Source: Gemmataceae bacterium (GTDB lineage: Bacteria; Planctomycetota; Planctomycetia; Gemmatales; Gemmataceae). Taken from it: a stretch of 64,000 nucleotides of DNA. The notes under the pieces were generated by a model. The model was not told where the DNA came from. It saw only the letters and a list, made by a program, of their open reading frames with translations, and ran no database searches. Positions within the stretch are counted from its first letter, which is position 1; each line of letters opens with the position of its first letter. Below are positions 1 through 64,000 of the stretch, one piece after another. The translations under genes and the position numbers were made by a program. The stretch covers positions 62,001 through 126,000 of the forward strand of contig SIAJ01000003.1 in NCBI GenBank assembly GCA_009691845.1. The letters are read 5' to 3'.

Positions 1-2
1 GC

Positions 3-215
3 AGCCTGCGACAGGGCCAGGCGGACCGTCGGGATCGAGTGCTGTCCATGGTTGCTCAGCACGATCAAGAAGGGTTCGGACACTGCACGAATCAATACGA
101 AGGTGAAGCGGCGTGCCCGAAATCGGTCGGCATGCAATTCATCGATCAACTTAACCGCGACGCCCTGAAAGCGATCAATAAACGCGATTCCGCCGCGGGC
201 AAGGCGGCAGGCTAA
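3..215 (+). CDS. sdhB: Succinate dehydrogenase/fumarate reductase iron-sulfur subunit, C-terminal fragment
   Basis: Only the last 70 codons lie in the window; the frame is open from the left edge to TAA at 213-215. The peptide contains RVLSMVAQHDQEGFGHCTNQ, then a CPK motif and FIDQLNRD. This is the C-terminal cluster-binding part of the non-classical (Bacteroidetes/planctomycete-like) SdhB, which passes electrons from the flavoprotein to quinone at the membrane. In the family the C-x5-C-x3-C-P-K pattern supplies ligands to the 3Fe-4S and 4Fe-4S clusters. Here the middle Cys is Gly (codon GGT at about 105-107, one base from TGT). It ends tail-to-tail with the next gene, overlapping at the stop codons. 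The family assignment is firm; the Cys loss may be real or a sequence error. Confidence 0.85.
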   Translation, partial: SLRQGQADRRDRVLSMVAQHDQEGFGHCTNQYEGEAACPKSVGMQFIDQLNRDALKAINKRDSAAGKAAG

Positions 216-652
216 ATTCCCGATACGAGTACCATAACAGGTGCGCTCGCATTCCCATCATTATCGACGACGATCACTTTCACAACGAAATCTGCATTCG
301 TCGGTCGCTGGAAGGTGATGGAAAACGTTCCCTTTGCATCAATGATGGCGGTTTCACTCACGCCATCACCGCGAATAGTCACCAGGCAACCGGCCAGGCT
401 CTTGTCGTCGATCGCATTGCCGCTCACCGTGGCCGACCCGGACACTCCGCTTGTGCCGTCAGCGTCGGTGATGAATGGACTACCCAACAGAGCGACCGGG
501 GCCGGATTATCCACCGGCCGCACGTCAGCGCAGACCGGAAACGAGATGATCAGGGCCAGTAGGTCGGTCAGTGAACTAGGGCCCTCTCTGTTTTCGAGGG
601 ACTCGGCGAACAATCGAACTCTAGGTGCTTCCCGACGCAAGTTGCGAGTCAT
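212..652 (-). CDS. Exported Ig-like domain protein with planctomycete N-terminal LES-LENR motif
   Basis: 146 residues. The N-terminus reads RLFAESLENREGPSS, which resembles the L-E-x-L-E-D/N-R-x-x-P-S motif found at the start of many large exported planctomycete proteins. It is followed by a short hydrophobic stretch (about residues 29-41). Residues 55-145 look like one bacterial Ig-like/cadherin-like beta-sandwich domain (GSATVSGNAIDDKSLAG, then DAKGTFSITF and VKVIVVDNDGNAS). GGAG lies 8 bases before the ATG. Members with this N-terminus are often much longer, so this may be a shortened or single-domain form. Exact function is unknown; a surface or extracellular location is inferred. Confidence 0.6.
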   Translation of the reverse strand: MTRNLRREAPRVRLFAESLENREGPSSLTDLLALIISFPVCADVRPVDNPAPVALLGSPFITDADGTSGVSGSATVSGNAIDDKSLAGCLVTIRGDGVSETAIIDAKGTFSITFQRPTNADFVVKVIVVDNDGNASAPVMVLVSGI

Positions 653-1017
653 AGTTGCCGCTCCAAGGCGGCCACAGAATGTAGCTATTTGTGACGCTAT
701 CGAAGATCGGCTGGGGCAGTCGAGAGCAACTTGCTGGTTATTCCAGGCGATTTGGGCATGAAGTTCGGAATGTAACAGATATGCGGGCTGTGTCGATGTT
801 CAACTGCCTGACGATGCTGCGAATTGAGTTGTTTGAGACATGCATTCCAGTCGGGCATCTCCACATGGCGCGTCATAGCCGCTACACATGCCACGACAGG
901 TCCGATTGCGGCAATCGGCAACGCCGAATCATCTGAAAACGCACCAAACAGTGCCCGTTCCCGCCGATGCTATGACCATCTGCCGCCCGGATGCTGCCTG
1001 GGACATGGAGGTCCGTA
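653..1017. other. Intergenic region, no gene recognised
   Basis: This stretch lies between the divergent starts of the Ig-like protein and the small secreted protein. It must hold both promoters, but I see no convincing -35/-10 pair, RNA gene or repeat. Short open frames here have no ribosome site or recognisable composition. Confidence 0.5.
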
Positions 1018-1449
1018 ATGTCGCGTTTCTCGTTCATCGCTCTCGCATTGTCTCTGTTACTCGCCTCGGCCTCCTTGGCCCAGGTGAAGGCAGATGCGAA
1101 CGAAGGAAAATCCTCCTCGAGCCCTCTCCCGATCGCCCTTTATGGGGAGGCCAAGCCGTCTTCGAGTTGTTCCGGTTGCAAGCTAACACAGGCGTCCGCA
1201 ACATCATCCGTGCCCGGCATGCTCTACCTCGATCAGCCCGTTGCTCAAGAGAGCTACGGCGCCTATGTACGACATCAACTCAAGTGGGACAGGCACGAGT
1301 GTTCGCCCGACGGCTGTCCGAAAGCGGTCGGTTGCAGCAATTTCTGGTCGGAGTTGAAGTTCGTCTTCGGAAGTTGCCGGCAGTTCTACGGCACGGCCGA
1401 ATCGACTGTCTACCATCACCGCAACACGCGGCATCGCGATTATCCGTAA
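1018..1449 (+). CDS. Small cysteine-containing secreted protein, function unknown
   Basis: I chose ATG 1018 over the in-frame ATG 991 because GGAGG at 1006-1010 sits 7 bases upstream and the resulting protein (143 aa) begins with a clean signal peptide, MSRFSFIALALSLLLASASL, ending near AQ. The mature part has a CSGC pair, then HECSPDGCPKAVGC and FGSC: seven cysteines in all, which suggests disulfides or metal binding outside the cytoplasm. I do not recognise a family. A degenerate copy of the GCCTGAAGC/GCGAAGGC repeat follows the stop (about 1455-1505). Confidence 0.6.
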   Translation: MSRFSFIALALSLLLASASLAQVKADANEGKSSSSPLPIALYGEAKPSSSCSGCKLTQASATSSVPGMLYLDQPVAQESYGAYVRHQLKWDRHECSPDGCPKAVGCSNFWSELKFVFGSCRQFYGTAESTVYHHRNTRHRDYP

Positions 1450-1517
1450 GCCGAGAGTTAGAAGCCTGAAGCATGAGCGAAGGCGTTGCCGCTCTCTCAC
1501 TCACGCTTCGACTACGA

Positions 1518-2860
1518 TCAACCCTCAACTCCGCACACTAGCGACGAACTGCCTCGCACATACATCCGAGTTTCCACAAATGCTGGGTGTGAGTACAAGC
1601 CCGCCTCATCCGGGAAGACCTTGAGTCGAGAAATCAGATCGAACTTCGCGGCCTGCGGATCGAGCAGGATTAGTTCCCCTTTCAGCGTGATCGCCAATAC
1701 CCGATTGTCGCTTGCCACACTTGCTACGTACTTGCCGAATGCTCGATCGTCACTGTCCCATACTTCATTCAGTCCCGACTTCAGATTGAGGCAGAAGAGT
1801 CGGCTCCAGATTCCGAAGACGCGATCGCCCACGACAACCAGCATGTGAGAATCCAGCGACAGATCACGGTGCTTGGCCACGGGCTTCGGGTCAATCTCTA
1901 CGTTCGCGTTGAACTGGTCGACCCGCGTGCCGTTGTTCTCGAGAGCGACCAACAAACGCTCCCCAACCCGGATCGGCGTCGGCACGTTGAACTTGCTGTC
2001 GTACTCGCGAGCAAGCCTCCATAATCGCTTGCCAGTTTTTGCATCCCAACCGCCCAGCGAATCGAAATCGCAGCCCACGATTTTCTGCTTGCCGCCGAAT
2101 GTTGCTCCCATGAACGAGCCATATGAGGCTGGTTTGCCCGGCGTTTTCCAAATGTCCTTGCCGGTCTTCGGATCGAGAGCGACCAGCGAAGCGTCCTTGC
2201 CACCCGGATTGATGATGAGCTTGCCCTCCGCTACGAGGGGCGAAGAACACGTTCCCCATTCTCGCTTGTCGTCCGCACCGAACTTATCGCGGCTATCCAT
2301 CCCCAGACAACTTTCCCCGTCGTCAATTCCAGGCACGCGATTTGGCCTTGGGCTCCGTAAACGAACACCATTCCATCGTGGATTAGCGGAGTGACACGCA
2401 ACGAGTTGCCGAAATCGAGCCGAGAAAATGCCGGGTATCGGTACTCCCAAGCCTCTTTCCCATCGGTGGCTTTGAAGCACTTGAACACATCCGTCGTGTC
2501 CATGACTTCGCGATCAGAAACGATGGAGTGGGCATAAAAATTCACCGTCCATTGGTGAACAAGCTTCCCATCTGCCGAGAGAACATGCACTTCGCTCACA
2601 ACATTCTTGACAGTAACCTCGAAATATCGAGCTTGGCCAACCAGGGCGACAATTCGTCCCTGAGTGTCGGAACAGAGCGATTGAAGCGTCGTGCCGTCTT
2701 TCCCCTTCAAGGAAACGTCCGCTAGCATTTCGTGTGAAGGAGTCGCCTTGGCTGCATCGGCAGTCGGTACGGTCGACCTAGGCTTCACGTCTTCAGCGGC
2801 GAAGGACGGTCAACCGATCGCCAACGTCATGGCCAGGGTGAATGCGTGAGTTCGATTCAT
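1518..2860 (-). pseudogene. Secreted PQQ-type beta-propeller protein, broken by an early stop and a frameshift
   Basis: Joined across two lesions this is one protein of about 446 residues with quinoprotein/BamB-like propeller blades (SLVALDPKTGKDIWKTPG; WDAKTGKRLWRL). The ATG at 2858-2860 begins a signal peptide (MNRTHAFTLAMTLAIG), but codon 17 is TGA (2810-2812); the same frame then continues PSFAAEDVKPRST and runs through blade sequence to TTGKVVWG. At the CCCC run 2301-2304 (GGGG on the coding strand) the frame is lost, and one more G would restore KVVWGMDSRDKFGADDKREW. The C-terminal part then runs to the stop at 1518. An intact homologue would be exported and might bind cofactor or protein partners. 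Two independent lesions favour a pseudogene. Confidence 0.75.
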
Positions 2861-2960
2861 CAGAAGATCCCGTTGAATTGAAGGCGTAGGAATTGACGAC
2901 CAACCTAGTGAACATTAACCCGGAAAGAGCGACATTGGCGAGGCACGAGCGAGAGTTATG

Positions 2961-3353
2961 TTACATCCCACCCTCTGTGGTCTCTACGAGCACGTGCTCG
3001 GCGACCCAAATCGGAACGCGGGCCGTGACGGCAACGGCAATGGCATCGCTCGGTCGACAGTCGATCTCCGTGATTTCTCCGTCCTCGCGAACGCGAATCT
3101 TGGCGAAGTATGTGTGCTTTTTCAGATCGTCGATTAAAATGTCCTGAATCTCGCCTCCGAACTGTTCGATCGCCGCGACGATCAGATCGTGTGTCAAGGG
3201 CCGCGGAGCATCGATATTCTTGATGCGTCGATGAATGCTCGTCGCTTCAAAAATGCCGATCACGATCGAAAAACTCCGCTCGCCCTCCACCTCTCGAAGC
3301 ACGATGATCTGTTCTTCGTGGATTTCGGAGATGATGATCCGTTTCAACTCCAT
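2961..3353 (-). CDS. DUF151 bifunctional nuclease-family protein
   Basis: 130 residues. The sequence MELKRIIISEIHEEQIIVLR, SFSIVIGIFEATSI, LTHDLIVAAIEQFGGEIQDILIDDL and IDCRPSDAIAVAVTARVPIWV matches the bifunctional-nuclease (BFN, DUF151) domain over its whole length. Family members are reported to have DNase and RNase activity, but most bacterial ones are uncharacterised. The frame stays open upstream, but that extension is antisense to the next gene. ATG 3353 starts exactly at the domain, with an alternative GTG 12 bases upstream. It is divergent from the phosphatase gene at 3472. Confidence 0.85.
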   Translation of the reverse strand: MELKRIIISEIHEEQIIVLREVEGERSFSIVIGIFEATSIHRRIKNIDAPRPLTHDLIVAAIEQFGGEIQDILIDDLKKHTYFAKIRVREDGEITEIDCRPSDAIAVAVTARVPIWVAEHVLVETTEGGM

Positions 3354-3471
3354 CTGGACATGCACGGCGAATCCTCTCGGCGGGATGGTCGGGTCAACAT
3401 GATTATAACGCGATGTTTCGCATTGGTGCAACAGGCAGTAACATGTCGATAGGAATTCGAGGAGAGTCGGC

Positions 3472-4641
3472 ATGCCTTCCATCCCGCTGTTGCGAATCCT
3501 GCTCGTAGGCGACCCGCCCCTGACCGATGTCCGTGCGGCTCTCGAGTCGAGCGGATTCGCCGTCTCGCCCCTGGGGTTGAGCGGAATCGACCTGGCCGAA
3601 GTGGCCCGATCGCAAGCCGTCATCCTCGCGGTCTCCTCGAAAGTCCAACAGACTGCCCAGTCACTTTGCCGCCGATGGCGAATCGAACTGGGCGAACAAT
3701 ATGTGCCAATCGTCTGGATCGCCGAGGACGATGTCCCGTCGATCGCCGGCCTCGACTCCGGTGCGGACAGCGTACTGCGAAACACGGGTGCATCTGAGGT
3801 CATCGCATCGCAAATGAAGGCCCTATTACGCGTCCAGCACCTTCACGTGCGTTTGCAAAGTCGAGCGGCGGAATCGCAGCACCTGAACCAGAAACTGCAA
3901 GCCATCCATCAACAGATCGACGGAGATGCAGAACTCACTCGACGGATCCACCGTGGCTTCCTCCCACAATCGATGCCGGAAGTCGGCAAGTCTCGTTTTG
4001 CCGTCTGCTACCGACCTCGAAGCCGCATCGGCGGCGATTTTTACGATGTCGTTCGTCTCGATGAGGATCACATCGGCCTGTACTTGGCTGACGCCATGGG
4101 GCGAGGCCTGCTTGCCAGCAGCTTGCTCAGCATCTTCGTCAAGAAGAACTTGCAACCGAAGGAGATTCTTGGTCACTCCTATCGTCTCGTCCCACCGGGC
4201 GAAGTGCTTGATCGGCTTAACCGTGATCTGCTCAATCTCAGTCTGCCGGAACCTCCCTTCGTGACCATGCTGTACGCTCAACTGAACTGTCGCGACGGAT
4301 CAATCTCCTTCGCTAGAGCCGCTCATCCACATCCGCTACACGTCCCCGCCGAGGGCAAACCAGCGTACTGGCACGCGGCCGGCACCATTCTTGGAGTCTT
4401 CGAATCCGAATTCCCCGTTCAAACGAAACAGCTGAATCCGGGCGACAAGCTGATCCTTTTCTCGGACGGCGTGCATCCACCCACGACAGGCCCAGGGTCT
4501 TTGAATGATCCGCTCGTCGAAGCGGCCAGGCGGCACCAGGCCCTCTCAGTTCTACCATTCGTTGATGCGGTCTCGCTCGATCTCCTCGAAGAATCACGCC
4601 ACCCGGAGGATTTTACCCTGCTCGCCGTGGAGATGCTGTGA
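3472..4641 (+). CDS. SpoIIE/PP2C-type serine phosphatase with degenerate receiver domain
   Basis: 389 residues. Residues 7-120 resemble a response-regulator receiver fold (RILLVGDPP start) but have AVILAVSS where the phosphoacceptor Asp should be, so phosphorylation is unlikely. A helical linker (120-160) leads to a PPM/SpoIIE phosphatase domain: the metal-binding motif GGDFYD (187-192), LADAMGRG (205-212), LILFSDGV and a C-terminal EDFTLLAV. RsbU-like enzymes of this type dephosphorylate anti-sigma-factor antagonists. No STAS or HPK partner is nearby. The stop overlaps the GTG of the next gene by four bases (GTGA), so the two are probably translationally coupled. Confidence 0.85.
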   Translation: MPSIPLLRILLVGDPPLTDVRAALESSGFAVSPLGLSGIDLAEVARSQAVILAVSSKVQQTAQSLCRRWRIELGEQYVPIVWIAEDDVPSIAGLDSGADSVLRNTGASEVIASQMKALLRVQHLHVRLQSRAAESQHLNQKLQAIHQQIDGDAELTRRIHRGFLPQSMPEVGKSRFAVCYRPRSRIGGDFYDVVRLDEDHIGLYLADAMGRGLLASSLLSIFVKKNLQPKEILGHSYRLVPPGEVLDRLNRDLLNLSLPEPPFVTMLYAQLNCRDGSISFARAAHPHPLHVPAEGKPAYWHAAGTILGVFESEFPVQTKQLNPGDKLILFSDGVHPPTTGPGSLNDPLVEAARRHQALSVLPFVDAVSLDLLEESRHPEDFTLLAVEML

Positions 4642-5402
4642 GGCGAACACCATTCTTTCCGCCCCTGTCTCTCCTATCGTTGATGCTGTTGTTTCTTTCG
4701 AATCCCGCCTTGGCCTGGGGGCCACACACGGAGATCACACGAGCCGCTATCGCGGTCCAACCGAATCTGCCCGAGTTGAAGAAATCCTTCGGCGACGAAC
4801 TCGATCGAATCGCCAAGGACTATTGCTGGATGGGCGACTGGCGTGAATCCGTCCGACCCGATCATTACGCGGACGACTACCTCCTGTTCCCGAATGCACC
4901 CGATCACTCCTCGCACATGCCCCCCGAGGTACGACGAACCTATAAACCGTTCTTCCTCCGTGCCCTTCAGGCTCTTCGCACCGAAAACCCCCAGAACTCC
5001 TCCCGCTGGATCGGCAGCCTGCTGCACTTCCTCCAGGATTTAGGCTCACCGCCCCACGAGGCAAACGTGGGAGGGGCTACGCACACCAAGATGGAACGCT
5101 GGCTGGACGAATCCAAAATCCACATCGCCGACTACAAGCCACGGCTACTCGGCAAGACCGACGAGGAAGCCCTGGCCGGCTTACTCGAGCGAATGGATCA
5201 ACTCCACGCATTCGCCAAGGTTCGTGGCGAAAAGCTCAAACCCCTCGTCGAAAAACTGACGATCCGGGAGAACCAGTCGCTCGAACTCGAATGCGCTCTC
5301 GAAACCGCACACGTCACCGCCGACGTTCTGTTCACTCTCTTTACGCTCTGTCGAGAAGCACCAGCAAAAATCGGCGGATCCTTCAGTGGAAACTTCGTTT
5401 AA
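4638..5402 (+). CDS. Zinc-dependent phospholipase C/S1-P1 nuclease-like protein, probably truncated by an in-frame stop
   Basis: 254 residues from GTG 4638. A signal peptide (about residues 1-25) ends at LAWGPH; in this fold the mature N-terminal Trp and following His bind zinc. Further likely metal ligands are H130, D134 and H140 in LLHFLQDLGSPPHEAN, and H/D in HVTADVLF. The best guess is an exported phosphodiesterase of the zinc phospholipase C/S1-P1 fold; substrate unknown. The protein ends SGNFV-TAA (5400-5402), but the same frame continues at once into a carboxypeptidase-regulatory-like domain, so the full-length ancestor was probably about 455 residues. Confidence 0.7.
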   Translation: MRRTPFFPPLSLLSLMLLFLSNPALAWGPHTEITRAAIAVQPNLPELKKSFGDELDRIAKDYCWMGDWRESVRPDHYADDYLLFPNAPDHSSHMPPEVRRTYKPFFLRALQALRTENPQNSSRWIGSLLHFLQDLGSPPHEANVGGATHTKMERWLDESKIHIADYKPRLLGKTDEEALAGLLERMDQLHAFAKVRGEKLKPLVEKLTIRENQSLELECALETAHVTADVLFTLFTLCREAPAKIGGSFSGNFV

Positions 5403-6005
5403 CCTGCACATCCAACCTACGCAGCCGTACCTGCCAAGGTCGTTCTCCAGGGAACCAACTATTCGACGACCACGGATCCCGAGGGCTCGTTCTCGTTTCG
5501 AAACCTCCCTCCCGGAAAGTACATCGCCACTATTCTGACCACTGGCCACCGAGACGAATTCGCGAACGAATTTGAACTGGCTCCTGGTCGAGAAACTCGG
5601 CTCGATCGCAAGCTGAAACCGGATCGCGTGTCTGGCAATCTCGTTCGCAATCCCACGTTCACCGTGCGCTGGGTCCGCGATACTCAACCCGATTGCTGGT
5701 ATCGCGACTCGGTTCGCCGCAATCGCTGGGCATCCGCTCTGATTCGCGTTCCACTCGATCAACGCTGCGTCGTCAACGTGGACTTCAAACCCGAGCACCT
5801 GGCACCGATCGCCCTTCGCTGGCGAACTGATCCATCCAAGGCGGAGGGCCGCGAAGTGAAACTCAACCGCCTCCCGGCTGAAGTCGCCCCCGATCCACTC
5901 ACAAAACCGTTCGAAAAGGGCTTCCTGTTTCTCGAAGTGCTGATTGAGACGAAGTTGCCACTTCCGGAAGTCTGCAAACACGTTTCGTTCGTGTTCGCCC
6001 GCTGA
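5403..6005 (+). pseudogene. Carboxypeptidase-regulatory-like C-terminal domain cut off from the upstream zinc phospholipase-like protein
   Basis: This is in the same frame as 4638-5402 and has no good start of its own (first ATG-like codon is GTG 5628, well inside). Residues right after the stop read PAHPTYAAVPAKVVLQGTNY, then DPEGSFSFRNLPPGKYIATI. That is the standard beta-sandwich CarboxypepD_reg-like pattern, here lacking its first strand, which would lie before the TAA. About 120 further residues of unassigned sequence follow, ending VCKHVSFVFAR. Coding character clearly persists to the TGA at 6003-6005. Either a nonsense change has split the gene or the TAA is a sequence error; a one-base change (for example TTA, CAA or AAA to TAA) explains it. 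Confidence 0.7.
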
Positions 6006-6013
6006 ACGTTACC

Positions 6014-6049
6014 GTAGGGTGGGTGAATGCTTTGCGAAACCCACCCTAC
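6014..6049. repeat. Inverted repeat GTAGGGTGGGT/ACCCACCCTAC
   Basis: Perfect 11-base arms at 6014-6024 and 6039-6049 with a 14-base loop. It separates two convergent genes. The right arm contains the TAG stop codon (6046-6048) of the minus-strand gene. It may act as a weak terminator or be a mobile palindromic element. Confidence 0.85.
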
Positions 6050-6927
6050 TTATCCAGCCACCTCAGCACCGTCACCGCATAGTAGGTGCCACTCACGTTT
6101 GATGGCTTGCCAGGGCCGACACCATAACCGCCGTCCGCGTTTCGCCAACTCTTGAGATAGTCCCGAAGATTCTCAGTTTCGCTAGGTTTCTCGCCGAGCA
6201 GGTAGAACGCACGCATCACGCGATAAGTCGTTTCGGGGTCGGAAGCTTTCTCGCCATCTTTGCCAAATCCACCATCCGTTCGCTGGCCAGCTCGCAAAGC
6301 GTCCAGAATGGTCTTTCGCCGCTGATCGTCAAGGTTGTTGCCGGTACGCAGCATCATCGCGGCTATCCCACCGGTGTCGCGGGCCTGCCCCCCACCGCTG
6401 CCGAAGGTGCCGTCCGGGTTCTTCGACTTCTCCACCTCGGCCAACCAGGCTTTCACTTCGGGTGCAAACTTCTTTGCCGATTCCATCCCGGCGACGGCCA
6501 GGCGACGTTCTTCGAAGGTCTTGGCGTTTTTCACGAGATACTCGATCGACTTGTCCAGGGAAGGCAACTTCTGAACCTCGGCCGTCGCCATCATGCCAAC
6601 CGCAGTCACGTTCACGTCCTCCTTCCCCTTCGGAGTATCGGAAAAAGCTCCGGAATCCTGGTGATAGCAGGATTGCACGAACTCCATCGCCTTGGCCGCA
6701 TTCGGCACCTCGCCGCCAAGATATTTGATCCCACGCACTGCGGCCGACGTTGCCCGCAATGAGGAAACCGGAACCGCATCGGCCTTCGGGTCGGGCGGTG
6801 CAGGAACGAAACCCCCGTCCGGTTGCTGCAACGAAGCAAGAAAGCGGATCGTCGCTTTCTTGACGTCGGGAGTCTGCCCCCACAGCGGACTGGCGATCAG
6901 ACACAAGCACAACGAATTACGAAGCAT
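6046..6927 (-). CDS. Secreted prenyltransferase/squalene-cyclase-like repeat (alpha/alpha toroid) protein
   Basis: 293 residues with AGGAG 7 bases before the ATG. The N-terminus is a signal peptide (LCLCLIASPLWGQ). At least five QW/PT-type repeats follow: QQPDGGF, QDSGAFSD, NPDGTFGSGGGQARDTGGIA, RTDGGFGKDG, NADGGYGVGPG, each before an aromatic/Leu-rich helix. This is the barrel seen in protein prenyltransferase beta subunits and squalene cyclases, but I see no catalytic DxDD motif or zinc ligands, so an enzymatic role is unproven; a binding or scaffold role outside the cytoplasm is possible. Two other proteins here (34116 and 36983) seem to use related helical toroids. Confidence 0.75.
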   Translation of the reverse strand: MLRNSLCLCLIASPLWGQTPDVKKATIRFLASLQQPDGGFVPAPPDPKADAVPVSSLRATSAAVRGIKYLGGEVPNAAKAMEFVQSCYHQDSGAFSDTPKGKEDVNVTAVGMMATAEVQKLPSLDKSIEYLVKNAKTFEERRLAVAGMESAKKFAPEVKAWLAEVEKSKNPDGTFGSGGGQARDTGGIAAMMLRTGNNLDDQRRKTILDALRAGQRTDGGFGKDGEKASDPETTYRVMRAFYLLGEKPSETENLRDYLKSWRNADGGYGVGPGKPSNVSGTYYAVTVLRWLDK

Positions 6928-7367
6928 GGGAGAACTCCTGAGCCAGACCCTTCGGACCGAAAACGATATTTGGAGTGGGACTCATTTGTCGATTCACGTC
7001 ACCCCGAATGCCAAAAACATCTTTTCCCAGAGTGGACAAAAGTGGACATTTTGGGACACCTGCGGATGTGGGCCGATCCTGATTGTTCGACGTAAAATGC
7101 TTTCAAGTAACACGTTCAGGCATCAACTCGCGTTCAGCCGACTAGTGTACACCTCTCAATTCACACAGACACCAATTTGAGCCGGACAAAACTATTCAGT
7201 CCACTCCCGACACCCAATCTAGTAGTTGGGAGGGGCCCAAAAGGTAACACGACTTGGAACATTTTTCTGATTTTTTTCCGGAGTAGGTCACGCGATTATT
7301 ACCAAAGCGGCCTGGCGATTTCAAAGTGCCAGGAAGATGCATTGGAACCGACATGGCGGATGCCTCC
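6928..7367. other. Intergenic region, no gene recognised
   Basis: 440 bases between two minus-strand genes. It contains AGTGGACAAAAGTGGACATT near 7031-7051 (a short direct repeat of GTGGACA), a poly-T patch near 7266, and no recognisable RNA gene or protein. It presumably carries the promoter of the toroid-repeat gene. Confidence 0.5.
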
Positions 7368-9287
7368 TTACCCATTCAACTCCATCGTCTCCTCCCAGTG
7401 TTCGTACAGCGTCTTCAGGTGTTCCTTGGCGTCCTCGAAGTCTTGCATCGTTTCTTTCACGAGGTTCGCGTCGCGATAGATGTCCGGCAACGCGAGCTTC
7501 GTTTCCAGTTCTGCGACGAGTTCTTCTTGTTCCATAACCTCTTTTTCCAACTCTTCCACCTTGCGATAGGGAAATTTGCGTTTGCGTTTCGCCGGCTTCG
7601 TACCGGTTGAAGACGTTGTGGTTTTGCTCTCGCTGACTGCCGGGGTCGTCTTCCGTTTCCGTTCCGCCGCCTCCTCGGCCTCTCGCGTGGCTCGAAGAGA
7701 TTCGTACATGTCGTAGTTGCCGTAGACGACCTCGACTTTTCCCGACTCCATGACAATCAGCAAGTCGCTGATTGCATTGACGAAGTAGCGATCGTGGCTG
7801 ACCACAATGACGGTGCCGTCAAATTCCTTGATCGCTTCCTCCAACGCGTCACAGGCCCAGAGATCGAGATGATTCGTCGGCTCATCCAGGATCAACACGT
7901 TGGCCCCTTCAACGACTAGCCGTGCCAACGCCGCCCGGCTGCGTTCGCCGCCGCTGCATTCACGCACCGGTTGGTCAATGATCTTGCCGGCGAGGCCAAA
8001 ACGGCCGAGCAAGTCGCGCATGCGTTGTTCGGTCAACTCCGGATCGGGTTCCGGCCAGACGGCCCGGATGATCGTTTTATCCTCGTCGAGCATCTTGAGA
8101 TGCTGATCGAGATAGCCAACATGGATTAGGGCTCCGCGTTTTACGGTGCCCTCGCTCGGCTCTTCGTCGCCGAGCAGAATCCTTAGAAGTGTCGTCTTGC
8201 CGCAACCATTGGGGCCCATAATGCCGAGCCGTTTGCCACGTTGGAGCTGAAAGCCCAGGCCCTCGAATAGCCGTTTGGTGCCGAAAGCCTTGCCGAGATT
8301 CTCGACCTGAAAGACCACATCCCCTGAGCGCATCACCGAGCCGAAATGCATGCGAGGTGATTCGACCCGCGTCGGCGCTTCGTGCCGTTCGATCTTGTCG
8401 AGCGTCTTCTGCCGGGACTGCGCCTGCTTCGCCATCTGACCGTAATGGACCCGGCGAATGTACTCTTCCTGTTTCTCGATGTATTCCTTCTGGGCTTCGT
8501 ACTCCTTCATGCGGTGTTCGAACCGCTCGTCGCGTAGCCGCACATACTGCTTGTAATTGCCGGGATAACTGGTGATCCGCCCGTCGTGCAACTCGAAAAT
8601 CTTGGTCACGACCTTGTTCAAGAAGTAACGATCGTGGCTGACGATCAACATGGCTTGCGATTGCTGGACCAGGTAGTTTTCCAGCCAACGCACAGTGTCG
8701 ATATCGAGGTGGTTGCTCGGCTCGTCGAGAAGCATGACATCGGGTGAAGCGAGCAAGAGCTTGGCCAACAACAAACGGCGCTGTTGCCCGCCGCTAAACG
8801 TCTGGACTTCGCGAGCGTTGTCCTCCGGACGAAAGCCAAGCCCTCCGAGAACCGTTTCGACCTTGTGATCGAGCGTGAAGGCATCGTTGTTGCGAAGCAA
8901 TTCGGATAGACGGTCGTAACGGACGGACAGCGTCTTCTGCAAGCTCTCGTCGGTCGTGTGCGAAAGTTGATCCGCAACCTGGATCATTTCCTCTTGGGCC
9001 CGCAACAGTTCCCCGAACGCGGACTTGGCCTCATCGAAGAGGGTGCGGCCACGCGGAAACTCCTGGTGCTGCTCCAAAAGGAGAGCCCTTGCACCGGCAT
9101 GCAAATGCATGTCCCCCGAATCCGGAGTGTCTTGCCCGGCCAGGATGCGCATGAGCGTGGTCTTGCCGGAACCATTGGGACCGACGAATCCGACTCGCTC
9201 GCCGTGGAATAACTCCAACGACACGTCGTCGAACAAGGGCCCGCGATCGAACGCACGCGTCAAGCGGGAACAACTCAGGAGAAGCAT
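7368..9287 (-). CDS. ABC-F family ATPase (Uup/EttA-like ribosome-associated factor)
   Basis: 639 residues from ATG 9287; a longer in-frame start would add 42 non-conserved residues that read through repeats. Two ABC domains are present without membrane segments: Walker A GPNGSGKT (36-43) and GPNGCGKT (358-365), signatures FSGGQQRR (164-171) and CSGGERSR, and two LDEPSNHLD/LDEPTNHLD Walker B motifs typical of ABC-F. An interdomain helical linker (about 245-305, rich in E, K, R, Q) and a charged C-terminal coiled coil (about 560-639) match the Uup/YheS type. ABC-F proteins bind the ribosomal E site and regulate translation or protect from antibiotics; which of these applies cannot be told from the sequence. 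Confidence 0.9.
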   Translation of the reverse strand: MLLLSCSRLTRAFDRGPLFDDVSLELFHGERVGFVGPNGSGKTTLMRILAGQDTPDSGDMHLHAGARALLLEQHQEFPRGRTLFDEAKSAFGELLRAQEEMIQVADQLSHTTDESLQKTLSVRYDRLSELLRNNDAFTLDHKVETVLGGLGFRPEDNAREVQTFSGGQQRRLLLAKLLLASPDVMLLDEPSNHLDIDTVRWLENYLVQQSQAMLIVSHDRYFLNKVVTKIFELHDGRITSYPGNYKQYVRLRDERFEHRMKEYEAQKEYIEKQEEYIRRVHYGQMAKQAQSRQKTLDKIERHEAPTRVESPRMHFGSVMRSGDVVFQVENLGKAFGTKRLFEGLGFQLQRGKRLGIMGPNGCGKTTLLRILLGDEEPSEGTVKRGALIHVGYLDQHLKMLDEDKTIIRAVWPEPDPELTEQRMRDLLGRFGLAGKIIDQPVRECSGGERSRAALARLVVEGANVLILDEPTNHLDLWACDALEEAIKEFDGTVIVVSHDRYFVNAISDLLIVMESGKVEVVYGNYDMYESLRATREAEEAAERKRKTTPAVSESKTTTSSTGTKPAKRKRKFPYRKVEELEKEVMEQEELVAELETKLALPDIYRDANLVKETMQDFEDAKEHLKTLYEHWEETMELNG

Positions 9288-9330
9288 GAGGTTAGGATAG
9301 GAACGTGGGTAAAGCCCGTGAGGTACCAAA

Positions 9331-9356
9331 GTAGTCCGCACACTCCCTGTGCGGAC
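9331..9356. repeat. Palindromic repeat, family A (CCGCACACTCCCTGTGCGG)
   Basis: A GTAGT flank is followed by an imperfect palindrome, TCCGCACACtccctGTGCGGA. It lies upstream of the ABC-F start and is paired with the copy at 9406-9431. The same architecture recurs at 17741, 28234, 35493 and 48722. Confidence 0.75.
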
Positions 9357-9405
9357 ATGGTTCAGTCGTGAATCCAGATATTCATGCGATCGCGGCATGC
9401 GATCA

Positions 9406-9431
9406 GCCGGCACACCTCGTGTGCCGACTAC
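9406..9431. repeat. Palindromic repeat, family A (CGGCACACctcGTGTGCCG)
   Basis: Perfect CGGCACAC/GTGTGCCG arms around CTC, followed by ACTAC. It lies just after the 3' end of the YceI gene and in opposite orientation to the copy at 9331; the outer GTAGT...ACTAC flanks also pair. Confidence 0.8.
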
Positions 9432-9442
9432 GATGCTGGATT

Positions 9443-9970
9443 TTACTTCGCGTCGACCGAAACCGTAATCGCAACAGCATCGTCGATCTTCCCGCCGCCG
9501 TAGGTCATGCCGTAATCGCGTTTGTCGATGGAGAAGGTGCTCGTGATCTTCACCGAACCATCCTTGGCGACAACCGTCGCTGGGAACGAGATGCTCTTGG
9601 ACTTGCCGTTGATCGTCAGGTCGCCAGTAATGGTCACACCCTTGTCGGCTTTCTCGATCTTGGTGCTCACGAACTTCGCTTTGGGATTGTCCTTCACGCC
9701 GAAGAAGTCCGGTGCCTTGAGATGGGCCGTCAGCTTCTCGTTGTCCGAGTAAATCGAATCGGTTTCGATGACGACCTCAATTTTCTTGACGGTATCGCCA
9801 TCAACCACGGCCGCACCCGTCAATTTCTTGAATCCCCCTTCGTGCTTCCCGCCCGGCTTGGTACCGACAAAAGTGATCTTGGTGTTTTCGCCCGTGAGAA
9901 CCACTTTGCTCTCGGCGGCTGACGGGAGGACAAACACAACAGCCGCGAGAGCGGCAAACAACGAACGCAT
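9443..9970 (-). CDS. YceI family periplasmic protein
   Basis: About 175 residues. I prefer ATG 9970 to ATG 9976 because GAGG (complement of 9978-9981) then has a 7-base spacer. A signal peptide (RSLFAALAAVVFVLPSAA) precedes a lipocalin-like beta barrel: VVLTGENTKITFVGTKPGGKHEGGF, then LTAHLKAPDFFGVKDNPKAKF, TITGDLTINGKSKSISFP and FSIDKRDYGMTYGG. These are the standard YceI landmarks. Family members bind long isoprenoid or amphiphilic ligands in the periplasm. It stands alone between the ABC-F gene and a divergent LolA-like gene. Confidence 0.9.
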   Translation of the reverse strand: MRSLFAALAAVVFVLPSAAESKVVLTGENTKITFVGTKPGGKHEGGFKKLTGAAVVDGDTVKKIEVVIETDSIYSDNEKLTAHLKAPDFFGVKDNPKAKFVSTKIEKADKGVTITGDLTINGKSKSISFPATVVAKDGSVKITSTFSIDKRDYGMTYGGGKIDDAVAITVSVDAK

Positions 9971-10173
9971 GTTCATGCCTCATTAATGTGGATAGTCTCG
10001 ACATCCAAGTCTCGCCTTGATTCTATTCAAATCAAGTACAACCGGAGCAGACTGGACCTCACACGACACAGACGGACTGGACAGGAATGTCACTTCCGCC
10101 GATCTCGTCTGTTGTATGGTTAAGGGAAATGCCGATAGAATGATGGGAACTGTTACCAATATGCGAGGGACCG

Positions 10174-10914
10174 ATGCGCGCAATACTCCTTGCCCTCCCC
10201 TTGGCGGCCTTGTTTGCAGCACCGGTTCGTTCGGACGAGGCGAGCGATCTTAGGGATCGGGTCCTCAAGGCCTATGCCAAGGATCCGTCCGACATCAAAA
10301 AAATCCGCTTGTACTCCCTCAAGGCCAAGGGAATTGCAAGGCCCATCGACACGCCCGAGCCTGTAAACTTCGAAATGGTCGCTGGCTGGCCCGGGCATTT
10401 CAAAGCAACCGCGGAATTCGGCGATGGTGCCAACAAACGCGTGATCATCCTGTGCGGTGCGGACGACCGCGGGTGGAAGAAAGTCACTGGCGCTCCGCCC
10501 ATGGAAATGTCCTTTGAATCGATGAATGACTTTCGAGCGGATACTTATGCCGTGTGGGTTTCGACCTTACTGACCCTCACCGACGCCGCGTCCAAATTGT
10601 CGGCTGCGGGTAAGGCAAAAGTGGGTGACGATCCGGTACTCGGCTTGAAGATCACACAACCTGCACGCCCGGACATCACCCTATTCTTCCACGAAAAAAC
10701 TGGGCTGCTTCGGAAAATGACTTACCGTTCTCGCGATGCCGGCGCGACGACGACGAAGGACATGTTCTACGCTGGCCATAAGGAGTTCGGCGGCCTCATG
10801 CTACCGACACACCAAACGACACAGATAGATGGCAAGGACCTCTACACGTGGACCGACATGGAGTACAAATTTCTCGATAAGCTCGATCAGAAGCTGTTTG
10901 TACCTGAGAAATAA
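10174..10914 (+). CDS. Exported LolA/DUF2092-like protein
   Basis: 246 residues with GAGGG before the ATG. The signal peptide is MRAILLALPLAALFAAPVRS. The rest alternates beta strands in a pattern reminiscent of LolA/LolB-like periplasmic carriers: KIRLYSLKAKG near the start, PGHFKATAEF, LGLKITQPARPDITLFFHEKTGLLRKMTYR (a common LolA-like strand pair) and a final HKEFGGLMLPTHQTTQIDGK. The last motif occurs in planctomycete outer-membrane lipoprotein-sorting-like proteins. No lipobox Cys is present. Role in lipid or lipoprotein handling is inferred from fold only. Confidence 0.55.
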   Translation: MRAILLALPLAALFAAPVRSDEASDLRDRVLKAYAKDPSDIKKIRLYSLKAKGIARPIDTPEPVNFEMVAGWPGHFKATAEFGDGANKRVIILCGADDRGWKKVTGAPPMEMSFESMNDFRADTYAVWVSTLLTLTDAASKLSAAGKAKVGDDPVLGLKITQPARPDITLFFHEKTGLLRKMTYRSRDAGATTTKDMFYAGHKEFGGLMLPTHQTTQIDGKDLYTWTDMEYKFLDKLDQKLFVPEK

Positions 10915-11041
10915 CTCTCCCGTACCGGTCCTGAATCGAAAGCGAAGGAAAACTCAAGCAAGTAGCCGGGTCATTCCGGTGGCAAAGCTGCTCGAATTGA
11001 GTCCTTTGCTTGTGCTTCAGTCTCGTCCTAACCCAGGCCAT

Positions 11042-11800
11042 TCATGCCACGAAGCCCCGTACGCGTTCATCTCGCGAAAGATCCAGCCCCGCGAACGCCC
11101 CATCGTAGATGATCTGCGATGCCGATGGATCCAATCGGGCGAGCGGGTAAAGCATTACCACGCGGTCAGCAATTCGGCGGACGGTCTTCATGTCATGCGT
11201 CACGACGATGCTCGTCACTGGTCTTCGTTCACGCGTCTGCTGAATGAGATTGCTGATCACTTCCGTCATCACTGGATCAAGGCCAGTTGTCGGTTCATCG
11301 TAGAACATGACTTCCGGATCGAGTGCCAACGCCCTGGCGTGTCCGACCCGCTTCCGCATTCCTCCCGATAGCTCGGCAGGCATCTTGTTCGCGGCTGCTT
11401 CATCGAGGCCGACTTCCTTCAGGCGATCGAGAACCCGCTGGCGAATTTCAGGCTCGGCGAGGTTGTGCAGCGCTCGCAAGGGATAAGCGACGTTCTCGTA
11501 GGCCGACAGGCTGTCGAACAACGCGGCCCCCTGAAAGAGGAAGCCAAATCGCCTTCGAACCTGCGTCAATTCGACCGGCGAGTGTTCCTGCAAGTCCTTC
11601 CCCTCGAACAGCACTCGGCCCGAGTTCGGTCGAAGCAAGCCGACGATGAGCTTGAGCAACACCGTCTTGCCGCAGCCGCTTTCGCCGATCACGAGGAGGG
11701 TTTGGCCGCGATGGATGGACAACGAAAGATCGCGGAGAACGGGCTGCCTGCCGAATTGAACGCAGACGCGATCGAGTTGCACGAGCGGCGTCTCGTTCAT
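11042..11800 (-). CDS. MlaF-like ABC transporter ATP-binding protein
   Basis: 252 residues starting at ATG 11800, whose ATGA overlaps the stop of the upstream gene. Walker A is GESGCGKT (39-46), followed by a Q-loop in FLFQGAALFDSLSAYENVAYPL, signature LSGGMRKRV and Walker B FYDEPTTGLDPV. GAALFDS, SGGMRKRV and the TSIVVTHDM D-loop/H-loop region are characteristic of the MlaF/Ttg2A group that drives phospholipid or lipid transport between membranes. No permease (MlaE) or MCE protein (MlaD) gene is adjacent; instead it is coupled to a membrane pseudoprotease. Confidence 0.85.
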   Translation of the reverse strand: MNETPLVQLDRVCVQFGRQPVLRDLSLSIHRGQTLLVIGESGCGKTVLLKLIVGLLRPNSGRVLFEGKDLQEHSPVELTQVRRRFGFLFQGAALFDSLSAYENVAYPLRALHNLAEPEIRQRVLDRLKEVGLDEAAANKMPAELSGGMRKRVGHARALALDPEVMFYDEPTTGLDPVMTEVISNLIQQTRERRPVTSIVVTHDMKTVRRIADRVVMLYPLARLDPSASQIIYDGAFAGLDLSRDERVRGFVA

Positions 11801-12684
11801 GGCCGGCCATCCCCAATGAGGGCGTTGGCACCCACTGGCTGCCCATCGAGCCATTCGATCCAGAGACGGGCCTCCTCGTTCCAGGTGAAGCCGTTGTAAT
11901 CGGGCTCGCTCGGCCTGCATTCCGGCGTGACGACTTGCTCCAGCGGAACCATCATGGCCGGTTTCCGTGCTGGGTCAACTTCTTCATAACGCAGACTGAA
12001 AAAGAATCGCGACGTAACCAACTCTTCCTGGGCACCGAAATATAGAAGCACTCCCGTAAGCCCTACGATAGGCGACTTCAACCAAGCGATGGCCACGATG
12101 AGTAAGAGTCCTGCCCCGAGAGTGCTCAAAATCGCACAGGTTTCAGTGGCAGACAAACGAGTCATTCGGATCGCGAGGTAGGCACGCACGATTCGGCCGC
12201 CATCGAGCGGCAAAAACGGAAGTAGGTGAAAACCCATCAGGAAGGCCGCTGCACAAAAGAGATGTACAAGAAACGACTCAGTCGTTGGCGCAAGGGTGGC
12301 AGGCAGAAAAGTCAACTCGCGGCCACCCAAGGCAAGAACGGCCCCAACGCATACGCCCAGGAATGCCAGGAGAATCGGTCCGGTGGCCGCAATGTAAATC
12401 TCTTGCCACGGTCGTTCGCTGATTCGCGTTAGTCGGGGCACGCCCCAGAACGGGTAGAGAGTGACATCGCGAGTCCAAACCCCGAACCTGCGTGCAGCCA
12501 GATGTTGAATGACTTGATGCGCCAGTACGCCCGAATAAACGACGAGGAGCAGTAACACGAACATCACGGCTTGCGGCCAAGAAAACTTGGCCAACGAGTA
12601 GCCGGCCACGGGCAACCCGAGCCAGGACCAGTGCAAACGCAGATCGCTGCCGGAGATGGTGCCGATGGAGAAGGAGTGCGTCAT
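11797..12684 (-). CDS. Site-2 protease (M50)-family membrane protein lacking the catalytic HExxH
   Basis: 295 residues from ATG 12684. The N-terminal strand IGTISGSDLRLHWSW and the hydrophobic segments at about 21-33, 39-60, 96-122, 136-160 and 175-215 match class III site-2 proteases. Conserved sequence continues after the active-site helix (LAARRFGVWTRDVTLYPFWGVPRL, RPWQEIYIAATGP), and the second motif LPFLPLDGGRIVRA (DGG at 161-163) is intact. The metal-binding HELGH, however, reads H-Q-V-I-Q-H (56-61): the catalytic Glu is Gln and the second His is displaced. It is probably a non-proteolytic homologue. It overlaps the MlaF-like gene by four bases. Confidence 0.8.
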   Translation of the reverse strand: MTHSFSIGTISGSDLRLHWSWLGLPVAGYSLAKFSWPQAVMFVLLLLVVYSGVLAHQVIQHLAARRFGVWTRDVTLYPFWGVPRLTRISERPWQEIYIAATGPILLAFLGVCVGAVLALGGRELTFLPATLAPTTESFLVHLFCAAAFLMGFHLLPFLPLDGGRIVRAYLAIRMTRLSATETCAILSTLGAGLLLIVAIAWLKSPIVGLTGVLLYFGAQEELVTSRFFFSLRYEEVDPARKPAMMVPLEQVVTPECRPSEPDYNGFTWNEEARLWIEWLDGQPVGANALIGDGRP

Positions 12685-12767
12685 GCGGTGAAACCAGGTA
12701 CGGCCCAAAATCCCAGGCTGATTCTAGCTTGGGAATGCGTGCGAGGCAGTGCCTTGTAATCGCTCTT

Positions 12768-14147
12768 CTACAACAACAATAAAGCCGCGATATTGAAGTA
12801 AATCACAATCCCAAGCACGTCGCTAAGAGTGGCAATGAACGGCACCGAGGCGATGGCCGGGTCGCCGCCGACCTTGGCCACGGCTAGCGGAAGCAGTGAG
12901 CCGACGAGCGTTCCCGTGAGACAAATGACCGACACGCTCAGGGCAATTACGAGGGAAAAACGTTCGAGCGAGACTTCCCCCAGATGGGCGTCCGAGGTGA
13001 ATATCCACGTGCGGGCCAGACCGAGCAGACCGACTGTCGCACCCAGTGCCACGCCCACGATCATTTCTCGACGCAACAGCCGAACCCAATCGCCAACGGC
13101 CACCTGGCCGAGTGCTAGCCCGCGTGTGACCAGTGCCGCCGCCTGCGATCCCGCGTTCCCGCCTACGGACAGGCACACCGGCACGAACGCGGCCAGAATC
13201 AGAATCACCTTCAACTGATCTTCGTAATGGGTCATGGCATTAATCGTTGCCATCTGCATGACGAAAAGCAGAGCGAGCCATTTGCCCCGGCTGTACCAGA
13301 GTTTGAGTAGTGGTGCTTCCAGATAGTCTTCGCGGATCGGCCCGACTGCAGCTTGTTTCTGAATGTCCTCCGTCGCTTCCTGGTTGATCACGTCCACGAT
13401 ATCGTCGTGGGTAACGATGCCGACAAGTCGGCCGTCATCGTCGAGTACGGGCATCGCGAGCAAGTCATACTTGACAATCGCTTCCGCCGCACGCTCGCGG
13501 TCGTCGCTGGCTTTCAACGTCACGACGTCCGAACTGATCATCACATCGCGAATCGGTGTGTCGGGGACCGAAAGAACCAGAGCCCGCAGCGAGAGAATCC
13601 CGAGCATTCGCCGAGTGTCTTCGTCGAGCACGTACACGTAGTAAATTGTCTCGCGATCCGGGGCCTGATGACGCAGGCGTTCGATCGCCTGGCCGGTGGT
13701 CAAGTTCACTGGCAGCCAGGCGTAATCGGTCGTCATGATGGAGCCGACCGTGTTCTCGTCATAACGGAACAAGGTAGCGATGTCGCGACGATCGGCTTCA
13801 TCCACCAGTCGCAACAATTCCTTCGAAACAAGATCGGGTAGCCGGCGCAACAGGGCCACGCGGTCGTCGGGCGACATCAATTCGATGAGCCGGGCCATCT
13901 GAGCCCGGCCCGCACCTGTCGCTAGCTTGACCTGCCAATCAAGTGAAAAGTACTCAAAGACGTGGGCGGCATGACGAGACCCCGCCTGGCTTAGCACTTG
14001 CCAAACTTGCTCGACCGTGAAGGCATCTTCGGTCAGCGTCTCCGCGATCGTCGTCGGATTGAGTGTTTCAACGAATGCCTTGAGCCCGACTGCGTTGGAG
14101 TCGAGCAGCATCATCTTGATTTCGGGACCGAAGAGCGGGTGTGCCAT
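12768..14147 (-). CDS. mgtE: MgtE-family magnesium transporter
   Basis: 459 residues. ATG 14147 has GGGAG 7 bases upstream; a TTG 18 bases earlier is possible. Order of domains: an N-terminal superhelical MgtE_N region (about 20-130, RVALLRRLPDLVSKELLRLVDE), a CBS pair (about 140-260: VGSIMTTDYAWLPVNLTTGQAIE, IRDVMISSDVV, YDLLAMPVLDDDGRLVGIVTHDDIVDVI), and a C-terminal block of five membrane helices with PVCLSVGGNAGSQAAALVTRGLALG, the classic MgtE pore signature. It moves Mg2+ and is gated by Mg2+ binding to the N/CBS domains. It starts 14 bases after panC stops. Confidence 0.92.
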   Translation of the reverse strand: MAHPLFGPEIKMMLLDSNAVGLKAFVETLNPTTIAETLTEDAFTVEQVWQVLSQAGSRHAAHVFEYFSLDWQVKLATGAGRAQMARLIELMSPDDRVALLRRLPDLVSKELLRLVDEADRRDIATLFRYDENTVGSIMTTDYAWLPVNLTTGQAIERLRHQAPDRETIYYVYVLDEDTRRMLGILSLRALVLSVPDTPIRDVMISSDVVTLKASDDRERAAEAIVKYDLLAMPVLDDDGRLVGIVTHDDIVDVINQEATEDIQKQAAVGPIREDYLEAPLLKLWYSRGKWLALLFVMQMATINAMTHYEDQLKVILILAAFVPVCLSVGGNAGSQAAALVTRGLALGQVAVGDWVRLLRREMIVGVALGATVGLLGLARTWIFTSDAHLGEVSLERFSLVIALSVSVICLTGTLVGSLLPLAVAKVGGDPAIASVPFIATLSDVLGIVIYFNIAALLLL

Positions 14148-14161
14148 GCGAATTCTCCCGC

Positions 14162-15013
14162 TCAAAAGTTCAGAAGGGTGTTGTCAATCAGCCGCGTCGA
14201 GCCAAAGTAAACCGCGAGTGCCACTAGCGCCGGCCGATCGAGGGCTGTCATCACATCGAGAGTATCCGCATCACGTATTTCCGCATAGTCCAGTTGTGCC
14301 CCTGGCGTTCCTTGAATGATGCCTGCCAGCGTGCTTTGAAGTGCAACGATCGATCGTTCGCCGTTGGCGACGAGGTTTTCCGCTGCGACGAGTGCCCGGT
14401 GCAGGCAGGTCGCGTGCAGCCGTTGCGTCGGATCGAGGTAGCGGTTGCGCGAACTCATCGCGAGGCCATCCGATTCGCGAACCGTGGGGTGAACGCGAAT
14501 CGTGACCGGCACATTCAGGTCGGCAACCATTCGACGAATGACCAGGGCTTGCTGGGCGTCCTTCTGGCCGAACACCGCGACATCGGGCCGCACGATTTCC
14601 AACAATTTCAGCACGACGGTGGCCACGCCGCGAAAATGTCCGGGCCTGGCTCGGCCACACAGAACGTCCTGCAACGCCGGCACTTCGACAATGGTTCGAG
14701 ACGTTGGTGGGTACATCTCTGGAACGGTCGGCGAAAAAATCAGATCGGTCCCCACGGCTCCACAAAGTTCGCGGTCGGCAGCCAGCGTCCGGGGATAACG
14801 AGTAAAGTCCTCGTTCGGACCAAACTGTGTTGGGTTCACGAAGATCGAAACAACGGTGAAATCACTGTCCAGGCGCGCGGCACGAATCAGGCTCGCATGA
14901 CCGGCGTGCAGAGCCCCCATGGTCGGCACGAAGCCAATACGCTTTCCCGCCGAGCGTGCGGAGGCGACGGCCGCTCGTGTTTCCGCGATAGTTTCAGAGC
15001 TTGAGGGAAGCAT
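14162..15013 (-). CDS. panC: Pantoate--beta-alanine ligase
   Basis: 283 residues, the usual length. It joins pantoate and beta-alanine with ATP to make pantothenate, the precursor of coenzyme A. The HIGH-type motif is PTMGALHAGHASLI; other family blocks are SIFVNPTQFGPNEDFTRYPR, HFRGVATVVLKLL, FGQKDAQQALVIRRMV and AMSSRNRYL (KMSKS-like). It lies directly upstream of mgtE on the same strand. No panB or panD is nearby. Confidence 0.95.
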   Translation of the reverse strand: MLPSSSETIAETRAAVASARSAGKRIGFVPTMGALHAGHASLIRAARLDSDFTVVSIFVNPTQFGPNEDFTRYPRTLAADRELCGAVGTDLIFSPTVPEMYPPTSRTIVEVPALQDVLCGRARPGHFRGVATVVLKLLEIVRPDVAVFGQKDAQQALVIRRMVADLNVPVTIRVHPTVRESDGLAMSSRNRYLDPTQRLHATCLHRALVAAENLVANGERSIVALQSTLAGIIQGTPGAQLDYAEIRDADTLDVMTALDRPALVALAVYFGSTRLIDNTLLNF

Positions 15014-15057
15014 CGTTTCTTCGTCTTGTGGTAATTCAACGGTGAATCGGTCGGGAA

Positions 15058-15131
15058 GGAGCCTGAAGCGTAAGCGAAGGCGAACCCCAAAGAGGCCAAA
15101 TCATTTCGCCTTCGCTTACGCTTCAGGCTCC
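15058..15131. repeat. Perfect 27-base inverted repeat, family B
   Basis: Arms 15058-15084 and 15105-15131 (GGAGCCTGAAGCGTAAGCGA and seven more bases) pair without mismatch around a 20-base loop. It fills the gap between the CYTH gene and panC. The right arm contains the CYTH gene stop codon (15123-15125). Related copies are at 42914 and 45395, with a degenerate one near 1455. Confidence 0.95.
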
Positions 15132-15698
15132 ACGTTCGCCGCCCGGAGCTACCGTATGACCCAGCAACTGTTCTAGATACGAACGGGTTTCGGTCGGACC
15201 CAATGCCAATTCCTTCGCCGCACGGAACACGATTTCACGAGCCGCATCATACTTGGACTCTTCGGTCACGATTTCGAGCTCAATGAATCGGCCAACACTC
15301 TCGACATCGTCCAAACACGCGTGCAGGGTGAAGCCATCGCGTTGCCATGCAAATATCTTTCTACGCTTACGAACCATGGCGGTGGCACGATACCCGAGAT
15401 GCTGAAACAATTCCAAGAACGCTTCAGCCGCGTCCGTCCCGGATGGACACGCCACCTCGATCTCGGTTCGCGTTTTGGAAGTCGCATCACGGCGTGGGCC
15501 CTTGTAGGTCAGAAAATTTTGTTCGCCAATCCTTCGCAGACGCAGGGCTTCGTCCGTCCGTGCGAAGTCTCGATCCGGAGCGTTCAGGTAATGGTCGGAC
15601 TCGGCTTGATCCGCAACCAGGGTCGCACCAAGAGCCAGCAGACGCAATTCAATTTCCGCAGAATTCGGAAGGGCGAACTTGGCTTCAACTTCGAGCAC
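15123..15698 (-). CDS. CYTH domain protein (class IV adenylate cyclase/triphosphatase-like)
   Basis: I start at GTG 15698, giving 191 residues that begin LEVEAKF, the ExExK signature of CYTH tunnel enzymes; AAGGGA lies 9 bases upstream. A TTG 21 bases earlier is possible. Supporting motifs are DHYLNAPDRDF, EALRLRRIGE, LTYKGPRRD, RTEIEV and FIELEIV, the paired basic/acidic strands that bind triphosphate and metal. Candidates are a CyaB-like cyclase or an inorganic/thiamine triphosphatase; sequence alone does not decide. The last codons (GERGA-TGA) are supplied by the palindromic repeat. Confidence 0.85.
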   Translation of the reverse strand: MLEVEAKFALPNSAEIELRLLALGATLVADQAESDHYLNAPDRDFARTDEALRLRRIGEQNFLTYKGPRRDATSKTRTEIEVACPSGTDAAEAFLELFQHLGYRATAMVRKRRKIFAWQRDGFTLHACLDDVESVGRFIELEIVTEESKYDAAREIVFRAAKELALGPTETRSYLEQLLGHTVAPGGERGA

Positions 15699-15747
15699 GG
15701 TGCAATTTCCCTTCGGCAATCAGCAATTGGGAGGTTAGAATACGATA

Positions 15748-16140
15748 ATGGGATTCAGTCAGTCAGCTGTTGCTGGAGTGATGATGGCGAAATTTGTTCT
15801 GGTTGGCCGGGTGGGGGAGATATCGGATGGCACGGCGAGAACGGTGGCAGGCCCCGGCAAGCGAATATCCGTGTTCAACGATCGAGGTGAATACTTCGCA
15901 ATCGACGATATGTGTCCGCATATGGGGGCCTCGCTCGCCGGCGGCTTCGTCGAAAATGGAATTGTCACCTGTCCCTGGCACTACTGGCGCTTCCGTCTGA
16001 ACGATGGGGCCTGGGCCGACAATCCCCGCATCAAGATCGGCTGTTACCCAGTCCAAGTGGTAGACGACGAAATCCGTCTCGAAATTCCCGAACCGGAGGC
16101 AAAACCATGTTCCATGCCAGATTCATGCTCACCGGGCTGA
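15748..16140 (+). CDS. Rieske [2Fe-2S] ferredoxin-like protein
   Basis: 130 residues from ATG 15748 (GGGAGG 13 bases upstream); ATG 15784 gives a 118-residue protein that starts right at MAKFVLVGRVGEI and is equally possible. The Rieske cluster motifs are CPHMGASLAGG and CPWHYWRF, that is C-x-H and C-x-x-H with about 17 residues between. The size and NirD-like form suggest a soluble electron carrier. The last 34 bases overlap the start of a cytochrome gene, hinting at a joint redox role. Confidence 0.85.
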   Translation: MGFSQSAVAGVMMAKFVLVGRVGEISDGTARTVAGPGKRISVFNDRGEYFAIDDMCPHMGASLAGGFVENGIVTCPWHYWRFRLNDGAWADNPRIKIGCYPVQVVDDEIRLEIPEPEAKPCSMPDSCSPG

Positions 16141-16568
16141 TCGTGATCGTACCGGTCTGGAGCCAGGCGCAACCTCCACCGAGGCCGGCTCCACCAAGAT
16201 TGGAGCCGATCGCTGAAGCAAAGTTGCTCATGGAAGGGCTCGCTCATCCGAATTTCAAGGCTTTGGACCGCCTCGTAAAGGAAGAACCGATGGACGCAGA
16301 GGCCTGGCATTTTGGTCGGGGCCAGTCGCTTCTGTTGGCAGAGACCGCGAACCTGTTGATGCTGCGTCCACCGAAGTCACCGCGTGCGGAGGCGGCCTGG
16401 ATGGCTCGTGCCATGGAATTCCGTGATGCCGCGGTGAAAATGGCCAAAACTACCGCAGCGAAGGATCTTCCGAAAAGCCAGGCCGCATTGCTGAGTCTTG
16501 CGGCTACCTGCAACCGTTGCCACGAGACTTTTCGAGTGGAAATGCGAGTGAAGCCAGGTGAAAAATAG
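16107..16568 (+). CDS. Secreted c-type cytochrome with C-terminal CxxCH (cytochrome c'-like)
   Basis: 153 residues. ATG 16107 has GGAGG 7 bases upstream. A signal peptide (FMLTGLIVIVPVWSQAQ) precedes a Pro-rich linker and a helical domain, with a single haem motif AATCNRCHETFRVEMR near the C-terminus (about residues 136-140). That placement, with F-R after the His, is typical of four-helix cytochrome c'-type proteins. It overlaps the Rieske gene by 34 bases in another frame, so the two are probably co-transcribed and may exchange electrons. Confidence 0.75.
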   Translation: MFHARFMLTGLIVIVPVWSQAQPPPRPAPPRLEPIAEAKLLMEGLAHPNFKALDRLVKEEPMDAEAWHFGRGQSLLLAETANLLMLRPPKSPRAEAAWMARAMEFRDAAVKMAKTTAAKDLPKSQAALLSLAATCNRCHETFRVEMRVKPGEK

Positions 16569-16737
16569 GCCCCATCAGCCTCATCGAACCGACTACCGCA
16601 TGCCGCAGATACTAATCAACATGCTTGACTCACTCCCGCACTGACCGTAATCTGTCCCGGAATCGCGCAAGAACTCGGGACTTGCGACGAATTGCTACTA
16701 GAGTTCCTTCCCGATCTCTAACACCCCACATCACGCG

Positions 16738-17691
16738 ATGTCCACACCCGAAGCCACTCCTCCGGCCCCGGGAATTCCCGCGGCAGCCGACACCACGCCG
16801 GGATTCGATGAAATCCGCATCTACAGTCACTCGCCACTCTTTTATTGGTGGCCCGTGTGGCTGTTCGGCTTCATCTTCTCGCTGCTCACGCTCATCGATA
16901 ATCAGCGTCTGGTGATCGTGCCAGGGGATGCCCTGGCCGTGAGGGAAAAGGTCGGAGAGAACAGTCTCACCAACATTTATGGAATTCCTGAAAAACACGA
17001 CCACCTCACAAAACTGAGCGAGCCCGCGGAAGACCCAGAGAAGCAAAAGGTCCTCGAGAAGAATCCGGACTTCAAGGCGGCTCGCGACCGGGCGCCGAGC
17101 TCGGAGGTCCTCTCGATCAAACCACACGTCAGTCCACGGACCTGGATGGGGCCGACCTACCTCATCCTCCTGATCGTCGTGATTTTCGTAACCAATGTGC
17201 CTCTGCGGGGCCTTTGGTCCCTCGTCGCACTAATCGGCATCGTGGTCTTGGTGCTGCTCATTAGTCTCTTCAAATGGTGGGACACGATCCTGACGGCCTT
17301 CGTGGGCTTGCACGTGTTCATCAATCTGGCTGGCTATTTGCTCTTGAGCACAGCATTGTGTGCCGGTTGGTTGGTCTCCACTTTTATCTTCGATCGCCGC
17401 TCGTACATGGTGTTCACGCCAGGCCAGATTCGCGTTTGCGAGGAAGTCGGCAGCCGCGAACGGACCTACGACACGACCGGCATGACCATCGAGAAGCACC
17501 GGGACGACTGGTTTCGCCACATTTTCCTGGGTTTCGGCTCAGGAGACTTGAGCGTGCGAACGGCCGGTGCCGATCGACACGAGATTCTCATGCCGAACAT
17601 CGCCATGATCGGCTTCAAGATTGACCCGATTCAGCAACTCATTCGCCAGCGACAGGTCGACAGCACGGCGACCCACCGACCGGCCAGTTGA
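16738..17691 (+). CDS. Conserved membrane protein, function unknown
   Basis: 317 residues. There is a Pro/Ala-rich N-terminus, a first hydrophobic segment at about 35-52 (YWWPVWLFGFIFSLLTLI), a hydrophilic region (55-135), then three closely spaced segments (about 139-155, 161-180, 184-218). The C-terminal 100 residues (FTPGQIRVCEEVGSRERTYD, IFLGFGSGDLSVRTAG) look like a cytoplasmic PH-like/bPH beta domain. I do not recognise a named family. A palindrome followed by seven T (17744-17767) may end this transcript. Confidence 0.65.
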   Translation: MSTPEATPPAPGIPAAADTTPGFDEIRIYSHSPLFYWWPVWLFGFIFSLLTLIDNQRLVIVPGDALAVREKVGENSLTNIYGIPEKHDHLTKLSEPAEDPEKQKVLEKNPDFKAARDRAPSSEVLSIKPHVSPRTWMGPTYLILLIVVIFVTNVPLRGLWSLVALIGIVVLVLLISLFKWWDTILTAFVGLHVFINLAGYLLLSTALCAGWLVSTFIFDRRSYMVFTPGQIRVCEEVGSRERTYDTTGMTIEKHRDDWFRHIFLGFGSGDLSVRTAGADRHEILMPNIAMIGFKIDPIQQLIRQRQVDSTATHRPAS

Positions 17692-17704
17692 AAGCAACAA
17701 AAAA

Positions 17705-17727
17705 GGGCCCTGGCAATGCCAGGGCCC
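17705..17727 (-). terminator. Intrinsic terminator on the minus strand
   Basis: Perfect 10-base arms GGGCCCTGGC/GCCAGGGCCC with a 3-base loop. On the minus strand the hairpin is followed by TTTTTT, so it suits the acidic-protein gene that ends at 17805. On the plus strand no T-run follows. Confidence 0.8.
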
Positions 17728-17740
17728 CTATTAGAAACTA

Positions 17741-17798
17741 GCAGGCACACTCCGTGTGCCTTTTTTTCTTGAACGGCACACGGAGTGTGCCTCCTGCT
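17741..17798. repeat. Double palindromic repeat, family A
   Basis: Two internally palindromic units, GGCACACtccGTGTGCC and GGCACACggaGTGTGCC, face each other, with outer TAGCA/TGCTA flanks also pairing. The first unit is followed by TTTTTTT (17761-17767), so it could also terminate the plus-strand gene ending at 17691. Confidence 0.9.
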
Positions 17799-17804
17799 AT
17801 TCGA

Positions 17805-18254
17805 TTACTTTTCCTTCTCTTCCAGATTCACTTTGATCATCTGAAGATACAAGCCCTTCTTGTCCACCGACTTCGTTGCCAGGAATTTCTCGGCTTCAGC
17901 CTTCTCGTTGTAAGGGAAACGATCGAGTTCCTTGCTGGAGTTGTCGTAAACAACCCAAATAGCCTTTTGACGCGGCAACTTCTTGGTCGCCCGCTTCTTG
18001 GGGGCGGCAACCTTCTTGACCTTGACCTTTTTCTTCTTCTTCTTTTTCGGACCGTCCTCGTCGTCGTCATCGCCACCGTCGTCGTCGTCGTCGGCTTCAG
18101 CCTCGGCTTCGCCCTCAGCGCCTTCTTCGGCCTCTTCGTCTTCATCACCCTCCTCATCTTCGTCGTCCGTCTCTTCCTCTTCGGCCTTCTCGGTCTCCTC
18201 TTCGGGATCGACGCGTTGTTCTTTCCGGTTGATTGTTCGTTTGCGGCCCGCCAT
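17805..18254 (-). CDS. Acidic/lysine-rich low-complexity protein with conserved C-terminal domain
   Basis: 149 residues. After a basic start (MAGRKRTINRKEQR), residues about 17-68 are almost all Asp/Glu, interrupted by Ala and Gly. A run of seven Lys (PKKKKKKKVKVKK) and APKKRATKK follow. The last 50 residues form an ordinary domain: AIWVVYDNSSKELDRFPYNE, then KAEAEKFLATK and GLYLQMIKV. A strongly bipolar charge pattern suggests binding to nucleic acid or a basic protein; no family is recognised. An intrinsic terminator lies downstream at 17705-17727. Confidence 0.7.
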   Translation of the reverse strand: MAGRKRTINRKEQRVDPEEETEKAEEEETDDEDEEGDEDEEAEEGAEGEAEAEADDDDDGGDDDDEDGPKKKKKKKVKVKKVAAPKKRATKKLPRQKAIWVVYDNSSKELDRFPYNEKAEAEKFLATKSVDKKGLYLQMIKVNLEEKEK

Positions 18255-18411
18255 GTTCGTCCTCTAATCGGAGGGTTCGTTGCTGTGGAATCTACTTAGG
18301 ATAAAGGGAATTACTCGCCACGGCAACCCCATGGACCACAGGTGGTTGACTGCTACTCTCTTCAGGCTTAGGTTGATACTAACAAGTCTCTTGGCCCGAA
18401 TCGGCACGTGA

Positions 18412-19209
18412 ATGCTCAGCAAGCGAATCATACCCTGCCTGGACGTCGATCGCGGTCGGGTTGTCAAAGGTACGAATTTCGTCGGTCTACGCGATGCAGG
18501 CGACCCCATCGAGGTCGCCCGTCGCTATGAGGCCGAAGGTGCCGATGAACTCGTTTTCCTGGACATCAGCGCCAGCCACGAAGGCCGGGCGATTCTTCTC
18601 GACATGATTCGCCGGGTTGCCGAGCAGATCTTCATGCCCTTCACGGTGGGTGGCGGCATCCGCACGCTCGACGACGCAACGCAGATCATTCAGGCTGGTG
18701 CAGAAAAGGTCAGCATCAACTCCGCGGCCGTGAAAACACCGGAACTGATCCAGGAAGTGTCGCGAAAATTCGGCCGCTGTGCAACCGTCGTGAATATCGA
18801 TCCCCGGCGGGTCCAACGCGACGGACGAGAATACTGGGAAGTTCACATCAATGGCGGCCGCACCCCGACCGGCCTGGAAGCCGTCGCGTGGGCCCGAACG
18901 ATGGAGAACCTGGGAGCCGGCGAAATCGTACTCACGTCGATGGACGCCGACGGCACGAAGAACGGCTACGATCTGCCGATGACCGAGGCCGTGAGCAAGG
19001 CCGTCAACATTCCGGTCGTGGCCAGCGGCGGGGCCGGCAGCCCGGAACATTTGCGGCAAGTCCTGGCCATCGGTGCTGATGCGGCACTCGCTGCCAGCAT
19101 TTTCCATTACAACGAATACAGTATCCCGGAAACCAAGCGATACTTGGCCGAGCACGGCATCGCAGTCCGGATTGTGAAACCTCTCGAAACGAACTCTCGT
19201 CCCAGTTGA
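18412..19209 (+). CDS. hisF: Imidazole glycerol phosphate synthase cyclase subunit
   Basis: 265 residues. This TIM barrel converts PRFAR and ammonia from HisH into imidazole glycerol phosphate and AICAR in histidine synthesis. Visible landmarks are the N-terminal [19 protein letters not shown] with the catalytic Asp, [36 protein letters not shown] with the second catalytic Asp position, [20 protein letters not shown] and [13 protein letters not shown]. hisH and other his genes are not in the window. It lies 15 bases before pilT. Confidence 0.95.
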
Positions 19210-19224
19210 ATCAGGAGCAAGCCG

Positions 19225-20400
19225 ATGGCAGCAGCACCCGCACCAGCAAAACCCGATACTGACCTTGTGGCAATCCCGCAGGACGAGAAGGTGGCGCCCG
19301 AGTTGGCGAAAGAGCCGGAGGTCAACAAGCTCTTCCGCATGACGATGAAATTCGAGGCGTCCGACTTGCACCTGAAGGTCGGCCAACCGCCGATGATGCG
19401 TCTGCGCGGCGACATTCGCAAGACCGACATGCGGCCATTGACTCAAGAGGACATGGAACGGCTGCTCCTGCCGCACTTGAAGCCCAGCCATCGCAAGATT
19501 CTTGAGGAAGAAGGGGGCGTCGACTTTTCCTACGTCGTCGGCAAAGATGAAGCGAGGTTCCGAGTATCGCTGTTCAAGCAGCGTGGCCGGCTATCGCTCG
19601 TCTCTCGACGCGTGAATAGTATCATTCCGACCTTCGAGAATCTGGGATTGCCCCCCGCGATTGAAGGACTTTGCAATTACAACGAAGGCATGGTGATTCT
19701 GGCCGGCGTGACGGGCTCTGGTAAATCGACAACCATTGCCGCCATGCTTGACTATGTGAACTCCCGCGAGCCGCTGCATATCCTCACGATCGAGGACCCG
19801 ATCGAGTTCACGTTCACGGACCAGAAATCATACGTCAATCAGCGCGAAATCGGTCTGGATACCAGGGACTGGAGCAAGGCCCTCAAGGACGCGGTCCGTC
19901 AGGATCCGGATGTGATTCTGGTCGGCGAGTTGCGTGACGTCGAAACCTTCGAGGCGGCCGTTCACTCGGCAGAAACCGGGCACTTGGTGTTCGGGACGAT
20001 TCACGCCTCAAGTTCGCCTACGACGATCAATCGCATCCTGGACCTTTTCCCGCCTGAGAAACACCATGCTATTCGGCAGGCGTTGGCAAACAACCTGAAA
20101 GCCATCGTCGCTCAGAAGCTAGTCAAAGGCCTGAAGAAGTCTCGAGTACCGACGAACGAAATCATGATCGTGAATCCGATGATTCGCAAGCTGATTGCCG
20201 AGGGCCGCGACAGTCAGTTGAGCCAGGCAATCATCATCGGCTACCTGGAAGGGATGGTCGATTTCACGGAGAACCTGAGGCAACTCGTGGATCGTGGCGA
20301 CGTGGATAAGGCCACGGCCCTGGAATTCGCCCCGGACCCGGAGAAACTGAAAATGGCACTCAAGGGAATCAAGGTCTCGGCCGCGGGTATTCTCAGCTAA
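19225..20400 (+). CDS. pilT: Type IV pilus retraction ATPase PilT
   Basis: 391 residues with AGGAG upstream of the ATG. After an Ala/Pro-rich extension of about 35 residues the PilT N domain begins (ASDLHLKVGQPPMMRLRGDI). Walker A is GVTGSGKST (161-169); Walker B region DPDVILVGELRDVETFEAAV and the His box TGHLVFGTIHASSS follow. PilT hydrolyses ATP to retract pili. It carries about 40 more residues than usual at the N-terminus. No other pilus genes are seen nearby. Confidence 0.93.
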   Translation: MAAAPAPAKPDTDLVAIPQDEKVAPELAKEPEVNKLFRMTMKFEASDLHLKVGQPPMMRLRGDIRKTDMRPLTQEDMERLLLPHLKPSHRKILEEEGGVDFSYVVGKDEARFRVSLFKQRGRLSLVSRRVNSIIPTFENLGLPPAIEGLCNYNEGMVILAGVTGSGKSTTIAAMLDYVNSREPLHILTIEDPIEFTFTDQKSYVNQREIGLDTRDWSKALKDAVRQDPDVILVGELRDVETFEAAVHSAETGHLVFGTIHASSSPTTINRILDLFPPEKHHAIRQALANNLKAIVAQKLVKGLKKSRVPTNEIMIVNPMIRKLIAEGRDSQLSQAIIIGYLEGMVDFTENLRQLVDRGDVDKATALEFAPDPEKLKMALKGIKVSAAGILS

Positions 20401-20414
20401 CTCAAAAAAAGAAA

Positions 20415-20438
20415 GCCCACGGACAACCGTCCGTGGGC
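20415..20438 (-). terminator. Intrinsic terminator between convergent pilT and MFS genes
   Basis: Perfect arms GCCCACGGAC/GTCCGTGGGC with a 4-base loop. Read on the minus strand it is followed by TTTC and TTTTTTT, serving the MFS gene that ends at 20465. It may also slow plus-strand transcription from pilT. Confidence 0.85.
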
Positions 20439-20464
20439 CTTGCTATTCGGAGGCTTTCTGAGCC

Positions 20465-22111
20465 TTAATGCCCGCCGTGGCTAATGTCCTGCGCCTTGTA
20501 TCCACCCTTGGACTTGAAGTACAAGAACAGGATGATGTAGCAGATCAACATGAATGTCGGGAACAGGGCCATCTTGGCGAGGGCGTCGAACTGACCAGCC
20601 TTCGTCGCAGCACCGATCTCGTCCTTCTTGGCCTTGGCGTCCTCAATCGCCTTCTTCGTCGCTTCATCGGCACCTTCCAGTTTGTCACCTGCTTTCGCTG
20701 TGACTTCTTCGACCTTCTTCGGTGAGATCACTTCAATTGTTTGCCCGAATACAGGCTTCGTGTCGATCACTAGTTTGGCCAAGGCCGGATTCTTTTCACG
20801 AAGTTCGGCACTGGCCGTTCGTTCTTGCAACGCCCCAATGAACGGGAAGCCGAGAACGCCAACCGCGATCATGCCAATCCCGGAGATCGCATTCAGTGTG
20901 AGTGCGCCACCCTTCGGACACTGCTCCGAGGTGATTCCCAGCATCGTCGGCCAGAAAAAGGTCTTGCCGAACCCGTATAACGTCGCAGCCGCAAAAATTG
21001 CGACCAGACCAGCGTTGCCACATTGCGACAGTGCAAACAAGCCAACGATGGCCAAAGTCGCACTGATGATCAGCAGTCCAATCGGAGACAGAGCGTGAAC
21101 GATTGGACCCGCAAAGAATCGCAAAACCATCATGATCGCCGAAGTGTAGACCAGAACCCACCCGGAATTGAACCCGGCAGCCTCCATTGGCTTTTCCATT
21201 AATCCACCGATCCAGCCGTCCGTCCCGATTTCCGTGATCGCCAACGGCATCATGATAATAATCAGGAAGCCCATAATTGCTCGGCCGAGGCTCATCGTGT
21301 AAGCCACAAATCCGATGATGGCCGCCAACCCAAGCCCGTACATGATCCATTCGTATGCAGGAAATACGAGTGCGAGTTGATGGGCAATCAAACCGAAGCC
21401 GATAATCGCACCGAATCCACCGAGTTCAGCCAACATTTGCCGATATCCGACGCCAGCTTGTTCGCGCTCATTGATGGGAAACCGGGCCAGGCTGAGCAGG
21501 AGCAGGTACACAACAGCCGGGATGGCGACAATTCCCACCACGATTCGCCAATCGCCTTCCTTGGCCACATTTCCGAGAGCGATGGTGATAATGCCGCCGA
21601 ATACGAGTCCACCGGGCCAACCCGCGTGCAGAATATTCAACCACTTTGTTTTCTGCTTGCTAAACATCGTTGCGACGACTGGGTTGATGAACGCCTCCAC
21701 GGTCCCGTTACCAAGAGCCAGGATCACGCTGCCCCAGTAAAGGAAGTTGTAACCCTTGGCCTTGGCCGCAGGCATTTCTTCAGCAGAGACCCCTTGAATC
21801 GCCTGGTAAGCAAGAAACGCCAAGCCAAGGTAGATCGCATAGCAGGCAAAGGAGAAGAACATCGCCACCCGATACCCGACCTTATCGATGATTAGGCTGA
21901 AAAGAACGATCGAAATAGCGAAGGGCCAGATGCCGGCTCCAATCAGACTGCCGACAACCTCTTTATCGAGGCCGAACTCGATACCCCAACGGGTATTGCA
22001 AAGGTAAATGCGGCTAAAGAACGCGAATGACGTCGTAACCAGGGCCATAAAGCAGCCGAAGAACACGAACTTGTCGTTCCGTTGATTGGATTCCAAAGAG
22101 TAGTCCGCCAT
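20465..22111 (-). CDS. Major facilitator superfamily transporter
   Basis: 548 residues from ATG 22111, with GGAG 7 bases upstream; a longer in-frame start is less likely. About 12 hydrophobic segments are present, for example FGCFMALVTTSFAFFSRIYL at the start, and GNGTVEAFINPVVATMFSKQ and LNILHAGWPGGLVFGGI as in sugar/nucleoside-type MFS permeases. A charged loop of about 90 residues (KKVEEVTAKAGDKLEG and following, rich in K, E, A) lies before the last membrane segment and is unusual. The C-terminus is HGGH. Substrate unknown. Confidence 0.85.
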   Translation of the reverse strand: MADYSLESNQRNDKFVFFGCFMALVTTSFAFFSRIYLCNTRWGIEFGLDKEVVGSLIGAGIWPFAISIVLFSLIIDKVGYRVAMFFSFACYAIYLGLAFLAYQAIQGVSAEEMPAAKAKGYNFLYWGSVILALGNGTVEAFINPVVATMFSKQKTKWLNILHAGWPGGLVFGGIITIALGNVAKEGDWRIVVGIVAIPAVVYLLLLSLARFPINEREQAGVGYRQMLAELGGFGAIIGFGLIAHQLALVFPAYEWIMYGLGLAAIIGFVAYTMSLGRAIMGFLIIIMMPLAITEIGTDGWIGGLMEKPMEAAGFNSGWVLVYTSAIMMVLRFFAGPIVHALSPIGLLIISATLAIVGLFALSQCGNAGLVAIFAAATLYGFGKTFFWPTMLGITSEQCPKGGALTLNAISGIGMIAVGVLGFPFIGALQERTASAELREKNPALAKLVIDTKPVFGQTIEVISPKKVEEVTAKAGDKLEGADEATKKAIEDAKAKKDEIGAATKAGQFDALAKMALFPTFMLICYIILFLYFKSKGGYKAQDISHGGH

Positions 22112-22362
22112 CACGTTACTCCGAGTCGATTGAGAGGGAGGCCTTTCGGCCACGGGTGGATCGTCGTTGCAGTTCGACTGTAGGCAGGTCCGAGGCACGC
22201 GGCCGGCTCATCAGACGTTAATCCGTTGCGAGAATCGGGTGCAGCATGCGAACTGGTGAAGGGGAATACTAACACCCCAGTGGGTTTGGTTCCAGCGGAA
22301 AACGAATGTGTGGAGTGGGATTTTTTGAAGTGCTGAGGATTTGACGGTGTTCTTCCTAATTT

Positions 22363-22420
22363 GGGAGGGCGAGGCTCCTGCCGAGCCGCAGCATTGGCTC
22401 TGCAGGAGCCTCGCCCTCCC
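22363..22420. repeat. Inverted repeat GGGAGGGCGAGGCTCCTGC, family D
   Basis: 25-base arms at 22363-22387 and 22396-22420 pair with one mismatch around an 8-base loop. It sits just downstream of the STN-like gene. Only one copy was found in the window. Confidence 0.9.
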
Positions 22421-22445
22421 GAGGACTTGTCTCTCGCTTTCGTCC

Positions 22446-23732
22446 TTATCTATTCAGCGTGTTCCCCATCATCCCGTGGACTTCGGCCGAGGCTTTCACG
22501 ATCAGGGCCCTGCTCGCGGAGTGGTAAGTGACATCGCCCTTGCCGTCGCTGCCGCCCCCCTTCCAGCTGTTCGGGTCGTAGCTGTCCTTGATCTGCTTGA
22601 TCAAGTTCTCCACGTTCTTCCTCTCTTGATCCGGATCTTGAACGATCGGTGCCGAGCCACGTCCGGGGATACCAACGAAGCCGCTGCTGAGTGGCGTTAC
22701 GAGGTCGCCGATGTAATAGACCCGCGTCTCCATCATCGAGGCGGCCTTGTCGCGTGTGACCACCTGAATCGTGTTGTCCTTGATCACGTAGGTGAGGCCA
22801 TGATTGGCCAGGGCCAGTTTGAGGGCCGTCTTCGCCGACACCGTTGTGCCCGGCTGGACCGTCGTCTGCGTTGATTGATCCACACCGGCATCGAGCATCG
22901 TGGCCTTGTCGAGAATAATCGGCTGCTTCATTGCCGAGGAAATGGCCTTTAGAACTTCCGAGAGCGGAGCGTTCGCTTTGTCGATTTCAACCGGCTCTTT
23001 CAGAGCGGCCAGCACGGCTTTCAGTTTCGGGGCCAATTGCGGCTTGCGGCGTTCCGTCTTCTCTTTCCAGTCGGCCGGCAATTCGTAGTCGAGCTTGGCC
23101 ATCGTGGCCGTCTTTTGCAGATCGACCAGTGCCAGGCGAATGTTCTCGGCCTGCTTGGCGTGGACTTCCTTGATGTCCTCAAGCGTCATCGTTTTCGTCA
23201 CCAGGTTCGGCAACACGATTGTGGTCGGATTCGCCGGGAATTTCTTGGTCAACGCATCGACTTCCTTCTTCGCCTGTACGGTGGAGCCAGCCTTCATGAG
23301 CGAGGCAACCGTATCCACGCTGCGGCGAACCTCTTCATCCTCCGCGATCATGGCCTTCACGCGGGCAACTTCGGCCTCTTTGCCGGGATTGCTCTCACTT
23401 AGCGTGATCGGCTTGTTGCCGCCGCGATCCACCCCGGCCAGGGCTGCGTTGAGTTGGGTACTCCAGGCTTCGACGTTCTTCCTGGGAAGAATCGGATCGT
23501 CGAGCAGCCGCAGGGCCGATCGGAGTCGTTCTCCGGCCCGGGCGTTTTGGCCAGCTTTTTGCAATTTCTGGGCTTCGGCCACGGCATCGCGGATGTTGGC
23601 CTCGACCCGCTGCATCGCGACCGCTTGCAACTTCTCTTGCTGCTTGAGCAACCCATCCTGTGCCGGGGCCACGAGAGTGGCGGTGAACGCCCCAATGAGC
23701 AAGGCCGGGATGAGGAGGTAACGAGTTCGCAT
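22446..23732 (-). CDS. Secreted protein with STN/secretin-like domain, function unknown
   Basis: 428 residues with a signal peptide (LLIPALLIGAFTATLVAPAQ). Residues about 25-240 are helical and charged. Then PVEIDKANAPLSEVLKAISS, PIILDKATML, ALKLALANHGLTYVIKDNTIQVV forms a short secretin/TonB N-terminal-type fold, followed by TRVYYIGDLVTP and an ASRALIVKASAEVHGMM end. This resembles the periplasmic N domains of type II/IV secretins but lacks an outer-membrane secretin barrel. It could be a periplasmic partner of a secretion or pilus system; no such genes adjoin it. Confidence 0.6.
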   Translation of the reverse strand: MRTRYLLIPALLIGAFTATLVAPAQDGLLKQQEKLQAVAMQRVEANIRDAVAEAQKLQKAGQNARAGERLRSALRLLDDPILPRKNVEAWSTQLNAALAGVDRGGNKPITLSESNPGKEAEVARVKAMIAEDEEVRRSVDTVASLMKAGSTVQAKKEVDALTKKFPANPTTIVLPNLVTKTMTLEDIKEVHAKQAENIRLALVDLQKTATMAKLDYELPADWKEKTERRKPQLAPKLKAVLAALKEPVEIDKANAPLSEVLKAISSAMKQPIILDKATMLDAGVDQSTQTTVQPGTTVSAKTALKLALANHGLTYVIKDNTIQVVTRDKAASMMETRVYYIGDLVTPLSSGFVGIPGRGSAPIVQDPDQERKNVENLIKQIKDSYDPNSWKGGGSDGKGDVTYHSASRALIVKASAEVHGMMGNTLNR

Positions 23733-23859
23733 GGCGAAATCCTTTGAGAACGATTCCCTATCACTTCAACGTACCCGGTTGGCGAAACGTTTGCGACCCG
23801 GAGTGATTATCGGTCGTTCGAGAGAGTTACGAACGATGTAGGTACAGCTGACACGACCG

Positions 23860-25197
23860 TCACGACCGGCAGTCCCTGAGAAGAGTTGGCCGCAATTCCC
23901 CGGCCAGGAACACCGAGCCGGCCACCACGATGCCATCGTCCGGGCCAACCTGGGCCCAGGCGGAAGACCACGCGTCTTCAGTAGATCTGTATTTGCGCGT
24001 CCCCCGTTTGTTCAGCGAACTTAGCAATTTTTCTACGACTTCCGGGTCCGCCGAGCGCGGGTTGCTCTGATAGCGGGTCAGATGAAAGTAATCGAACGCG
24101 GGAGCCAGGATTTCCAGCATCTCGGGGATTTGTTTGTCATTCGATGCGGCAAATACGAAATGTTTCTGGCCCGCGATCGGAAACGACGTCGCCAGCGTTT
24201 GCACCAAAGCCCGAGCCGATGCGACATTGTGGGCACAATCCAGCACAACCACTGGCCGACGCGAGATCAACTCCATTCTGGCGGGCCAAACGACGCTTGC
24301 AAACCCTGCTCGAACGGCTTGGTCGGAGATGTTCAAGCCACTCTTCTTCAACTCCTCGACTGCATCGATCACCCCGGCGGCGTTCGCTCCCTGATGATCG
24401 CCGAACAAGGCCAGCGGCAATTCTCCCCAGTCCCTGGCAGATGTGACCACTCGAACCGGGCTTGCCTCAAACGGCCGGCCGGGCGGACGGTGATAGTCGA
24501 AATCGCGGTGAATCGCTTGCACGGTCGTCGAATATTTGCGAGCTTCGCGTTCGATGATCGCCAGTGCTTCCGGATGATCGGCAGTTGTCACTACCGGGAC
24601 GCGTGGCTTGATGATCCCGGCCTTTTGATAGGCAATCTCCTCGACCGTTCGCCCCAGAATCGCCATGTGGTCGAGACTGATGTTCGTGATGATCGACAGC
24701 AATGGCTCGCAGACGTTCGTCGAATCGAATCGGCCGCCAAGGCCCACTTCGAGGACGGCCAGATCAACGCGGCGACAATCAAAATGCAGAAAACCGAGTG
24801 CGCTGATAATCTCAAAGAACGTCGGCGAACGGCTGGGGTCGCCGTCCGCCTCAAGTTGCTCGACCGCCCGGGCGACCTCGGTCATACGGGCGGCAATCTC
24901 TTCTTGTGCGATCGGCACACCATTCACTTGAACGCGTTCCGAAATGTCCGAAAGATGCGGCGAGGTAAATAACCCAGTTCGAAACCCGGCCGCTTGCAGC
25001 ACGGCCGCCAGGATCGCGGAGGTCGAGCCTTTTCCCTTCGTCCCTGTGACATGAACACAGCGAAGGCGAAGATGTGGATCGCCGAGCAGACGCAGCAACG
25101 CCCGCATTCGGTCGAGCTTCAAGTCGCCCGGCTCCGGTTGCCGTCGCTCGTAGTCGATCCGGCCATACCAGAACGCAATCGCCTCTGAATAAGTCAT
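23860..25197 (-). CDS. folC: Folylpolyglutamate synthase/dihydrofolate synthase
   Basis: 445 residues. The Mur-ligase-type P-loop GTKGKGS is at 52-58, followed by TGLFTSPHLSDISERVQVNG, LEVGLGGRFDSTNV, SLDHMAILGRTVEEIAYQKAGIIKP, FGDHQGANAAGVI and VLDCAHNVASARAL. These are the standard FolC blocks. The enzyme adds glutamate to dihydropteroate or folates in the cytoplasm. It is convergent with nothing and sits downstream of the ATPase module on the same strand, 91 bases from it. Confidence 0.93.
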   Translation of the reverse strand: MTYSEAIAFWYGRIDYERRQPEPGDLKLDRMRALLRLLGDPHLRLRCVHVTGTKGKGSTSAILAAVLQAAGFRTGLFTSPHLSDISERVQVNGVPIAQEEIAARMTEVARAVEQLEADGDPSRSPTFFEIISALGFLHFDCRRVDLAVLEVGLGGRFDSTNVCEPLLSIITNISLDHMAILGRTVEEIAYQKAGIIKPRVPVVTTADHPEALAIIEREARKYSTTVQAIHRDFDYHRPPGRPFEASPVRVVTSARDWGELPLALFGDHQGANAAGVIDAVEELKKSGLNISDQAVRAGFASVVWPARMELISRRPVVVLDCAHNVASARALVQTLATSFPIAGQKHFVFAASNDKQIPEMLEILAPAFDYFHLTRYQSNPRSADPEVVEKLLSSLNKRGTRKYRSTEDAWSSAWAQVGPDDGIVVAGSVFLAGELRPTLLRDCRS

Positions 25198-25288
25198 TAT
25201 CCCAAATGATAAATGAAAAATGCAAAAAGGAAGGCCACGATGAGCGCCTTCCCTTTCGCATTGATCATTTTACATCAATCGATCGCCG

Positions 25289-27445
25289 TCAGCCCTGCAC
25301 CGGCATGCAAACCTGTTCCAGGAGCTTTTCGCACTGCTCCTGAATGAGATCGGCCAAATTGGGCAGCGGCTGGCCTTCCGGCAGGGCTTCTTTGATTGCC
25401 GCCAGCCAGCGTGGGAAGCTGTAGAGCATGCCGAGAATCTCAATCGAAACGGGCTCCAATCGGGCATGCTTGCCGGCCTTCTCGGCTTCCTGCCAGACGG
25501 TCTTGCTCTTTCCGGTGAGAGCCAGGTCATCCTCCGGACGCATCAAAATGAGATGATCGATCACCGTGGGCTCGGTGTCCATCGAACTGAGTTTGATTTC
25601 GAGATCTTTCGGCTTGCCGGCCGAGCGAGCGAGAAACAGGCCGATGCCGACCTTCCAGGGCTGGCCATCCTTGCACGCCCAGTGCGCGATACTCGCGACG
25701 CCGTAGGTCGGATGCTCGCCGAAGGAATATTCCGGCACGACGTGCTGCAATCGCCACGGACCAAGTTTCACGCCGTGCTCGTGGCACGTTTGCAAGAACG
25801 CCCCCAGGCCAGCCTGAATTTCTCTGGTCGCTCCGGTGATCGCACCATCCGGCATGAGCTTGCGCATTGCCGAGCGTTGTTCCTGTGCCCAAAGTTCGGT
25901 CATGCCACGCGGCGTCATTGCCCCGCGTGCTGTCTCACTCGATTCGTCGACACGAATGATCTCCACGGATTTCACGGTCACGTTTTCAGGCACGTACGAG
26001 TCGGCCGGCAAACGACTTTCCGGAATTCCGGCCATCGGAATCTCATCAGCCGGGTCGGAGATCCGGTTACTTGCTCCACTCCAAGATTCGGCGTCGTAAA
26101 CAATGTGGTCGAACAAATGTCGGCACTGTTGCAGCATGTCGCGGAGTGTCGGTTCCGTCACGGCGATGCGGCGAACCTGTTCTTCCGTGAAGGGATAGAG
26201 CCCGTCGAACTCCGAAGAATCGCGAAGATCGCGGAGACTACCTTCCAACCGAGCTTCGACTACCTTTCGCACCAAGTCGGCCGGCGGGGCTTCCAGACGA
26301 ATGGCTTTCACCGTGCCATGATCCGGTACATGAACGGGGTTATTGAGTCGATCCTGGATATAGCCATCCAGGGACGGAACAAAACGGTTCCATAAACCAC
26401 GCTCGGCGAAGACCAGAAAACAAACGCCGTCAAGCTGGTGCATCACCTTCACGATTCCAGCGAAGAACGTCTCGGCCACCTTGTGAGCGTCGTCACTGCG
26501 GCGAGCCAAAAGCAAATCCTCAAGCTGATCGAACGCGACGACCACGGGCGTCTTCAATGCGCGGAAGACTTCCATCATCACCTTGAAGAGTGAAAGGACC
26601 AGGTCCTGCCGCGAAGGGCGGACCTGATACGGCATCTCGACAAAATCGTGCGTGAGGAAGCTGGCGAGTTTCGCCTCATCCTTGAGAAGATGGGCGCGGG
26701 TAAACCCCTTGTAAATCTCACGGCGCATGAGGCCAGCCGTGTTGTGGGCCTCGGCTTTCTCGACGTACGCCTCGATCAGTTCGATCGCTTTCTCGGTCGA
26801 AACGCCTGCTTCCGCGAGTGCCTGAGCCACGGGCATTTGCCCTCGGCCGAGTTGGCTATGCCCGCCGACATAATCCACGAGCCACTGGCAGCGATCGAGC
26901 GATTGGCTCACGCCCAGGCCTAGTTTCCGCGTCCAGCGGCCAAGGCCTGGGGCGGGAATCAGATCGAGCTTCTTCTCGTTTGGAAGAGCCGAGATCGCGT
27001 TCGACAGCAAGCGGCGAACAACGAACTCGCCGATGTGGTCTAACGGCCGAACACCTCGCTGCCGCCCACCGCCGAGCAGCGTGTCAATGATCTGAAACAG
27101 CAGGTACTCCAGAAAATCCGCATCTTTCTGGTAGGTGCCCGGCGTCACGAGGAGTTGCCAGGCCCCATCGCCGCCGTGCTTGATCGAGTGCAGCAAGTGC
27201 GTCTTGCCGGCTCCTTTGTTTCCCAGGACAGGAATGACTTCCGAGTGAGTGTTTGGGTCGTATCGATATAAATCGATAATACTCAGCAGCAGATTCCGCT
27301 CGGCCGCGTAAAGTTCGGGCACGTGGTAGCGGGCGCAAACTTCATCGTCCGGATTGCGGGCGAAGTAGTTACGGAACGGATTGCCCGAGCGCCGCAGCGA
27401 TTCCACGGCACGATCCATTCGCGGGCTAACGGCTGTTGCGGTCAT
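25289..27445 (-). CDS. Large P-loop ATPase of a two-gene module, function unknown
   Basis: 718 residues, ATGA overlap with the upstream gene. Walker A is LGNKGAGKTHLL (75-82 core). Walker B is VVVAFDQLEDLL (about 301-306), the hhhhDQxE form seen in STAND/KAP-like and BREX-associated ATPases. Residues 90-290 are helical and contain no recognised motif. Residues 360-460 look like the AAA lid/winged-helix part (YPFTEEQVRRIAVTEPTLRDMLQQCRHLF). A separate C-terminal domain of about 200 residues (GLGAFLQTCHEHGVKLGPW, ASIAHWACKDGQPWKVGIGLFL, DHLILMRPEDDLAL) is compatible with a restriction-endonuclease-like or ligand fold but I see no firm catalytic motif. Confidence 0.6.
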   Translation of the reverse strand: MTATAVSPRMDRAVESLRRSGNPFRNYFARNPDDEVCARYHVPELYAAERNLLLSIIDLYRYDPNTHSEVIPVLGNKGAGKTHLLHSIKHGGDGAWQLLVTPGTYQKDADFLEYLLFQIIDTLLGGGRQRGVRPLDHIGEFVVRRLLSNAISALPNEKKLDLIPAPGLGRWTRKLGLGVSQSLDRCQWLVDYVGGHSQLGRGQMPVAQALAEAGVSTEKAIELIEAYVEKAEAHNTAGLMRREIYKGFTRAHLLKDEAKLASFLTHDFVEMPYQVRPSRQDLVLSLFKVMMEVFRALKTPVVVAFDQLEDLLLARRSDDAHKVAETFFAGIVKVMHQLDGVCFLVFAERGLWNRFVPSLDGYIQDRLNNPVHVPDHGTVKAIRLEAPPADLVRKVVEARLEGSLRDLRDSSEFDGLYPFTEEQVRRIAVTEPTLRDMLQQCRHLFDHIVYDAESWSGASNRISDPADEIPMAGIPESRLPADSYVPENVTVKSVEIIRVDESSETARGAMTPRGMTELWAQEQRSAMRKLMPDGAITGATREIQAGLGAFLQTCHEHGVKLGPWRLQHVVPEYSFGEHPTYGVASIAHWACKDGQPWKVGIGLFLARSAGKPKDLEIKLSSMDTEPTVIDHLILMRPEDDLALTGKSKTVWQEAEKAGKHARLEPVSIEILGMLYSFPRWLAAIKEALPEGQPLPNLADLIQEQCEKLLEQVCMPVQG

Positions 27446-28206
27446 TTCGAACCTCCATGTTCGTCGATTGTCCAGCGTATCGATGCGTAGAAAGCGACTT
27501 CGTGCCCGACCATCAAGGCAAAGGCAGGCTCGGGCAAGGCATAGAGCGGGCCTGTCCAGGGGTGCAAGTAAATCTGATGATCTTCGTGCAAGAGACGAAG
27601 AGCGTCGTGAAACTGGCCAACGCTGGCTTGTTCCGCAAGGCCGAGTCGGCGAAACAACTCAGGCAAGGGACAATCGTGGGCCGCCTCGGAAGCAGCGTGC
27701 CATTCGGCAAGTTGTGTCTTTACGTCGGCAATCAACAAATCATTGGCGGCAGTGGCTGCGGGACGCGGCCGAGTCAAAGTTCCATTCATGGCATGCCCAT
27801 TCAGCGAATAGTGATCGGTAAGTCGCGGCAAAACTTGCTCAACGACGGTTCGGAGCGAAGCCAATCCGGCAGACATCTCGGTTACACTTCGACTCAGCTC
27901 CAGCACAGAGGCCTGTCGATCCTCGATGATGCGAACGAAGTCTTCCAAAACCTGCCGAGGATTCGATTGACGCACCAGAAATCGCTTGCCCTTGTCCGTG
28001 ATTGCCACGAGTTCGCGGCCATTGGCTTCGGTATCGAGACTTCGCAATAGGCCATCGGACTTGGCCCGATCCGCTGCGGTGCGGGCAAACGAGGTCGCGG
28101 GAAACAGGCCAGAACTTGATTTCTGTGCAAGCAGGGGCATGCCCGCCGGTTCCACGGCAGCACGGGTGAGTGCGTCGAGAATAAGTTGCGTGGACTTATC
28201 GGCCAA
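27442..28206 (-). CDS. Winged-helix-like and coiled-coil partner of the large ATPase, function unknown
   Basis: 254 residues from TTG 28206, with GGGAGGG 4 bases upstream. The N-terminal 80 residues look like a winged helix (LILDALTRAAVEPAGMPLLA, RAKSDGLLRSLD, LVAITDKGKRFLV). A predicted coiled coil follows (VLEDFVRIIEDRQASVLELS, LASLRTVVEQVL). The C-terminal 90 residues look like a second winged helix (PLPELFRRLGLAEQASVGQFHDALRLL, IYLHPWTGPLYALPEPAFALMVGHEVAFYAS). It probably binds DNA and recruits or regulates the ATPase whose start it overlaps by four bases. No named family recognised. Confidence 0.55.
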   Translation of the reverse strand: MADKSTQLILDALTRAAVEPAGMPLLAQKSSSGLFPATSFARTAADRAKSDGLLRSLDTEANGRELVAITDKGKRFLVRQSNPRQVLEDFVRIIEDRQASVLELSRSVTEMSAGLASLRTVVEQVLPRLTDHYSLNGHAMNGTLTRPRPAATAANDLLIADVKTQLAEWHAASEAAHDCPLPELFRRLGLAEQASVGQFHDALRLLHEDHQIYLHPWTGPLYALPEPAFALMVGHEVAFYASIRWTIDEHGGSK

Positions 28207-28233
28207 GCGACCCTCCCTGGTCGGCCGGTCAGA

Positions 28234-28293
28234 GTAGTAGGCACATTCCGTGTGCCGTTCAGACGTTCACGGCACACGGAGTGCACCTACTAC
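28234..28293. repeat. Double palindromic repeat, family A
   Basis: GTAGTAGGCACATTCCGTGTGCC and its inverse, joined by about 10 bases, with ACTAC at the far end. Outer arms 28234-28258 and 28269-28293 pair with few mismatches. It lies upstream of the ATPase module. Confidence 0.88.
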
Positions 28294-28419
28294 ATTAGAC
28301 CAAAAAAACGCGAGGGCGGCAGCGCATCAGCATCCTAGACGCGGCTCGCCCCCGCCGGGCTTCCTTGCTCGGGGGAGTATGCTACGCGGAATGAGGGTTG
28401 GATTGCAAGATCGAAATGT

Positions 28420-29373
28420 TCAGTTCTTTGCAGAAACATCTTCATAGCCAAATTTTCGTTTCACTTTCGCCGCCGGGTATTCCTTCCCAGCGACTTCTAC
28501 ATAGGGATAGACGAAAAAATTTAGCGGCGGACCTTCCTGTTTGGGCGACAGCGTCAGGCCTCGCCCGGTACTGAACGTGACCCGATCTTCGGTCAGGTTT
28601 CCAAAATAATAGTCCGCCAGCTTGGGATTCTTGTTCGCTTCGGAGATGTCGACGGGCACCCAACCCTTTCCTTCCGGATTGAATTTGGCCCAGCAGTGAT
28701 AGCCCGCGACCTCACCGCTCCCACGCATCGTAGGAATGCTGAAGCCGATCTCGAATCGGGCCGGAATTTTTTGCGATCGAATCAGGGCGTTGAACAAACT
28801 GTGAAAATCGGTGCAATTGCCGAACTTGCTGTCGCAAACCCAGTTAACATCCCCCCTGCCCCATTCCGTCCCGGCTTTCGCGTAACGCATCAGACCGTTC
28901 ACGATCTGGTAGCACTCCCTGGCCTTGCCCATCGCGTCGGCGGGCAGTTTTTTTCCTTCGAGCAGCTTGATGTGCTTGCCGTTCTCGGGCGTCAACGGAT
29001 CCGCTTTCAAGAACTTGTCGAGTCCCGTCCTGAGTGCCCTGTCCGTCTCGCCAACGACCTCTTTTCGCTTGATCGTGTAGATGGCCTTCAGGGAGATTTC
29101 GCCGGCGTCGCTCGCGTTGGCTGTCAAGCAGTACATTTTGTTGCCAAAGTCAGGCTCGGTGCTCAATGTCGGCTTGGTCGGAAACTCCAGATCTGTACTT
29201 AACACATCCTGATCGTCGCTCGGTTGCGGCACGGGCAACCAGATGCGGGCCTCTTGATTCGGCTCAAGCCCTGTGACCGTTGTCTCGTAGCTGAATCTGA
29301 ATATCCGCGTCTTCGGCTCGACAGCGAAGGCGAGCGTTGGGAGCAGGGCGAGAACTACGACAATGATTCTCAA
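28420..29373 (-). CDS. Secreted transglutaminase-like (cysteine protease fold) protein
   Basis: I prefer TTG 29373: GGAG lies 6 bases upstream and the protein then begins with a clean signal peptide (LRIIVVVLALLPTLAFA), giving 317 residues. ATG 29436 would overlap the upstream gene by 41 bases. A beta-rich N-terminal domain (FRFSYETTVTGLEPNQEARIWLPVPQ) precedes a transglutaminase core with the triad Cys in FGNCTDFHSLFNALIRS, His in VAGYHCWAKF and Asp in WVPVDISEA. Such proteins may cleave or cross-link envelope proteins. It follows the CxxCH membrane protein on the same strand. Confidence 0.85.
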   Translation of the reverse strand: MRIIVVVLALLPTLAFAVEPKTRIFRFSYETTVTGLEPNQEARIWLPVPQPSDDQDVLSTDLEFPTKPTLSTEPDFGNKMYCLTANASDAGEISLKAIYTIKRKEVVGETDRALRTGLDKFLKADPLTPENGKHIKLLEGKKLPADAMGKARECYQIVNGLMRYAKAGTEWGRGDVNWVCDSKFGNCTDFHSLFNALIRSQKIPARFEIGFSIPTMRGSGEVAGYHCWAKFNPEGKGWVPVDISEANKNPKLADYYFGNLTEDRVTFSTGRGLTLSPKQEGPPLNFFVYPYVEVAGKEYPAAKVKRKFGYEDVSAKN

Positions 29374-29395
29374 GACGATCTCCAGGCGACCAGTG

Positions 29396-30583
29396 CTAAT
29401 TCGCAATCGGTGCGACAAGTTTCTTTTCTTCCTCAAGCTGTGGCTTGATAACCTTCTGGTAAGTCAGGCCGAACAGCCCAACTCCAACCAATGCCAACAG
29501 CAGCAGGACGCAACGGCCCTTCTTGCCGTACATACTCCAAAGGCTGAGCGTGATCTGCGCTCCAACACCCAAACCGACGACGCCGCCAGTCCCAAGAACG
29601 GCCAGGGCAAAATATGGGCCAACACCTTCCAGCCTCGCCAGCCACCAGCAAGAAATATCGAGTACCTGAGCGATCAGCACAAGCGGCGAGATCAAACAAC
29701 GCAGGAAGTACGAGTGGTTCGTGAACGCGAATACGATGCCGGTCAGGGCCCAGAGCATTGAAAAAGTTAGAAGATGGGCGTGCGTCGACTGGGTTAGATG
29801 CTCGACGTTGATTTGCCGGCCCTTGGCATCGCCCCAGCGTTCCCTTGGGGTTTTCTCGCCCGGGGGCACTGGCTGGGGGCCTCCGCGGCCCATTCTGATC
29901 GCTGCCGGATCGAGTTCCACTAAAAGCCGATTTGCGAGATGAGTTCGATCGAAGCCCTGAGGCAATGGAAACGCGTTTGCCTCAAAAGTCTCTTTCGTTG
30001 CTCCTGCTTCAATCCAGGCGAGCAAGACCAAGCGTTCTGCCTCGCGTTTGGGTTCCTCGAGCTTTCTCTGTTCGTTATTTAGCTCTTCCCAGTCCTCTGA
30101 GAACTCGAAAAATACACCCACCATGGTTTTCGATGTAAGCTTGCCCCGCAAACCAGTTAGAACTGTCACGAGGCGGCCTTTCGGATGAGCGGCCTTCACC
30201 TCAAGTTGTTTTGCAACCTGAGAGTGATTTGTGAGGAGCGTCTCTTCCCTGTCACCACCAGGTTTATGGCATCGCAGACAGCGTGTATCGATGATCGTCT
30301 TCACCTTAACGCCGGCCCTGGACAAGACGAGCGGCTTTTCCTCTTCCTTCGCATCCTTGTTTTCAGGCTCAGGCTTCGGCTCCGATGGCCAAGGCACGCC
30401 GGAAAATCTGCCAACCAAGTCCGCGAGCGTCGGCATCGGTTCGCCAGGACTCGCGTGTTTGAAGTGAATCTGAGCCATTGCCCAAAGGTAGCCGAGACCG
30501 ACTGAAATCAGAAATGAGGTGACAACGAGTTTGGCAGGAATCGGCAGGTCGCGCAGGGTGAGCCGATCGGAAGTGGTGGGCAT
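29396..30583 (-). CDS. Membrane protein with c-type haem motif
   Basis: 395 residues from ATG 30583, GGAGG 9 bases upstream. A first membrane segment (about 19-38) leads to a periplasmic region with one haem motif, TRCLRCHKPGGD, in a planctomycete-type c-cytochrome domain (SRAGVKVKTIIDTRCLRCH, WIEAGA). Four more hydrophobic segments (about 270-290, 297-315, 322-340, 350-385) end the protein. THAHLLTFSMLWALTGIVFAFT has His residues that could bind haem b. A redox or sensing role in the membrane is likely. Two ten-G runs lie about 60 bases upstream of its start. Confidence 0.65.
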   Translation of the reverse strand: MPTTSDRLTLRDLPIPAKLVVTSFLISVGLGYLWAMAQIHFKHASPGEPMPTLADLVGRFSGVPWPSEPKPEPENKDAKEEEKPLVLSRAGVKVKTIIDTRCLRCHKPGGDREETLLTNHSQVAKQLEVKAAHPKGRLVTVLTGLRGKLTSKTMVGVFFEFSEDWEELNNEQRKLEEPKREAERLVLLAWIEAGATKETFEANAFPLPQGFDRTHLANRLLVELDPAAIRMGRGGPQPVPPGEKTPRERWGDAKGRQINVEHLTQSTHAHLLTFSMLWALTGIVFAFTNHSYFLRCLISPLVLIAQVLDISCWWLARLEGVGPYFALAVLGTGGVVGLGVGAQITLSLWSMYGKKGRCVLLLLALVGVGLFGLTYQKVIKPQLEEEKKLVAPIAN

Positions 30584-30985
30584 GGGACGTTTCCTCCAGG
30601 GAGGGAGTGAGCGCAAGTTGAACTATTGTAGTATAGCGGACAGGGGGGGGGGAATTTTCAGGGGGGGGGGCTGGTCAGGCGAACGGATTACTCGCGTGAA
30701 TCCTTGAGCGATCTGTGTCGCACGCATCTGGATTCGCTCCTTGTTATTGATATTCCGCAGACGGAAGGCGACCATCCCAGCAAAAGTGACGCCAATCAAG
30801 GTCGGACCATCCCGCTAAAAATTCACCCGTCAGATTCATTCCCTTCGAAGCATCGCATTCCGGAGACGAAAAACAGAGGTTGGCGAGGCGATGAGTACCT
30901 CCATGTTGCTTCGCGATGATGCGTTCTACACGATTCCAAACTCAGCCAGTCGGGCAAGCGAATCAGCTAGCCCGATTCTGAATTT
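30584..30985. other. Intergenic region with two ten-G tracts
   Basis: It separates the haem membrane protein from the 3' end of rtcB. Plus-strand runs of ten G occur at 30643-30652 and 30661-30670, eight bases apart (AATTTTCA). Elsewhere I see nothing coding. Confidence 0.7.
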
Positions 30986-32449
30986 CTACCCCTTAATCAC
31001 CCCCAGCGGCCTCATCCTCGCCACCTTCTTCGATAGCCCTGCTCCATCGACAACATCGACGACATCATCGACGTTCTTGTAAGCACTCGGCTGCTCTTCC
31101 GCCAAACCGCGGCGGCTTTGGGCCATTGCGATGATGCCTTTGGCTTCCAGTTCCTTGTCGATCTTGCGGCCACCAGTTTGGGCAACTGCGGCGGTCCGGC
31201 TCATGGCTCGGCCTGCTCCGTGGCAAGTCGTGCCGAATGTTCGCTCCATGCTGCCGGGTTGGCCAACCAAAACCCAGGACGCTCGGCCCATGTCGCCCGG
31301 AATGATTACCGGCTGGCCCACCTTCTTGAAGTGGTTCGGCAATTCAGGATGCCCAGCCGGGAAGGCCCGCGTTGCACCTTTGCGGTGAATCCAGAGCCGC
31401 TTTTTCTTGCCTTCGACCGAGTGCTCTTCCAGCTTGGCGATGTTGTGGGCCACGTCGTAGAGAAGTTCCATTCCGAGATCTTGCCACGTTTGGCCGAAGA
31501 CTTCCTCGAACACTTCGCGAGCCTGCTGCATGAGCAGTTGCCGATTGCAAAAGCCAAAATTCGCGGCGGCTCGCATCGCACCGATGTAGCGTCGTCCTTC
31601 GGGGCTGTCAGCCGGGGCACAGGCAAGCTGGCGGTCGGGCAGATCGATCCCGTATTTCACGTGGGAATTGCGGAACGTAACGAGTGCATCGTCGCACACT
31701 TGATAACCAAGGCCACGCGAGCCGGAATGGATCATGACGCAGATTTGATCCTTTTCGAGGCCGAACGCCGTGCTGACTTCCTCATCAAACACTTGATCGA
31801 CGACTTGCACTTCCATGAAGTGGTTGCCGCTGCCGAGCGTCCCGCACTGATTCTTGCCCCGCTTGATCGCATGGTCGGAGACGTTACCCGGTTCCGCATC
31901 CTCGATGCGGCCATTCGCCTCCGTGTTGCCGAGATCGCGTGGCACGCCGAGGCCACGACCGATGACGTAGCTGGCGCCTTCCGCGAGCAAAAGCTGCATC
32001 TCCTTGTCGCTAAACGTGTAGGCCCCGCCCTTCCCGACACCGGCCGGGACGCGGTTGAAGAGTGCCTGAATCAATGGGCGGACGCGATTCTTGACTTGCC
32101 GATACTTCAGGTTCGTGCGAACAAGACGCACGCCGCAGTTGATGTCGTAACCGATGCCGCCCGGGCAAATGACGCCCCCCTCGGCCGGATCGGTAGCCGC
32201 GACACCGCCAATGCAGAAGCCATATCCCCAGTGAATGTCTGGCATTGCAATACTAGCACCGACGATTCCCGGCAGGAATGCAACATTCGCGACCTGATCG
32301 AGTGCCTGGTCCTTGCGCGCCTGCTCCAGGAGTTTGTCGTTGACGAACAATAGGCCTGGCACGCGCATGCCCGGCTTATAGCTCTTGGGAATGCGAACGC
32401 AGCAGGGGTCGATGCGTTCGAGGAGACCGGCAAAAGGCTGCTTGTTCAT
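30986..32449 (-). CDS. rtcB: RNA-splicing ligase RtcB
   Basis: 487 residues. RtcB joins RNA 2',3'-cyclic phosphate or 3'-phosphate ends to 5'-OH ends, using GTP and Mn2+. Landmarks are MPDIHWGYGFCIGGVAATDP, the metal ligands in GGIGYDINCGVRLVRT (Asp and Cys near 102-105), GTLGSGNHFMEVQ, IHSGSRGLGYQV, DVAHNIAKLEEH, and the guanylation His in GTTCHGAGRAMSR. It is followed upstream (on the same strand) by archease, its activator, 29 bases away. Confidence 0.96.
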   Translation of the reverse strand: MNKQPFAGLLERIDPCCVRIPKSYKPGMRVPGLLFVNDKLLEQARKDQALDQVANVAFLPGIVGASIAMPDIHWGYGFCIGGVAATDPAEGGVICPGGIGYDINCGVRLVRTNLKYRQVKNRVRPLIQALFNRVPAGVGKGGAYTFSDKEMQLLLAEGASYVIGRGLGVPRDLGNTEANGRIEDAEPGNVSDHAIKRGKNQCGTLGSGNHFMEVQVVDQVFDEEVSTAFGLEKDQICVMIHSGSRGLGYQVCDDALVTFRNSHVKYGIDLPDRQLACAPADSPEGRRYIGAMRAAANFGFCNRQLLMQQAREVFEEVFGQTWQDLGMELLYDVAHNIAKLEEHSVEGKKKRLWIHRKGATRAFPAGHPELPNHFKKVGQPVIIPGDMGRASWVLVGQPGSMERTFGTTCHGAGRAMSRTAAVAQTGGRKIDKELEAKGIIAMAQSRRGLAEEQPSAYKNVDDVVDVVDGAGLSKKVARMRPLGVIKG

Positions 32450-32478
32450 GTTCGTTCAACGCAAACGGAAACTTGGGG

Positions 32479-32889
32479 TCAAATGTCCACAATCACTTCG
32501 GCGATCCACTCATTGCCAATGCACTCGACACGAAGCGTGTGGTAGGTGATCGCCTTCACCTCATGAGACAACACGTGCCGCCCGGGATCGATTGGCTCTC
32601 CCCAGGCCCTGGCTCTCAGGCCGAAATCACTAACTTCGACTTGGAACTTCGACAGGAGCAGATGGTCCACTTCGAAGCGATACAGCAACTCGCGAAGCCA
32701 ATCGAACAACAAATACTCTCGATCCGTGCCGACGATTTCGAGTTCCATTTCGCGTTCGTGCCGAACCGAATCCAGCCCATCGACAATGGCCGCGAAGAGT
32801 GCCGTCGCTGCATCCGCAAATAGATCGTTCAGATTCAAGGAACGAACGCGTAAGCCCAGGTCGGCCGTGTGATCAAAAAACTCGTACAT
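32479..32889 (-). CDS. Archease, RtcB activator
   Basis: 136 residues with the archease pattern YEFFDHTADLGLRVRSLNLNDLFADAATALF, LLFDWLRELLYRFEV and KAITYHTLRVE. Archease promotes guanylation and turnover of RtcB. It is the first gene of a two-gene rtcB operon. The conserved Asp residues in the N-terminal HTAD motif are present. Confidence 0.93.
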   Translation of the reverse strand: MYEFFDHTADLGLRVRSLNLNDLFADAATALFAAIVDGLDSVRHEREMELEIVGTDREYLLFDWLRELLYRFEVDHLLLSKFQVEVSDFGLRARAWGEPIDPGRHVLSHEVKAITYHTLRVECIGNEWIAEVIVDI

Positions 32890-32964
32890 ATCGGGAATGT
32901 TACCCGGACACTCGTCGAAGTGCGAGCAGGGACGTGGAAAGAAGAAAAATGGTTCGGACCAATC

Positions 32965-33939
32965 TCACCAGCGGAACAAAGCCGTTCCCCAGGTGAGCCC
33001 GGCACCAAAGCCGCTGAGCAGAGCGAGTTCACCGGGCTTGATTCGCCCTTCGGCCCAGGCTTCATCGAGAGCAAGCGGGATCGAGCCGGCCGAGGTGTTG
33101 CCGTACTTCTCGAGATTGTTGAAGACCCGATCTCGCGGAATATGCAACACATCGCACGCCGCGTTAATGATGCGGATATTCGCCTGGTGCGGAAAGAACA
33201 GGCCGACTTCGCTGGTGGTTTTATTCGAATCCTTAAGCACGTCCTGAATCGTGTCGCACAAAATCGAGACTGCCCATTTGAAAACGGCGCGGCCATCCAT
33301 CGACATGTACTGCAAGCCCTGTTCGAGATGCTCGGGCTTCGGCGGATTGCGGCTCCCACCGGACGGGCGACAAAGAATGCCGCCGCCAAATCCATCGGAA
33401 CCCATGCTGTAGCTGACTAGGCCCTGATCGGGCCGGCCCTTGGTGAGGATCACGGCCCCCGCACCATCGCCAAAGAGTGGATAAGTCTTGATATCGTTCG
33501 GGTTCAACACGCGTGAGTTACAATCGGCCCCGACCACGAGGGCAGTATCGCTCACTCCGGCCACGATGTACGCGGCAGCAGTAATCAAGGCGTGCATGAA
33601 GCCAGCACACGCCGCCTCGACTTCAATCGCGGCGCCAACGATATTCAAACGATCCTGAACCAGGCAGGCGGTCGAAGGAAACGACATATCTGGCGTGAAC
33701 GTGCCGAGAACAAGCAGATCGATATCTTCGGGACCAATGCCGGCAGACTCAATCGCCTTCAACGAGGCTTCTACCGCGAGATCACTCGTGGCCTGATGAG
33801 GAAGAGCGTGACGACGTTCGAGGATTCCGGTCCGCTTGACGATCCAATCGGAATCGAATCCCAGGCGATGGTGGAGATGATCGTTGGAGACAACTGCGTC
33901 TGGAACGTAGCTTCCGGTACCGGAGACGCGAACGCCCAT
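32965..33939 (-). CDS. fabH: 3-oxoacyl-ACP synthase III family protein
   Basis: 324 residues from ATG 33939 (MGVRVSGTGSYVPDAVVSND). The frame is open about 580 bases further upstream but that extension runs into the next gene's antisense and is not conserved-looking. The triad is complete: Cys111 in EVEAACAGFMHALITA, His in FFPHQANIRII, Asn in EKYGNTSAGSIPLAL. GFGAGLTWG closes the protein. KASIII starts fatty-acid chains by condensing acyl-CoA with malonyl-ACP. No other fab gene is here, so it could instead serve a specialised lipid. Confidence 0.9.
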   Translation of the reverse strand: MGVRVSGTGSYVPDAVVSNDHLHHRLGFDSDWIVKRTGILERRHALPHQATSDLAVEASLKAIESAGIGPEDIDLLVLGTFTPDMSFPSTACLVQDRLNIVGAAIEVEAACAGFMHALITAAAYIVAGVSDTALVVGADCNSRVLNPNDIKTYPLFGDGAGAVILTKGRPDQGLVSYSMGSDGFGGGILCRPSGGSRNPPKPEHLEQGLQYMSMDGRAVFKWAVSILCDTIQDVLKDSNKTTSEVGLFFPHQANIRIINAACDVLHIPRDRVFNNLEKYGNTSAGSIPLALDEAWAEGRIKPGELALLSGFGAGLTWGTALFRW

Positions 33940-34115
33940 GAGTTGGCGGCAGCGGGGTCGTGGAGACGGTCGCAATTCGTCACTCGAATCTAGAACGCCA
34001 GTACCAGTCCACGCCGGACTGATTGCCGGAAGGACCGGGCCAGCCGGCATTCTATCGTTATACGAACGTCCCGCCCCTTGCAAAGCGAGGGCCATCTCGT
34101 TCCTCCGTCCGTGAA

Positions 34116-35453
34116 TCATCGATCCACGCCGGCAATCAAGTACTGAGAAAAAGCTGCGACAGCAACGGCCGAGTGATCGACACGCAGGCTTCCGTCCGTG
34201 TGCGAAGGATGGAACGCCCCAACCAACGCCGGGCGAAAATGGGCCGCAAAATGCCCCGTATTTTCCTCGCCGTACTGTAGCGTCGTCAAGAACTGCAACG
34301 CCCGCGTGAGCGTGGCTCGATAGCGATCGTAACGTGCCGAATCCGGCTTCTCCATCGTCCGAATCATGCGGCAGGCATCGGCAATCGCCATCGCGTAGTA
34401 GGCCGTCTCGATCGTGGGAGCAGCCGACAAAATCTTGCCCCCAGCTACCTGCGGGAATCCGCCTCGCCAGGTCGCTCGCTGGCGATCGGGACTCTCGAAT
34501 TGCAACTTGACTAGCCAGTCGCACATTTCAAAGACGAATTCGGCAGCAGCAGGCTCGCGAGTTTGTAGATGCATCTCAACAAATGCCGGGCACATCCAAC
34601 TAATCATCATCGGATTCGGCAACGTCGAAAACTGCTGCCGGTAGTGCTTCAAGGACTTCGCAAGTGCCTGTTTCTTCCATTCGGCCGGCGACTCGCGATT
34701 GCTCATCGCGATTGCTGTGAGAGCAGGCCCGGCATACAGACCCACTCCATCGGCTTCAGGCGCCTCGCCTTCTTCAGCGAACGAAATCGAACCGTCCGCT
34801 TGCACTCGAGAACGCAAGAACTGACAAAGTTCTTCGCCGCACTGACGCAACTCTGGGGCGGCTTCGGGAAGCTCAAAGATCGCGAGCGCAAGATAAGCCG
34901 CACCACCCACTCGATTGCAAACGACCGAAGCCAACGCCAACTTTCGAATGCCGGCCGAATCCTTGGGAGCCTCCGCAAGCAGCGACAGAATGGTCTGCGA
35001 TGCGCGAACAGTATACTTTTCCTCTCCCGTCAACCGAGCCGAGCGTGCGAGCGCAAAGGCCCCTAACGCCTGACGCATGAAATGATCATCTTCGGTGGCT
35101 TTGCCGAGAGCCGGACTCAAGCCGGGAATGAATCGCCCATTCGCCTGGTGAATCCCGTCGCGGCCCAGCCATTCCATGCCACTCTTGGTCGCAAAGACGA
35201 GTTCACGAGTCAAATCGGGAAGTTGATCGTATTTACGAAAACGATCGAATAGAGCGGCCTTGGTGGCCACAGTCTCGGCAGGAGAGACCACACTAGAAGC
35301 AGGAATCACGCCCTTTGAAGGAGGGCCGGCTGGCGGCATTAAAAGAGAGGGCGGAAGCGTTTTTGGCTCTTGGGCGTGGGAGAACGCGGCAAGCACTGCC
35401 CCTGCGCCGGCCAGCACGATCAAACGTCGAAACGCGAGCGGATGGATTCGCAT
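34116..35453 (-). CDS. Secreted alpha/alpha-toroid-like protein, function unknown
   Basis: 445 residues with a signal peptide (FRRLIVLAGAGAVLAAFSHAQ) and Pro-rich linker. The rest is almost all helix with recurring Ala/Leu-rich hairpins and aromatic turns (GMEWLGRDGIHQANGRF, SVVCNRVGGAAYLALAIFEL, WRGGFPQVAGGK, ETAYYAMAIADACRMI), resembling six-hairpin glycosidase or polysaccharide-lyase-type barrels. No catalytic motif is obvious. It lies between fabH and rplU on the same strand. Confidence 0.5.
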   Translation of the reverse strand: MRIHPLAFRRLIVLAGAGAVLAAFSHAQEPKTLPPSLLMPPAGPPSKGVIPASSVVSPAETVATKAALFDRFRKYDQLPDLTRELVFATKSGMEWLGRDGIHQANGRFIPGLSPALGKATEDDHFMRQALGAFALARSARLTGEEKYTVRASQTILSLLAEAPKDSAGIRKLALASVVCNRVGGAAYLALAIFELPEAAPELRQCGEELCQFLRSRVQADGSISFAEEGEAPEADGVGLYAGPALTAIAMSNRESPAEWKKQALAKSLKHYRQQFSTLPNPMMISWMCPAFVEMHLQTREPAAAEFVFEMCDWLVKLQFESPDRQRATWRGGFPQVAGGKILSAAPTIETAYYAMAIADACRMIRTMEKPDSARYDRYRATLTRALQFLTTLQYGEENTGHFAAHFRPALVGAFHPSHTDGSLRVDHSAVAVAAFSQYLIAGVDR

Positions 35454-35492
35454 GATCGAGCCTCCTTGCTCAACACGCTAATTGAAATCGAA

Positions 35493-35518
35493 GTCGGCAC
35501 ACGGAGTGCGCCAGCTAC
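35493..35518. repeat. Half copy of palindromic repeat, family A
   Basis: GTCGGCACACGGAGTGCGCC followed by AGCTAC. Only one unit with a decayed second arm, just downstream of rplU. Confidence 0.7.
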
Positions 35519-35521
35519 TAA

Positions 35522-35839
35522 CTATTCGCCGGCCTTGAGAATGCCCTTGATGCGCACCTCGATATACGGCTGGCGGTGCCCTTTCAGGCGGCGATAGTTC
35601 TTGCGGCGACGGAAGTACTGGATGACGGTCTTAGTCGTCGGATGACCGCTGACTTCCGCGATCACACGGGCACCGGCCACTACTGGCTGGCCAATCAGGA
35701 TCTCGGCCCCGTTCGAGTACAACAGGACTTTATTCAACTCCAAGGAAGAGCCGACGGCAACCTCCCGATGGTCGAGTTGAAGGGTGTCGCCAACGCTGAC
35801 TCGGTACTGTCGAGAGCCGTCCTCAAATATCGCGTACAT
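35522..35839 (-). CDS. rplU: 50S ribosomal protein L21
   Basis: 105 residues, normal length. MYAIFEDGSRQYRVSVGDTL, then LDHREVAVGSSLELNKVLLY, IGQPVVAGARVIAEVSGH and KTVIQYFRRRKNYRRLKGHR are the standard L21 blocks; it binds 23S rRNA. In most bacteria rpmA (L27) and obg follow directly; here the next same-strand gene downstream is a toroid protein, so rplU stands apart. Confidence 0.96.
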   Translation of the reverse strand: MYAIFEDGSRQYRVSVGDTLQLDHREVAVGSSLELNKVLLYSNGAEILIGQPVVAGARVIAEVSGHPTTKTVIQYFRRRKNYRRLKGHRQPYIEVRIKGILKAGE

Positions 35840-36096
35840 GGATTACCTTGCTCGGGATGCACTTTCTACAAGTGGTCTACATTATCAATCTTTCACATTC
35901 GTGGCTAGGCGGACTTTAGGTCAACTGCGGAAAAACACCCAGGAAGACCCGACCGGCACCCACTTACCGAATGCCCCGATAGCACTCCTTACAATTCCAT
36001 CGGCATCGCGATTGCTTTCTTTTCCTCGGGCGCAAACGCAGTTGAATTTGGCGTACGGTCATTAGCAACCAGCAATCTCAAGCAAAGGAATGAAAA

Positions 36097-36228
36097 ATGC
36101 TCGATCAATTCATTACCTCCCTCTCGTTTGTTGGCCTGGGCCTTGGCGTCGTGGCCTTGGTGTGCGTCGTGGAGATGCTCCTAAGCAGCATTACGAACCG
36201 CTTCGGAACGCCGCAACTTCAACGATAA
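36097..36228 (+). CDS. 43-residue single-span membrane peptide
   Basis: MLDQFITSLSFVGLGLGVVA leads into LVCVVEMLLSSITNRF, that is one hydrophobic span of about 22 residues (8-30) with a charged tail ending LQR. AAGGAA at 36085-36090 is 6 bases before the ATG. Size, ribosome site and composition fit a real small membrane protein. Nothing indicates function. It is the only gene-like unit between rplU and 36983. Confidence 0.5.
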   Translation: MLDQFITSLSFVGLGLGVVALVCVVEMLLSSITNRFGTPQLQR

Positions 36229-36982
36229 CCGAGTTGCGGCCTGGGAACAATTAACTCAGGGCGATAATTCCTGCCTGTCGCCCTGCCGCTGCTCGAGCCA
36301 CTTCAGAGCACCGGCCGCGTCGTGAAGTTTCCAATTCTGGACTTGGGCCATGTAAGGCCGCATTCTTTTTCCCTCGCTTTTCAATGAAGATCCCAAAAGA
36401 AGCCTCGTCTCTCCAACATCCAAGAAACCGGAAACCCAAAGAAAGTGGCGACAAACCACCGCACTCCAAATCGAGAAAGGCGATGCTGCCGGAGCACGGC
36501 GTTTAACCAGGCAAGCTGACAAGGCTCCGCTACGTGGTTGATCCGGTGCCTGAGCCGTGATACGATGCCGCACATCGGGAGAACTTCGCCGCGGCGCAGC
36601 AGAACACTGCGTTAGCCCAGATGTTACGTGCGACCATCCAGAATTGACGCCAGATAGAGGCCGTCGAATGATGGCCACGCTTCGCAATTCACGCCGGAGA
36701 GTATGTGGTCAGAGACTACATCGAGCGACTCTTCAAGCGTCCAAACCTATGGGCCCCTCCAAAGACAATGGAAAATAATCGAGTGTCCTAAGACGTGCCC
36801 CTGAAGCTGACCGATCCGTTATGCGAGTCCGCAGAGTTCGAGGCCCCACAGCAGCCGTAAGGGAGAACCGCAAGTCGACGGGTGAAGTTTTTTTATTGTA
36901 ACCCCGCCAAGTTATGGTCTAATATCAAACGCGCCGGTTCCCTCCAGCCTTTCCCCCATACCACGCGTCGAGGTGGCTTGCC
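36229..36982. other. Intergenic region, no gene recognised
   Basis: About 750 bases. Minus-strand frames (36251-36687) read without family resemblance and change frame, and I cannot support any of them. A run of T (36890-36896) and a GAGGTGG ribosome site for the next gene lie at the right end. It could hold decayed sequence. Confidence 0.45.
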
Positions 36983-37987
36983 ATGTTCCCGATGGTCTTC
37001 ATAATCGCCGTGCTTGGCCCGGGCGATTCTCCCTCGACCGTGGCACCGGTTGGCGTTCCGCAGGTTCGTCAGTCCGTCGAGAAAAGTCTGGTGTTCCTGG
37101 AAAAAGAGGGGCTTGAGTGGGAGACGACCAAGTGCGTGAGTTGTCACCACGGCCCCTGGATGATGTGGAGCGGGTACGAGGCGAAGAAGCGTGGCTTCGG
37201 CGTCAACGAAAAGTCGCTGGAATTGGTACGGGCCGGCGCACTGAAGGCCTACAACACTCACCCCAAATTGAAACCGACCAATCGGGATGTGCTTACCGAT
37301 CTGAGCATCAATGTCATTTATCTCACCTTCGCCATGGGTGCCGCGGGCGAGCCCGATGCCGAGACGGCCAAACTCTTTGACAAGGCCGCAGCCCACCTGC
37401 TGGAGCAGCAGAAGGACGATGGCTCGTGGAAGGTGTTCATCAAGAAAACCAACGCGCAAGGCGTCTCCACCACGTTTCTAATGGCACCGCTCATCGACAG
37501 CGACGATGTGACCACCATGTGGGCCCTCTTGGCCCTGAACTATCGCAAGCCGGCCGGCATTCCCAAGGAAGCTCTCGACACGAGCAAAGCGAAGGGCCTA
37601 AAGTTTCTGAGCGACACTCCGTCCGCCGAGACGCTGCAATCGCTGATGCTGCGCATCATGCTCAACAAACTTTTGGGCAAAACGGACGAGGTGCAAGCAC
37701 TCGTCAAGCAACTGCTGGCCGCGCAGAACGACGATGGCGGCTGGAGCCAGGCCAAGAAACTCAAGAGCGATGCACTCGGCACCGGCCAAGCCTTGATGGC
37801 GCTGAACACGGGCGGCAAAACCGCCAAAGACCCAGCCATCGCGAAAGCCTGGGGCTATTTGATCAAGAGCCAGAAGCCGGATGGATCCTGGTTCGTCGTG
37901 TCACGAGCATATGAGCCCCCCGCATTCAGTAGCTACATGGGCACGGCCTGGGCCACGCTCGCCCTGGTGCGAACGCTGCCGAAGTAG
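36983..37987 (+). CDS. Fusion of CxxCH motif and squalene-cyclase-like repeat toroid
   Basis: 334 residues, GAGGTGG upstream of the ATG. A short hydrophobic N-terminus is followed at residues about 50-54 by TKCVSCHHGPWMMW, a haem c attachment motif. The remaining protein has toroid repeats: QQKDDGSWKVF, AQNDDGGWSQAKKLKSDALGTGQAL, SQKPDGSWFVVSRAYEPPAFSSYMGTAWATLAL. A haem site leading into a cyclase-like barrel is unusual; it may be an exported electron-transfer or binding protein. Alternatively the Cys pair could bind another metal. Confidence 0.7.
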   Translation: MFPMVFIIAVLGPGDSPSTVAPVGVPQVRQSVEKSLVFLEKEGLEWETTKCVSCHHGPWMMWSGYEAKKRGFGVNEKSLELVRAGALKAYNTHPKLKPTNRDVLTDLSINVIYLTFAMGAAGEPDAETAKLFDKAAAHLLEQQKDDGSWKVFIKKTNAQGVSTTFLMAPLIDSDDVTTMWALLALNYRKPAGIPKEALDTSKAKGLKFLSDTPSAETLQSLMLRIMLNKLLGKTDEVQALVKQLLAAQNDDGGWSQAKKLKSDALGTGQALMALNTGGKTAKDPAIAKAWGYLIKSQKPDGSWFVVSRAYEPPAFSSYMGTAWATLALVRTLPK

Positions 37988-38040
37988 AGGCCACTCTGCC
38001 GAGCATTCTGTCTCACTTGCTGCTCGGGGACGCGATTGAT

Positions 38041-39390
38041 TCACCGCACATAGATCGGATTCGCAAAAATCCACGGCCGCGGTTCGCCATCGAGCTTTTG
38101 CCAGGCTTCGAGACGATAAACGCCGGGCTCTTTCAAGGCGAACTCGAAATCAGTCTTGCCTTCGGACCTGGCGATTTCCTTTCCGTCGCGGATCAGACGC
38201 ACGAAAGCAGGCAGTGGCAACTTGGCGGTCAGCTTCAAGCCGTCGGCGTGCTTCACTTCGTCCCCCATGGTTGCAACGAACTTGCCGTTGGCGTCGCTGG
38301 CCTCGAAACGGAAGCCGGTCGCATCGCCCATCCACTCATGGGCCACGTACACGTGGCCAGCCTTGAGTGCCGCTCGAATGCTCGGTTCGTCCAATTTCGG
38401 CGCGAGCACATGTGTGCTGGAGTTGCGGAACGAACGATAGTACGGATCGAAATCCAACTTCGCGAGAATGTCGCCTGCCTTGTGCCCCTTGGTCATTTCG
38501 TTGATGCCGGGGCGTGACAAGGCCGAGAATTTTCGCATCTTGTCGTCCGCGTCCACATTCGTGCCCAGCAGGACGGTGTCTGCGTCCACCATCTTGATGA
38601 GGAAAATCTGGTTGTGATGGCAATCGTTCGCGGCCACGCCGGTCAGCCGCTTTCGCTTGGTTCCTTCGTCCCATTTGTCGAGATAGACGTTCGGGTAGTC
38701 GCACTGGAAAGCGAGGATCTCGTCCGGGTAAAGCCGCACGGCCTTTTCCAGGTCGGCCAGTTGCTTGGGATCGGTGAGCTTCGCCGCGAGGGCCACGAGC
38801 GAAAACTTGTCCCGCTTGGCGTCCCAGTGGCGATTGTAAATCTCGAGGCCGGTTAGGCCGTCTACCGAGTAATCCTTCCGCTCCTCGATGTGCGAGAGGA
38901 AAATCATCCCTTCGTCGGCCGTGACCGTGTTGACAAAGTCCGCCCCCTTTAGTTCCATGCGATTCAGGATCGACTTCATCGGATAGACGAGAAAGCCATG
39001 AACCTCCGAGCCGGGTATAAAGAGCACGCCTTCCTTCAGGCCACGCCAGCGGCCATCAATAAAATCGGTCGGCGGGCGAAAATGGTCCGTGAGAAGAATG
39101 GCATGAACACTCGCCTGCTTCGCGTCGGCCAACATCTCGGGCAGTGTACCGCCGGTGTGAGCCGAGTCCTCGGCATGAGCGTGGAGAATGCAGCGATAGT
39201 CGTTGAGTCCAACACGTGCCAGGATCTCGACTCGCTGGAGTTTTAGTTTTTCGACGTCTGCGTGTACGGATGCCAGACGATCCAGCGACAGGCGTTCGAT
39301 GTTGGAATTCTTGCGTGGCAACGGCTCGGCAGCCGACGCGATCAGTGAGCCAGCCAATGCAAAGACGAAGGAGCAGGCAATCTGTTTCAT
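38041..39390 (-). CDS. Secreted PHP-domain metal-dependent hydrolase
   Basis: 449 residues from ATG 39390 (GGGG 6 bases upstream), signal peptide IACSFVFALAGSLIASAAEP. Metal-binding residues of a PHP phosphoesterase are visible: H-x-H in RCILHAHAEDSAHTGG, Asp-His in ILLTDHF, Glu in PGSEVHG, His in FLSHIEE and DCHHN. The last 80 residues form a beta-sandwich (LKLTAKLPLPAFVRLIRDGK). The usual substrates are phosphate esters; the export signal suggests an extracellular target. It is convergent with the CxxCH/toroid gene. Confidence 0.85.
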   Translation of the reverse strand: MKQIACSFVFALAGSLIASAAEPLPRKNSNIERLSLDRLASVHADVEKLKLQRVEILARVGLNDYRCILHAHAEDSAHTGGTLPEMLADAKQASVHAILLTDHFRPPTDFIDGRWRGLKEGVLFIPGSEVHGFLVYPMKSILNRMELKGADFVNTVTADEGMIFLSHIEERKDYSVDGLTGLEIYNRHWDAKRDKFSLVALAAKLTDPKQLADLEKAVRLYPDEILAFQCDYPNVYLDKWDEGTKRKRLTGVAANDCHHNQIFLIKMVDADTVLLGTNVDADDKMRKFSALSRPGINEMTKGHKAGDILAKLDFDPYYRSFRNSSTHVLAPKLDEPSIRAALKAGHVYVAHEWMGDATGFRFEASDANGKFVATMGDEVKHADGLKLTAKLPLPAFVRLIRDGKEIARSEGKTDFEFALKEPGVYRLEAWQKLDGEPRPWIFANPIYVR

Positions 39391-39566
39391 AATGAACCCC
39401 ATTCGGACCGACTCTGGTATGGTATGCCCCCATACAGTACTCGTTCGGTGACGCGCCAGGTGTTCGTGCCGCAATTCTGGGCTCGGTCAAGATGCGGTAC
39501 TATACTGCCTGCACTGCTTGGCTCGATTGTCTATGACTGGCCATTTCTTGTAAACCGGAGCACACG

Positions 39567-40178
39567 ATGAACGCGTTCACCCGTTGCGTCCTACCAACGG
39601 TCGCCTTGTTAGCCCTGTCGACCTCCGAGGCGCGAGCAGTGATCAAGGTGGCCTCCCCGTTACGGCTCTTCGTACGCGATGCGACTCAGATCGTTCGGGT
39701 TCGGGTCACCAAGTTTGACTCCGAAAACAATCGGCTCGCGTTCGACGTGGAGCAGGACATCGCAGGCAAATTAGAGACGCGCAGCATGATCGTCGTCTGG
39801 AAATTCGATCCCGGGTCGAAGTGGGAAGGGATCCGCACCCTGCCCCGGCTTCTCAAAAGCTTCGGTCCCGACCAGCAGGCCATCTTGTTCATCAACGACA
39901 CCAGCGGCTTCTGGCACAACAAGGGTAACGAGAGGAAGAGCCCAATCGCCTTCGGATATATCAACGGCTCCTGGTTTTGCTTTGAGAGTACCAAGTTGGA
40001 CAACGGCAAACTCTTGTGGAAGCTGGCACAGGGCGAGCCGTACCTACGCACAACTTTCAAAAGGACCACGACCGAATTGAACAAAATGTTGGTCGATCAC
40101 CTGGCCGGCAAGGGCAAGCTGCCCGATCCAGTCAAGGAAGAGCCGGGCTTCGGGCCTGAATATCAGCCGAAAAAATGA
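39567..40178 (+). CDS. Secreted protein, function unknown
   Basis: 203 residues with a signal peptide (VLPTVALLALSTSEARA). The body (RDATQIVRVRVTKFDSENNR, FDVEQDIAGKLETRSMIVVW, SFGPDQQAILFIND, YINGSWFCFE) is a beta-rich domain like those in planctomycete proteins that describe protein-release costs, without a named family. C-terminal tail GFGPEYQPKK. It is divergent from the PHP gene and convergent with the phosphoesterase. Confidence 0.6.
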   Translation: MNAFTRCVLPTVALLALSTSEARAVIKVASPLRLFVRDATQIVRVRVTKFDSENNRLAFDVEQDIAGKLETRSMIVVWKFDPGSKWEGIRTLPRLLKSFGPDQQAILFINDTSGFWHNKGNERKSPIAFGYINGSWFCFESTKLDNGKLLWKLAQGEPYLRTTFKRTTTELNKMLVDHLAGKGKLPDPVKEEPGFGPEYQPKK

Positions 40179-40264
40179 AACGCGGCTTGTCTTGAGGCAC
40201 GTACGCCAAATCTGTTGAAGCGGTGTTTCGTAGCCTCTCACGCGGGCGCGGAAGCGGCCAGGTT

Positions 40265-42874
40265 TCAATCCCCCGGATAAGGCCGGTTCCCGCGCATGGC
40301 GAACCACAGAATGCGGTTCAAGGTATCTTCGTCGGCCTCGTCTTCCTTCTCGAAGTTCAACCCCAGAGATTTCAGTGCAAACTCCTTTTCCTTGCCTTTG
40401 AGTTTCTCGACCGGATTGTTCATCTCGTCGAGCATGATGCGGTTCTTCACCGCCACATAGCCCGTCAGGTCGGGCTTGTCGTTGAAACAGTTCCGCATCG
40501 GCGTGGCCGTCAGGTCGAGTTGCGTCATCGGCGGCAGTCCCAACATCAGCTCGATTGTCTTGACCATTCCGGTCTGGTTGTAGCACGTGGAATCGACGGC
40601 ATTGCGCTTCGTGTAAGGCGAGACAACGAGCCCGACGGTGCGATGGCCGTCCACATGATCGAAGCCGTTTTGCGGATCGTCTTCCGTGACGACGATGCAG
40701 GCCTTAGGCCAGAACTTGCTCTTGGAGATCGCCTCGACGACCATGCCCAGGGCGAGATCGTTGTCGGCCACCATCGCTCGGGGCGTAGGCGAACCGGGCC
40801 GCGTACCGTTCGTGTGATCGGCCGGCAGGAACAGGTACACCAGGTTCGGAAAATTCCCTTTGGCCTCATAGTTTTTGAGTTCGTCGATAAAGAGTTTCGC
40901 CCGGTATACGTCCGGGGTCGTCAGCGGGAAGCCGGGAAAATTCGGATGCGAGTAGTTGTCGAGTGAACGCAGGTTCGGCGTCGCCGTCACTTTCACCCTG
41001 TTCGTGCCGTTGGTGTAGTCGGCATACAGGTCGGCCCATTTCGCGTTCTTCGGTTCGTAATCGCTCTTCACAAACTCGCCGTAATTGCGGAAGGACTTTT
41101 TTCGTGCGAGGGCGTTGTCCCACAAAAAGCCCGTGGTCGGGAACGCGAGCGGGTCGCTGCCTTCGTAGGGATAACTGCGCGTGAACTGACCAAACTGTTT
41201 TTCCAGGTAATCGGTCACATACGCGGCATTGGTCCACGAATGGCCGTCGGCCGAGAGCACACCGGAGCAGTAGAAGTTGTCAAGCAGCACGAATTCGCGG
41301 GCCAGTTTGTGATGGTTTGGCGTCACTTCTTCGCCGAAGATGCACAAGGCGGGGTCGCCGTTGCCTTCTTTGACGTCGCCGAACACCTGATCGTAGGTGC
41401 GGTTTTCCTTGATGACGTAGATCACATGCTCGAAAACGGACGGCTCGCCGTGTCGATCCGGCACGGGTACCGGCTTGGCATCGGCTCGCGGTTTATCCAG
41501 GCCAGCAATCGCGTAGCTGAGACGGTTGTTCGTATTGACACGCTCGGTGAGTTTCTTGAGTGTCTCAGCGTCGGGCACATCAATCAGCGATACAGAGCCG
41601 AGATGATCGTGCGAGTTCCGTCCAATCTTCTGAGGTGCAGCCGGGTCGTCTTCCTTGCCGTCGGGCTTCTTGGCCTTCGGATCGACTTTTCGGGATTGAA
41701 GCGAGCCGTGTCCTTTCACGTTGGCAACGTACATCTGCTTGCCGTCTGCCGAGAACCGCAGGACTCCGGGATACCAGCCGGTCGGAATGAGGCCGACCAC
41801 CGAACTCTTGACGGCAGCACCTTCGCCAGCCTCCGCGGCCGCCGGCCCGCCGAGTCGAACCACCACGACACAATTGCCCGTGCCATTCGCAACGTACAAA
41901 GAACGGCCGCCCGGACCCATAGCCACGGCGTTCGACCCACTGCCGAACGGGAGTTTCGCATCCGGCTTGCAGTCGATCGTTTCCACGACTTCGTCTTTCG
42001 CCGTATCGATGACGCTGACCGTATCGCTGTTGGAGTTGGCCACGAAGAGGAACTTGCCCATCGGGCTCGCAACCATGCCGCTCGGATGTCCTCCGACCGG
42101 AATGCTCTTGATCGGTTTCCAGCCCGCCGCGGTCTGCTCGATGACCGTGACGCTGCCGTGATTGGCCACGTTCGTCTTCGGGTCGATGCGGACGGGCGTA
42201 CCGGAAGACTTGAGCGGCGACTCGCCCTTCGGTATGTCGCCGCCCCAGTTCGACACGTAGAGCTTGGTCCCGATCACGACCGGCATGTACGGAGCGACGC
42301 CAACGGGAACACGTTCGGCCACCTCGCCGGTCTTGAGGCTTATGAATTGCACTTCGTTGCCTCGCGACGAACAGACCAAGAGAACCCCGTTGTATAGAGC
42401 CATGCCGGTCGGATACGCCGCCCCACCTGCGGCCGGCGCTTTGAGCATGACATGGCCGTCCCAGGCAAAAAGTCCCTTGTCGTTGCGCTTCGCGATGCGC
42501 ACCGCGTTCTGCGAATCTGAGGCAAGGATTCGGTTGCCGTCGGCGATCAGCCCCACGGCACTAAACGCACCGCCCAATCCCTTTTCTGCGGCCGGCAGCG
42601 TGAGTGTTTGCTTGATGCCCCCGGTCGCCACGTCGATGAAGACGAGGTTTTTCATGTTCTTGGCGACCAGCGTGCGGCCCGCGTCGATCAGCAGCAGATC
42701 GACAGGCCGGCCGGGGAACGTGACCTGCTTACCGGCTGGCTGCAAGATTTGATTGGTTGGCACGACGATGCGGCCATCGGGTTGCAGGCCGACCTTGAGT
42801 TGATCACGCTCGTCTGCAGAAGCGACGAGGGAGAATGGGAAAAGTATTAGAAGGAGAATGAGACGGTTCGCCAT
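40265..42874 (-). CDS. YncE-type beta-propeller fused to alkaline-phosphatase-superfamily phosphoesterase
   Basis: 869 residues with a signal peptide (LILLLILFPFSLVASA). Residues about 50-410 form a seven-blade propeller with YncE-like repeats (VVIGTKLYVSNWGGDIP, FLFVANSNSDTVSVIDTAKDEVVETI, GGRSLYVANGTGNCVVVV, QMYVANVKG). Residues about 480-869 are a phosphoesterase (VIYVIKENRTYDQVFGDVK, LDNFYCSGVLSADGHSWTNA, KACIVVTEDDPQNGFDHVDGHRT). It resembles acid phosphatases/phospholipase C-like enzymes and is probably periplasmic. Flanked downstream by an IR repeat at 42914. Confidence 0.85.
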   Translation of the reverse strand: MANRLILLLILFPFSLVASADERDQLKVGLQPDGRIVVPTNQILQPAGKQVTFPGRPVDLLLIDAGRTLVAKNMKNLVFIDVATGGIKQTLTLPAAEKGLGGAFSAVGLIADGNRILASDSQNAVRIAKRNDKGLFAWDGHVMLKAPAAGGAAYPTGMALYNGVLLVCSSRGNEVQFISLKTGEVAERVPVGVAPYMPVVIGTKLYVSNWGGDIPKGESPLKSSGTPVRIDPKTNVANHGSVTVIEQTAAGWKPIKSIPVGGHPSGMVASPMGKFLFVANSNSDTVSVIDTAKDEVVETIDCKPDAKLPFGSGSNAVAMGPGGRSLYVANGTGNCVVVVRLGGPAAAEAGEGAAVKSSVVGLIPTGWYPGVLRFSADGKQMYVANVKGHGSLQSRKVDPKAKKPDGKEDDPAAPQKIGRNSHDHLGSVSLIDVPDAETLKKLTERVNTNNRLSYAIAGLDKPRADAKPVPVPDRHGEPSVFEHVIYVIKENRTYDQVFGDVKEGNGDPALCIFGEEVTPNHHKLAREFVLLDNFYCSGVLSADGHSWTNAAYVTDYLEKQFGQFTRSYPYEGSDPLAFPTTGFLWDNALARKKSFRNYGEFVKSDYEPKNAKWADLYADYTNGTNRVKVTATPNLRSLDNYSHPNFPGFPLTTPDVYRAKLFIDELKNYEAKGNFPNLVYLFLPADHTNGTRPGSPTPRAMVADNDLALGMVVEAISKSKFWPKACIVVTEDDPQNGFDHVDGHRTVGLVVSPYTKRNAVDSTCYNQTGMVKTIELMLGLPPMTQLDLTATPMRNCFNDKPDLTGYVAVKNRIMLDEMNNPVEKLKGKEKEFALKSLGLNFEKEDEADEDTLNRILWFAMRGNRPYPGD

Positions 42875-42913
42875 GAGAATGGTACCCCGGAGAGAAAGGA
42901 AGGGGGTCGTGGT

Positions 42914-42996
42914 GAGCCCGAAGCGTTAGCGAGGACAAGTGCGGGCATAGCGCGTTGGCTTTGCCTGCTTTTCACCCTCGCTGACGCTTCGGGCTC
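42914..42996. repeat. 21-base inverted repeat, family B
   Basis: Arms 42914-42934 and 42976-42996 (GAGCCCGAAGCGTTAGCGAG and one more base) pair with a single T/C difference around a 41-base loop. It separates the phosphoesterase gene start from the 3' end of the VWA gene. Confidence 0.9.
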
Positions 42997-43004
42997 CGCT
43001 AGCG

Positions 43005-45374
43005 TCAACTCATATTGCTAAATTTCCGCATCAGCCATTCGGCCGTGAACATCACAACCACAAGCAGTAGTACGGGCCAAAAGGTCCACAGAAGTGTTTC
43101 CTTCCGCTGCGTGAACGAGGTTTTTTGTGGCTGAATTTCGTTGGCCAGTTTGTGCAGGTCTTCCTCACGGAAGAACTTTCCGCCCGATTGCTCGGCGAGT
43201 TTGCGCAAGCCATCCTCGTTCATCGGGCCGGGTGAGAGTTCATGTTCCGGCGGTAGTGTCACGCGATAATCGAGCACGGCCGCTTCCTCGCCGCTTTCAA
43301 CTTTCAGAGCATAACGGCCGACGCGATCGTTCGGCACGGTGGCCACATATTCGCCCGGCTGATTCGCGACGGCCTCGAACACGACTGTGCGGAATTTTTC
43401 CTCGTTTGGCGGAGCGTCCAGGCGTTCGAGTTGTGCGGTCACTCGCTCTTTATTCAACGGTCGATATTCGGGCGTGAAGAGGCGAGCGTAGACCTGCGAT
43501 GTTTTACCAAGCACGGCCTCGCCCCCCGCGATGGCCATCTGGCCAGACTTGCTGCCAAGCGTGTAAGGCAGGCCAATCGCGTACACGACTTGGCCCCAGT
43601 AGCGAGCGAAGTATTTGTCCGCCTCGTTGAATCGCCAGCGCCAGGTTTCTTCGAGTGCCGAGAACAGGACCAGCCCCTTACCGTAATAGTGCATGGCCAG
43701 GAGCGGCATCGGCTTCTCGTCAACGATCTTCTCACGAGGATGATCCATAAGCGACACGGCCGCGGGACGTAGTTTCGTAACCGGGTAGTGCCAGTAGAAG
43801 CCGGGGAATTCATTCCAGGCCTGCACATTCTCAATCGGATCGTCCGCAAAACTCAGGATCGAGCCACGCTTGCCGAAATCACTGATGGTTGGCTTAAATT
43901 CGGTGGGGCGGCGAGCATCGTCGATTGGAAACTTGAGCGATGGCACCTCGACAGGGAGCACATCCGCGAGCGGCGTGCCGAGCCAAGACGACGGAGCGTG
44001 CAATCGTCCGGCAATGACAACGAGGCCGCCACCTTCTGTCACGAAGTCCTTGATCCAGTTGCGCTGTTCGGGTGTGAAGTAATTCGCATCCACATCACCG
44101 ATAATGAGCATGTCGAAGGCAAACAAGTCCTTACGTTGATCGGGGAAGTTCGCCAGGAACGGGGCCCCGGACTCCATGGCCTTGCGGTCGCCGTTGAGGA
44201 CGAGAAACGTCGGGTCCACCCGTCGATCGCGCACAAAAGCACGCTGCATGAACTTGAATTCCCAGCGTGGATTGCTCTCGATGTACAGCATTTTTACCTT
44301 GCGATCGGCGATTCGCACCATCTTGGCGAAGCGATCTTCGAGAACCTCGGCTCCCTGATTGATCTTCACGGAAGCGATGATTTCCCGCTTGCCGGCGGAG
44401 GCATCTTCCTTGGTCGGCGTGAACGAGAGGGTCTCGGTCACATCCTGGCCTTCCTTGACTGTGACGCGTTTGGTCGCGACAACCTTGCCGCCAAGGGTAA
44501 GGTTCAATTCGACCTCCCCGTCCTTGATCCCCTGGGCCCGGAAACGGAACGGCACGCTGACCGTATCTTCAACAAACAGCGTGTTCTGAATGGCGGCGTC
44601 TTTCAGTTGAAGGAAGCCGGCCGTTGAGCCGCCAACGCCGTAAACGAAGAACGGGACCTTGAGCCGAGCAGCTTCGAGTGCGACATCGTCCCACTGGGTC
44701 TTGCTACCGTTATCGCGTCCGTCGGTGGCAATCACGATCGCGGCAGGCAATTCGTTCTCATCACGCTGCAGCAAATCGTTCAAGCCGTCCGTGATCTCGC
44801 TGCGGGGGTCTTCCGCATTAAGGGCTTTCAGCCAAGGCAGATCCTTGTCCGCGAAGCCACGCATTTTGGAGCCGAACAGGAATGGCTGAACAGGCCCCTT
44901 GGTCCTGAGTTTTGCCGCGAGTTCGAGGCGTTTGTTCTCAAAGACCGCTTTGACCATCTCGGCTCGCGATGGACGACTGCCACCCAGCAGGCCTTCAGCC
45001 GAGGCCGGTGCAACCGCCCCGTGATCGGGAGCCAGCTTGTCCTGCGCGATGGCGATGCGTACCTTGTCGGCAATCGTGAGCCGGGGGTCCTTGTTCGTCA
45101 TGCTTTGGCTATTATCAACGAGCAAAACGATCGGCCGGGGCTTGTCGGTCTTCACATCACGAACGGCAACGGGCTTGCACAATAGAAACACAATTGCGCA
45201 CAGAACGAAAGCCCGCAATCCAGCAAGAACGAGTCGGCGCGTCCGCGTGATCTTCATCGATTCCGTGAAGTAGAACGCAACGGCCATGCCCGCGATGGCA
45301 ACCATCAGCACGATGGCCAGCCATAACGGGAACGACCCGCGAAACACGATCTCAGGGAACCAACTCGCGAACAT
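43005..45374 (-). CDS. VWA-domain membrane protein with glutamine-amidotransferase-like fold
   Basis: 789 residues from ATG 45374 (AAAGG upstream). Two N-terminal membrane segments (about 15-38 and 53-71) precede a vWA domain with MIDAS start PIVLLVDNSQSMTN and ATDGRDNGS. A beta-sandwich and a class I GATase-like fold (VKMLYIESNPRWEFKFMQRAF, LIIGDVDANYFTPEQRNWIKDFVTEGGGLVVIAG) follow, then a C-terminal membrane anchor. This layout is common in planctomycete VWA clusters. Its neighbour at 45462 is a BatA-like VWA protein; they are likely partners. Confidence 0.85.
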   Translation of the reverse strand: MFASWFPEIVFRGSFPLWLAIVLMVAIAGMAVAFYFTESMKITRTRRLVLAGLRAFVLCAIVFLLCKPVAVRDVKTDKPRPIVLLVDNSQSMTNKDPRLTIADKVRIAIAQDKLAPDHGAVAPASAEGLLGGSRPSRAEMVKAVFENKRLELAAKLRTKGPVQPFLFGSKMRGFADKDLPWLKALNAEDPRSEITDGLNDLLQRDENELPAAIVIATDGRDNGSKTQWDDVALEAARLKVPFFVYGVGGSTAGFLQLKDAAIQNTLFVEDTVSVPFRFRAQGIKDGEVELNLTLGGKVVATKRVTVKEGQDVTETLSFTPTKEDASAGKREIIASVKINQGAEVLEDRFAKMVRIADRKVKMLYIESNPRWEFKFMQRAFVRDRRVDPTFLVLNGDRKAMESGAPFLANFPDQRKDLFAFDMLIIGDVDANYFTPEQRNWIKDFVTEGGGLVVIAGRLHAPSSWLGTPLADVLPVEVPSLKFPIDDARRPTEFKPTISDFGKRGSILSFADDPIENVQAWNEFPGFYWHYPVTKLRPAAVSLMDHPREKIVDEKPMPLLAMHYYGKGLVLFSALEETWRWRFNEADKYFARYWGQVVYAIGLPYTLGSKSGQMAIAGGEAVLGKTSQVYARLFTPEYRPLNKERVTAQLERLDAPPNEEKFRTVVFEAVANQPGEYVATVPNDRVGRYALKVESGEEAAVLDYRVTLPPEHELSPGPMNEDGLRKLAEQSGGKFFREEDLHKLANEIQPQKTSFTQRKETLLWTFWPVLLLVVVMFTAEWLMRKFSNMS

Positions 45375-45394
45375 AGTGCCTTTCGAGATCGTCA

Positions 45395-45450
45395 GAGCCG
45401 CAAGCGTAAGCAAGCGAGAACCTCGACCGCTCGCTTACGCTCGCGGGCTC
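45395..45450. repeat. Imperfect inverted repeat, family B
   Basis: GAGCCGCAAGCGTAAGCAAG facing CTCGCTTACGCTCGCGGGCTC. Pairing is good apart from a few differences and a 10-base loop. It lies between two VWA genes on the same strand. Confidence 0.8.
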
Positions 45451-45461
45451 CGACTAATCAT

Positions 45462-47648
45462 CTACCACGCCTTGCCGCAGAACCATGCCCAGGCCGTCTC
45501 GCCGACGGAGAACAAGAGCAGAATTAACAAGAACGTCACCGTCCACTCGTTCCGATTGCGGACCGATTCCGCCTTGGCCGTTGCCTCCGCACCCGACGAC
45601 AGATGTTCCGGCTTGAAGCCGAGCAGTTCGTCGATTTGCTGATCGGGCAGTGGGTCCATCGTTTCACTTTCGCGAAGATCCGGAGCCACCGCGAAGCGTG
45701 TTCCGCTTAGAGCCCCCTCCTCCACAATCGAATAAACCCCAGCCTTGCTTGTGTCGGTCACGGTCAGGGCGAGTTGCTCGGTCGCTCCCCCCTGGGCCTT
45801 GCCGAGCCGGGACTTGGTCCCGTCGGGCCGCGTCAGCTCGAATGACTTGTTCAGATCCTTGGGAGTGAAACGAATCGTTTCCCCGGCCACTTTATTCAGC
45901 CCGGTCGCGGAGCGTTCGATCAAATGCGTGATTGAACCATGAATGAACGGCTGGAAGGTGAGATTCGTTGCGAAGAAGCCCCAGTCTTTGTCGACCGAGG
46001 TCGTGAGAAAAAGAACCTCGCCATCGCCGACTTGCTTGCCGAGCAGGGCCGGCCGGCCATCGTTCAATCGCATCAGCACCCGCCCCGAGTCCTTCAAGTT
46101 TTCGGCCTTCGGTTCGACAATACCTATGCCTCGCAGCACGAATGCATCGCGAAGTTGCAGGAACGGATCGTTCGCGGACAGCTTGAAGCGAGCCAGAAAC
46201 GACTTCTCATCGATCGTGTTCGGATCCGGAAAAAGCAACTTGTCCTTCTGTGCTTCGAACGACTCACCAACTTCCATCGGCAGGAGGCCGGAGCCATTCT
46301 GGCCCAACACGCGATTGTAAACTTCGCGCTGCACGTTCGGCCCAGACGTGATCAACAGGCCGTGTCCTTCTTTAACAAATTCAGCCAGTCGTTGCAGGAA
46401 TTCAGCCGGCACGGAGCCAGGCCCGCCAACGGGTACATTCACCAGGATGCAGACTTCCTTGTCGTTTAGCAGGCCGGATGTCGCTTCCGCCGCCTTCACG
46501 ACAGTCGGCTTGACGTGATAGAACTGCTTGAATTCTTCTGGCACCGGCAACAACGCATGGCCCAGGAAGAAGCTGCCAGCCCGTTCCGGTTCGCGATCGT
46601 TGGGTGAACCATCGACAATCAAGATGCGGACTTTTTCGCGGACGAGAATGACCTTGTCGAGCTTATTGTCGTCGTCGAGTTGATCGCTCTTCACCTCGGC
46701 CGTCAGCAAGCGCCAGCCTGGCTGATCGATCTTGCCCGTGAGCGTGACCGGCTTGGTTTCGCCTGGCCCGAGTTTCTCGATCGGCTGGGCGTCCTTGTCA
46801 AGCGGCTGGCCATCGATCTTCAATGTCACAGTGAGTCCCGTGACAGGCTCGGTGCCGGTGTTTTTCACAATCACCGTGAACGGCATCCTCGCCCCGGTAT
46901 GCGGAATGTCCGATTGCGGCTTCAGGTCCAGGATGGCCACGTTGTGAATGGGCTGGTTGCCACAGCGAACGAGGAACAATGTGCCCTGTCCCTTGATTTC
47001 TTCGCATCTACTGCGAATCGCGGACGATTGGCGTTCCCAGCCGCCGCGCTGCATATCGCTGAAGAGGTACACTTCTTTCGCGGCCCCTTCAGCCCGGCTC
47101 AACGCCAAGACGGCTTCCGACAAGCCACCGAGAAAATCCGTCGATTGCTGCACGGCTTGCAGATTCTGAATCAACAGGCGAGCCTGATCGAGATTTCGAG
47201 GCGATTTCGGTCCCGCGGCCACGGCCCGATCGGTGCAGGTCACGACTTGCACGGTCGAGTTCGGCGGGAGATCATCGATGACACGTAGGGCAGATTCCTT
47301 GGCGATATCGAGCCGCGTCTTGGCCCCCTCGCGGGCGTTCATGCTGTAGGAGAGATCGATAATAAAGATCGCATCGACCGCTTCACCACGCTTGCCGGAG
47401 GTCGTGCTCGAACAAGTCACGGGGCGAGCCAGTGCCATGGCCAGCAGGATCATCAGCAAGATGCGGAGCAGTAAGAGGATGATTTCCTGGAACTTGAGCC
47501 GCCGGCTCGTCTGCTCGACGGCCAGGCGCAGAAACTTCATCGCACCCCATTCCACCGAGCGATAACGCGCACGATAGAAGAAGTGCAGGATGAGCGGAAT
47601 GCTCCCTGCCACGGCACCGAACAACATGAACGGGGCTAGGAAGCCCAT
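45462..47648 (-). CDS. BatA-like VWA membrane protein
   Basis: 728 residues from ATG 47648. The N-terminus is the double membrane segment typical of BatA/aerotolerance proteins (FLAPFMLFGAVAGSIPLILHFF, YRSVEWGAMKFLRLAVEQTSRRLKFQEIILLLLR). The vWA MIDAS is FIIDLSYSMNAREGAKTR. A beta domain and a GATase-like region (KVRILIVDGSPNDREPERAGSFFL) follow and a last membrane helix ends the protein. It belongs with 43005 in a membrane VWA pair; MoxR and the other Bat genes are not in the window. Confidence 0.85.
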   Translation of the reverse strand: MGFLAPFMLFGAVAGSIPLILHFFYRARYRSVEWGAMKFLRLAVEQTSRRLKFQEIILLLLRILLMILLAMALARPVTCSSTTSGKRGEAVDAIFIIDLSYSMNAREGAKTRLDIAKESALRVIDDLPPNSTVQVVTCTDRAVAAGPKSPRNLDQARLLIQNLQAVQQSTDFLGGLSEAVLALSRAEGAAKEVYLFSDMQRGGWERQSSAIRSRCEEIKGQGTLFLVRCGNQPIHNVAILDLKPQSDIPHTGARMPFTVIVKNTGTEPVTGLTVTLKIDGQPLDKDAQPIEKLGPGETKPVTLTGKIDQPGWRLLTAEVKSDQLDDDNKLDKVILVREKVRILIVDGSPNDREPERAGSFFLGHALLPVPEEFKQFYHVKPTVVKAAEATSGLLNDKEVCILVNVPVGGPGSVPAEFLQRLAEFVKEGHGLLITSGPNVQREVYNRVLGQNGSGLLPMEVGESFEAQKDKLLFPDPNTIDEKSFLARFKLSANDPFLQLRDAFVLRGIGIVEPKAENLKDSGRVLMRLNDGRPALLGKQVGDGEVLFLTTSVDKDWGFFATNLTFQPFIHGSITHLIERSATGLNKVAGETIRFTPKDLNKSFELTRPDGTKSRLGKAQGGATEQLALTVTDTSKAGVYSIVEEGALSGTRFAVAPDLRESETMDPLPDQQIDELLGFKPEHLSSGAEATAKAESVRNRNEWTVTFLLILLLFSVGETAWAWFCGKAW

Positions 47649-47967
47649 CTTCAATATCCCGGGAGATGATCGCTAGAAGCTCCGTGCTTCATCTGCAATC
47701 AATGTGGCACGACGCTCCGCGTCGTGAAAGGCAGGGCCGGTTCTCATCGCCGGCAATTGGGAGACGATCGTCGCACTCAGCGTATCTTCTTGACTGGGAG
47801 GCCAAAAGGCAATGTATTTCCTTGCGAATGACTCAATCTCGCGACTCGCTATTGACATGAACGCGACTGGTGGCAAATCCATCTAGTGGAATTCGTTAGA
47901 ATTCAGAGCCCATCAGTCCCGGAAAACTGAATTCTTACGCGTTCCGATACGAAGACTTACCGTCCGT
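47649..47967. other. Intergenic region with a short hairpin
   Basis: CACGACGCTCCGCGTCGTG (47708-47726) has perfect 8-base arms. The region also has GAATTC repeats near 47887-47932 (GAATTCGTTAGAATTC, AACTGAATTC). Nothing coding is recognised. Confidence 0.6.
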
Positions 47968-48669
47968 TCACGGCTTGGCAGTGATTCCAAGTGCTTCCTG
48001 CAAATTCACCACCATCGCACGCAATTCCACAACCTCCCTCTTGAGAGTCGCGATATCCTCAAACGCCTCCACCAGGCGATTGTCAGGAGGGGTTGCTGCC
48101 GACGGAGCCAGCACAAGGCTCGTTGCCGGGGGCGCGATCTCTTCGAGTCGATGCCCGCTGGCGGCCGAGGATTTGTATCGGGCCAACTCTTCCGGCGAAT
48201 GCAAACCGTGCGTCAGTGTCGCTCCTCGCCGTTCCTCCGGCATCAACCAGACTACAAAGCCCAGTTCGACGAGATGGCGAATCACGCCGGTGGCCGAGTC
48301 GTTATCGATCGGCTCCATTCTCGACGCACGCGCACGAGCCTCGGCAGCACTCTGTGGGCCGCGTAATAAGAGTTCCCCGATGAAGGCCAGTTCCGGCTTG
48401 GTCACTTTCCAGTTGTCGTACAAATTGTGCCGCCATCGCTCGACACGGCCACCCGTGACGCGAAAGACGCAACCCTTGCGCTGAAGCTTTTCGAGGCACG
48501 TATCGACCTCCGGCTCTTCGAGCGACATGAGTGGATCGCGATTGCTCTTCTGATTGCAGCCGATGACGATGGCGTTCAACGAAAGCGGTTCCGGTGAGGC
48601 AGCCGTCAGGGCTTTTTCCACGAGCACACCCAGCACGCGACGTTCGAGAACGGAGAGAGGTTCTGGCAT
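47968..48669 (-). CDS. YceH-family (DUF480) protein
   Basis: 233 residues from ATG 48669. EPLSVLERRVLGVLVEKALT, LSLNAIVIGCNQKSNRDPLM, LAFIGELLLRGPQSAAEARARASRM and VIRHLVELGFVVWL match the two winged-helix domains of YceH/DUF480, and a C-terminal coiled coil (EAFEDIATLKREVVELRAMVVNL) is normal for the family. Its role is unknown; E. coli yceH lies near mviM and murJ. Confidence 0.92.
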   Translation of the reverse strand: MPEPLSVLERRVLGVLVEKALTAASPEPLSLNAIVIGCNQKSNRDPLMSLEEPEVDTCLEKLQRKGCVFRVTGGRVERWRHNLYDNWKVTKPELAFIGELLLRGPQSAAEARARASRMEPIDNDSATGVIRHLVELGFVVWLMPEERRGATLTHGLHSPEELARYKSSAASGHRLEEIAPPATSLVLAPSAATPPDNRLVEAFEDIATLKREVVELRAMVVNLQEALGITAKP

Positions 48670-48721
48670 AGGGTGAGATTGTACGCCCGGAAAGAAAGCG
48701 TGGAATCTGGCGGTCACCCAA

Positions 48722-48777
48722 AGTAGCCCGCACACTCTCAGTGCGGGAGGTCGGCACACGGAGTGTGCCGACTACTA
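48722..48777. repeat. Double palindromic repeat, family A
   Basis: AGTAGCCCGCACACTCTCAGTGCGGG joins TCGGCACACGGAGTGTGCCGACTACT. The right unit is a perfect palindrome with a GGA loop. The DUF1501 stop codon follows directly at 48778. Confidence 0.88.
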
Positions 48778-50184
48778 TTAAGTGGCTGCCAACACCTTCC
48801 GAATCACACTACCACCTTGAGAGATGTGCGTGGGCCGCGACTGGTGATCAAGCACGGTCGCTTCGGGATCGACACCCAGCAAGTGGTACACGGTCGCACA
48901 AAGGTCGCCCGGCGAGACCGGGTGGTCCTTCGGATACGCCGCTGACTTGTCACTGCTGCCAAAGACGATGCCGGGCTTCGTGCCGCCGCCTGCGAACAGG
49001 CAGAAGCCGCATTGCGGCCAGTGGTCGCGGCCGGCCGCCTTGTTCACGCGGGGAGTCCGACCCATGTCGCCGTTGACCATGATCAAAGTCGACTCGAGCA
49101 GACCTCGATCGTCCAGATCCTGAATGAGTGCCGAGAGGCAGCGATCCAAATACGGCAGCAGCCAGTGCCGCAGCATGTCGAAGTTGTTGTTGTGCGTATC
49201 CCAGTGGCCGTTGCCTTTGGATTCTGTGTGAATCGTCACGAACGTGACACCGGCTTCAACCAGGCGACGTGCCAACATCGCACTGGAGCCGAAGAGGTTT
49301 CTGCCATAGCGATCTCTCAACGCCTGCGGCTCACGTTCCAGATCGAAGGCCCGGCGTGCCGTGGGTGACAGCAGAATATCGAAGGCCTGCCGACGCCGGA
49401 CGCTCATGCCTCGGGAAGAATCCAAGAGACGGGCCTGAGAGTCGAGTTGCTCGACGAGAGTGCGGCGTTCGTCGAGAGCATTGATCGTCATGTCGCCCGT
49501 GAGTTTCGGCAACATGGGATCCCCCATCGGCCGAAGCGTGTGATCGTAGAAATCGCGATCCGCGTTCACTTCCCTAGCGAACTTGGGATCGCAGGTGCTG
49601 AACATCGGGTCGTACTGGCTGCCGAGATAGCCTCCGTAGGGGCCAGCCCGCCTCAACCCCTGGCTGTAGCCGGGATAGGCGGGAAGCACCACGTAACCCG
49701 GCAGATCGGAGCGACGACCGATGCCGAAGTGCTGACAGACCGAACCCATGCTCGGATGATTCGAGGGTTTCGCATAATAATCTTCGCGGTCGCTGCCCCC
49801 GGTGTACCCGGTCATCACCGCATATGGATTGTGGCTGTTATACCCGTGTGACACAGTGCGAATGGTGCAGAGTTTGTGCATCATCCGCGCGAGTAACGGC
49901 AGGTACTCGCAGATCTGAACGCCGGGCAAGGACGTCGCGATGGGCTTGAATTCGCCGCGAATCTCGCTCGGCGCGTCCGGCTTCAGATCAAACGTATCGA
50001 TATGGCTGGGACCGCCGAACAGATCGATCAGGATTACCGATTTCGCTCGACCGGACGAGGGTGTTCCGAACGAGGATTGTGCGAGCGACGCCCCTCCAAG
50101 AAGAGAGAGTGAGCCGGCACGCAATAACTCGCGGCGAGTCAAGCCGTCACAGGCCGTCTGCTTGTGGCCAAGAACATGGAGCAA
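48778..50184 (-). CDS. DUF1501 Tat-exported sulfatase-like protein
   Basis: 468 residues with a Tat-like signal (LTRRELLRAGSLSLLGGASL). DUF1501 blocks: SVILIDLFGGPSHIDTFDLKPD, GEFKPIATSLPGVQICEYLPLLARMM, TGYTGG, SMGSVCQHFG, LDRCLSALIQDLDDRGLLESTLIMVNGDMGRTPRVN and GRDHWPQCGFCLFAGGG. The family is distantly related to sulfatases/alkaline phosphatases and is abundant in planctomycetes, usually beside a DUF1549/cytochrome partner; none is intact here. Confidence 0.9.
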   Translation of the reverse strand: MLHVLGHKQTACDGLTRRELLRAGSLSLLGGASLAQSSFGTPSSGRAKSVILIDLFGGPSHIDTFDLKPDAPSEIRGEFKPIATSLPGVQICEYLPLLARMMHKLCTIRTVSHGYNSHNPYAVMTGYTGGSDREDYYAKPSNHPSMGSVCQHFGIGRRSDLPGYVVLPAYPGYSQGLRRAGPYGGYLGSQYDPMFSTCDPKFAREVNADRDFYDHTLRPMGDPMLPKLTGDMTINALDERRTLVEQLDSQARLLDSSRGMSVRRRQAFDILLSPTARRAFDLEREPQALRDRYGRNLFGSSAMLARRLVEAGVTFVTIHTESKGNGHWDTHNNNFDMLRHWLLPYLDRCLSALIQDLDDRGLLESTLIMVNGDMGRTPRVNKAAGRDHWPQCGFCLFAGGGTKPGIVFGSSDKSAAYPKDHPVSPGDLCATVYHLLGVDPEATVLDHQSRPTHISQGGSVIRKVLAAT

Positions 50185-50809
50185 GGGAGAACCTCGACGT
50201 CAATGTGCGGCTGTTGCCAGTAGGCGACTAGCGGCAACCTCAGGGAGATTGGTTAGGATAACCTTGGTCGAAGGCAAAAAGCCAGTGAATTCGGGCTGGT
50301 ATGCAACTGTGTGGTCTTGGGGGAGTTCATGCTTCTTTCGCGGAGCCTCGTCGGGATCCACTTCATGAACGTGTCCCAGACGATCCCGAGGCGGAACCCC
50401 TCTTGAAGGCCGGCTACGCAGGCTTGAAGGGACGCGAGAGTCCGATTCTCGCTCTGAACCGCTTCCACCCCGCAGACGCGGCGGGGCGACTGGCAAAAAC
50501 TCTATGAAGCGAAAGTGGATGTCGTGAAACGCGATAAGTGGCGGAAGGTGGGAAGGTGGTCGAGAGTTGGAAAGGCAGCCTCAAGGTAGGTGATGCGCTT
50601 CCGCCAGGGGGGGCGTGTACACGAATTCCAACTGGAGGGCATGGTTGCGGAAGCGTCCGTTCCCCAGTGCAAATCGGCGTCTGTTGGACTCGCTGCTGCT
50701 TGATTGGTTGCCAGGGTTCAAGTTCTCAACGGACACAAAGAAACGAAGGAGGCCAGTCCGGCAAAATTGTCGCCAAACTGGCCCTCGCGTTCGTCACTGC
50801 CCTACCTCG
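50185..50809. other. Region upstream of DUF1501 with decayed-looking coding fragments
   Basis: 625 bases without a supportable intact gene. On the plus strand, two adjacent frames read GDWQKLYEAKVDVVKRDKWR (50488-50547) and KVVESWKGSLKVGDALPP (from about 50553), both with ordinary protein-like composition, separated by a frame change. They may be remnants of one gene. GCCTCGTCGGGATC and GATCCCGAGGC form a possible hairpin near 50346-50395. Confidence 0.35.
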
Positions 50810-53443
50810 TTACTTCTTCTCAACCTTCGGTTCCACCTTCTTCTCGACTTTCACCAGCGTAAACAGGGTAGCAATTTCTTCGTCTGTCAGCTTGTCCTTG
50901 CCATCGTTGGCGTCAATCACCAGGGCCGTGTTGCTTGGTGTCACGAACACCAGGTGATTGCCGAGACGATAAATGTCCTTCATCGTCGGCTGCTTCTCCA
51001 GGATCTTGAAGTAGGCGTCGCTCTGGGCCTTTACAACGACCTGCTTCATGTCGGCCGTGAAGCCGTCGTCGATCCATAGGCCGCCGACTTCCAGGCAGTT
51101 GCGACCTTGGACCACTTTGTTTGCAGTCTGGGTCAGGCGATCTTGCAGCCGCAGGTTATTGGCACAGACGGCCACATCGACGCCAACTTTTCCGGACTGG
51201 GCTTCCTTGTACCGGCCGACGCCATACCACTGGCGGGCCTGTTCGTAGTTGGTCATATTGCCACGGGCATCCTGCACAGACTGTAAGAAACGCCTCGCCA
51301 ACTCGTCCTTGGCTTTCTGGTCGGCATCCGGTGCAGCCTTCGGATCCTTCTTGGCCTCGGCATCCCTGTTATATTTGTCGAGTTTTTCCAATTCAGACTG
51401 GAGCCTGTCGAGCTTGTCCCCTTCGATGCCGCCACGGGAGCGACCAGCGTCGCCTGGGTTCTTGGCAAGTTGCTTGGCGATATCGGCTACCTTGGCAGGC
51501 TCACCCGGCTTGCCGGCTGGGCCCTTCGGATTGGCTGGACCGGTGAGTGCCGCCGGAGGCATGCCGGGAATAAAGCCGGGACCTCCGCCGCCGAAGCCTC
51601 CACCGAAGCCACCCATGATGCCGCCACCAGTTCCGCCCAGGATTCCGCCGCCCGCATTACCGAACTTCGGCGAGACAGTCCCTCGGTTCAAGGGGGCGGA
51701 TGCCACGGGCACAGGGGCATCGGGCACCACCAGGTAACTCGTATATGGCGTGGCGATGCCGTACTTCTTGGCGAGCGACATCATCTCTTCCATCAGTTCC
51801 TTTTTCTCGCCATTGATGCGAATCTGGTCGAGCAAGAAGCCGACCTTGCGGCGAGCCCAGAGAGCCTCGACGAATTCGCGGTCGCCGTCGGTCTTGGCCG
51901 CGAAGTTCACATCGTAAGCGAACTCCTTGGTCTCTTTACCCACCTGCCCCGTCAGTTTAACGGCCGCGGGACCACTTCCGGAATACTTGCCAATCACGAC
52001 TAGCTGGCTGCCGTAGAAAAGGTCCGGCAACGAGGGCGGGTAAATCTCGTGAACATTGATGTTGTCGCTTGTGGTGAGCCGCACGTTGGCCAACACAGGG
52101 TGGCTGATCTTGCCGTACAGGCTGGTCACTTTGGTCTCGATGTCCTCGGCCGGGCGTACATACGTGCTCAGAGCCTTCGTATTCTCGGCCACTTGGTCAA
52201 GGAGAGCCGTATTCACGTCATCGCCGACGCCGAAGGTGAAAATGCGTGTGTTCTTGCTGTTCTTGGCGGCAACGTTCCGCACGATGATTTCCGGCTTCAT
52301 CTCGCCGATGGTCGGTTGGCCATCGGTGAAAAAGACCATGGTGAACGATCGCCCGTCGTCGTTGCCACGCAGTTCGAGGGCCGAATCGAGGCCCGCCTGG
52401 ATCGCGGTGCCACCACCGGCTTTCAGACCATCGACAAACTTCTTGGCGTTTTCAATCTGTTCCGCATTTGCTTCTACGAGCGAATCGCGATACTTGCGGA
52501 CGTTCGTGCTGAACGTCACGATGGCGAATCGGTCGCTTGGCTTCAGGTTGTTCAAGCAACTCTTGAGAGCCTTCCGGGCCTGTTCCATCTTCACGCTGTC
52601 CATGCTGCCAGACGTATCCATCACCAGTACCAGATCGCGTGGGATAATCGTCGTCTTCGAGATTTCCAGTTGCGGCGAGATCAGGAGGAGGAAGTAACCG
52701 TCTTCCGCCGAGATCGGCCGGTGGGTGAGCGGCGTGATGCCGATCTCCTTGTTGCCGACGCTGTAGAAGAGCTGGAAATCCTTATCGAGCATGGCCTGAT
52801 TGCGCTCGAACGTCATCGTCACTTCCTTGTCGCCATTGCGGGAAAGTGCGATGGCATGCGTCGGGCTGTACACGTTCTGAACGGGATGCTGAGACTTGAT
52901 GCGGGCCTTGATCGAGAAGTCTTCGAGTGTCTTCGTGCCCTTGCCATCGGTCTTGAGTGGGTAGATATACTCGACGACGCCGTTATCCTGTGGGGCGATG
53001 CTGGTGAAGCTGATCTTCACCTTTTGATCTTTGTTCGGCAGGATCGGAAAAACCCGGAGCCGCATGAGATTATTGCCCATGTATTCGAGAATGCCGGGGT
53101 CCTGCGTGCGCCGGACGATTTCCGTGTACACAGAATTCGCTTTCTTGGCGTCGAGCAGTTCGCCTGTGGTTTCGGTATCGCCAACCCACATGGTGAACTT
53201 GTTCACGGTTGCTCCCTTGGGAATCGGGAACAAATAAGTCGCTTCAAGCTCGCGACTGGTGTGATTGCGAAATGCCTGCTCGATGGTCGTGACGGCAACC
53301 TGATCCTCGATCGCGATGTTCACGCGATGATGGACCATGGCCAGTGGCGGAAGTTTTTTGTCTTCCGGAATCAGCAGGCCAGCAGCTTGAACCGGGGCCG
53401 AGCAAGCGGCGGCGAACACAAGCAAAGCAACAACGTAACGCAT
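50810..53443 (-). CDS. VIT and VWA domain exported protein
   Basis: 877 residues from ATG 53443 with a signal peptide (VVALLVFAAACSAPVQAAG). VIT domain about 30-170 (VNIAIEDQVAVTTIEQAFRN, TYLFPIPKGATVNKFTMWVG, ELLDAKKANSVYTEIVRRTQDP), then a vWA domain with MIDAS DLVLVMDTSGSMDSVKM, TGGGTAIQAGL-like loop and FFTDGQPTIGEM. A Gly-rich stretch (about 600-645, GGG repeats) and Pro/Lys-rich linker precede a helical C-terminus ending VEKKVEPKVEKK. This is the inter-alpha-trypsin-inhibitor layout; ligands are unknown. Confidence 0.9.
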   Translation of the reverse strand: MRYVVALLVFAAACSAPVQAAGLLIPEDKKLPPLAMVHHRVNIAIEDQVAVTTIEQAFRNHTSRELEATYLFPIPKGATVNKFTMWVGDTETTGELLDAKKANSVYTEIVRRTQDPGILEYMGNNLMRLRVFPILPNKDQKVKISFTSIAPQDNGVVEYIYPLKTDGKGTKTLEDFSIKARIKSQHPVQNVYSPTHAIALSRNGDKEVTMTFERNQAMLDKDFQLFYSVGNKEIGITPLTHRPISAEDGYFLLLISPQLEISKTTIIPRDLVLVMDTSGSMDSVKMEQARKALKSCLNNLKPSDRFAIVTFSTNVRKYRDSLVEANAEQIENAKKFVDGLKAGGGTAIQAGLDSALELRGNDDGRSFTMVFFTDGQPTIGEMKPEIIVRNVAAKNSKNTRIFTFGVGDDVNTALLDQVAENTKALSTYVRPAEDIETKVTSLYGKISHPVLANVRLTTSDNINVHEIYPPSLPDLFYGSQLVVIGKYSGSGPAAVKLTGQVGKETKEFAYDVNFAAKTDGDREFVEALWARRKVGFLLDQIRINGEKKELMEEMMSLAKKYGIATPYTSYLVVPDAPVPVASAPLNRGTVSPKFGNAGGGILGGTGGGIMGGFGGGFGGGGPGFIPGMPPAALTGPANPKGPAGKPGEPAKVADIAKQLAKNPGDAGRSRGGIEGDKLDRLQSELEKLDKYNRDAEAKKDPKAAPDADQKAKDELARRFLQSVQDARGNMTNYEQARQWYGVGRYKEAQSGKVGVDVAVCANNLRLQDRLTQTANKVVQGRNCLEVGGLWIDDGFTADMKQVVVKAQSDAYFKILEKQPTMKDIYRLGNHLVFVTPSNTALVIDANDGKDKLTDEEIATLFTLVKVEKKVEPKVEKK

Positions 53444-53640
53444 GGGACACCTCTCATGAGCTTTCCGCAATCAGTAGCGATACCGAGTGCGGATCACTTC
53501 TACTCCTCAAAGTATAAACGAGGTCGGTCTTCCCGGGGATTGCAATTTGGCCTTTTGAGATCCCATGTTACCCCTGGGTTACATTGTCACAAAGCAGTCC
53601 GCCTTGCCTAATGTTCCTAAACGCGGTAGGTTCTTCGCCG

Positions 53641-54654
53641 ATGTTCTTGCCCTCCCGATCGTCGTCCGCCCGTCGAGAGAGCCTGTGGGCCAGCGGTTGC
53701 TTTCTGCTGTTTTTTACGGGCTTTCTGGTCGCGATGGAAACACGATTTCCGCACTGGACAGATCGCGAATACGCCGCCCGCCGCGATATGGCACTTCAGT
53801 GCCACGAGGAAAACCCCGAGCGTCCCATGCTCGCAGTCATCGGCGGCTCTCGTGTCGGCACTGGCTTTTTCCCAGAGGAAATGGGGCCACTGCACGACAA
53901 GTCGGGACAACAGATCAGCGTCGTGAATTTTTCGCATCTGGGTGCCGGCCCGCGGATGAATTTGCTGCAATTGCATCGCTTGCTGAGGGAGGGCATCACG
54001 CCGACCTCGATCGTCGTCGAGATCGTGCCCGCCCATTTGTGCTCAGAAATCACCACGATTGCCGACCTTTCGCTGGCCGACGTGAGCATCCTGCGCCCGC
54101 ACTGGAACGACAAACAACTGCTGATCAACCCGGCCAAGGCTCGGCTGAAAGGGCTGTTCCGCTTTCGCAACGGCTTTCTCGATACCGTGGCCCCGGACTT
54201 TTCGACGAGTCCGCCACTGCATTTGAGTCGGTACGGCGGCAACCCACGCTGGCTCGAATCGCACCCACGAGCAACCGCCGACAAGGCTGACCTGATCCGC
54301 GAAATTCGCTGGCAATTTCAGGAACGCATGCTCAACTGGCGCATCGATCCGGAACTCGATGCGGCGATGCGAGCGATATTGGAACTCTGCAAGGAACGTG
54401 GCATTCGAGCGTCTATTGCCCTGTTTCCCGAATCGAGCGAGTTCCGCTCGTGGTACGCACCCGGCGTCGAGGAACGAATTCAACGCTATTTCACCGGCCT
54501 ATGCGACGAATACGCCCTGCCCTTCTACGATTGCCGCGAGTTGATGGACGACGGAGACTTCCACGACCCGCACCACATGACGCCGGAGGGGGCGAGGCGG
54601 TTTAGCGTGAAGTTTGGTGACATAGTGCTGAAGAACATAGCGTCATCCCCGTAG
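53641..54654 (+). CDS. SGNH/AlgX-like membrane-anchored acyl-transfer protein
   Basis: 337 residues from ATG 53641; in-frame ATGs at 53584 and 53611 would lengthen it. One membrane anchor (LWASGCFLLFFTGFLVAM) is followed by an SGNH-like domain: LAVIGGSRVGTGFFPEEM contains the Ser block, NFSHLGAGPRMNLLQLHRLL follows, and FHDPHHMTPEGARRF near the C-terminus supplies Asp/His. It is a paralogue of 56202 and both flank an MBOAT gene. Together they probably O-acylate an extracellular polysaccharide, as in AlgI/J/X. Confidence 0.75.
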   Translation: MFLPSRSSSARRESLWASGCFLLFFTGFLVAMETRFPHWTDREYAARRDMALQCHEENPERPMLAVIGGSRVGTGFFPEEMGPLHDKSGQQISVVNFSHLGAGPRMNLLQLHRLLREGITPTSIVVEIVPAHLCSEITTIADLSLADVSILRPHWNDKQLLINPAKARLKGLFRFRNGFLDTVAPDFSTSPPLHLSRYGGNPRWLESHPRATADKADLIREIRWQFQERMLNWRIDPELDAAMRAILELCKERGIRASIALFPESSEFRSWYAPGVEERIQRYFTGLCDEYALPFYDCRELMDDGDFHDPHHMTPEGARRFSVKFGDIVLKNIASSP

Positions 54655-54755
54655 CCGCGTTCATCTCGCCTTGATCTTTCCCGTGAATCTGGGTAGTTAA
54701 CGGAAGAGCGGCAGGGTTGGAATGCCCTGGCCGGGTGTTTTGGCGATAGGACGTC

Positions 54756-56201
54756 ATGCTCTTCTGTACACAGAAGTTTCTGTTCTTCTTCCTGATCGTC
54801 TTCACCGTTTACTGGGTGACCCCGTGGCCGCGCGTACGAGTGTGGATACTGCTGAGTGCGAGTTACTACTTCTACCAAAGCTGGAATGCCGAGCTTGCCC
54901 GGATCATTTTCTTGACCACGGTGGTCGACTATCTCATTGCCAGGGGGATGACCACGTCGGCGCGTCCAATGCGACGCAAGGCCCTCCTTCTCCTTAGCAT
55001 TCTCGGCAACATCGCGATCCTCTGTTACTTCAAATACGCCAACTTCTTTCTGGATTCCCTGCGTCAGAGCCTTGAGGCCGCCGGTGCGAAGTCTTCGATT
55101 CCCGTGCTTGAAATCATCCTGCCGATCGGCATCTCGTTCTACACGTTCGAGGCGATCAGCTACACCGTTGATGTCTTTCGCGGGAAGATCCAGGCCGAGC
55201 GCAGGCTCGATCACTTCCTGCTGTTCGTTCTATTCTTTCCGCACTTGGTCGCCGGGCCGATTGTCCGGGCCGGCGATTTTTTGCCGCAGGTTCATCGTCG
55301 CAAGGTTTGGGGTTGGCCACGCATGGTGGTCGGCGGCCGACTCATTTTGCTTGGGCTGTTCAAGAAGATGGTGATTGCCGACCGGCTGGCCCTGCTCGTC
55401 GATCCCGTTTACGCCAACCCAGCCGGCTACGAATCGGCCGTGGTCTGGATGGCAGTCGTCGCCTACGCACTCCAGATTTACTGCGACTTCTCAGGATACA
55501 GCGACATTGCCCTCGGTTGTGCACGCTTGCTCGGCTATCGCCTGCAGATCAATTTCGCGATGCCGTTCGCGGCCTCGAACATTGCTGATTTTTGGCGGCG
55601 CTGGCACATCTCGCTGTCGAACTGGATTCGCGATTACATTTATTTCCCGCTGGGAGGAAACCGTGCCTCCGCAGTACGCGGAGCATTCAATCTCATCCTC
55701 GCGATGACATTGTGCGGCCTGTGGCACGGTGCCGCCTGGAACTTTGTCATCTTTGGTACTCTGAACGGTATCTACCTGGTCGGCCATCGGGCCTTCCGCA
55801 TCGTCACGAAGAATATGACGGCCTTGCGAAGGATGTTGGAATCGACCCCAGGAAAGTTGGCATGTATCGCGCTTACCTTCCTGGTTTTTTCGCTCTCACT
55901 GGTCGTGTTCCGTTCAGCGAGCCAGCCGGATGGAACGACCTCTTTTGAGCAGGCCGGGAAGATGTTTCGGCAACTGTTCGTGCCCTCCATGGGGGCAGGG
56001 TCGCCGACACCGCCGGTCGTATTCTGGACGCTGCTGGCCACCGTGGTGATCGGTCATCTCATTGCCTTGAGGCCGAACTTCCTTTCCGACTGGAATCGCT
56101 TACCCGCCCCGGTTCGCGGGTTCGCTCTGGCTTCGTTCCTGTTCGTGACGCTGATACTTCCGCCGGAAACTTCACCGCAATTCATCTACTTTCAGTTCTG
56201 A
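54756..56201 (+). CDS. MBOAT-family O-acyltransferase (AlgI-like)
   Basis: 481 residues, AGGA 4 bases before the ATG. Many membrane segments. Family blocks are ILPIGISFYTFEAISYTVDVF, FFPHLVAGPIVR, YCDFSGYSDIALG, FAASNIADFWRRWHISLSNW (His284), FPLGGNR and LCGLWHGAAWNF with the catalytic His324. AlgI-type enzymes pass acetyl groups across the membrane to periplasmic SGNH proteins, which acetylate a glycan. It lies between two SGNH genes, nearly touching the second. Confidence 0.93.
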   Translation: MLFCTQKFLFFFLIVFTVYWVTPWPRVRVWILLSASYYFYQSWNAELARIIFLTTVVDYLIARGMTTSARPMRRKALLLLSILGNIAILCYFKYANFFLDSLRQSLEAAGAKSSIPVLEIILPIGISFYTFEAISYTVDVFRGKIQAERRLDHFLLFVLFFPHLVAGPIVRAGDFLPQVHRRKVWGWPRMVVGGRLILLGLFKKMVIADRLALLVDPVYANPAGYESAVVWMAVVAYALQIYCDFSGYSDIALGCARLLGYRLQINFAMPFAASNIADFWRRWHISLSNWIRDYIYFPLGGNRASAVRGAFNLILAMTLCGLWHGAAWNFVIFGTLNGIYLVGHRAFRIVTKNMTALRRMLESTPGKLACIALTFLVFSLSLVVFRSASQPDGTTSFEQAGKMFRQLFVPSMGAGSPTPPVVFWTLLATVVIGHLIALRPNFLSDWNRLPAPVRGFALASFLFVTLILPPETSPQFIYFQF

Positions 56202-57248
56202 TTGGAGTACGTGTTGGCTCTGGTTGCACCTCGTCGACGGCCAGCCCGGTCCGAAATATTCTGGACTCTTGGCTCCTTCCTCGCGCTGACTACCCTGTTC
56301 GTGGTGTACGTGGAAGTTTGGCATCCGGAATGGTACGACCGCGAGCATCAGGTTCGTCGGGAGTTACTGAACGATCGCACTGCCGAGGCCCCGGACCGGC
56401 CCGTAGTCCTCGTTGCGGGTAGCTCCCGCGTGGTAGTCGCCTTCATGCCCGAACGTCTCGGCCCGATCCGCGATAAGGATGGCCGAGAGGCACTGATTTT
56501 CAACTATGCCCACTTGGGTGCGGGCCCACGCGTCAATCTCATTCAACTCCAACGGGCGCTGCGTGACGGCGTTCGTCCCATGCATCTCGTGTGTGAAATT
56601 GTGTCCGGCATGCTGCATCACGACGATCTGCCGGTCAAGGAAATCTCGCTTCCCGAGATTGGTGTCTTGTGGCCACACTCGAATAAAGTCCGACTCGTGG
56701 CCTCCTCGATTGGGTTTCGCTTCAACGGCGTTTATCGCCCGCGCACCGCCCTGCTCCGTTCGGTCGCACCCAAGTGGGTTACACGTTCCGCGACGGACAA
56801 GGACGTCGCATTGCTTGCACTCGGCGGGGATGATCACTGGTCGCGGCTAGACGAGCCAAGCGAGGACGAGAAGAAACTCTTGTTCAAGTTGGCAGTAATC
56901 CGCTTCAAGAGTCGAATGGAGTCGTATCGATTGGACCCGAAACTCGTGGGTGCCACTCGCGAGTTGATGAACATTTGCCAGCGTGAGAACATCAAGCTCA
57001 CGATGTTTCTCTCGCCGGAGGATAGTCGATTTCGTTCGTGGTACCGTCCCGGAGCGGAGGAAGTGCTCCTGGGATTCATCGAAGAATTGCGGGCGGCCGG
57101 CGTTGCGGTCGTCGATGGTCGCCTATGGGTGCCGGACGACAAGTTCACCGACCCGCATCATGTGAAGACGGACGGGGCGGAGCAATTCACGGATCGGTTG
57201 GAGCGAGAGTTGTTGCGGCCACTGATCTCGGGCCAGATTGCTCGCTGA
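56202..57248 (+). CDS. SGNH/AlgX-like membrane-anchored acyl-transfer protein, second copy
   Basis: 348 residues from TTG 56202; GTG 56211 with GGAG three bases upstream is an alternative start. It begins directly after the MBOAT stop. Membrane anchor at about 21-38. VVLVAGSSRVVVAFMPERL, NYAHLGAGPRVNLIQLQRAL and FTDPHHVKTDGAEQF correspond one-for-one to the blocks of the gene at 53641, so the two are paralogues that have diverged in the middle. Most likely it works with the MBOAT protein on an exported glycan. Confidence 0.75.
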   Translation: MEYVLALVAPRRRPARSEIFWTLGSFLALTTLFVVYVEVWHPEWYDREHQVRRELLNDRTAEAPDRPVVLVAGSSRVVVAFMPERLGPIRDKDGREALIFNYAHLGAGPRVNLIQLQRALRDGVRPMHLVCEIVSGMLHHDDLPVKEISLPEIGVLWPHSNKVRLVASSIGFRFNGVYRPRTALLRSVAPKWVTRSATDKDVALLALGGDDHWSRLDEPSEDEKKLLFKLAVIRFKSRMESYRLDPKLVGATRELMNICQRENIKLTMFLSPEDSRFRSWYRPGAEEVLLGFIEELRAAGVAVVDGRLWVPDDKFTDPHHVKTDGAEQFTDRLERELLRPLISGQIAR

Positions 57249-57305
57249 TCCCACTGTTCACGATTGAACTCGGAATTTGCTTAAAACTGGCAGGGAGAAC
57301 AAAAC

Positions 57306-57545
57306 ATGTCACGCCATTTCTCGGTCGCCTGCTCCATGCTGATTCTGGGAACATTGGTGGGCGCTGCCATCATGCGCTTCGGCCAGGCATCAAGTGTTGC
57401 AGAGCCTCAAAGGCCAGCACCTGAAGAATCAGTGACTGAGATTACTCTTGAATTCCGCATTCGAGTGCCAAAGTCGGTCGAGAGCCGAGTCGGTCCCAGA
57501 GGGAAGGAGGCCCCACAAGCAACATTCAATCTGGGGAGCCTGTGA
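57306..57545 (+). CDS. FlgG-like protein, N-terminal part with membrane anchor
   Basis: 79 residues: signal/anchor segment (FSVACSMLILGTLVGAAIMR), then PEESVTEITLEFRIRVPKSV and a C-terminus ATFNLGSL followed by TGA. FlgG-type rod proteins have an -F-x-x-G-S/N-L-x-x-T-G/A-NPLDLAIEGDGFF stretch, and the end of this frame plus the start of the next supplies exactly that. One extra G after 57541 would fuse the two (NLGSLVNTANPLDLAIEGDG). The stop overlaps the next GTG by four bases, so coupling is a second reading. Confidence 0.6.
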   Translation: MSRHFSVACSMLILGTLVGAAIMRFGQASSVAEPQRPAPEESVTEITLEFRIRVPKSVESRVGPRGKEAPQATFNLGSL

Positions 57546-58048
57546 ACACCGCCAACCCACTCGACTTGGCCATCGAAGGGGACGGCTTTTTTCAAGTGAC
57601 TCTGCCCAACGGCGAACTCATGTACACCCGGGATGGAGCCCTGCGGCTGAATTCGCTGGGCAATCTCGTGACCGCGCAGGGCTACCTGCTTTCTCCGGTG
57701 ATTACCCTCCCTCCTGACAGCATTTCGACCTCGGTGGGGATCGATGGGACGGTCAGTTGCCAAACTGCAGGAGCGAATACGTCGACCATCGTCGGTCAAT
57801 TCAGCCTGGTCAAGTTTCTCAATCCCCGCTGGCTGCAATCCGAGCCGGGCCATCTCTTTCGAGAAACGACAGAAGCAGGCGCACCAGTCAGCGCAACACC
57901 TGGCCAAGGTGGGACGGGACTGATTCAGCAGGGATTTCTTGACCATCGAACCGATCAACTCGTCTACAGGCTGATCGAGCTTGCACGTAAGCTGTCCGAA
58001 GAACAGACAGGCGATTCGACAGAAGTCCGGGTTCGAATTGCGAAGTGA
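57542..58048 (+). CDS. FlgG/FlgF-like rod-domain protein, C-terminal part
   Basis: 168 residues from GTG 57542. NTANPLDLAIEGDGFFQVTL, GELMYTRDGALRLNSLGNLV and ITLPPDSISTSVGIDGTV are flagellar basal-body rod protein (FlgG family) blocks. The usual N-terminal helix is missing and is replaced by the membrane anchor of the preceding frame; the C-terminal helix is present (GFLDHRTDQLVYRLIELARKL). No other flagellar gene is in the window, so the complex may not be a flagellum. Confidence 0.7.
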   Translation: MNTANPLDLAIEGDGFFQVTLPNGELMYTRDGALRLNSLGNLVTAQGYLLSPVITLPPDSISTSVGIDGTVSCQTAGANTSTIVGQFSLVKFLNPRWLQSEPGHLFRETTEAGAPVSATPGQGGTGLIQQGFLDHRTDQLVYRLIELARKLSEEQTGDSTEVRVRIAK

Positions 58049-58084
58049 TTACACGAGGGCAGCAAAAAAACGGAACAACAAGCC

Positions 58085-59374
58085 TTACTTAATCGTCCGC
58101 AAAACCAGCATCAACGGTTTCGCGTCGGGCTTGCGTTCGCCGCGACGATCGAGGAATTGCTTGATCTCTTTTGAATTGGCCGGGTATGCGTTCATCGGCG
58201 CGTATGCGACCACAATGGCCATCTTTTCAGACTTCGGGACTGTAGGCGAGCCGGTTCTCATTTTGGCGAGCGAAGCAGCTACCTGGTTCGCAGTACCTTC
58301 CGGTAACGGCTTGCGGATGTCGATGGCCTTTTTGCCCACGGCAGGCTTGGGCAGAACATTCGGAACTCCCAGGAGCTTGCCGAGTTTGTCCAGATCGGCC
58401 GGAAGAAACGGGGCCGCCACCAGCATGGTAAACTCCGGTGTGCTGCTCTTTGAGTCCTCGGCACCAAGGTTGGCCAGGAACTGTGCGACCTCTTCGGGCG
58501 TCAATGTTTCTGTGAAGATCACGATCTCAGTGGAAGCCGACTTCTTGAGTCGATCGGCGGCGAAGGAGTCCGTGACTACGTTGATCCCTCGAGCCTTCAA
58601 GCCAAGGAGAACGCGGTCGAGTGCCTTCTGGGTCGTACCACAAAACAGATCGAGACGGATCAACTCGTCCTTCTTCATTTCCGCGACGAGCTTCTTGCGG
58701 GCCACTTCATCCGTGCTGAGATCGCTTAGAGCGAAGAGAGAAGAGACGCGAATTTTATCAAGTTGCACCGCCTCGATTTCCGGCGTCGGCTCACCGATTG
58801 GGCCGGCAAGCAAGTCGGTCACATCGCGCGGAGAGGGACCGAATTCGATCCCGATTTCCCGAGGTTTCTGCACCAAGGTTTCCGGAATCGGACGAACGAC
58901 TTCAACAATCTTGGGCTCGAGCACTTTGGTGGGATCGTCGTAGTTCGGCAACTTGAGATCGGGAACCTTTGCTACTTGAGCTTGCTCGCGATTCACAAAG
59001 TAGTTCTGACTAGCCGCGAAATAGGAGTAGGAGCCCAGGCTCACGACAACCAAAATAGCGACCGCAGTTGCAACGTTGAACCAAATCGGCAACATGGACC
59101 AGTTGAACTTGCGAACGGCTCGACCAACAGGCGGCAACGGAGTCGGGTTCATCGCCCGATCTTGAATTATGGTGAGGACATTGCCGGCAAGGTCGCAAGG
59201 AGCGGCAACTCGCGGCAGGGACTTGATTCGTGCCTTGTCTGCTTGCAATTTCGCAAACAGAGTCCGTGCAGATTCCGATTCGCGCAGGGCGCGATCAACG
59301 GCCCTTCTCTCGGCCGGCGTCAACTCGCCATCCACGGCGACGGTCAACAGTTCTCGGAGGCTCACGGTCTTCAT
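58085..59374 (-). CDS. Anti-sigma factor-like membrane protein
   Basis: 429 residues from ATG 59374. The N-terminal 80 residues (SLRELLTVAVDGELTPAERRAVDRAL) resemble a zinc-finger-free anti-sigma domain; one membrane segment follows (about 98-120, IWFNVATAVAILVVVSLGSYSYF). The large outer part (about 120-429) has repeated ferredoxin-like blocks but no recognised domain. It lies 12 bases after the ECF sigma gene and would hold that sigma factor at the membrane until a signal on its outer side is sensed. Confidence 0.7.
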   Translation of the reverse strand: MKTVSLRELLTVAVDGELTPAERRAVDRALRESESARTLFAKLQADKARIKSLPRVAAPCDLAGNVLTIIQDRAMNPTPLPPVGRAVRKFNWSMLPIWFNVATAVAILVVVSLGSYSYFAASQNYFVNREQAQVAKVPDLKLPNYDDPTKVLEPKIVEVVRPIPETLVQKPREIGIEFGPSPRDVTDLLAGPIGEPTPEIEAVQLDKIRVSSLFALSDLSTDEVARKKLVAEMKKDELIRLDLFCGTTQKALDRVLLGLKARGINVVTDSFAADRLKKSASTEIVIFTETLTPEEVAQFLANLGAEDSKSSTPEFTMLVAAPFLPADLDKLGKLLGVPNVLPKPAVGKKAIDIRKPLPEGTANQVAASLAKMRTGSPTVPKSEKMAIVVAYAPMNAYPANSKEIKQFLDRRGERKPDAKPLMLVLRTIK

Positions 59375-59386
59375 GGCCAACAGTTC

Positions 59387-59944
59387 CTACTCTTCGCGCT
59401 GAAGTAATTCTCGAAGTTCTAGCCTGGCTCGGTGCAATCGGCTGCGAACAGTTCCAATCGGCACGTCCAGAACCTCTGCAATCTCCTCGTATTTCCGCCC
59501 TTCCATGTCTTTCAACACCAATACCACCCGGTGTTCCATCGAGAGTCGTTCCAAAGCGACCAAAACCAGGGCATCCTCTTCACTTCTCTCAATCGCGATC
59601 CCAGGCCGGCCATACTCCGACGGATCAACCGGCTCATTTGTCTTGTCGTCCCCTGCGCCATCGAAACTCAGAACCGCTTTTCGCTTACGCCGCAGACTGA
59701 TCGCCGCATTGAACGCGATGCGATACAGCCAGGTGAAAAACTCTGAGTCTCCCTTGAAGCTGTTTAACGATTGATAAGCGTTCAGGAAGGCATCTTGAAC
59801 CACATCGGCCGCATCTTCGGCATTGTCTACCACCCGCAGGACGGCATTGAACAATCGATCCTGATATCGCCGCACCAATACACCAAACGCGGGGACGTTG
59901 CCCGCCAAGCATTCCGCGATCAGTCGGCGGTCATCGGTATTCAC
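59387..59944 (-). CDS. ECF-type RNA polymerase sigma factor
   Basis: 185 residues from GTG 59944. Region 2: LFNAVLRVVDNAEDAADVVQDAFLNAYQSLNSF, WLYRIAFNAAISLRRKR. Region 4: ALERLSMEHRVVLVLKDMEGRKYEEIAEVLDVPIGTVRSRLHRARLEL. This is an RpoE/SigW-like factor. It is followed by a membrane protein that is probably its anti-sigma factor. The likely autoregulatory promoter would be upstream, but I do not see a confident AAC/CGT-type element. Confidence 0.93.
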   Translation of the reverse strand: MNTDDRRLIAECLAGNVPAFGVLVRRYQDRLFNAVLRVVDNAEDAADVVQDAFLNAYQSLNSFKGDSEFFTWLYRIAFNAAISLRRKRKAVLSFDGAGDDKTNEPVDPSEYGRPGIAIERSEEDALVLVALERLSMEHRVVLVLKDMEGRKYEEIAEVLDVPIGTVRSRLHRARLELRELLQREE

Positions 59945-60183
59945 GATTCCATCTTGCTATCGGACGCTTGATCGGGACGAAAAGTTCCTTCCAGAGGCAA
60001 AGAATGGGACTCGTGGGACTTACAAGGCACATTAACCAGCCTTGAAAAGCACTTTTTGGGCCCATTATCGCCATCTGTCTCATCATTTCTATCAGCTGAA
60101 ACAGGCCACCCTGCTCCCTGCCGGACCCCATTACTAGACTGAATTACACTACTTTCACTCCCGCGTCGTGGGGCTTCGCTTTA

Positions 60184-63100
60184 ATGGATACCCAGGAAAT
60201 CGTCGTCCGCGGAGCACGGGAGCACAATCTTCGCAACATCGACCTTACCTTGCCACGCGATTCGTTGATTGTCTTCACTGGCGTCAGTGGGTCGGGAAAG
60301 TCATCTCTCGCGTTCGACACGTTGTATGCGGAAGGCCAACGCCGATACGTGGAATCGCTTTCAAGCTACGCCCGCCAGTTTCTGGGCCAGTTGCCCAAAC
60401 CGGACGTCGATTACATTGGCGGCCTGTCACCAGCCATTAGTATTCAACAAAAAACCGCCAGCCGCAATCCCCGCTCGACGGTCGGCACCGTCACCGAGGT
60501 CTCGGACTTCCTTCGCGTCCTTTATGCTCGCATTGGCCTGGGCCATTGCCCTCAATGTAGTCGGCCGATCACCGCGCAATCGCGGGAACAGATTTTGGAC
60601 CGCATCCTGGCATTGCCGGCGGATTCGCGTTTCCTCATTCTCGCACCCGTTGTTCGTGGACAAAAGGGGGAATTCAAGGACTTCTTCGCGGACATGCTGA
60701 AACGCGGCTACGTCCGCGCCCGCGTCGATGGCAAGGTGGTGCGTCTCGCCGACGATCTGAAACTCGACAAACGCATCAAGCACGACATTGCCATCATTAT
60801 CGATCGCCTGAAGAACGAACCACGCATCCGACCCCGACTCGCGGAAGCCGTCGAGCAAGCCCTGTCGTTGGCGGAAGGGGCGTTGATCATTGCAGTCGAG
60901 ACTGTTGGAGAACAACCGCGTGCCAAGGATCAAGAAGCGGCCCCAACCGAAGATATTCTGCTGTCTGCTCACTACGCCTGCACGCACTGCAACAAGAGTT
61001 ATGAACCTCCGAGCCCGCAGCTATTCAGTTTCAACAGTCCTCATGGCATGTGCCACGATTGCGAGGGGCTGGGATCACGCTATACCTTCGACCGCGACCT
61101 GCTCATTCCCGATACCTCGCTTTCGTTCTTCGATGGAGCCATCCCGCTCGTCGGCAAGCTCAAAGGTATGGGCAAGTGGCGGAAGCACATCTTCGAAGGA
61201 GTGGCCAAATCGCTAGGGATCGACTTGAAATCGCCATGGGAAGAGTTGCCTGCCGAGCATCAAAACCTCTTGCTCCATGGCGCCGGCGATCAGCACATCA
61301 CCTTCGAGTGGGAGCAACGTAACGGTGCCGTTTGGAAACATGGCGGCAAGTGGGAGGGGCTGGTACCGCAGTTCCTGGCCAACTTCAAAAAGGTCGCGGC
61401 CGGACCGCGACGCATGCAACTCGAAAAATATATGCGAGTGGCACGCTGCACCACGTGCGGCGGGCATCGCCTCAACAAACAGGCGCGGGCGGTGCAGGTG
61501 GGCAACAAGACCCTGGTTGAAATCGGTGCCCTGCCGATTGGCGATCTGGTTCCGTGGTTCAACGCGATGGAGGCGGGCCTCGATGCGGTTCCGAAATACA
61601 TTGCCAGCGAGTTGCTCAAGGAGATTCGCGATCGGCTGACGTTCCTCTTGAACGTCGGTTTGCATTATCTCTCACTCGATCGCTCGGCCCCCACGCTCTC
61701 CGGCGGCGAGGCGCAACGGATTCGCCTCGCCGGCCAGATCGGCAGCGGCCTCGTCGGCGTGCTGTACATTCTCGACGAACCGTCGATTGGTTTGCATCCG
61801 CGCGATAACGCCCGGCTACTGCATAGCCTCGAACGATTGCGCGACATGGGGAACACGGTTTTGGTCGTCGAGCACGATGAAGAAACGATGCTGGCAGCGG
61901 ATTACCTGGTCGATTTCGGCCCCGGACCAGGCGTTCGTGGCGGCGAGATCGTGGCAGCAGGTACGCCTGATGAAGTTCTTGCGAATCCGGCGAGCATCAC
62001 TGGTAAATATCTCACGGGCGAAGTGCAAATCGAAATCCCGAAGAAACGTCGGCCACGCACGAAAGCCGCCCTTCGCATCGAGGGGGCCCGGCACAACAAC
62101 CTGAAAAATGTCACAGCCGAGATTCCACTCGGCCTGTTCGTCTGCATCACCGGCGTGAGTGGTTCGGGAAAGAGTTCGCTCGTGAACGAGATTCTCCTGG
62201 CCGGACTTCGAGATCCGGTTGTGGTGAGCGAGGAAGAGAAAACCGAGGATGACGAGCACAACGAGAAGACTCAAGTGGTCGGTGTGCGTTGCGATCGCAT
62301 CCTCGGAGCGGAGTTGATCGACAAAATCATCGACATCGATCAATCGCCAATTGGCCGCACGCCCCGATCGAACCCCGCGACGTACATCAAGGTGTTCGAC
62401 GAGATTCGCGCCCACTTCGCCCAGATGCAGGACGCGAAAGTGCGTGGCTACAACCCCGGACGCTTCAGCTTCAACCGGCCCGGTGGTCGCTGCGAGGCTT
62501 GCGAAGGAAATGGTGCCACCAAGCTCGAAATGGACTTCCTGGCTGACGTCTGGGTCACCTGCCCCGTCTGCGAGGGCAAACGATTCAATCGCGAGACTTT
62601 GCAGGTTCGCTATCGCGGCAAGAGCATCCACGACGTTCTCGAAATGGACGTGCAGCAAGCACTGGAACTTTTTGAGAACGTTCCGAAGATTCGCGGCATG
62701 TTGCAGACGCTGCACGATGTGGGGCTCGATTACATCCACCTCGGCCAGCCATCGCCCACGGTATCGGGAGGCGAGGCCCAGCGCGTCAAGCTCGCGAAGG
62801 AATTGTGTCGTCGCGGCACGGGCAAGACACTCTACGTTCTCGATGAACCGACGACCGGCCTGCACTTCGAGGACATTCGCAAGTTGCTGTCGGTCCTGCA
62901 CGGCTTCACTGCACAAGGCAACTCCGTTCTCGTCATCGAACACAACTTGGACGTGATCAAGACGGCCGACTGGGTTATCGACCTGGGCCCGGAGGGGGGG
63001 ACCGAGGGCGGCCACATCGTCGCCACGGGCACGCCAGAAGAAGTGGCCAAGGTCGAGGGCTCGTTCACTGGCCAGGCCCTGAGGCCTGTGCTATCACGCA

Positions 63101-64000
63101 AGCCGACCTCCGTTCGATCCGGCAAGAAACTCGTCAAACGGAAACGAGAATCCACTCGAATAACGCACCTCACGGTTCAAGGTGCGAGCCAGCACAATCT
63201 CAAGAACATCTCGGTCTCGATTCCACGCGAGCAGATGTCGGTATTCTGCGGCCCAAGCGGATCCGGGAAGAGTTCGCTGGCCCTCGACACGATTTATGCC
63301 GAGGGGCAGCGGCGTTATGTCGAATCGCTCTCGTCGTATGCACGCCAGTTTCTCGGCCAGGTGCAGAAGCCGCGCGTCGAGCACATGAGTGGTTTGTCGC
63401 CGGCCATCGCCATCGAGCAAAAGACCACAACCCGAAGCCCGCGATCGACCGTCGGCACCATCACCGAGATTTACGATTATCTGCGCGTGCTCTACGCTCG
63501 GCTTGGCCAGGCCTACTGCCCGAATTGCCAAATTCCAATCGGCACGCAATCGACTGATGAGATCATTGAACGCGTACTTTCGCTTCCGGAGGGAACGAAG
63601 GTCTACCTGATGGCTCCGCTGGAGCGCAAAGGGCAAGAGAAATACGAGACACTCTTCGACGAGATCCGGCGATCTGGCTACGTCCGGATGCGAATCGATG
63701 GCAAGTCTTACACGCTCGACGAGCCACCGCAAATCGACCATCGCCGGAAACATCTCGTTCAAGTCGTGGTTGATCGCAATGTCGTACGGGCGAACACTCG
63801 AACTCGAATCGCTGAAGCCGTTGAGCAATCGCTGGCACTCGGCAAAGGCGTGATGCACATCGCCCACGTGAATACCGAGGTGGACGAGTCGAAATGGAAG
63901 GTCGAAAAATTCAGCCAGCACCTGGCGTGCGAGAGTTGTGGACGCAGTTACGAGACGCTGAACCCGCACAATTTTTCGTTCAACAGCCCGCTCGGCTGGT
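60184..64000 (+). CDS. uvrA: UvrA excinuclease subunit, tandem form (one complete UvrA followed by a second), partial
   Basis: A single open frame from ATG 60184 runs off the window (1,272 codons). Residues 1-~960 are a whole UvrA: Walker [10 protein letters not shown] (33-41), Zn-finger cysteines CPQC/CTHC/CHDC and CTTC, signature [25 protein letters not shown], second Walker [16 protein letters not shown] (about 657), [14 protein letters not shown] and [12 protein letters not shown]. After a basic linker ([12 protein letters not shown]) at ~1000 a second UvrA begins: [22 protein letters not shown] (1023-1030) and CPNC. UvrA2 with UvrB finds bulky DNA damage for nucleotide-excision repair. 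The second copy is cut at the window edge. Confidence 0.93.

Follow-up and report, generated by a model that had tools for sequence, protein, structure and literature searches.

A conserved AAA+ ATPase and winged-helix protein pair of the Gemmatales, a candidate chromosome-associated module

Closest Described Systems

Mobile neighbourhoods encoding an ORC/CDC6 ATPase, an inactive REase, an active REase, HerA/FtsK and winged-helix proteins have been described (PMC10853773), and BrxC and BrxD of BREX, together with their winged helices and coiled coils, have been placed in the ORC/Cdc6 clade (PMC12839542). Two adjacent genes found in a Gemmataceae bacterium, in the window studied here (the whole stretch of DNA analysed, 64,000 nucleotides), share traits with both:

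25289..27445, minus strand: P1, AAA+ ATPase of 718 aa (ORF; full-length homologues in Gemmatales)
27442..28206, minus strand: P2, 254 aa, with a winged helix, a long helix, a linker and a winged-helix-like domain (ORF; AlphaFold2 model)

Regarding the ORC/CDC6-iREase systems, P1 would share their order, with an AAA+ ATPase of the ORC/STAND type and, behind it, a domain predicted to be REase-like and apparently non-catalytic, and P2 corresponds to the separate companion protein with winged helices; the differences are that no HerA/FtsK and no active REase occur in the operon, that in P1 the REase-like domain is not followed by a winged helix, and that the pair is not mobile, being core and slow-evolving in one order. 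By analogy, P1-P2 resembles the ATPase/adaptor half of an ORC/CDC6-iREase-HerA/FtsK system.

As for BREX, BrxC/BrxD and the DUF499 ATPases also combine an ORC/Cdc6-like AAA+ domain with winged-helix and coiled-coil elements; in the pair, however, this architecture is split over two genes, PglZ and BrxX are missing, and no homology of P1 to BrxC/BrxD was detectable beyond the P-loop. BREX was discarded on the grounds that P1 had no BrxC_BrxD profile match, no PADLOC match and no BREX neighbours. The KAP NTPases, such as the KAP protein of PDB 8fnu, have weak profile similarity to P1 in the P-loop region (E=0.004) and, like P1, a long insert separating Walker A from Walker B, but the P1 insert has no TM helices and its Walker B differs; membership was rejected, as P1 has neither a KAP_NTPase Pfam match nor a TM segment. 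The Sll1717-family P-loop ATPases (NF047389) have the P-loop region in common with P1, and they were set aside because P1 scored 18 bits, where the cut-off is 75, and the C-terminal half had no counterpart. Likewise rejected were the housekeeping AAA+ proteins DnaA, Hda, DnaI and ORC, whose similarity to P1 is at the P-loop level only, and the ESCRT-type winged-helix/coiled-coil systems (PMC10936438), linked to this locus only by a reference to planctomycetes.

The nearest sequence leads for P1 are AAA_16, ORC-CDC6-like and KAP. The AAA_16 score of P1 is 20.5 bits, below the cut-off of 32.6, with the paralogues at loci L065 and L064 just above it; for ORC-CDC6-like (PF24389), P1 is not listed and its best paralogue has E=0.0011, with 18 of the 27 bits required. 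Among the AAA+ ATPases, P1 is of the ORC/STAND/KAP type. The original prediction, a STAND/KAP- or BREX-associated ATPase, was right as to a STAND/KAP/ORC-like protein, while BREX and KAP membership fail the curated cut-offs. P1-P2 is nameless in every curated library searched and no curated family covers either protein, so that the pair stays, as first proposed, an unassigned two-gene module, with no described family matching over the full length.

The P1-P2 Locus

The stop codon of P2 (TGA) and the start codon of P1 (ATG) share the bases ATGA at 27442-27445, in agreement with the four-base overlap first read from the ORFs; this overlap is particular to the species, as most orthologous pairs are separated by a gap of ∼20-250 bases. 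P2 starts with TTG, which is judged right because its homologues begin with a conserved MADK at the same place. As for P1, full-length homologues with ∼55-78% identity occur in dozens of genomes, which makes it a real gene far beyond chance.

The neighbours of the pair in the window are ordinary, housekeeping genes, namely folC, an MFS transporter, a pilT-like ATPase, a transglutaminase, rtcB, an archease and fabH, plus a gene with a weak match to the secretin short domain (STN). No nuclease, methylase, toxin or HerA gene adjoins P1-P2 among them, as had been noted for the first three, PADLOC gave no match for the pair, and Rfam found no structured RNA near it at the gathering threshold.

Just upstream of P2, at 28234-28293 of the window, lies the palindrome GTAGTAGGCACA..CGTGTGCCG / CGGCACACGGAGTG..CCTACTAC. 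Copies of its arms are found in the window at 17748-17787, 35495-35508 and 48752-48765, and the genome contains 100 arm matches versus 0 with the reversed control, which marks a dispersed, REP-like element; its interpretation as a dedicated P2 operator was rejected for this reason.

Architecture of P1

The AlphaFold2 model of P1 has a mean pLDDT of 77.6, and hydropathy predicts no transmembrane segment. The features of the protein are the following:

26081..27445, minus strand: ATPase domain, residues 1-455 (AlphaFold2 secondary structure; weak AAA_16 match)
27200..27223, minus strand: Walker A GNKGAGKT, residues 75-82, invariant or nearly so in 30 homologues
26516..26545, minus strand: Walker B VVVAFDQLED, residues 301-310 (D306, E309), invariant in orthologues
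26348..26350, minus strand: R366, candidate arginine finger, invariant in orthologues and paralogues
26141..26143, minus strand: R435, candidate sensor-2 arginine in the lid (EPTLRDML), invariant in orthologues and paralogues
25922..26086, minus strand: disordered linker, residues 454-508, of variable length between species (pLDDT ∼30; alignment)
25301..25921, minus strand: C-terminal domain, residues 509-715, with predicted REase-like fold (strand/helix order; weak Foldseek matches)

The AAA_16 match is weak (E=7e-4) and recurs in 27 of the 30 homologues, and the two Walker motifs are separated in the model by a large helical insert (residues ∼105-298). The Walker B Asp and Glu are invariant in the paralogous modules too, and the Walker A/B positions, R366 and R435 are unchanged even in paralogues with ∼26% identity. 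The positions of R366 and R435 are plausible for an arginine finger and sensor 2, respectively, and both remain candidates on the basis of the alignment. Both Walker motifs of the original prediction, GNKGAGKT and the FDQLED form, are present and (nearly) invariant, and the C-terminal domain of about 200 residues, which it had left without a name, is real and conserved in the alignments.

This C-terminal domain is modelled with the order helix-strand-strand-strand-helix-strand-helix-strand, that is the order of the restriction-endonuclease fold, and is therefore predicted to be REase-like. The top Foldseek matches of the P1 model are Msp1-type AAA+ proteins; weak matches further down include RPB5 subunits and a T7-endonuclease-I-like protein, tied to the C-terminal domain by their length, and neither P1 nor P2 had any Foldseek match below E=1e-3, which makes the fold assignments weak ones. 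When the C-terminal domain was compared by itself with Pfam and PDB profiles, nothing usable was returned. Since the conserved D/E-x-K is absent from the third strand in the alignment, the domain is probably inactive, an assignment made with moderate confidence from the model.

Architecture of P2

P2 is modelled as two domains around a long helix:

27967..28206, minus strand: N-terminal winged helix, PadR/MarR-like, residues 1-80 (AlphaFold2 pLDDT ∼96; Foldseek)
27808..27960, minus strand: long helix, residues 83-133 (AlphaFold2)
27475..27750, minus strand: conserved C-terminal winged-helix-like domain, residues 153-244 (alignments)

Foldseek matched P2 to PadR/MarR structures with a probability of 0.99-1.0, but with E values of ∼0.02, and no Pfam family matched the protein. 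The long helix is probably a dimerizing coiled coil, and the model has a disordered linker between it and the C-terminal domain, the latter recognizable from the motifs DCPLPELF...FHDALRLL...WTGPLY and modelled at lower confidence than the N-terminal winged helix. AlphaFold2 thus agrees with the two winged helices and coiled coil first proposed for the partner, with less confidence for the second winged helix.

Distribution, Linkage, and Selection

A search of 149 relatives detected P1 in 90 of them (83 of 91 Gemmataceae, 6 of 7 in the sister family, and one weak match outside), in a single copy per genome; close relatives of it occur in records named, among others, Zavarzinella, Limnoglobus, Fimbriiglobus and Gemmata. 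In 392 genomes of the phylum, a profile of 30 P1 orthologues gave no other convincing match. Several of the genomes without P1 are incomplete; two of the 65 high-quality family genomes lack it too, hence P1 may not be strictly essential.

Wherever a locus includes enough upstream sequence, P2 directly precedes P1 on the same strand, with the exception of genus g14: three of its species (loci L020, L023 and L024) have no adjacent P2, and in the two of these species inspected (as loci L134 and L135) a divergent, unrelated gene stands beside P1 instead. Conservation of the two genes together, raised at the outset, thus holds within the Gemmatales apart from this genus. The wider conservation across planctomycetes did not hold, the pair being confined to one order, and no defence genes recur beside it. 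The only recurrent neighbour found is folC, directly downstream of P1 in 12 of 31 loci, where the order P2-P1-folC is kept.

As for selection, the identity of P1 within the family is mostly 62-67%, against 50-56% for the neighbouring folC in the loci that have it, and the dN/dS of close pairs is 0.05-0.09 for P1 and 0.08-0.18 for P2; the pair is under strong purifying selection, in a housekeeping and not an arms-race pattern. A search with a type C paralogue (described below) found no relatives in plasmids or phages, and one with the mixed profile A5 found none in viral contigs; with all these searches empty, a mobile or viral origin was rejected.

Paralogous Modules and the Solo P2

An extra, paralogous module occurs in 8 of 92 family genomes and consists of a P2-like gene, a full-length P1-like gene, whose product retains the C-terminal domain, and a third gene whose product has one or two predicted TM segments. 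Modules of type B are in genomes G003 and G038 (loci L063 and L064), and those of type C in G030, G031, G077, G084, G085 and G089 (loci L065-L069). The third gene co-occurs exactly with the paralogous ATPase (6/6 and 2/2 genomes), and profile searches found no homologue of it in the other 85 sampled family genomes. A membrane third partner for the core pair was also rejected, as such searches of the genome containing the window found no homologue. A similar three-gene layout is present at locus L092, in another planctomycete family, and its partner protein matches the P2 C-terminal domain (hhalign E=1.8e-5, from a single comparison).

A second P2 paralogue, unaccompanied by an ATPase gene, is present in the genome containing the window (G000:C2:17552-18292, corresponding to L136 8520-9296). 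Counting only matches away from the P1 locus, this solo P2 is found in ∼75 of 98 Gemmatales genomes with E below ∼1e-37; in L136, L141 and L143 it adjoins trpS, recognized by eye, and in L136 the two are divergent. The solo P2 is retained in genus g14, where the P1-adjacent P2 is missing, and for this reason it may be an alternative adaptor for P1.

Possible Roles of the Pair

The reading placed highest, with a probability of about 0.4, is that P1 and P2 form an ATPase-adaptor complex with a housekeeping function in the Gemmatales, most likely acting on the chromosome. P2 would dimerize through its long helix, with the winged helices binding DNA and/or P1, and P1 would form an ATP-dependent AAA+ ring or filament on DNA, its Walker A/B, candidate arginine finger and candidate sensor 2 all being invariant; its C-terminal domain, of predicted nuclease fold and probably non-catalytic, would be a module contacting DNA or a partner, and not a cutting one. 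For P1-P2 we infer complex formation, DNA binding and loss of nuclease activity alike. The core second P2 paralogue suits exchangeable adaptors for P1, and the PadR/MarR likeness of P2 speaks for a DNA-acting complex, even if winged helices can be pure protein adaptors; the g14 loci, with P1 and no adjacent P2, count against this reading. Between defence on one side and replication or chromosome control on the other, all named in the original prediction, the latter fits better because the pair is single-copy, core, slow-evolving and folC-linked, without defence neighbours or phage/plasmid copies.

The PadR/MarR-like N-terminal domain of P2 also fits a transcriptional switch, in which P2 would be a regulator of that type, its own operon included among its targets, and P1 a STAND-like controlling ATPase; the solo P2, which stands alone like a regulator and is divergent from trpS in several genomes, and the palindrome just upstream of P2 point the same way. 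However, the palindrome is no dedicated operator, with its ∼100 arm copies dispersed genome-wide, P2 carries a further conserved domain as well as a long, putative coiled coil, and P1 keeps a candidate arginine finger, an element that STAND proteins are, to our knowledge, generally held to lack; a switch is thus considered unlikely, although it comes next after the chromosomal complex. Somewhat further down is a defence or conflict module, with P1-P2 as a simplified ORC/CDC6-inactive-REase member that senses foreign DNA and has its effectors encoded elsewhere. Its architecture does resemble the ORC/CDC6-iREase-HerA/FtsK neighbourhoods (PMC10853773), more distant planctomycete ATPases are fused to HerA-like domains with mad8/HerA PADLOC matches, and the B and C modules are patchy (8/92 genomes); the core pair, instead, is single-copy, slow-evolving and syntenic, has no adjoining nuclease, HerA or toxin, no phage or plasmid copies, and no PADLOC match.

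The third protein with predicted TM segments, tied exactly to the paralogous modules, is a counter-hint, as it could indicate membrane signalling rather than a chromosomal role. Along this line, the pair could be the soluble remnant of a membrane-linked ATPase remodelling or chaperone machine, with which the three-gene layout of L092 and the Msp1-type AAA+ matches at the top of the Foldseek list of P1 would agree. The core pair, though, adjoins no membrane gene, its genome was found to lack such a homologue, the Msp1 likeness is generic for AAA+ and has a low TM-score, and winged-helix partners suit DNA better, so that this explanation was ranked as the least probable of the four.

With regard to the preferred chromosomal complex, the best reading is that the Gemmatales retained the pair from a family with relatives in conflict systems, and its role may lie in nucleoid organization, replication or segregation. 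The pair constitutes a core, strongly conserved ATPase system without a name, confined to one order whose cell biology is unusual; should its role be chromosomal, it would link housekeeping to a family known from anti-virus conflict, and would offer a concrete candidate for the condensed nucleoid of Gemmata, which is unexplained (PMC3440768). A bolder and quite improbable extension is that the Gemmatales domesticated a conflict-system ATPase-adaptor module as an important chromosome-organizing or loading machine with two alternative adaptors, P2 and the solo P2, which would aid the permanently condensed nucleoid reported for Gemmata. The chromosome idea can be tested by comparison with the solo P2 and with the sporadic paralogous modules.

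Related Genes in Other Planctomycetes

The weak matches to P1 at the phylum level (L071-L086) have mainly the ATPase core in common with it, and of the distant loci, L087 and L092 alone have partners with detectable similarity to P2, with L093 borderline and L091 negative. In two planctomycete loci (L089 8471-11680 and L091 6575-9727), an AAA_16-type ATPase is fused to a HerA/mad8-like domain, and each fusion is preceded by a gene whose product in L089 looks winged-helix-like by eye; these fusions are possible undescribed HerA-capture conflict systems. Finally, locus L088 (1947-11714) has in one cluster a related ATPase, a protein that by eye is GHKL-ATPase-like, and a protein of 1461 aa.
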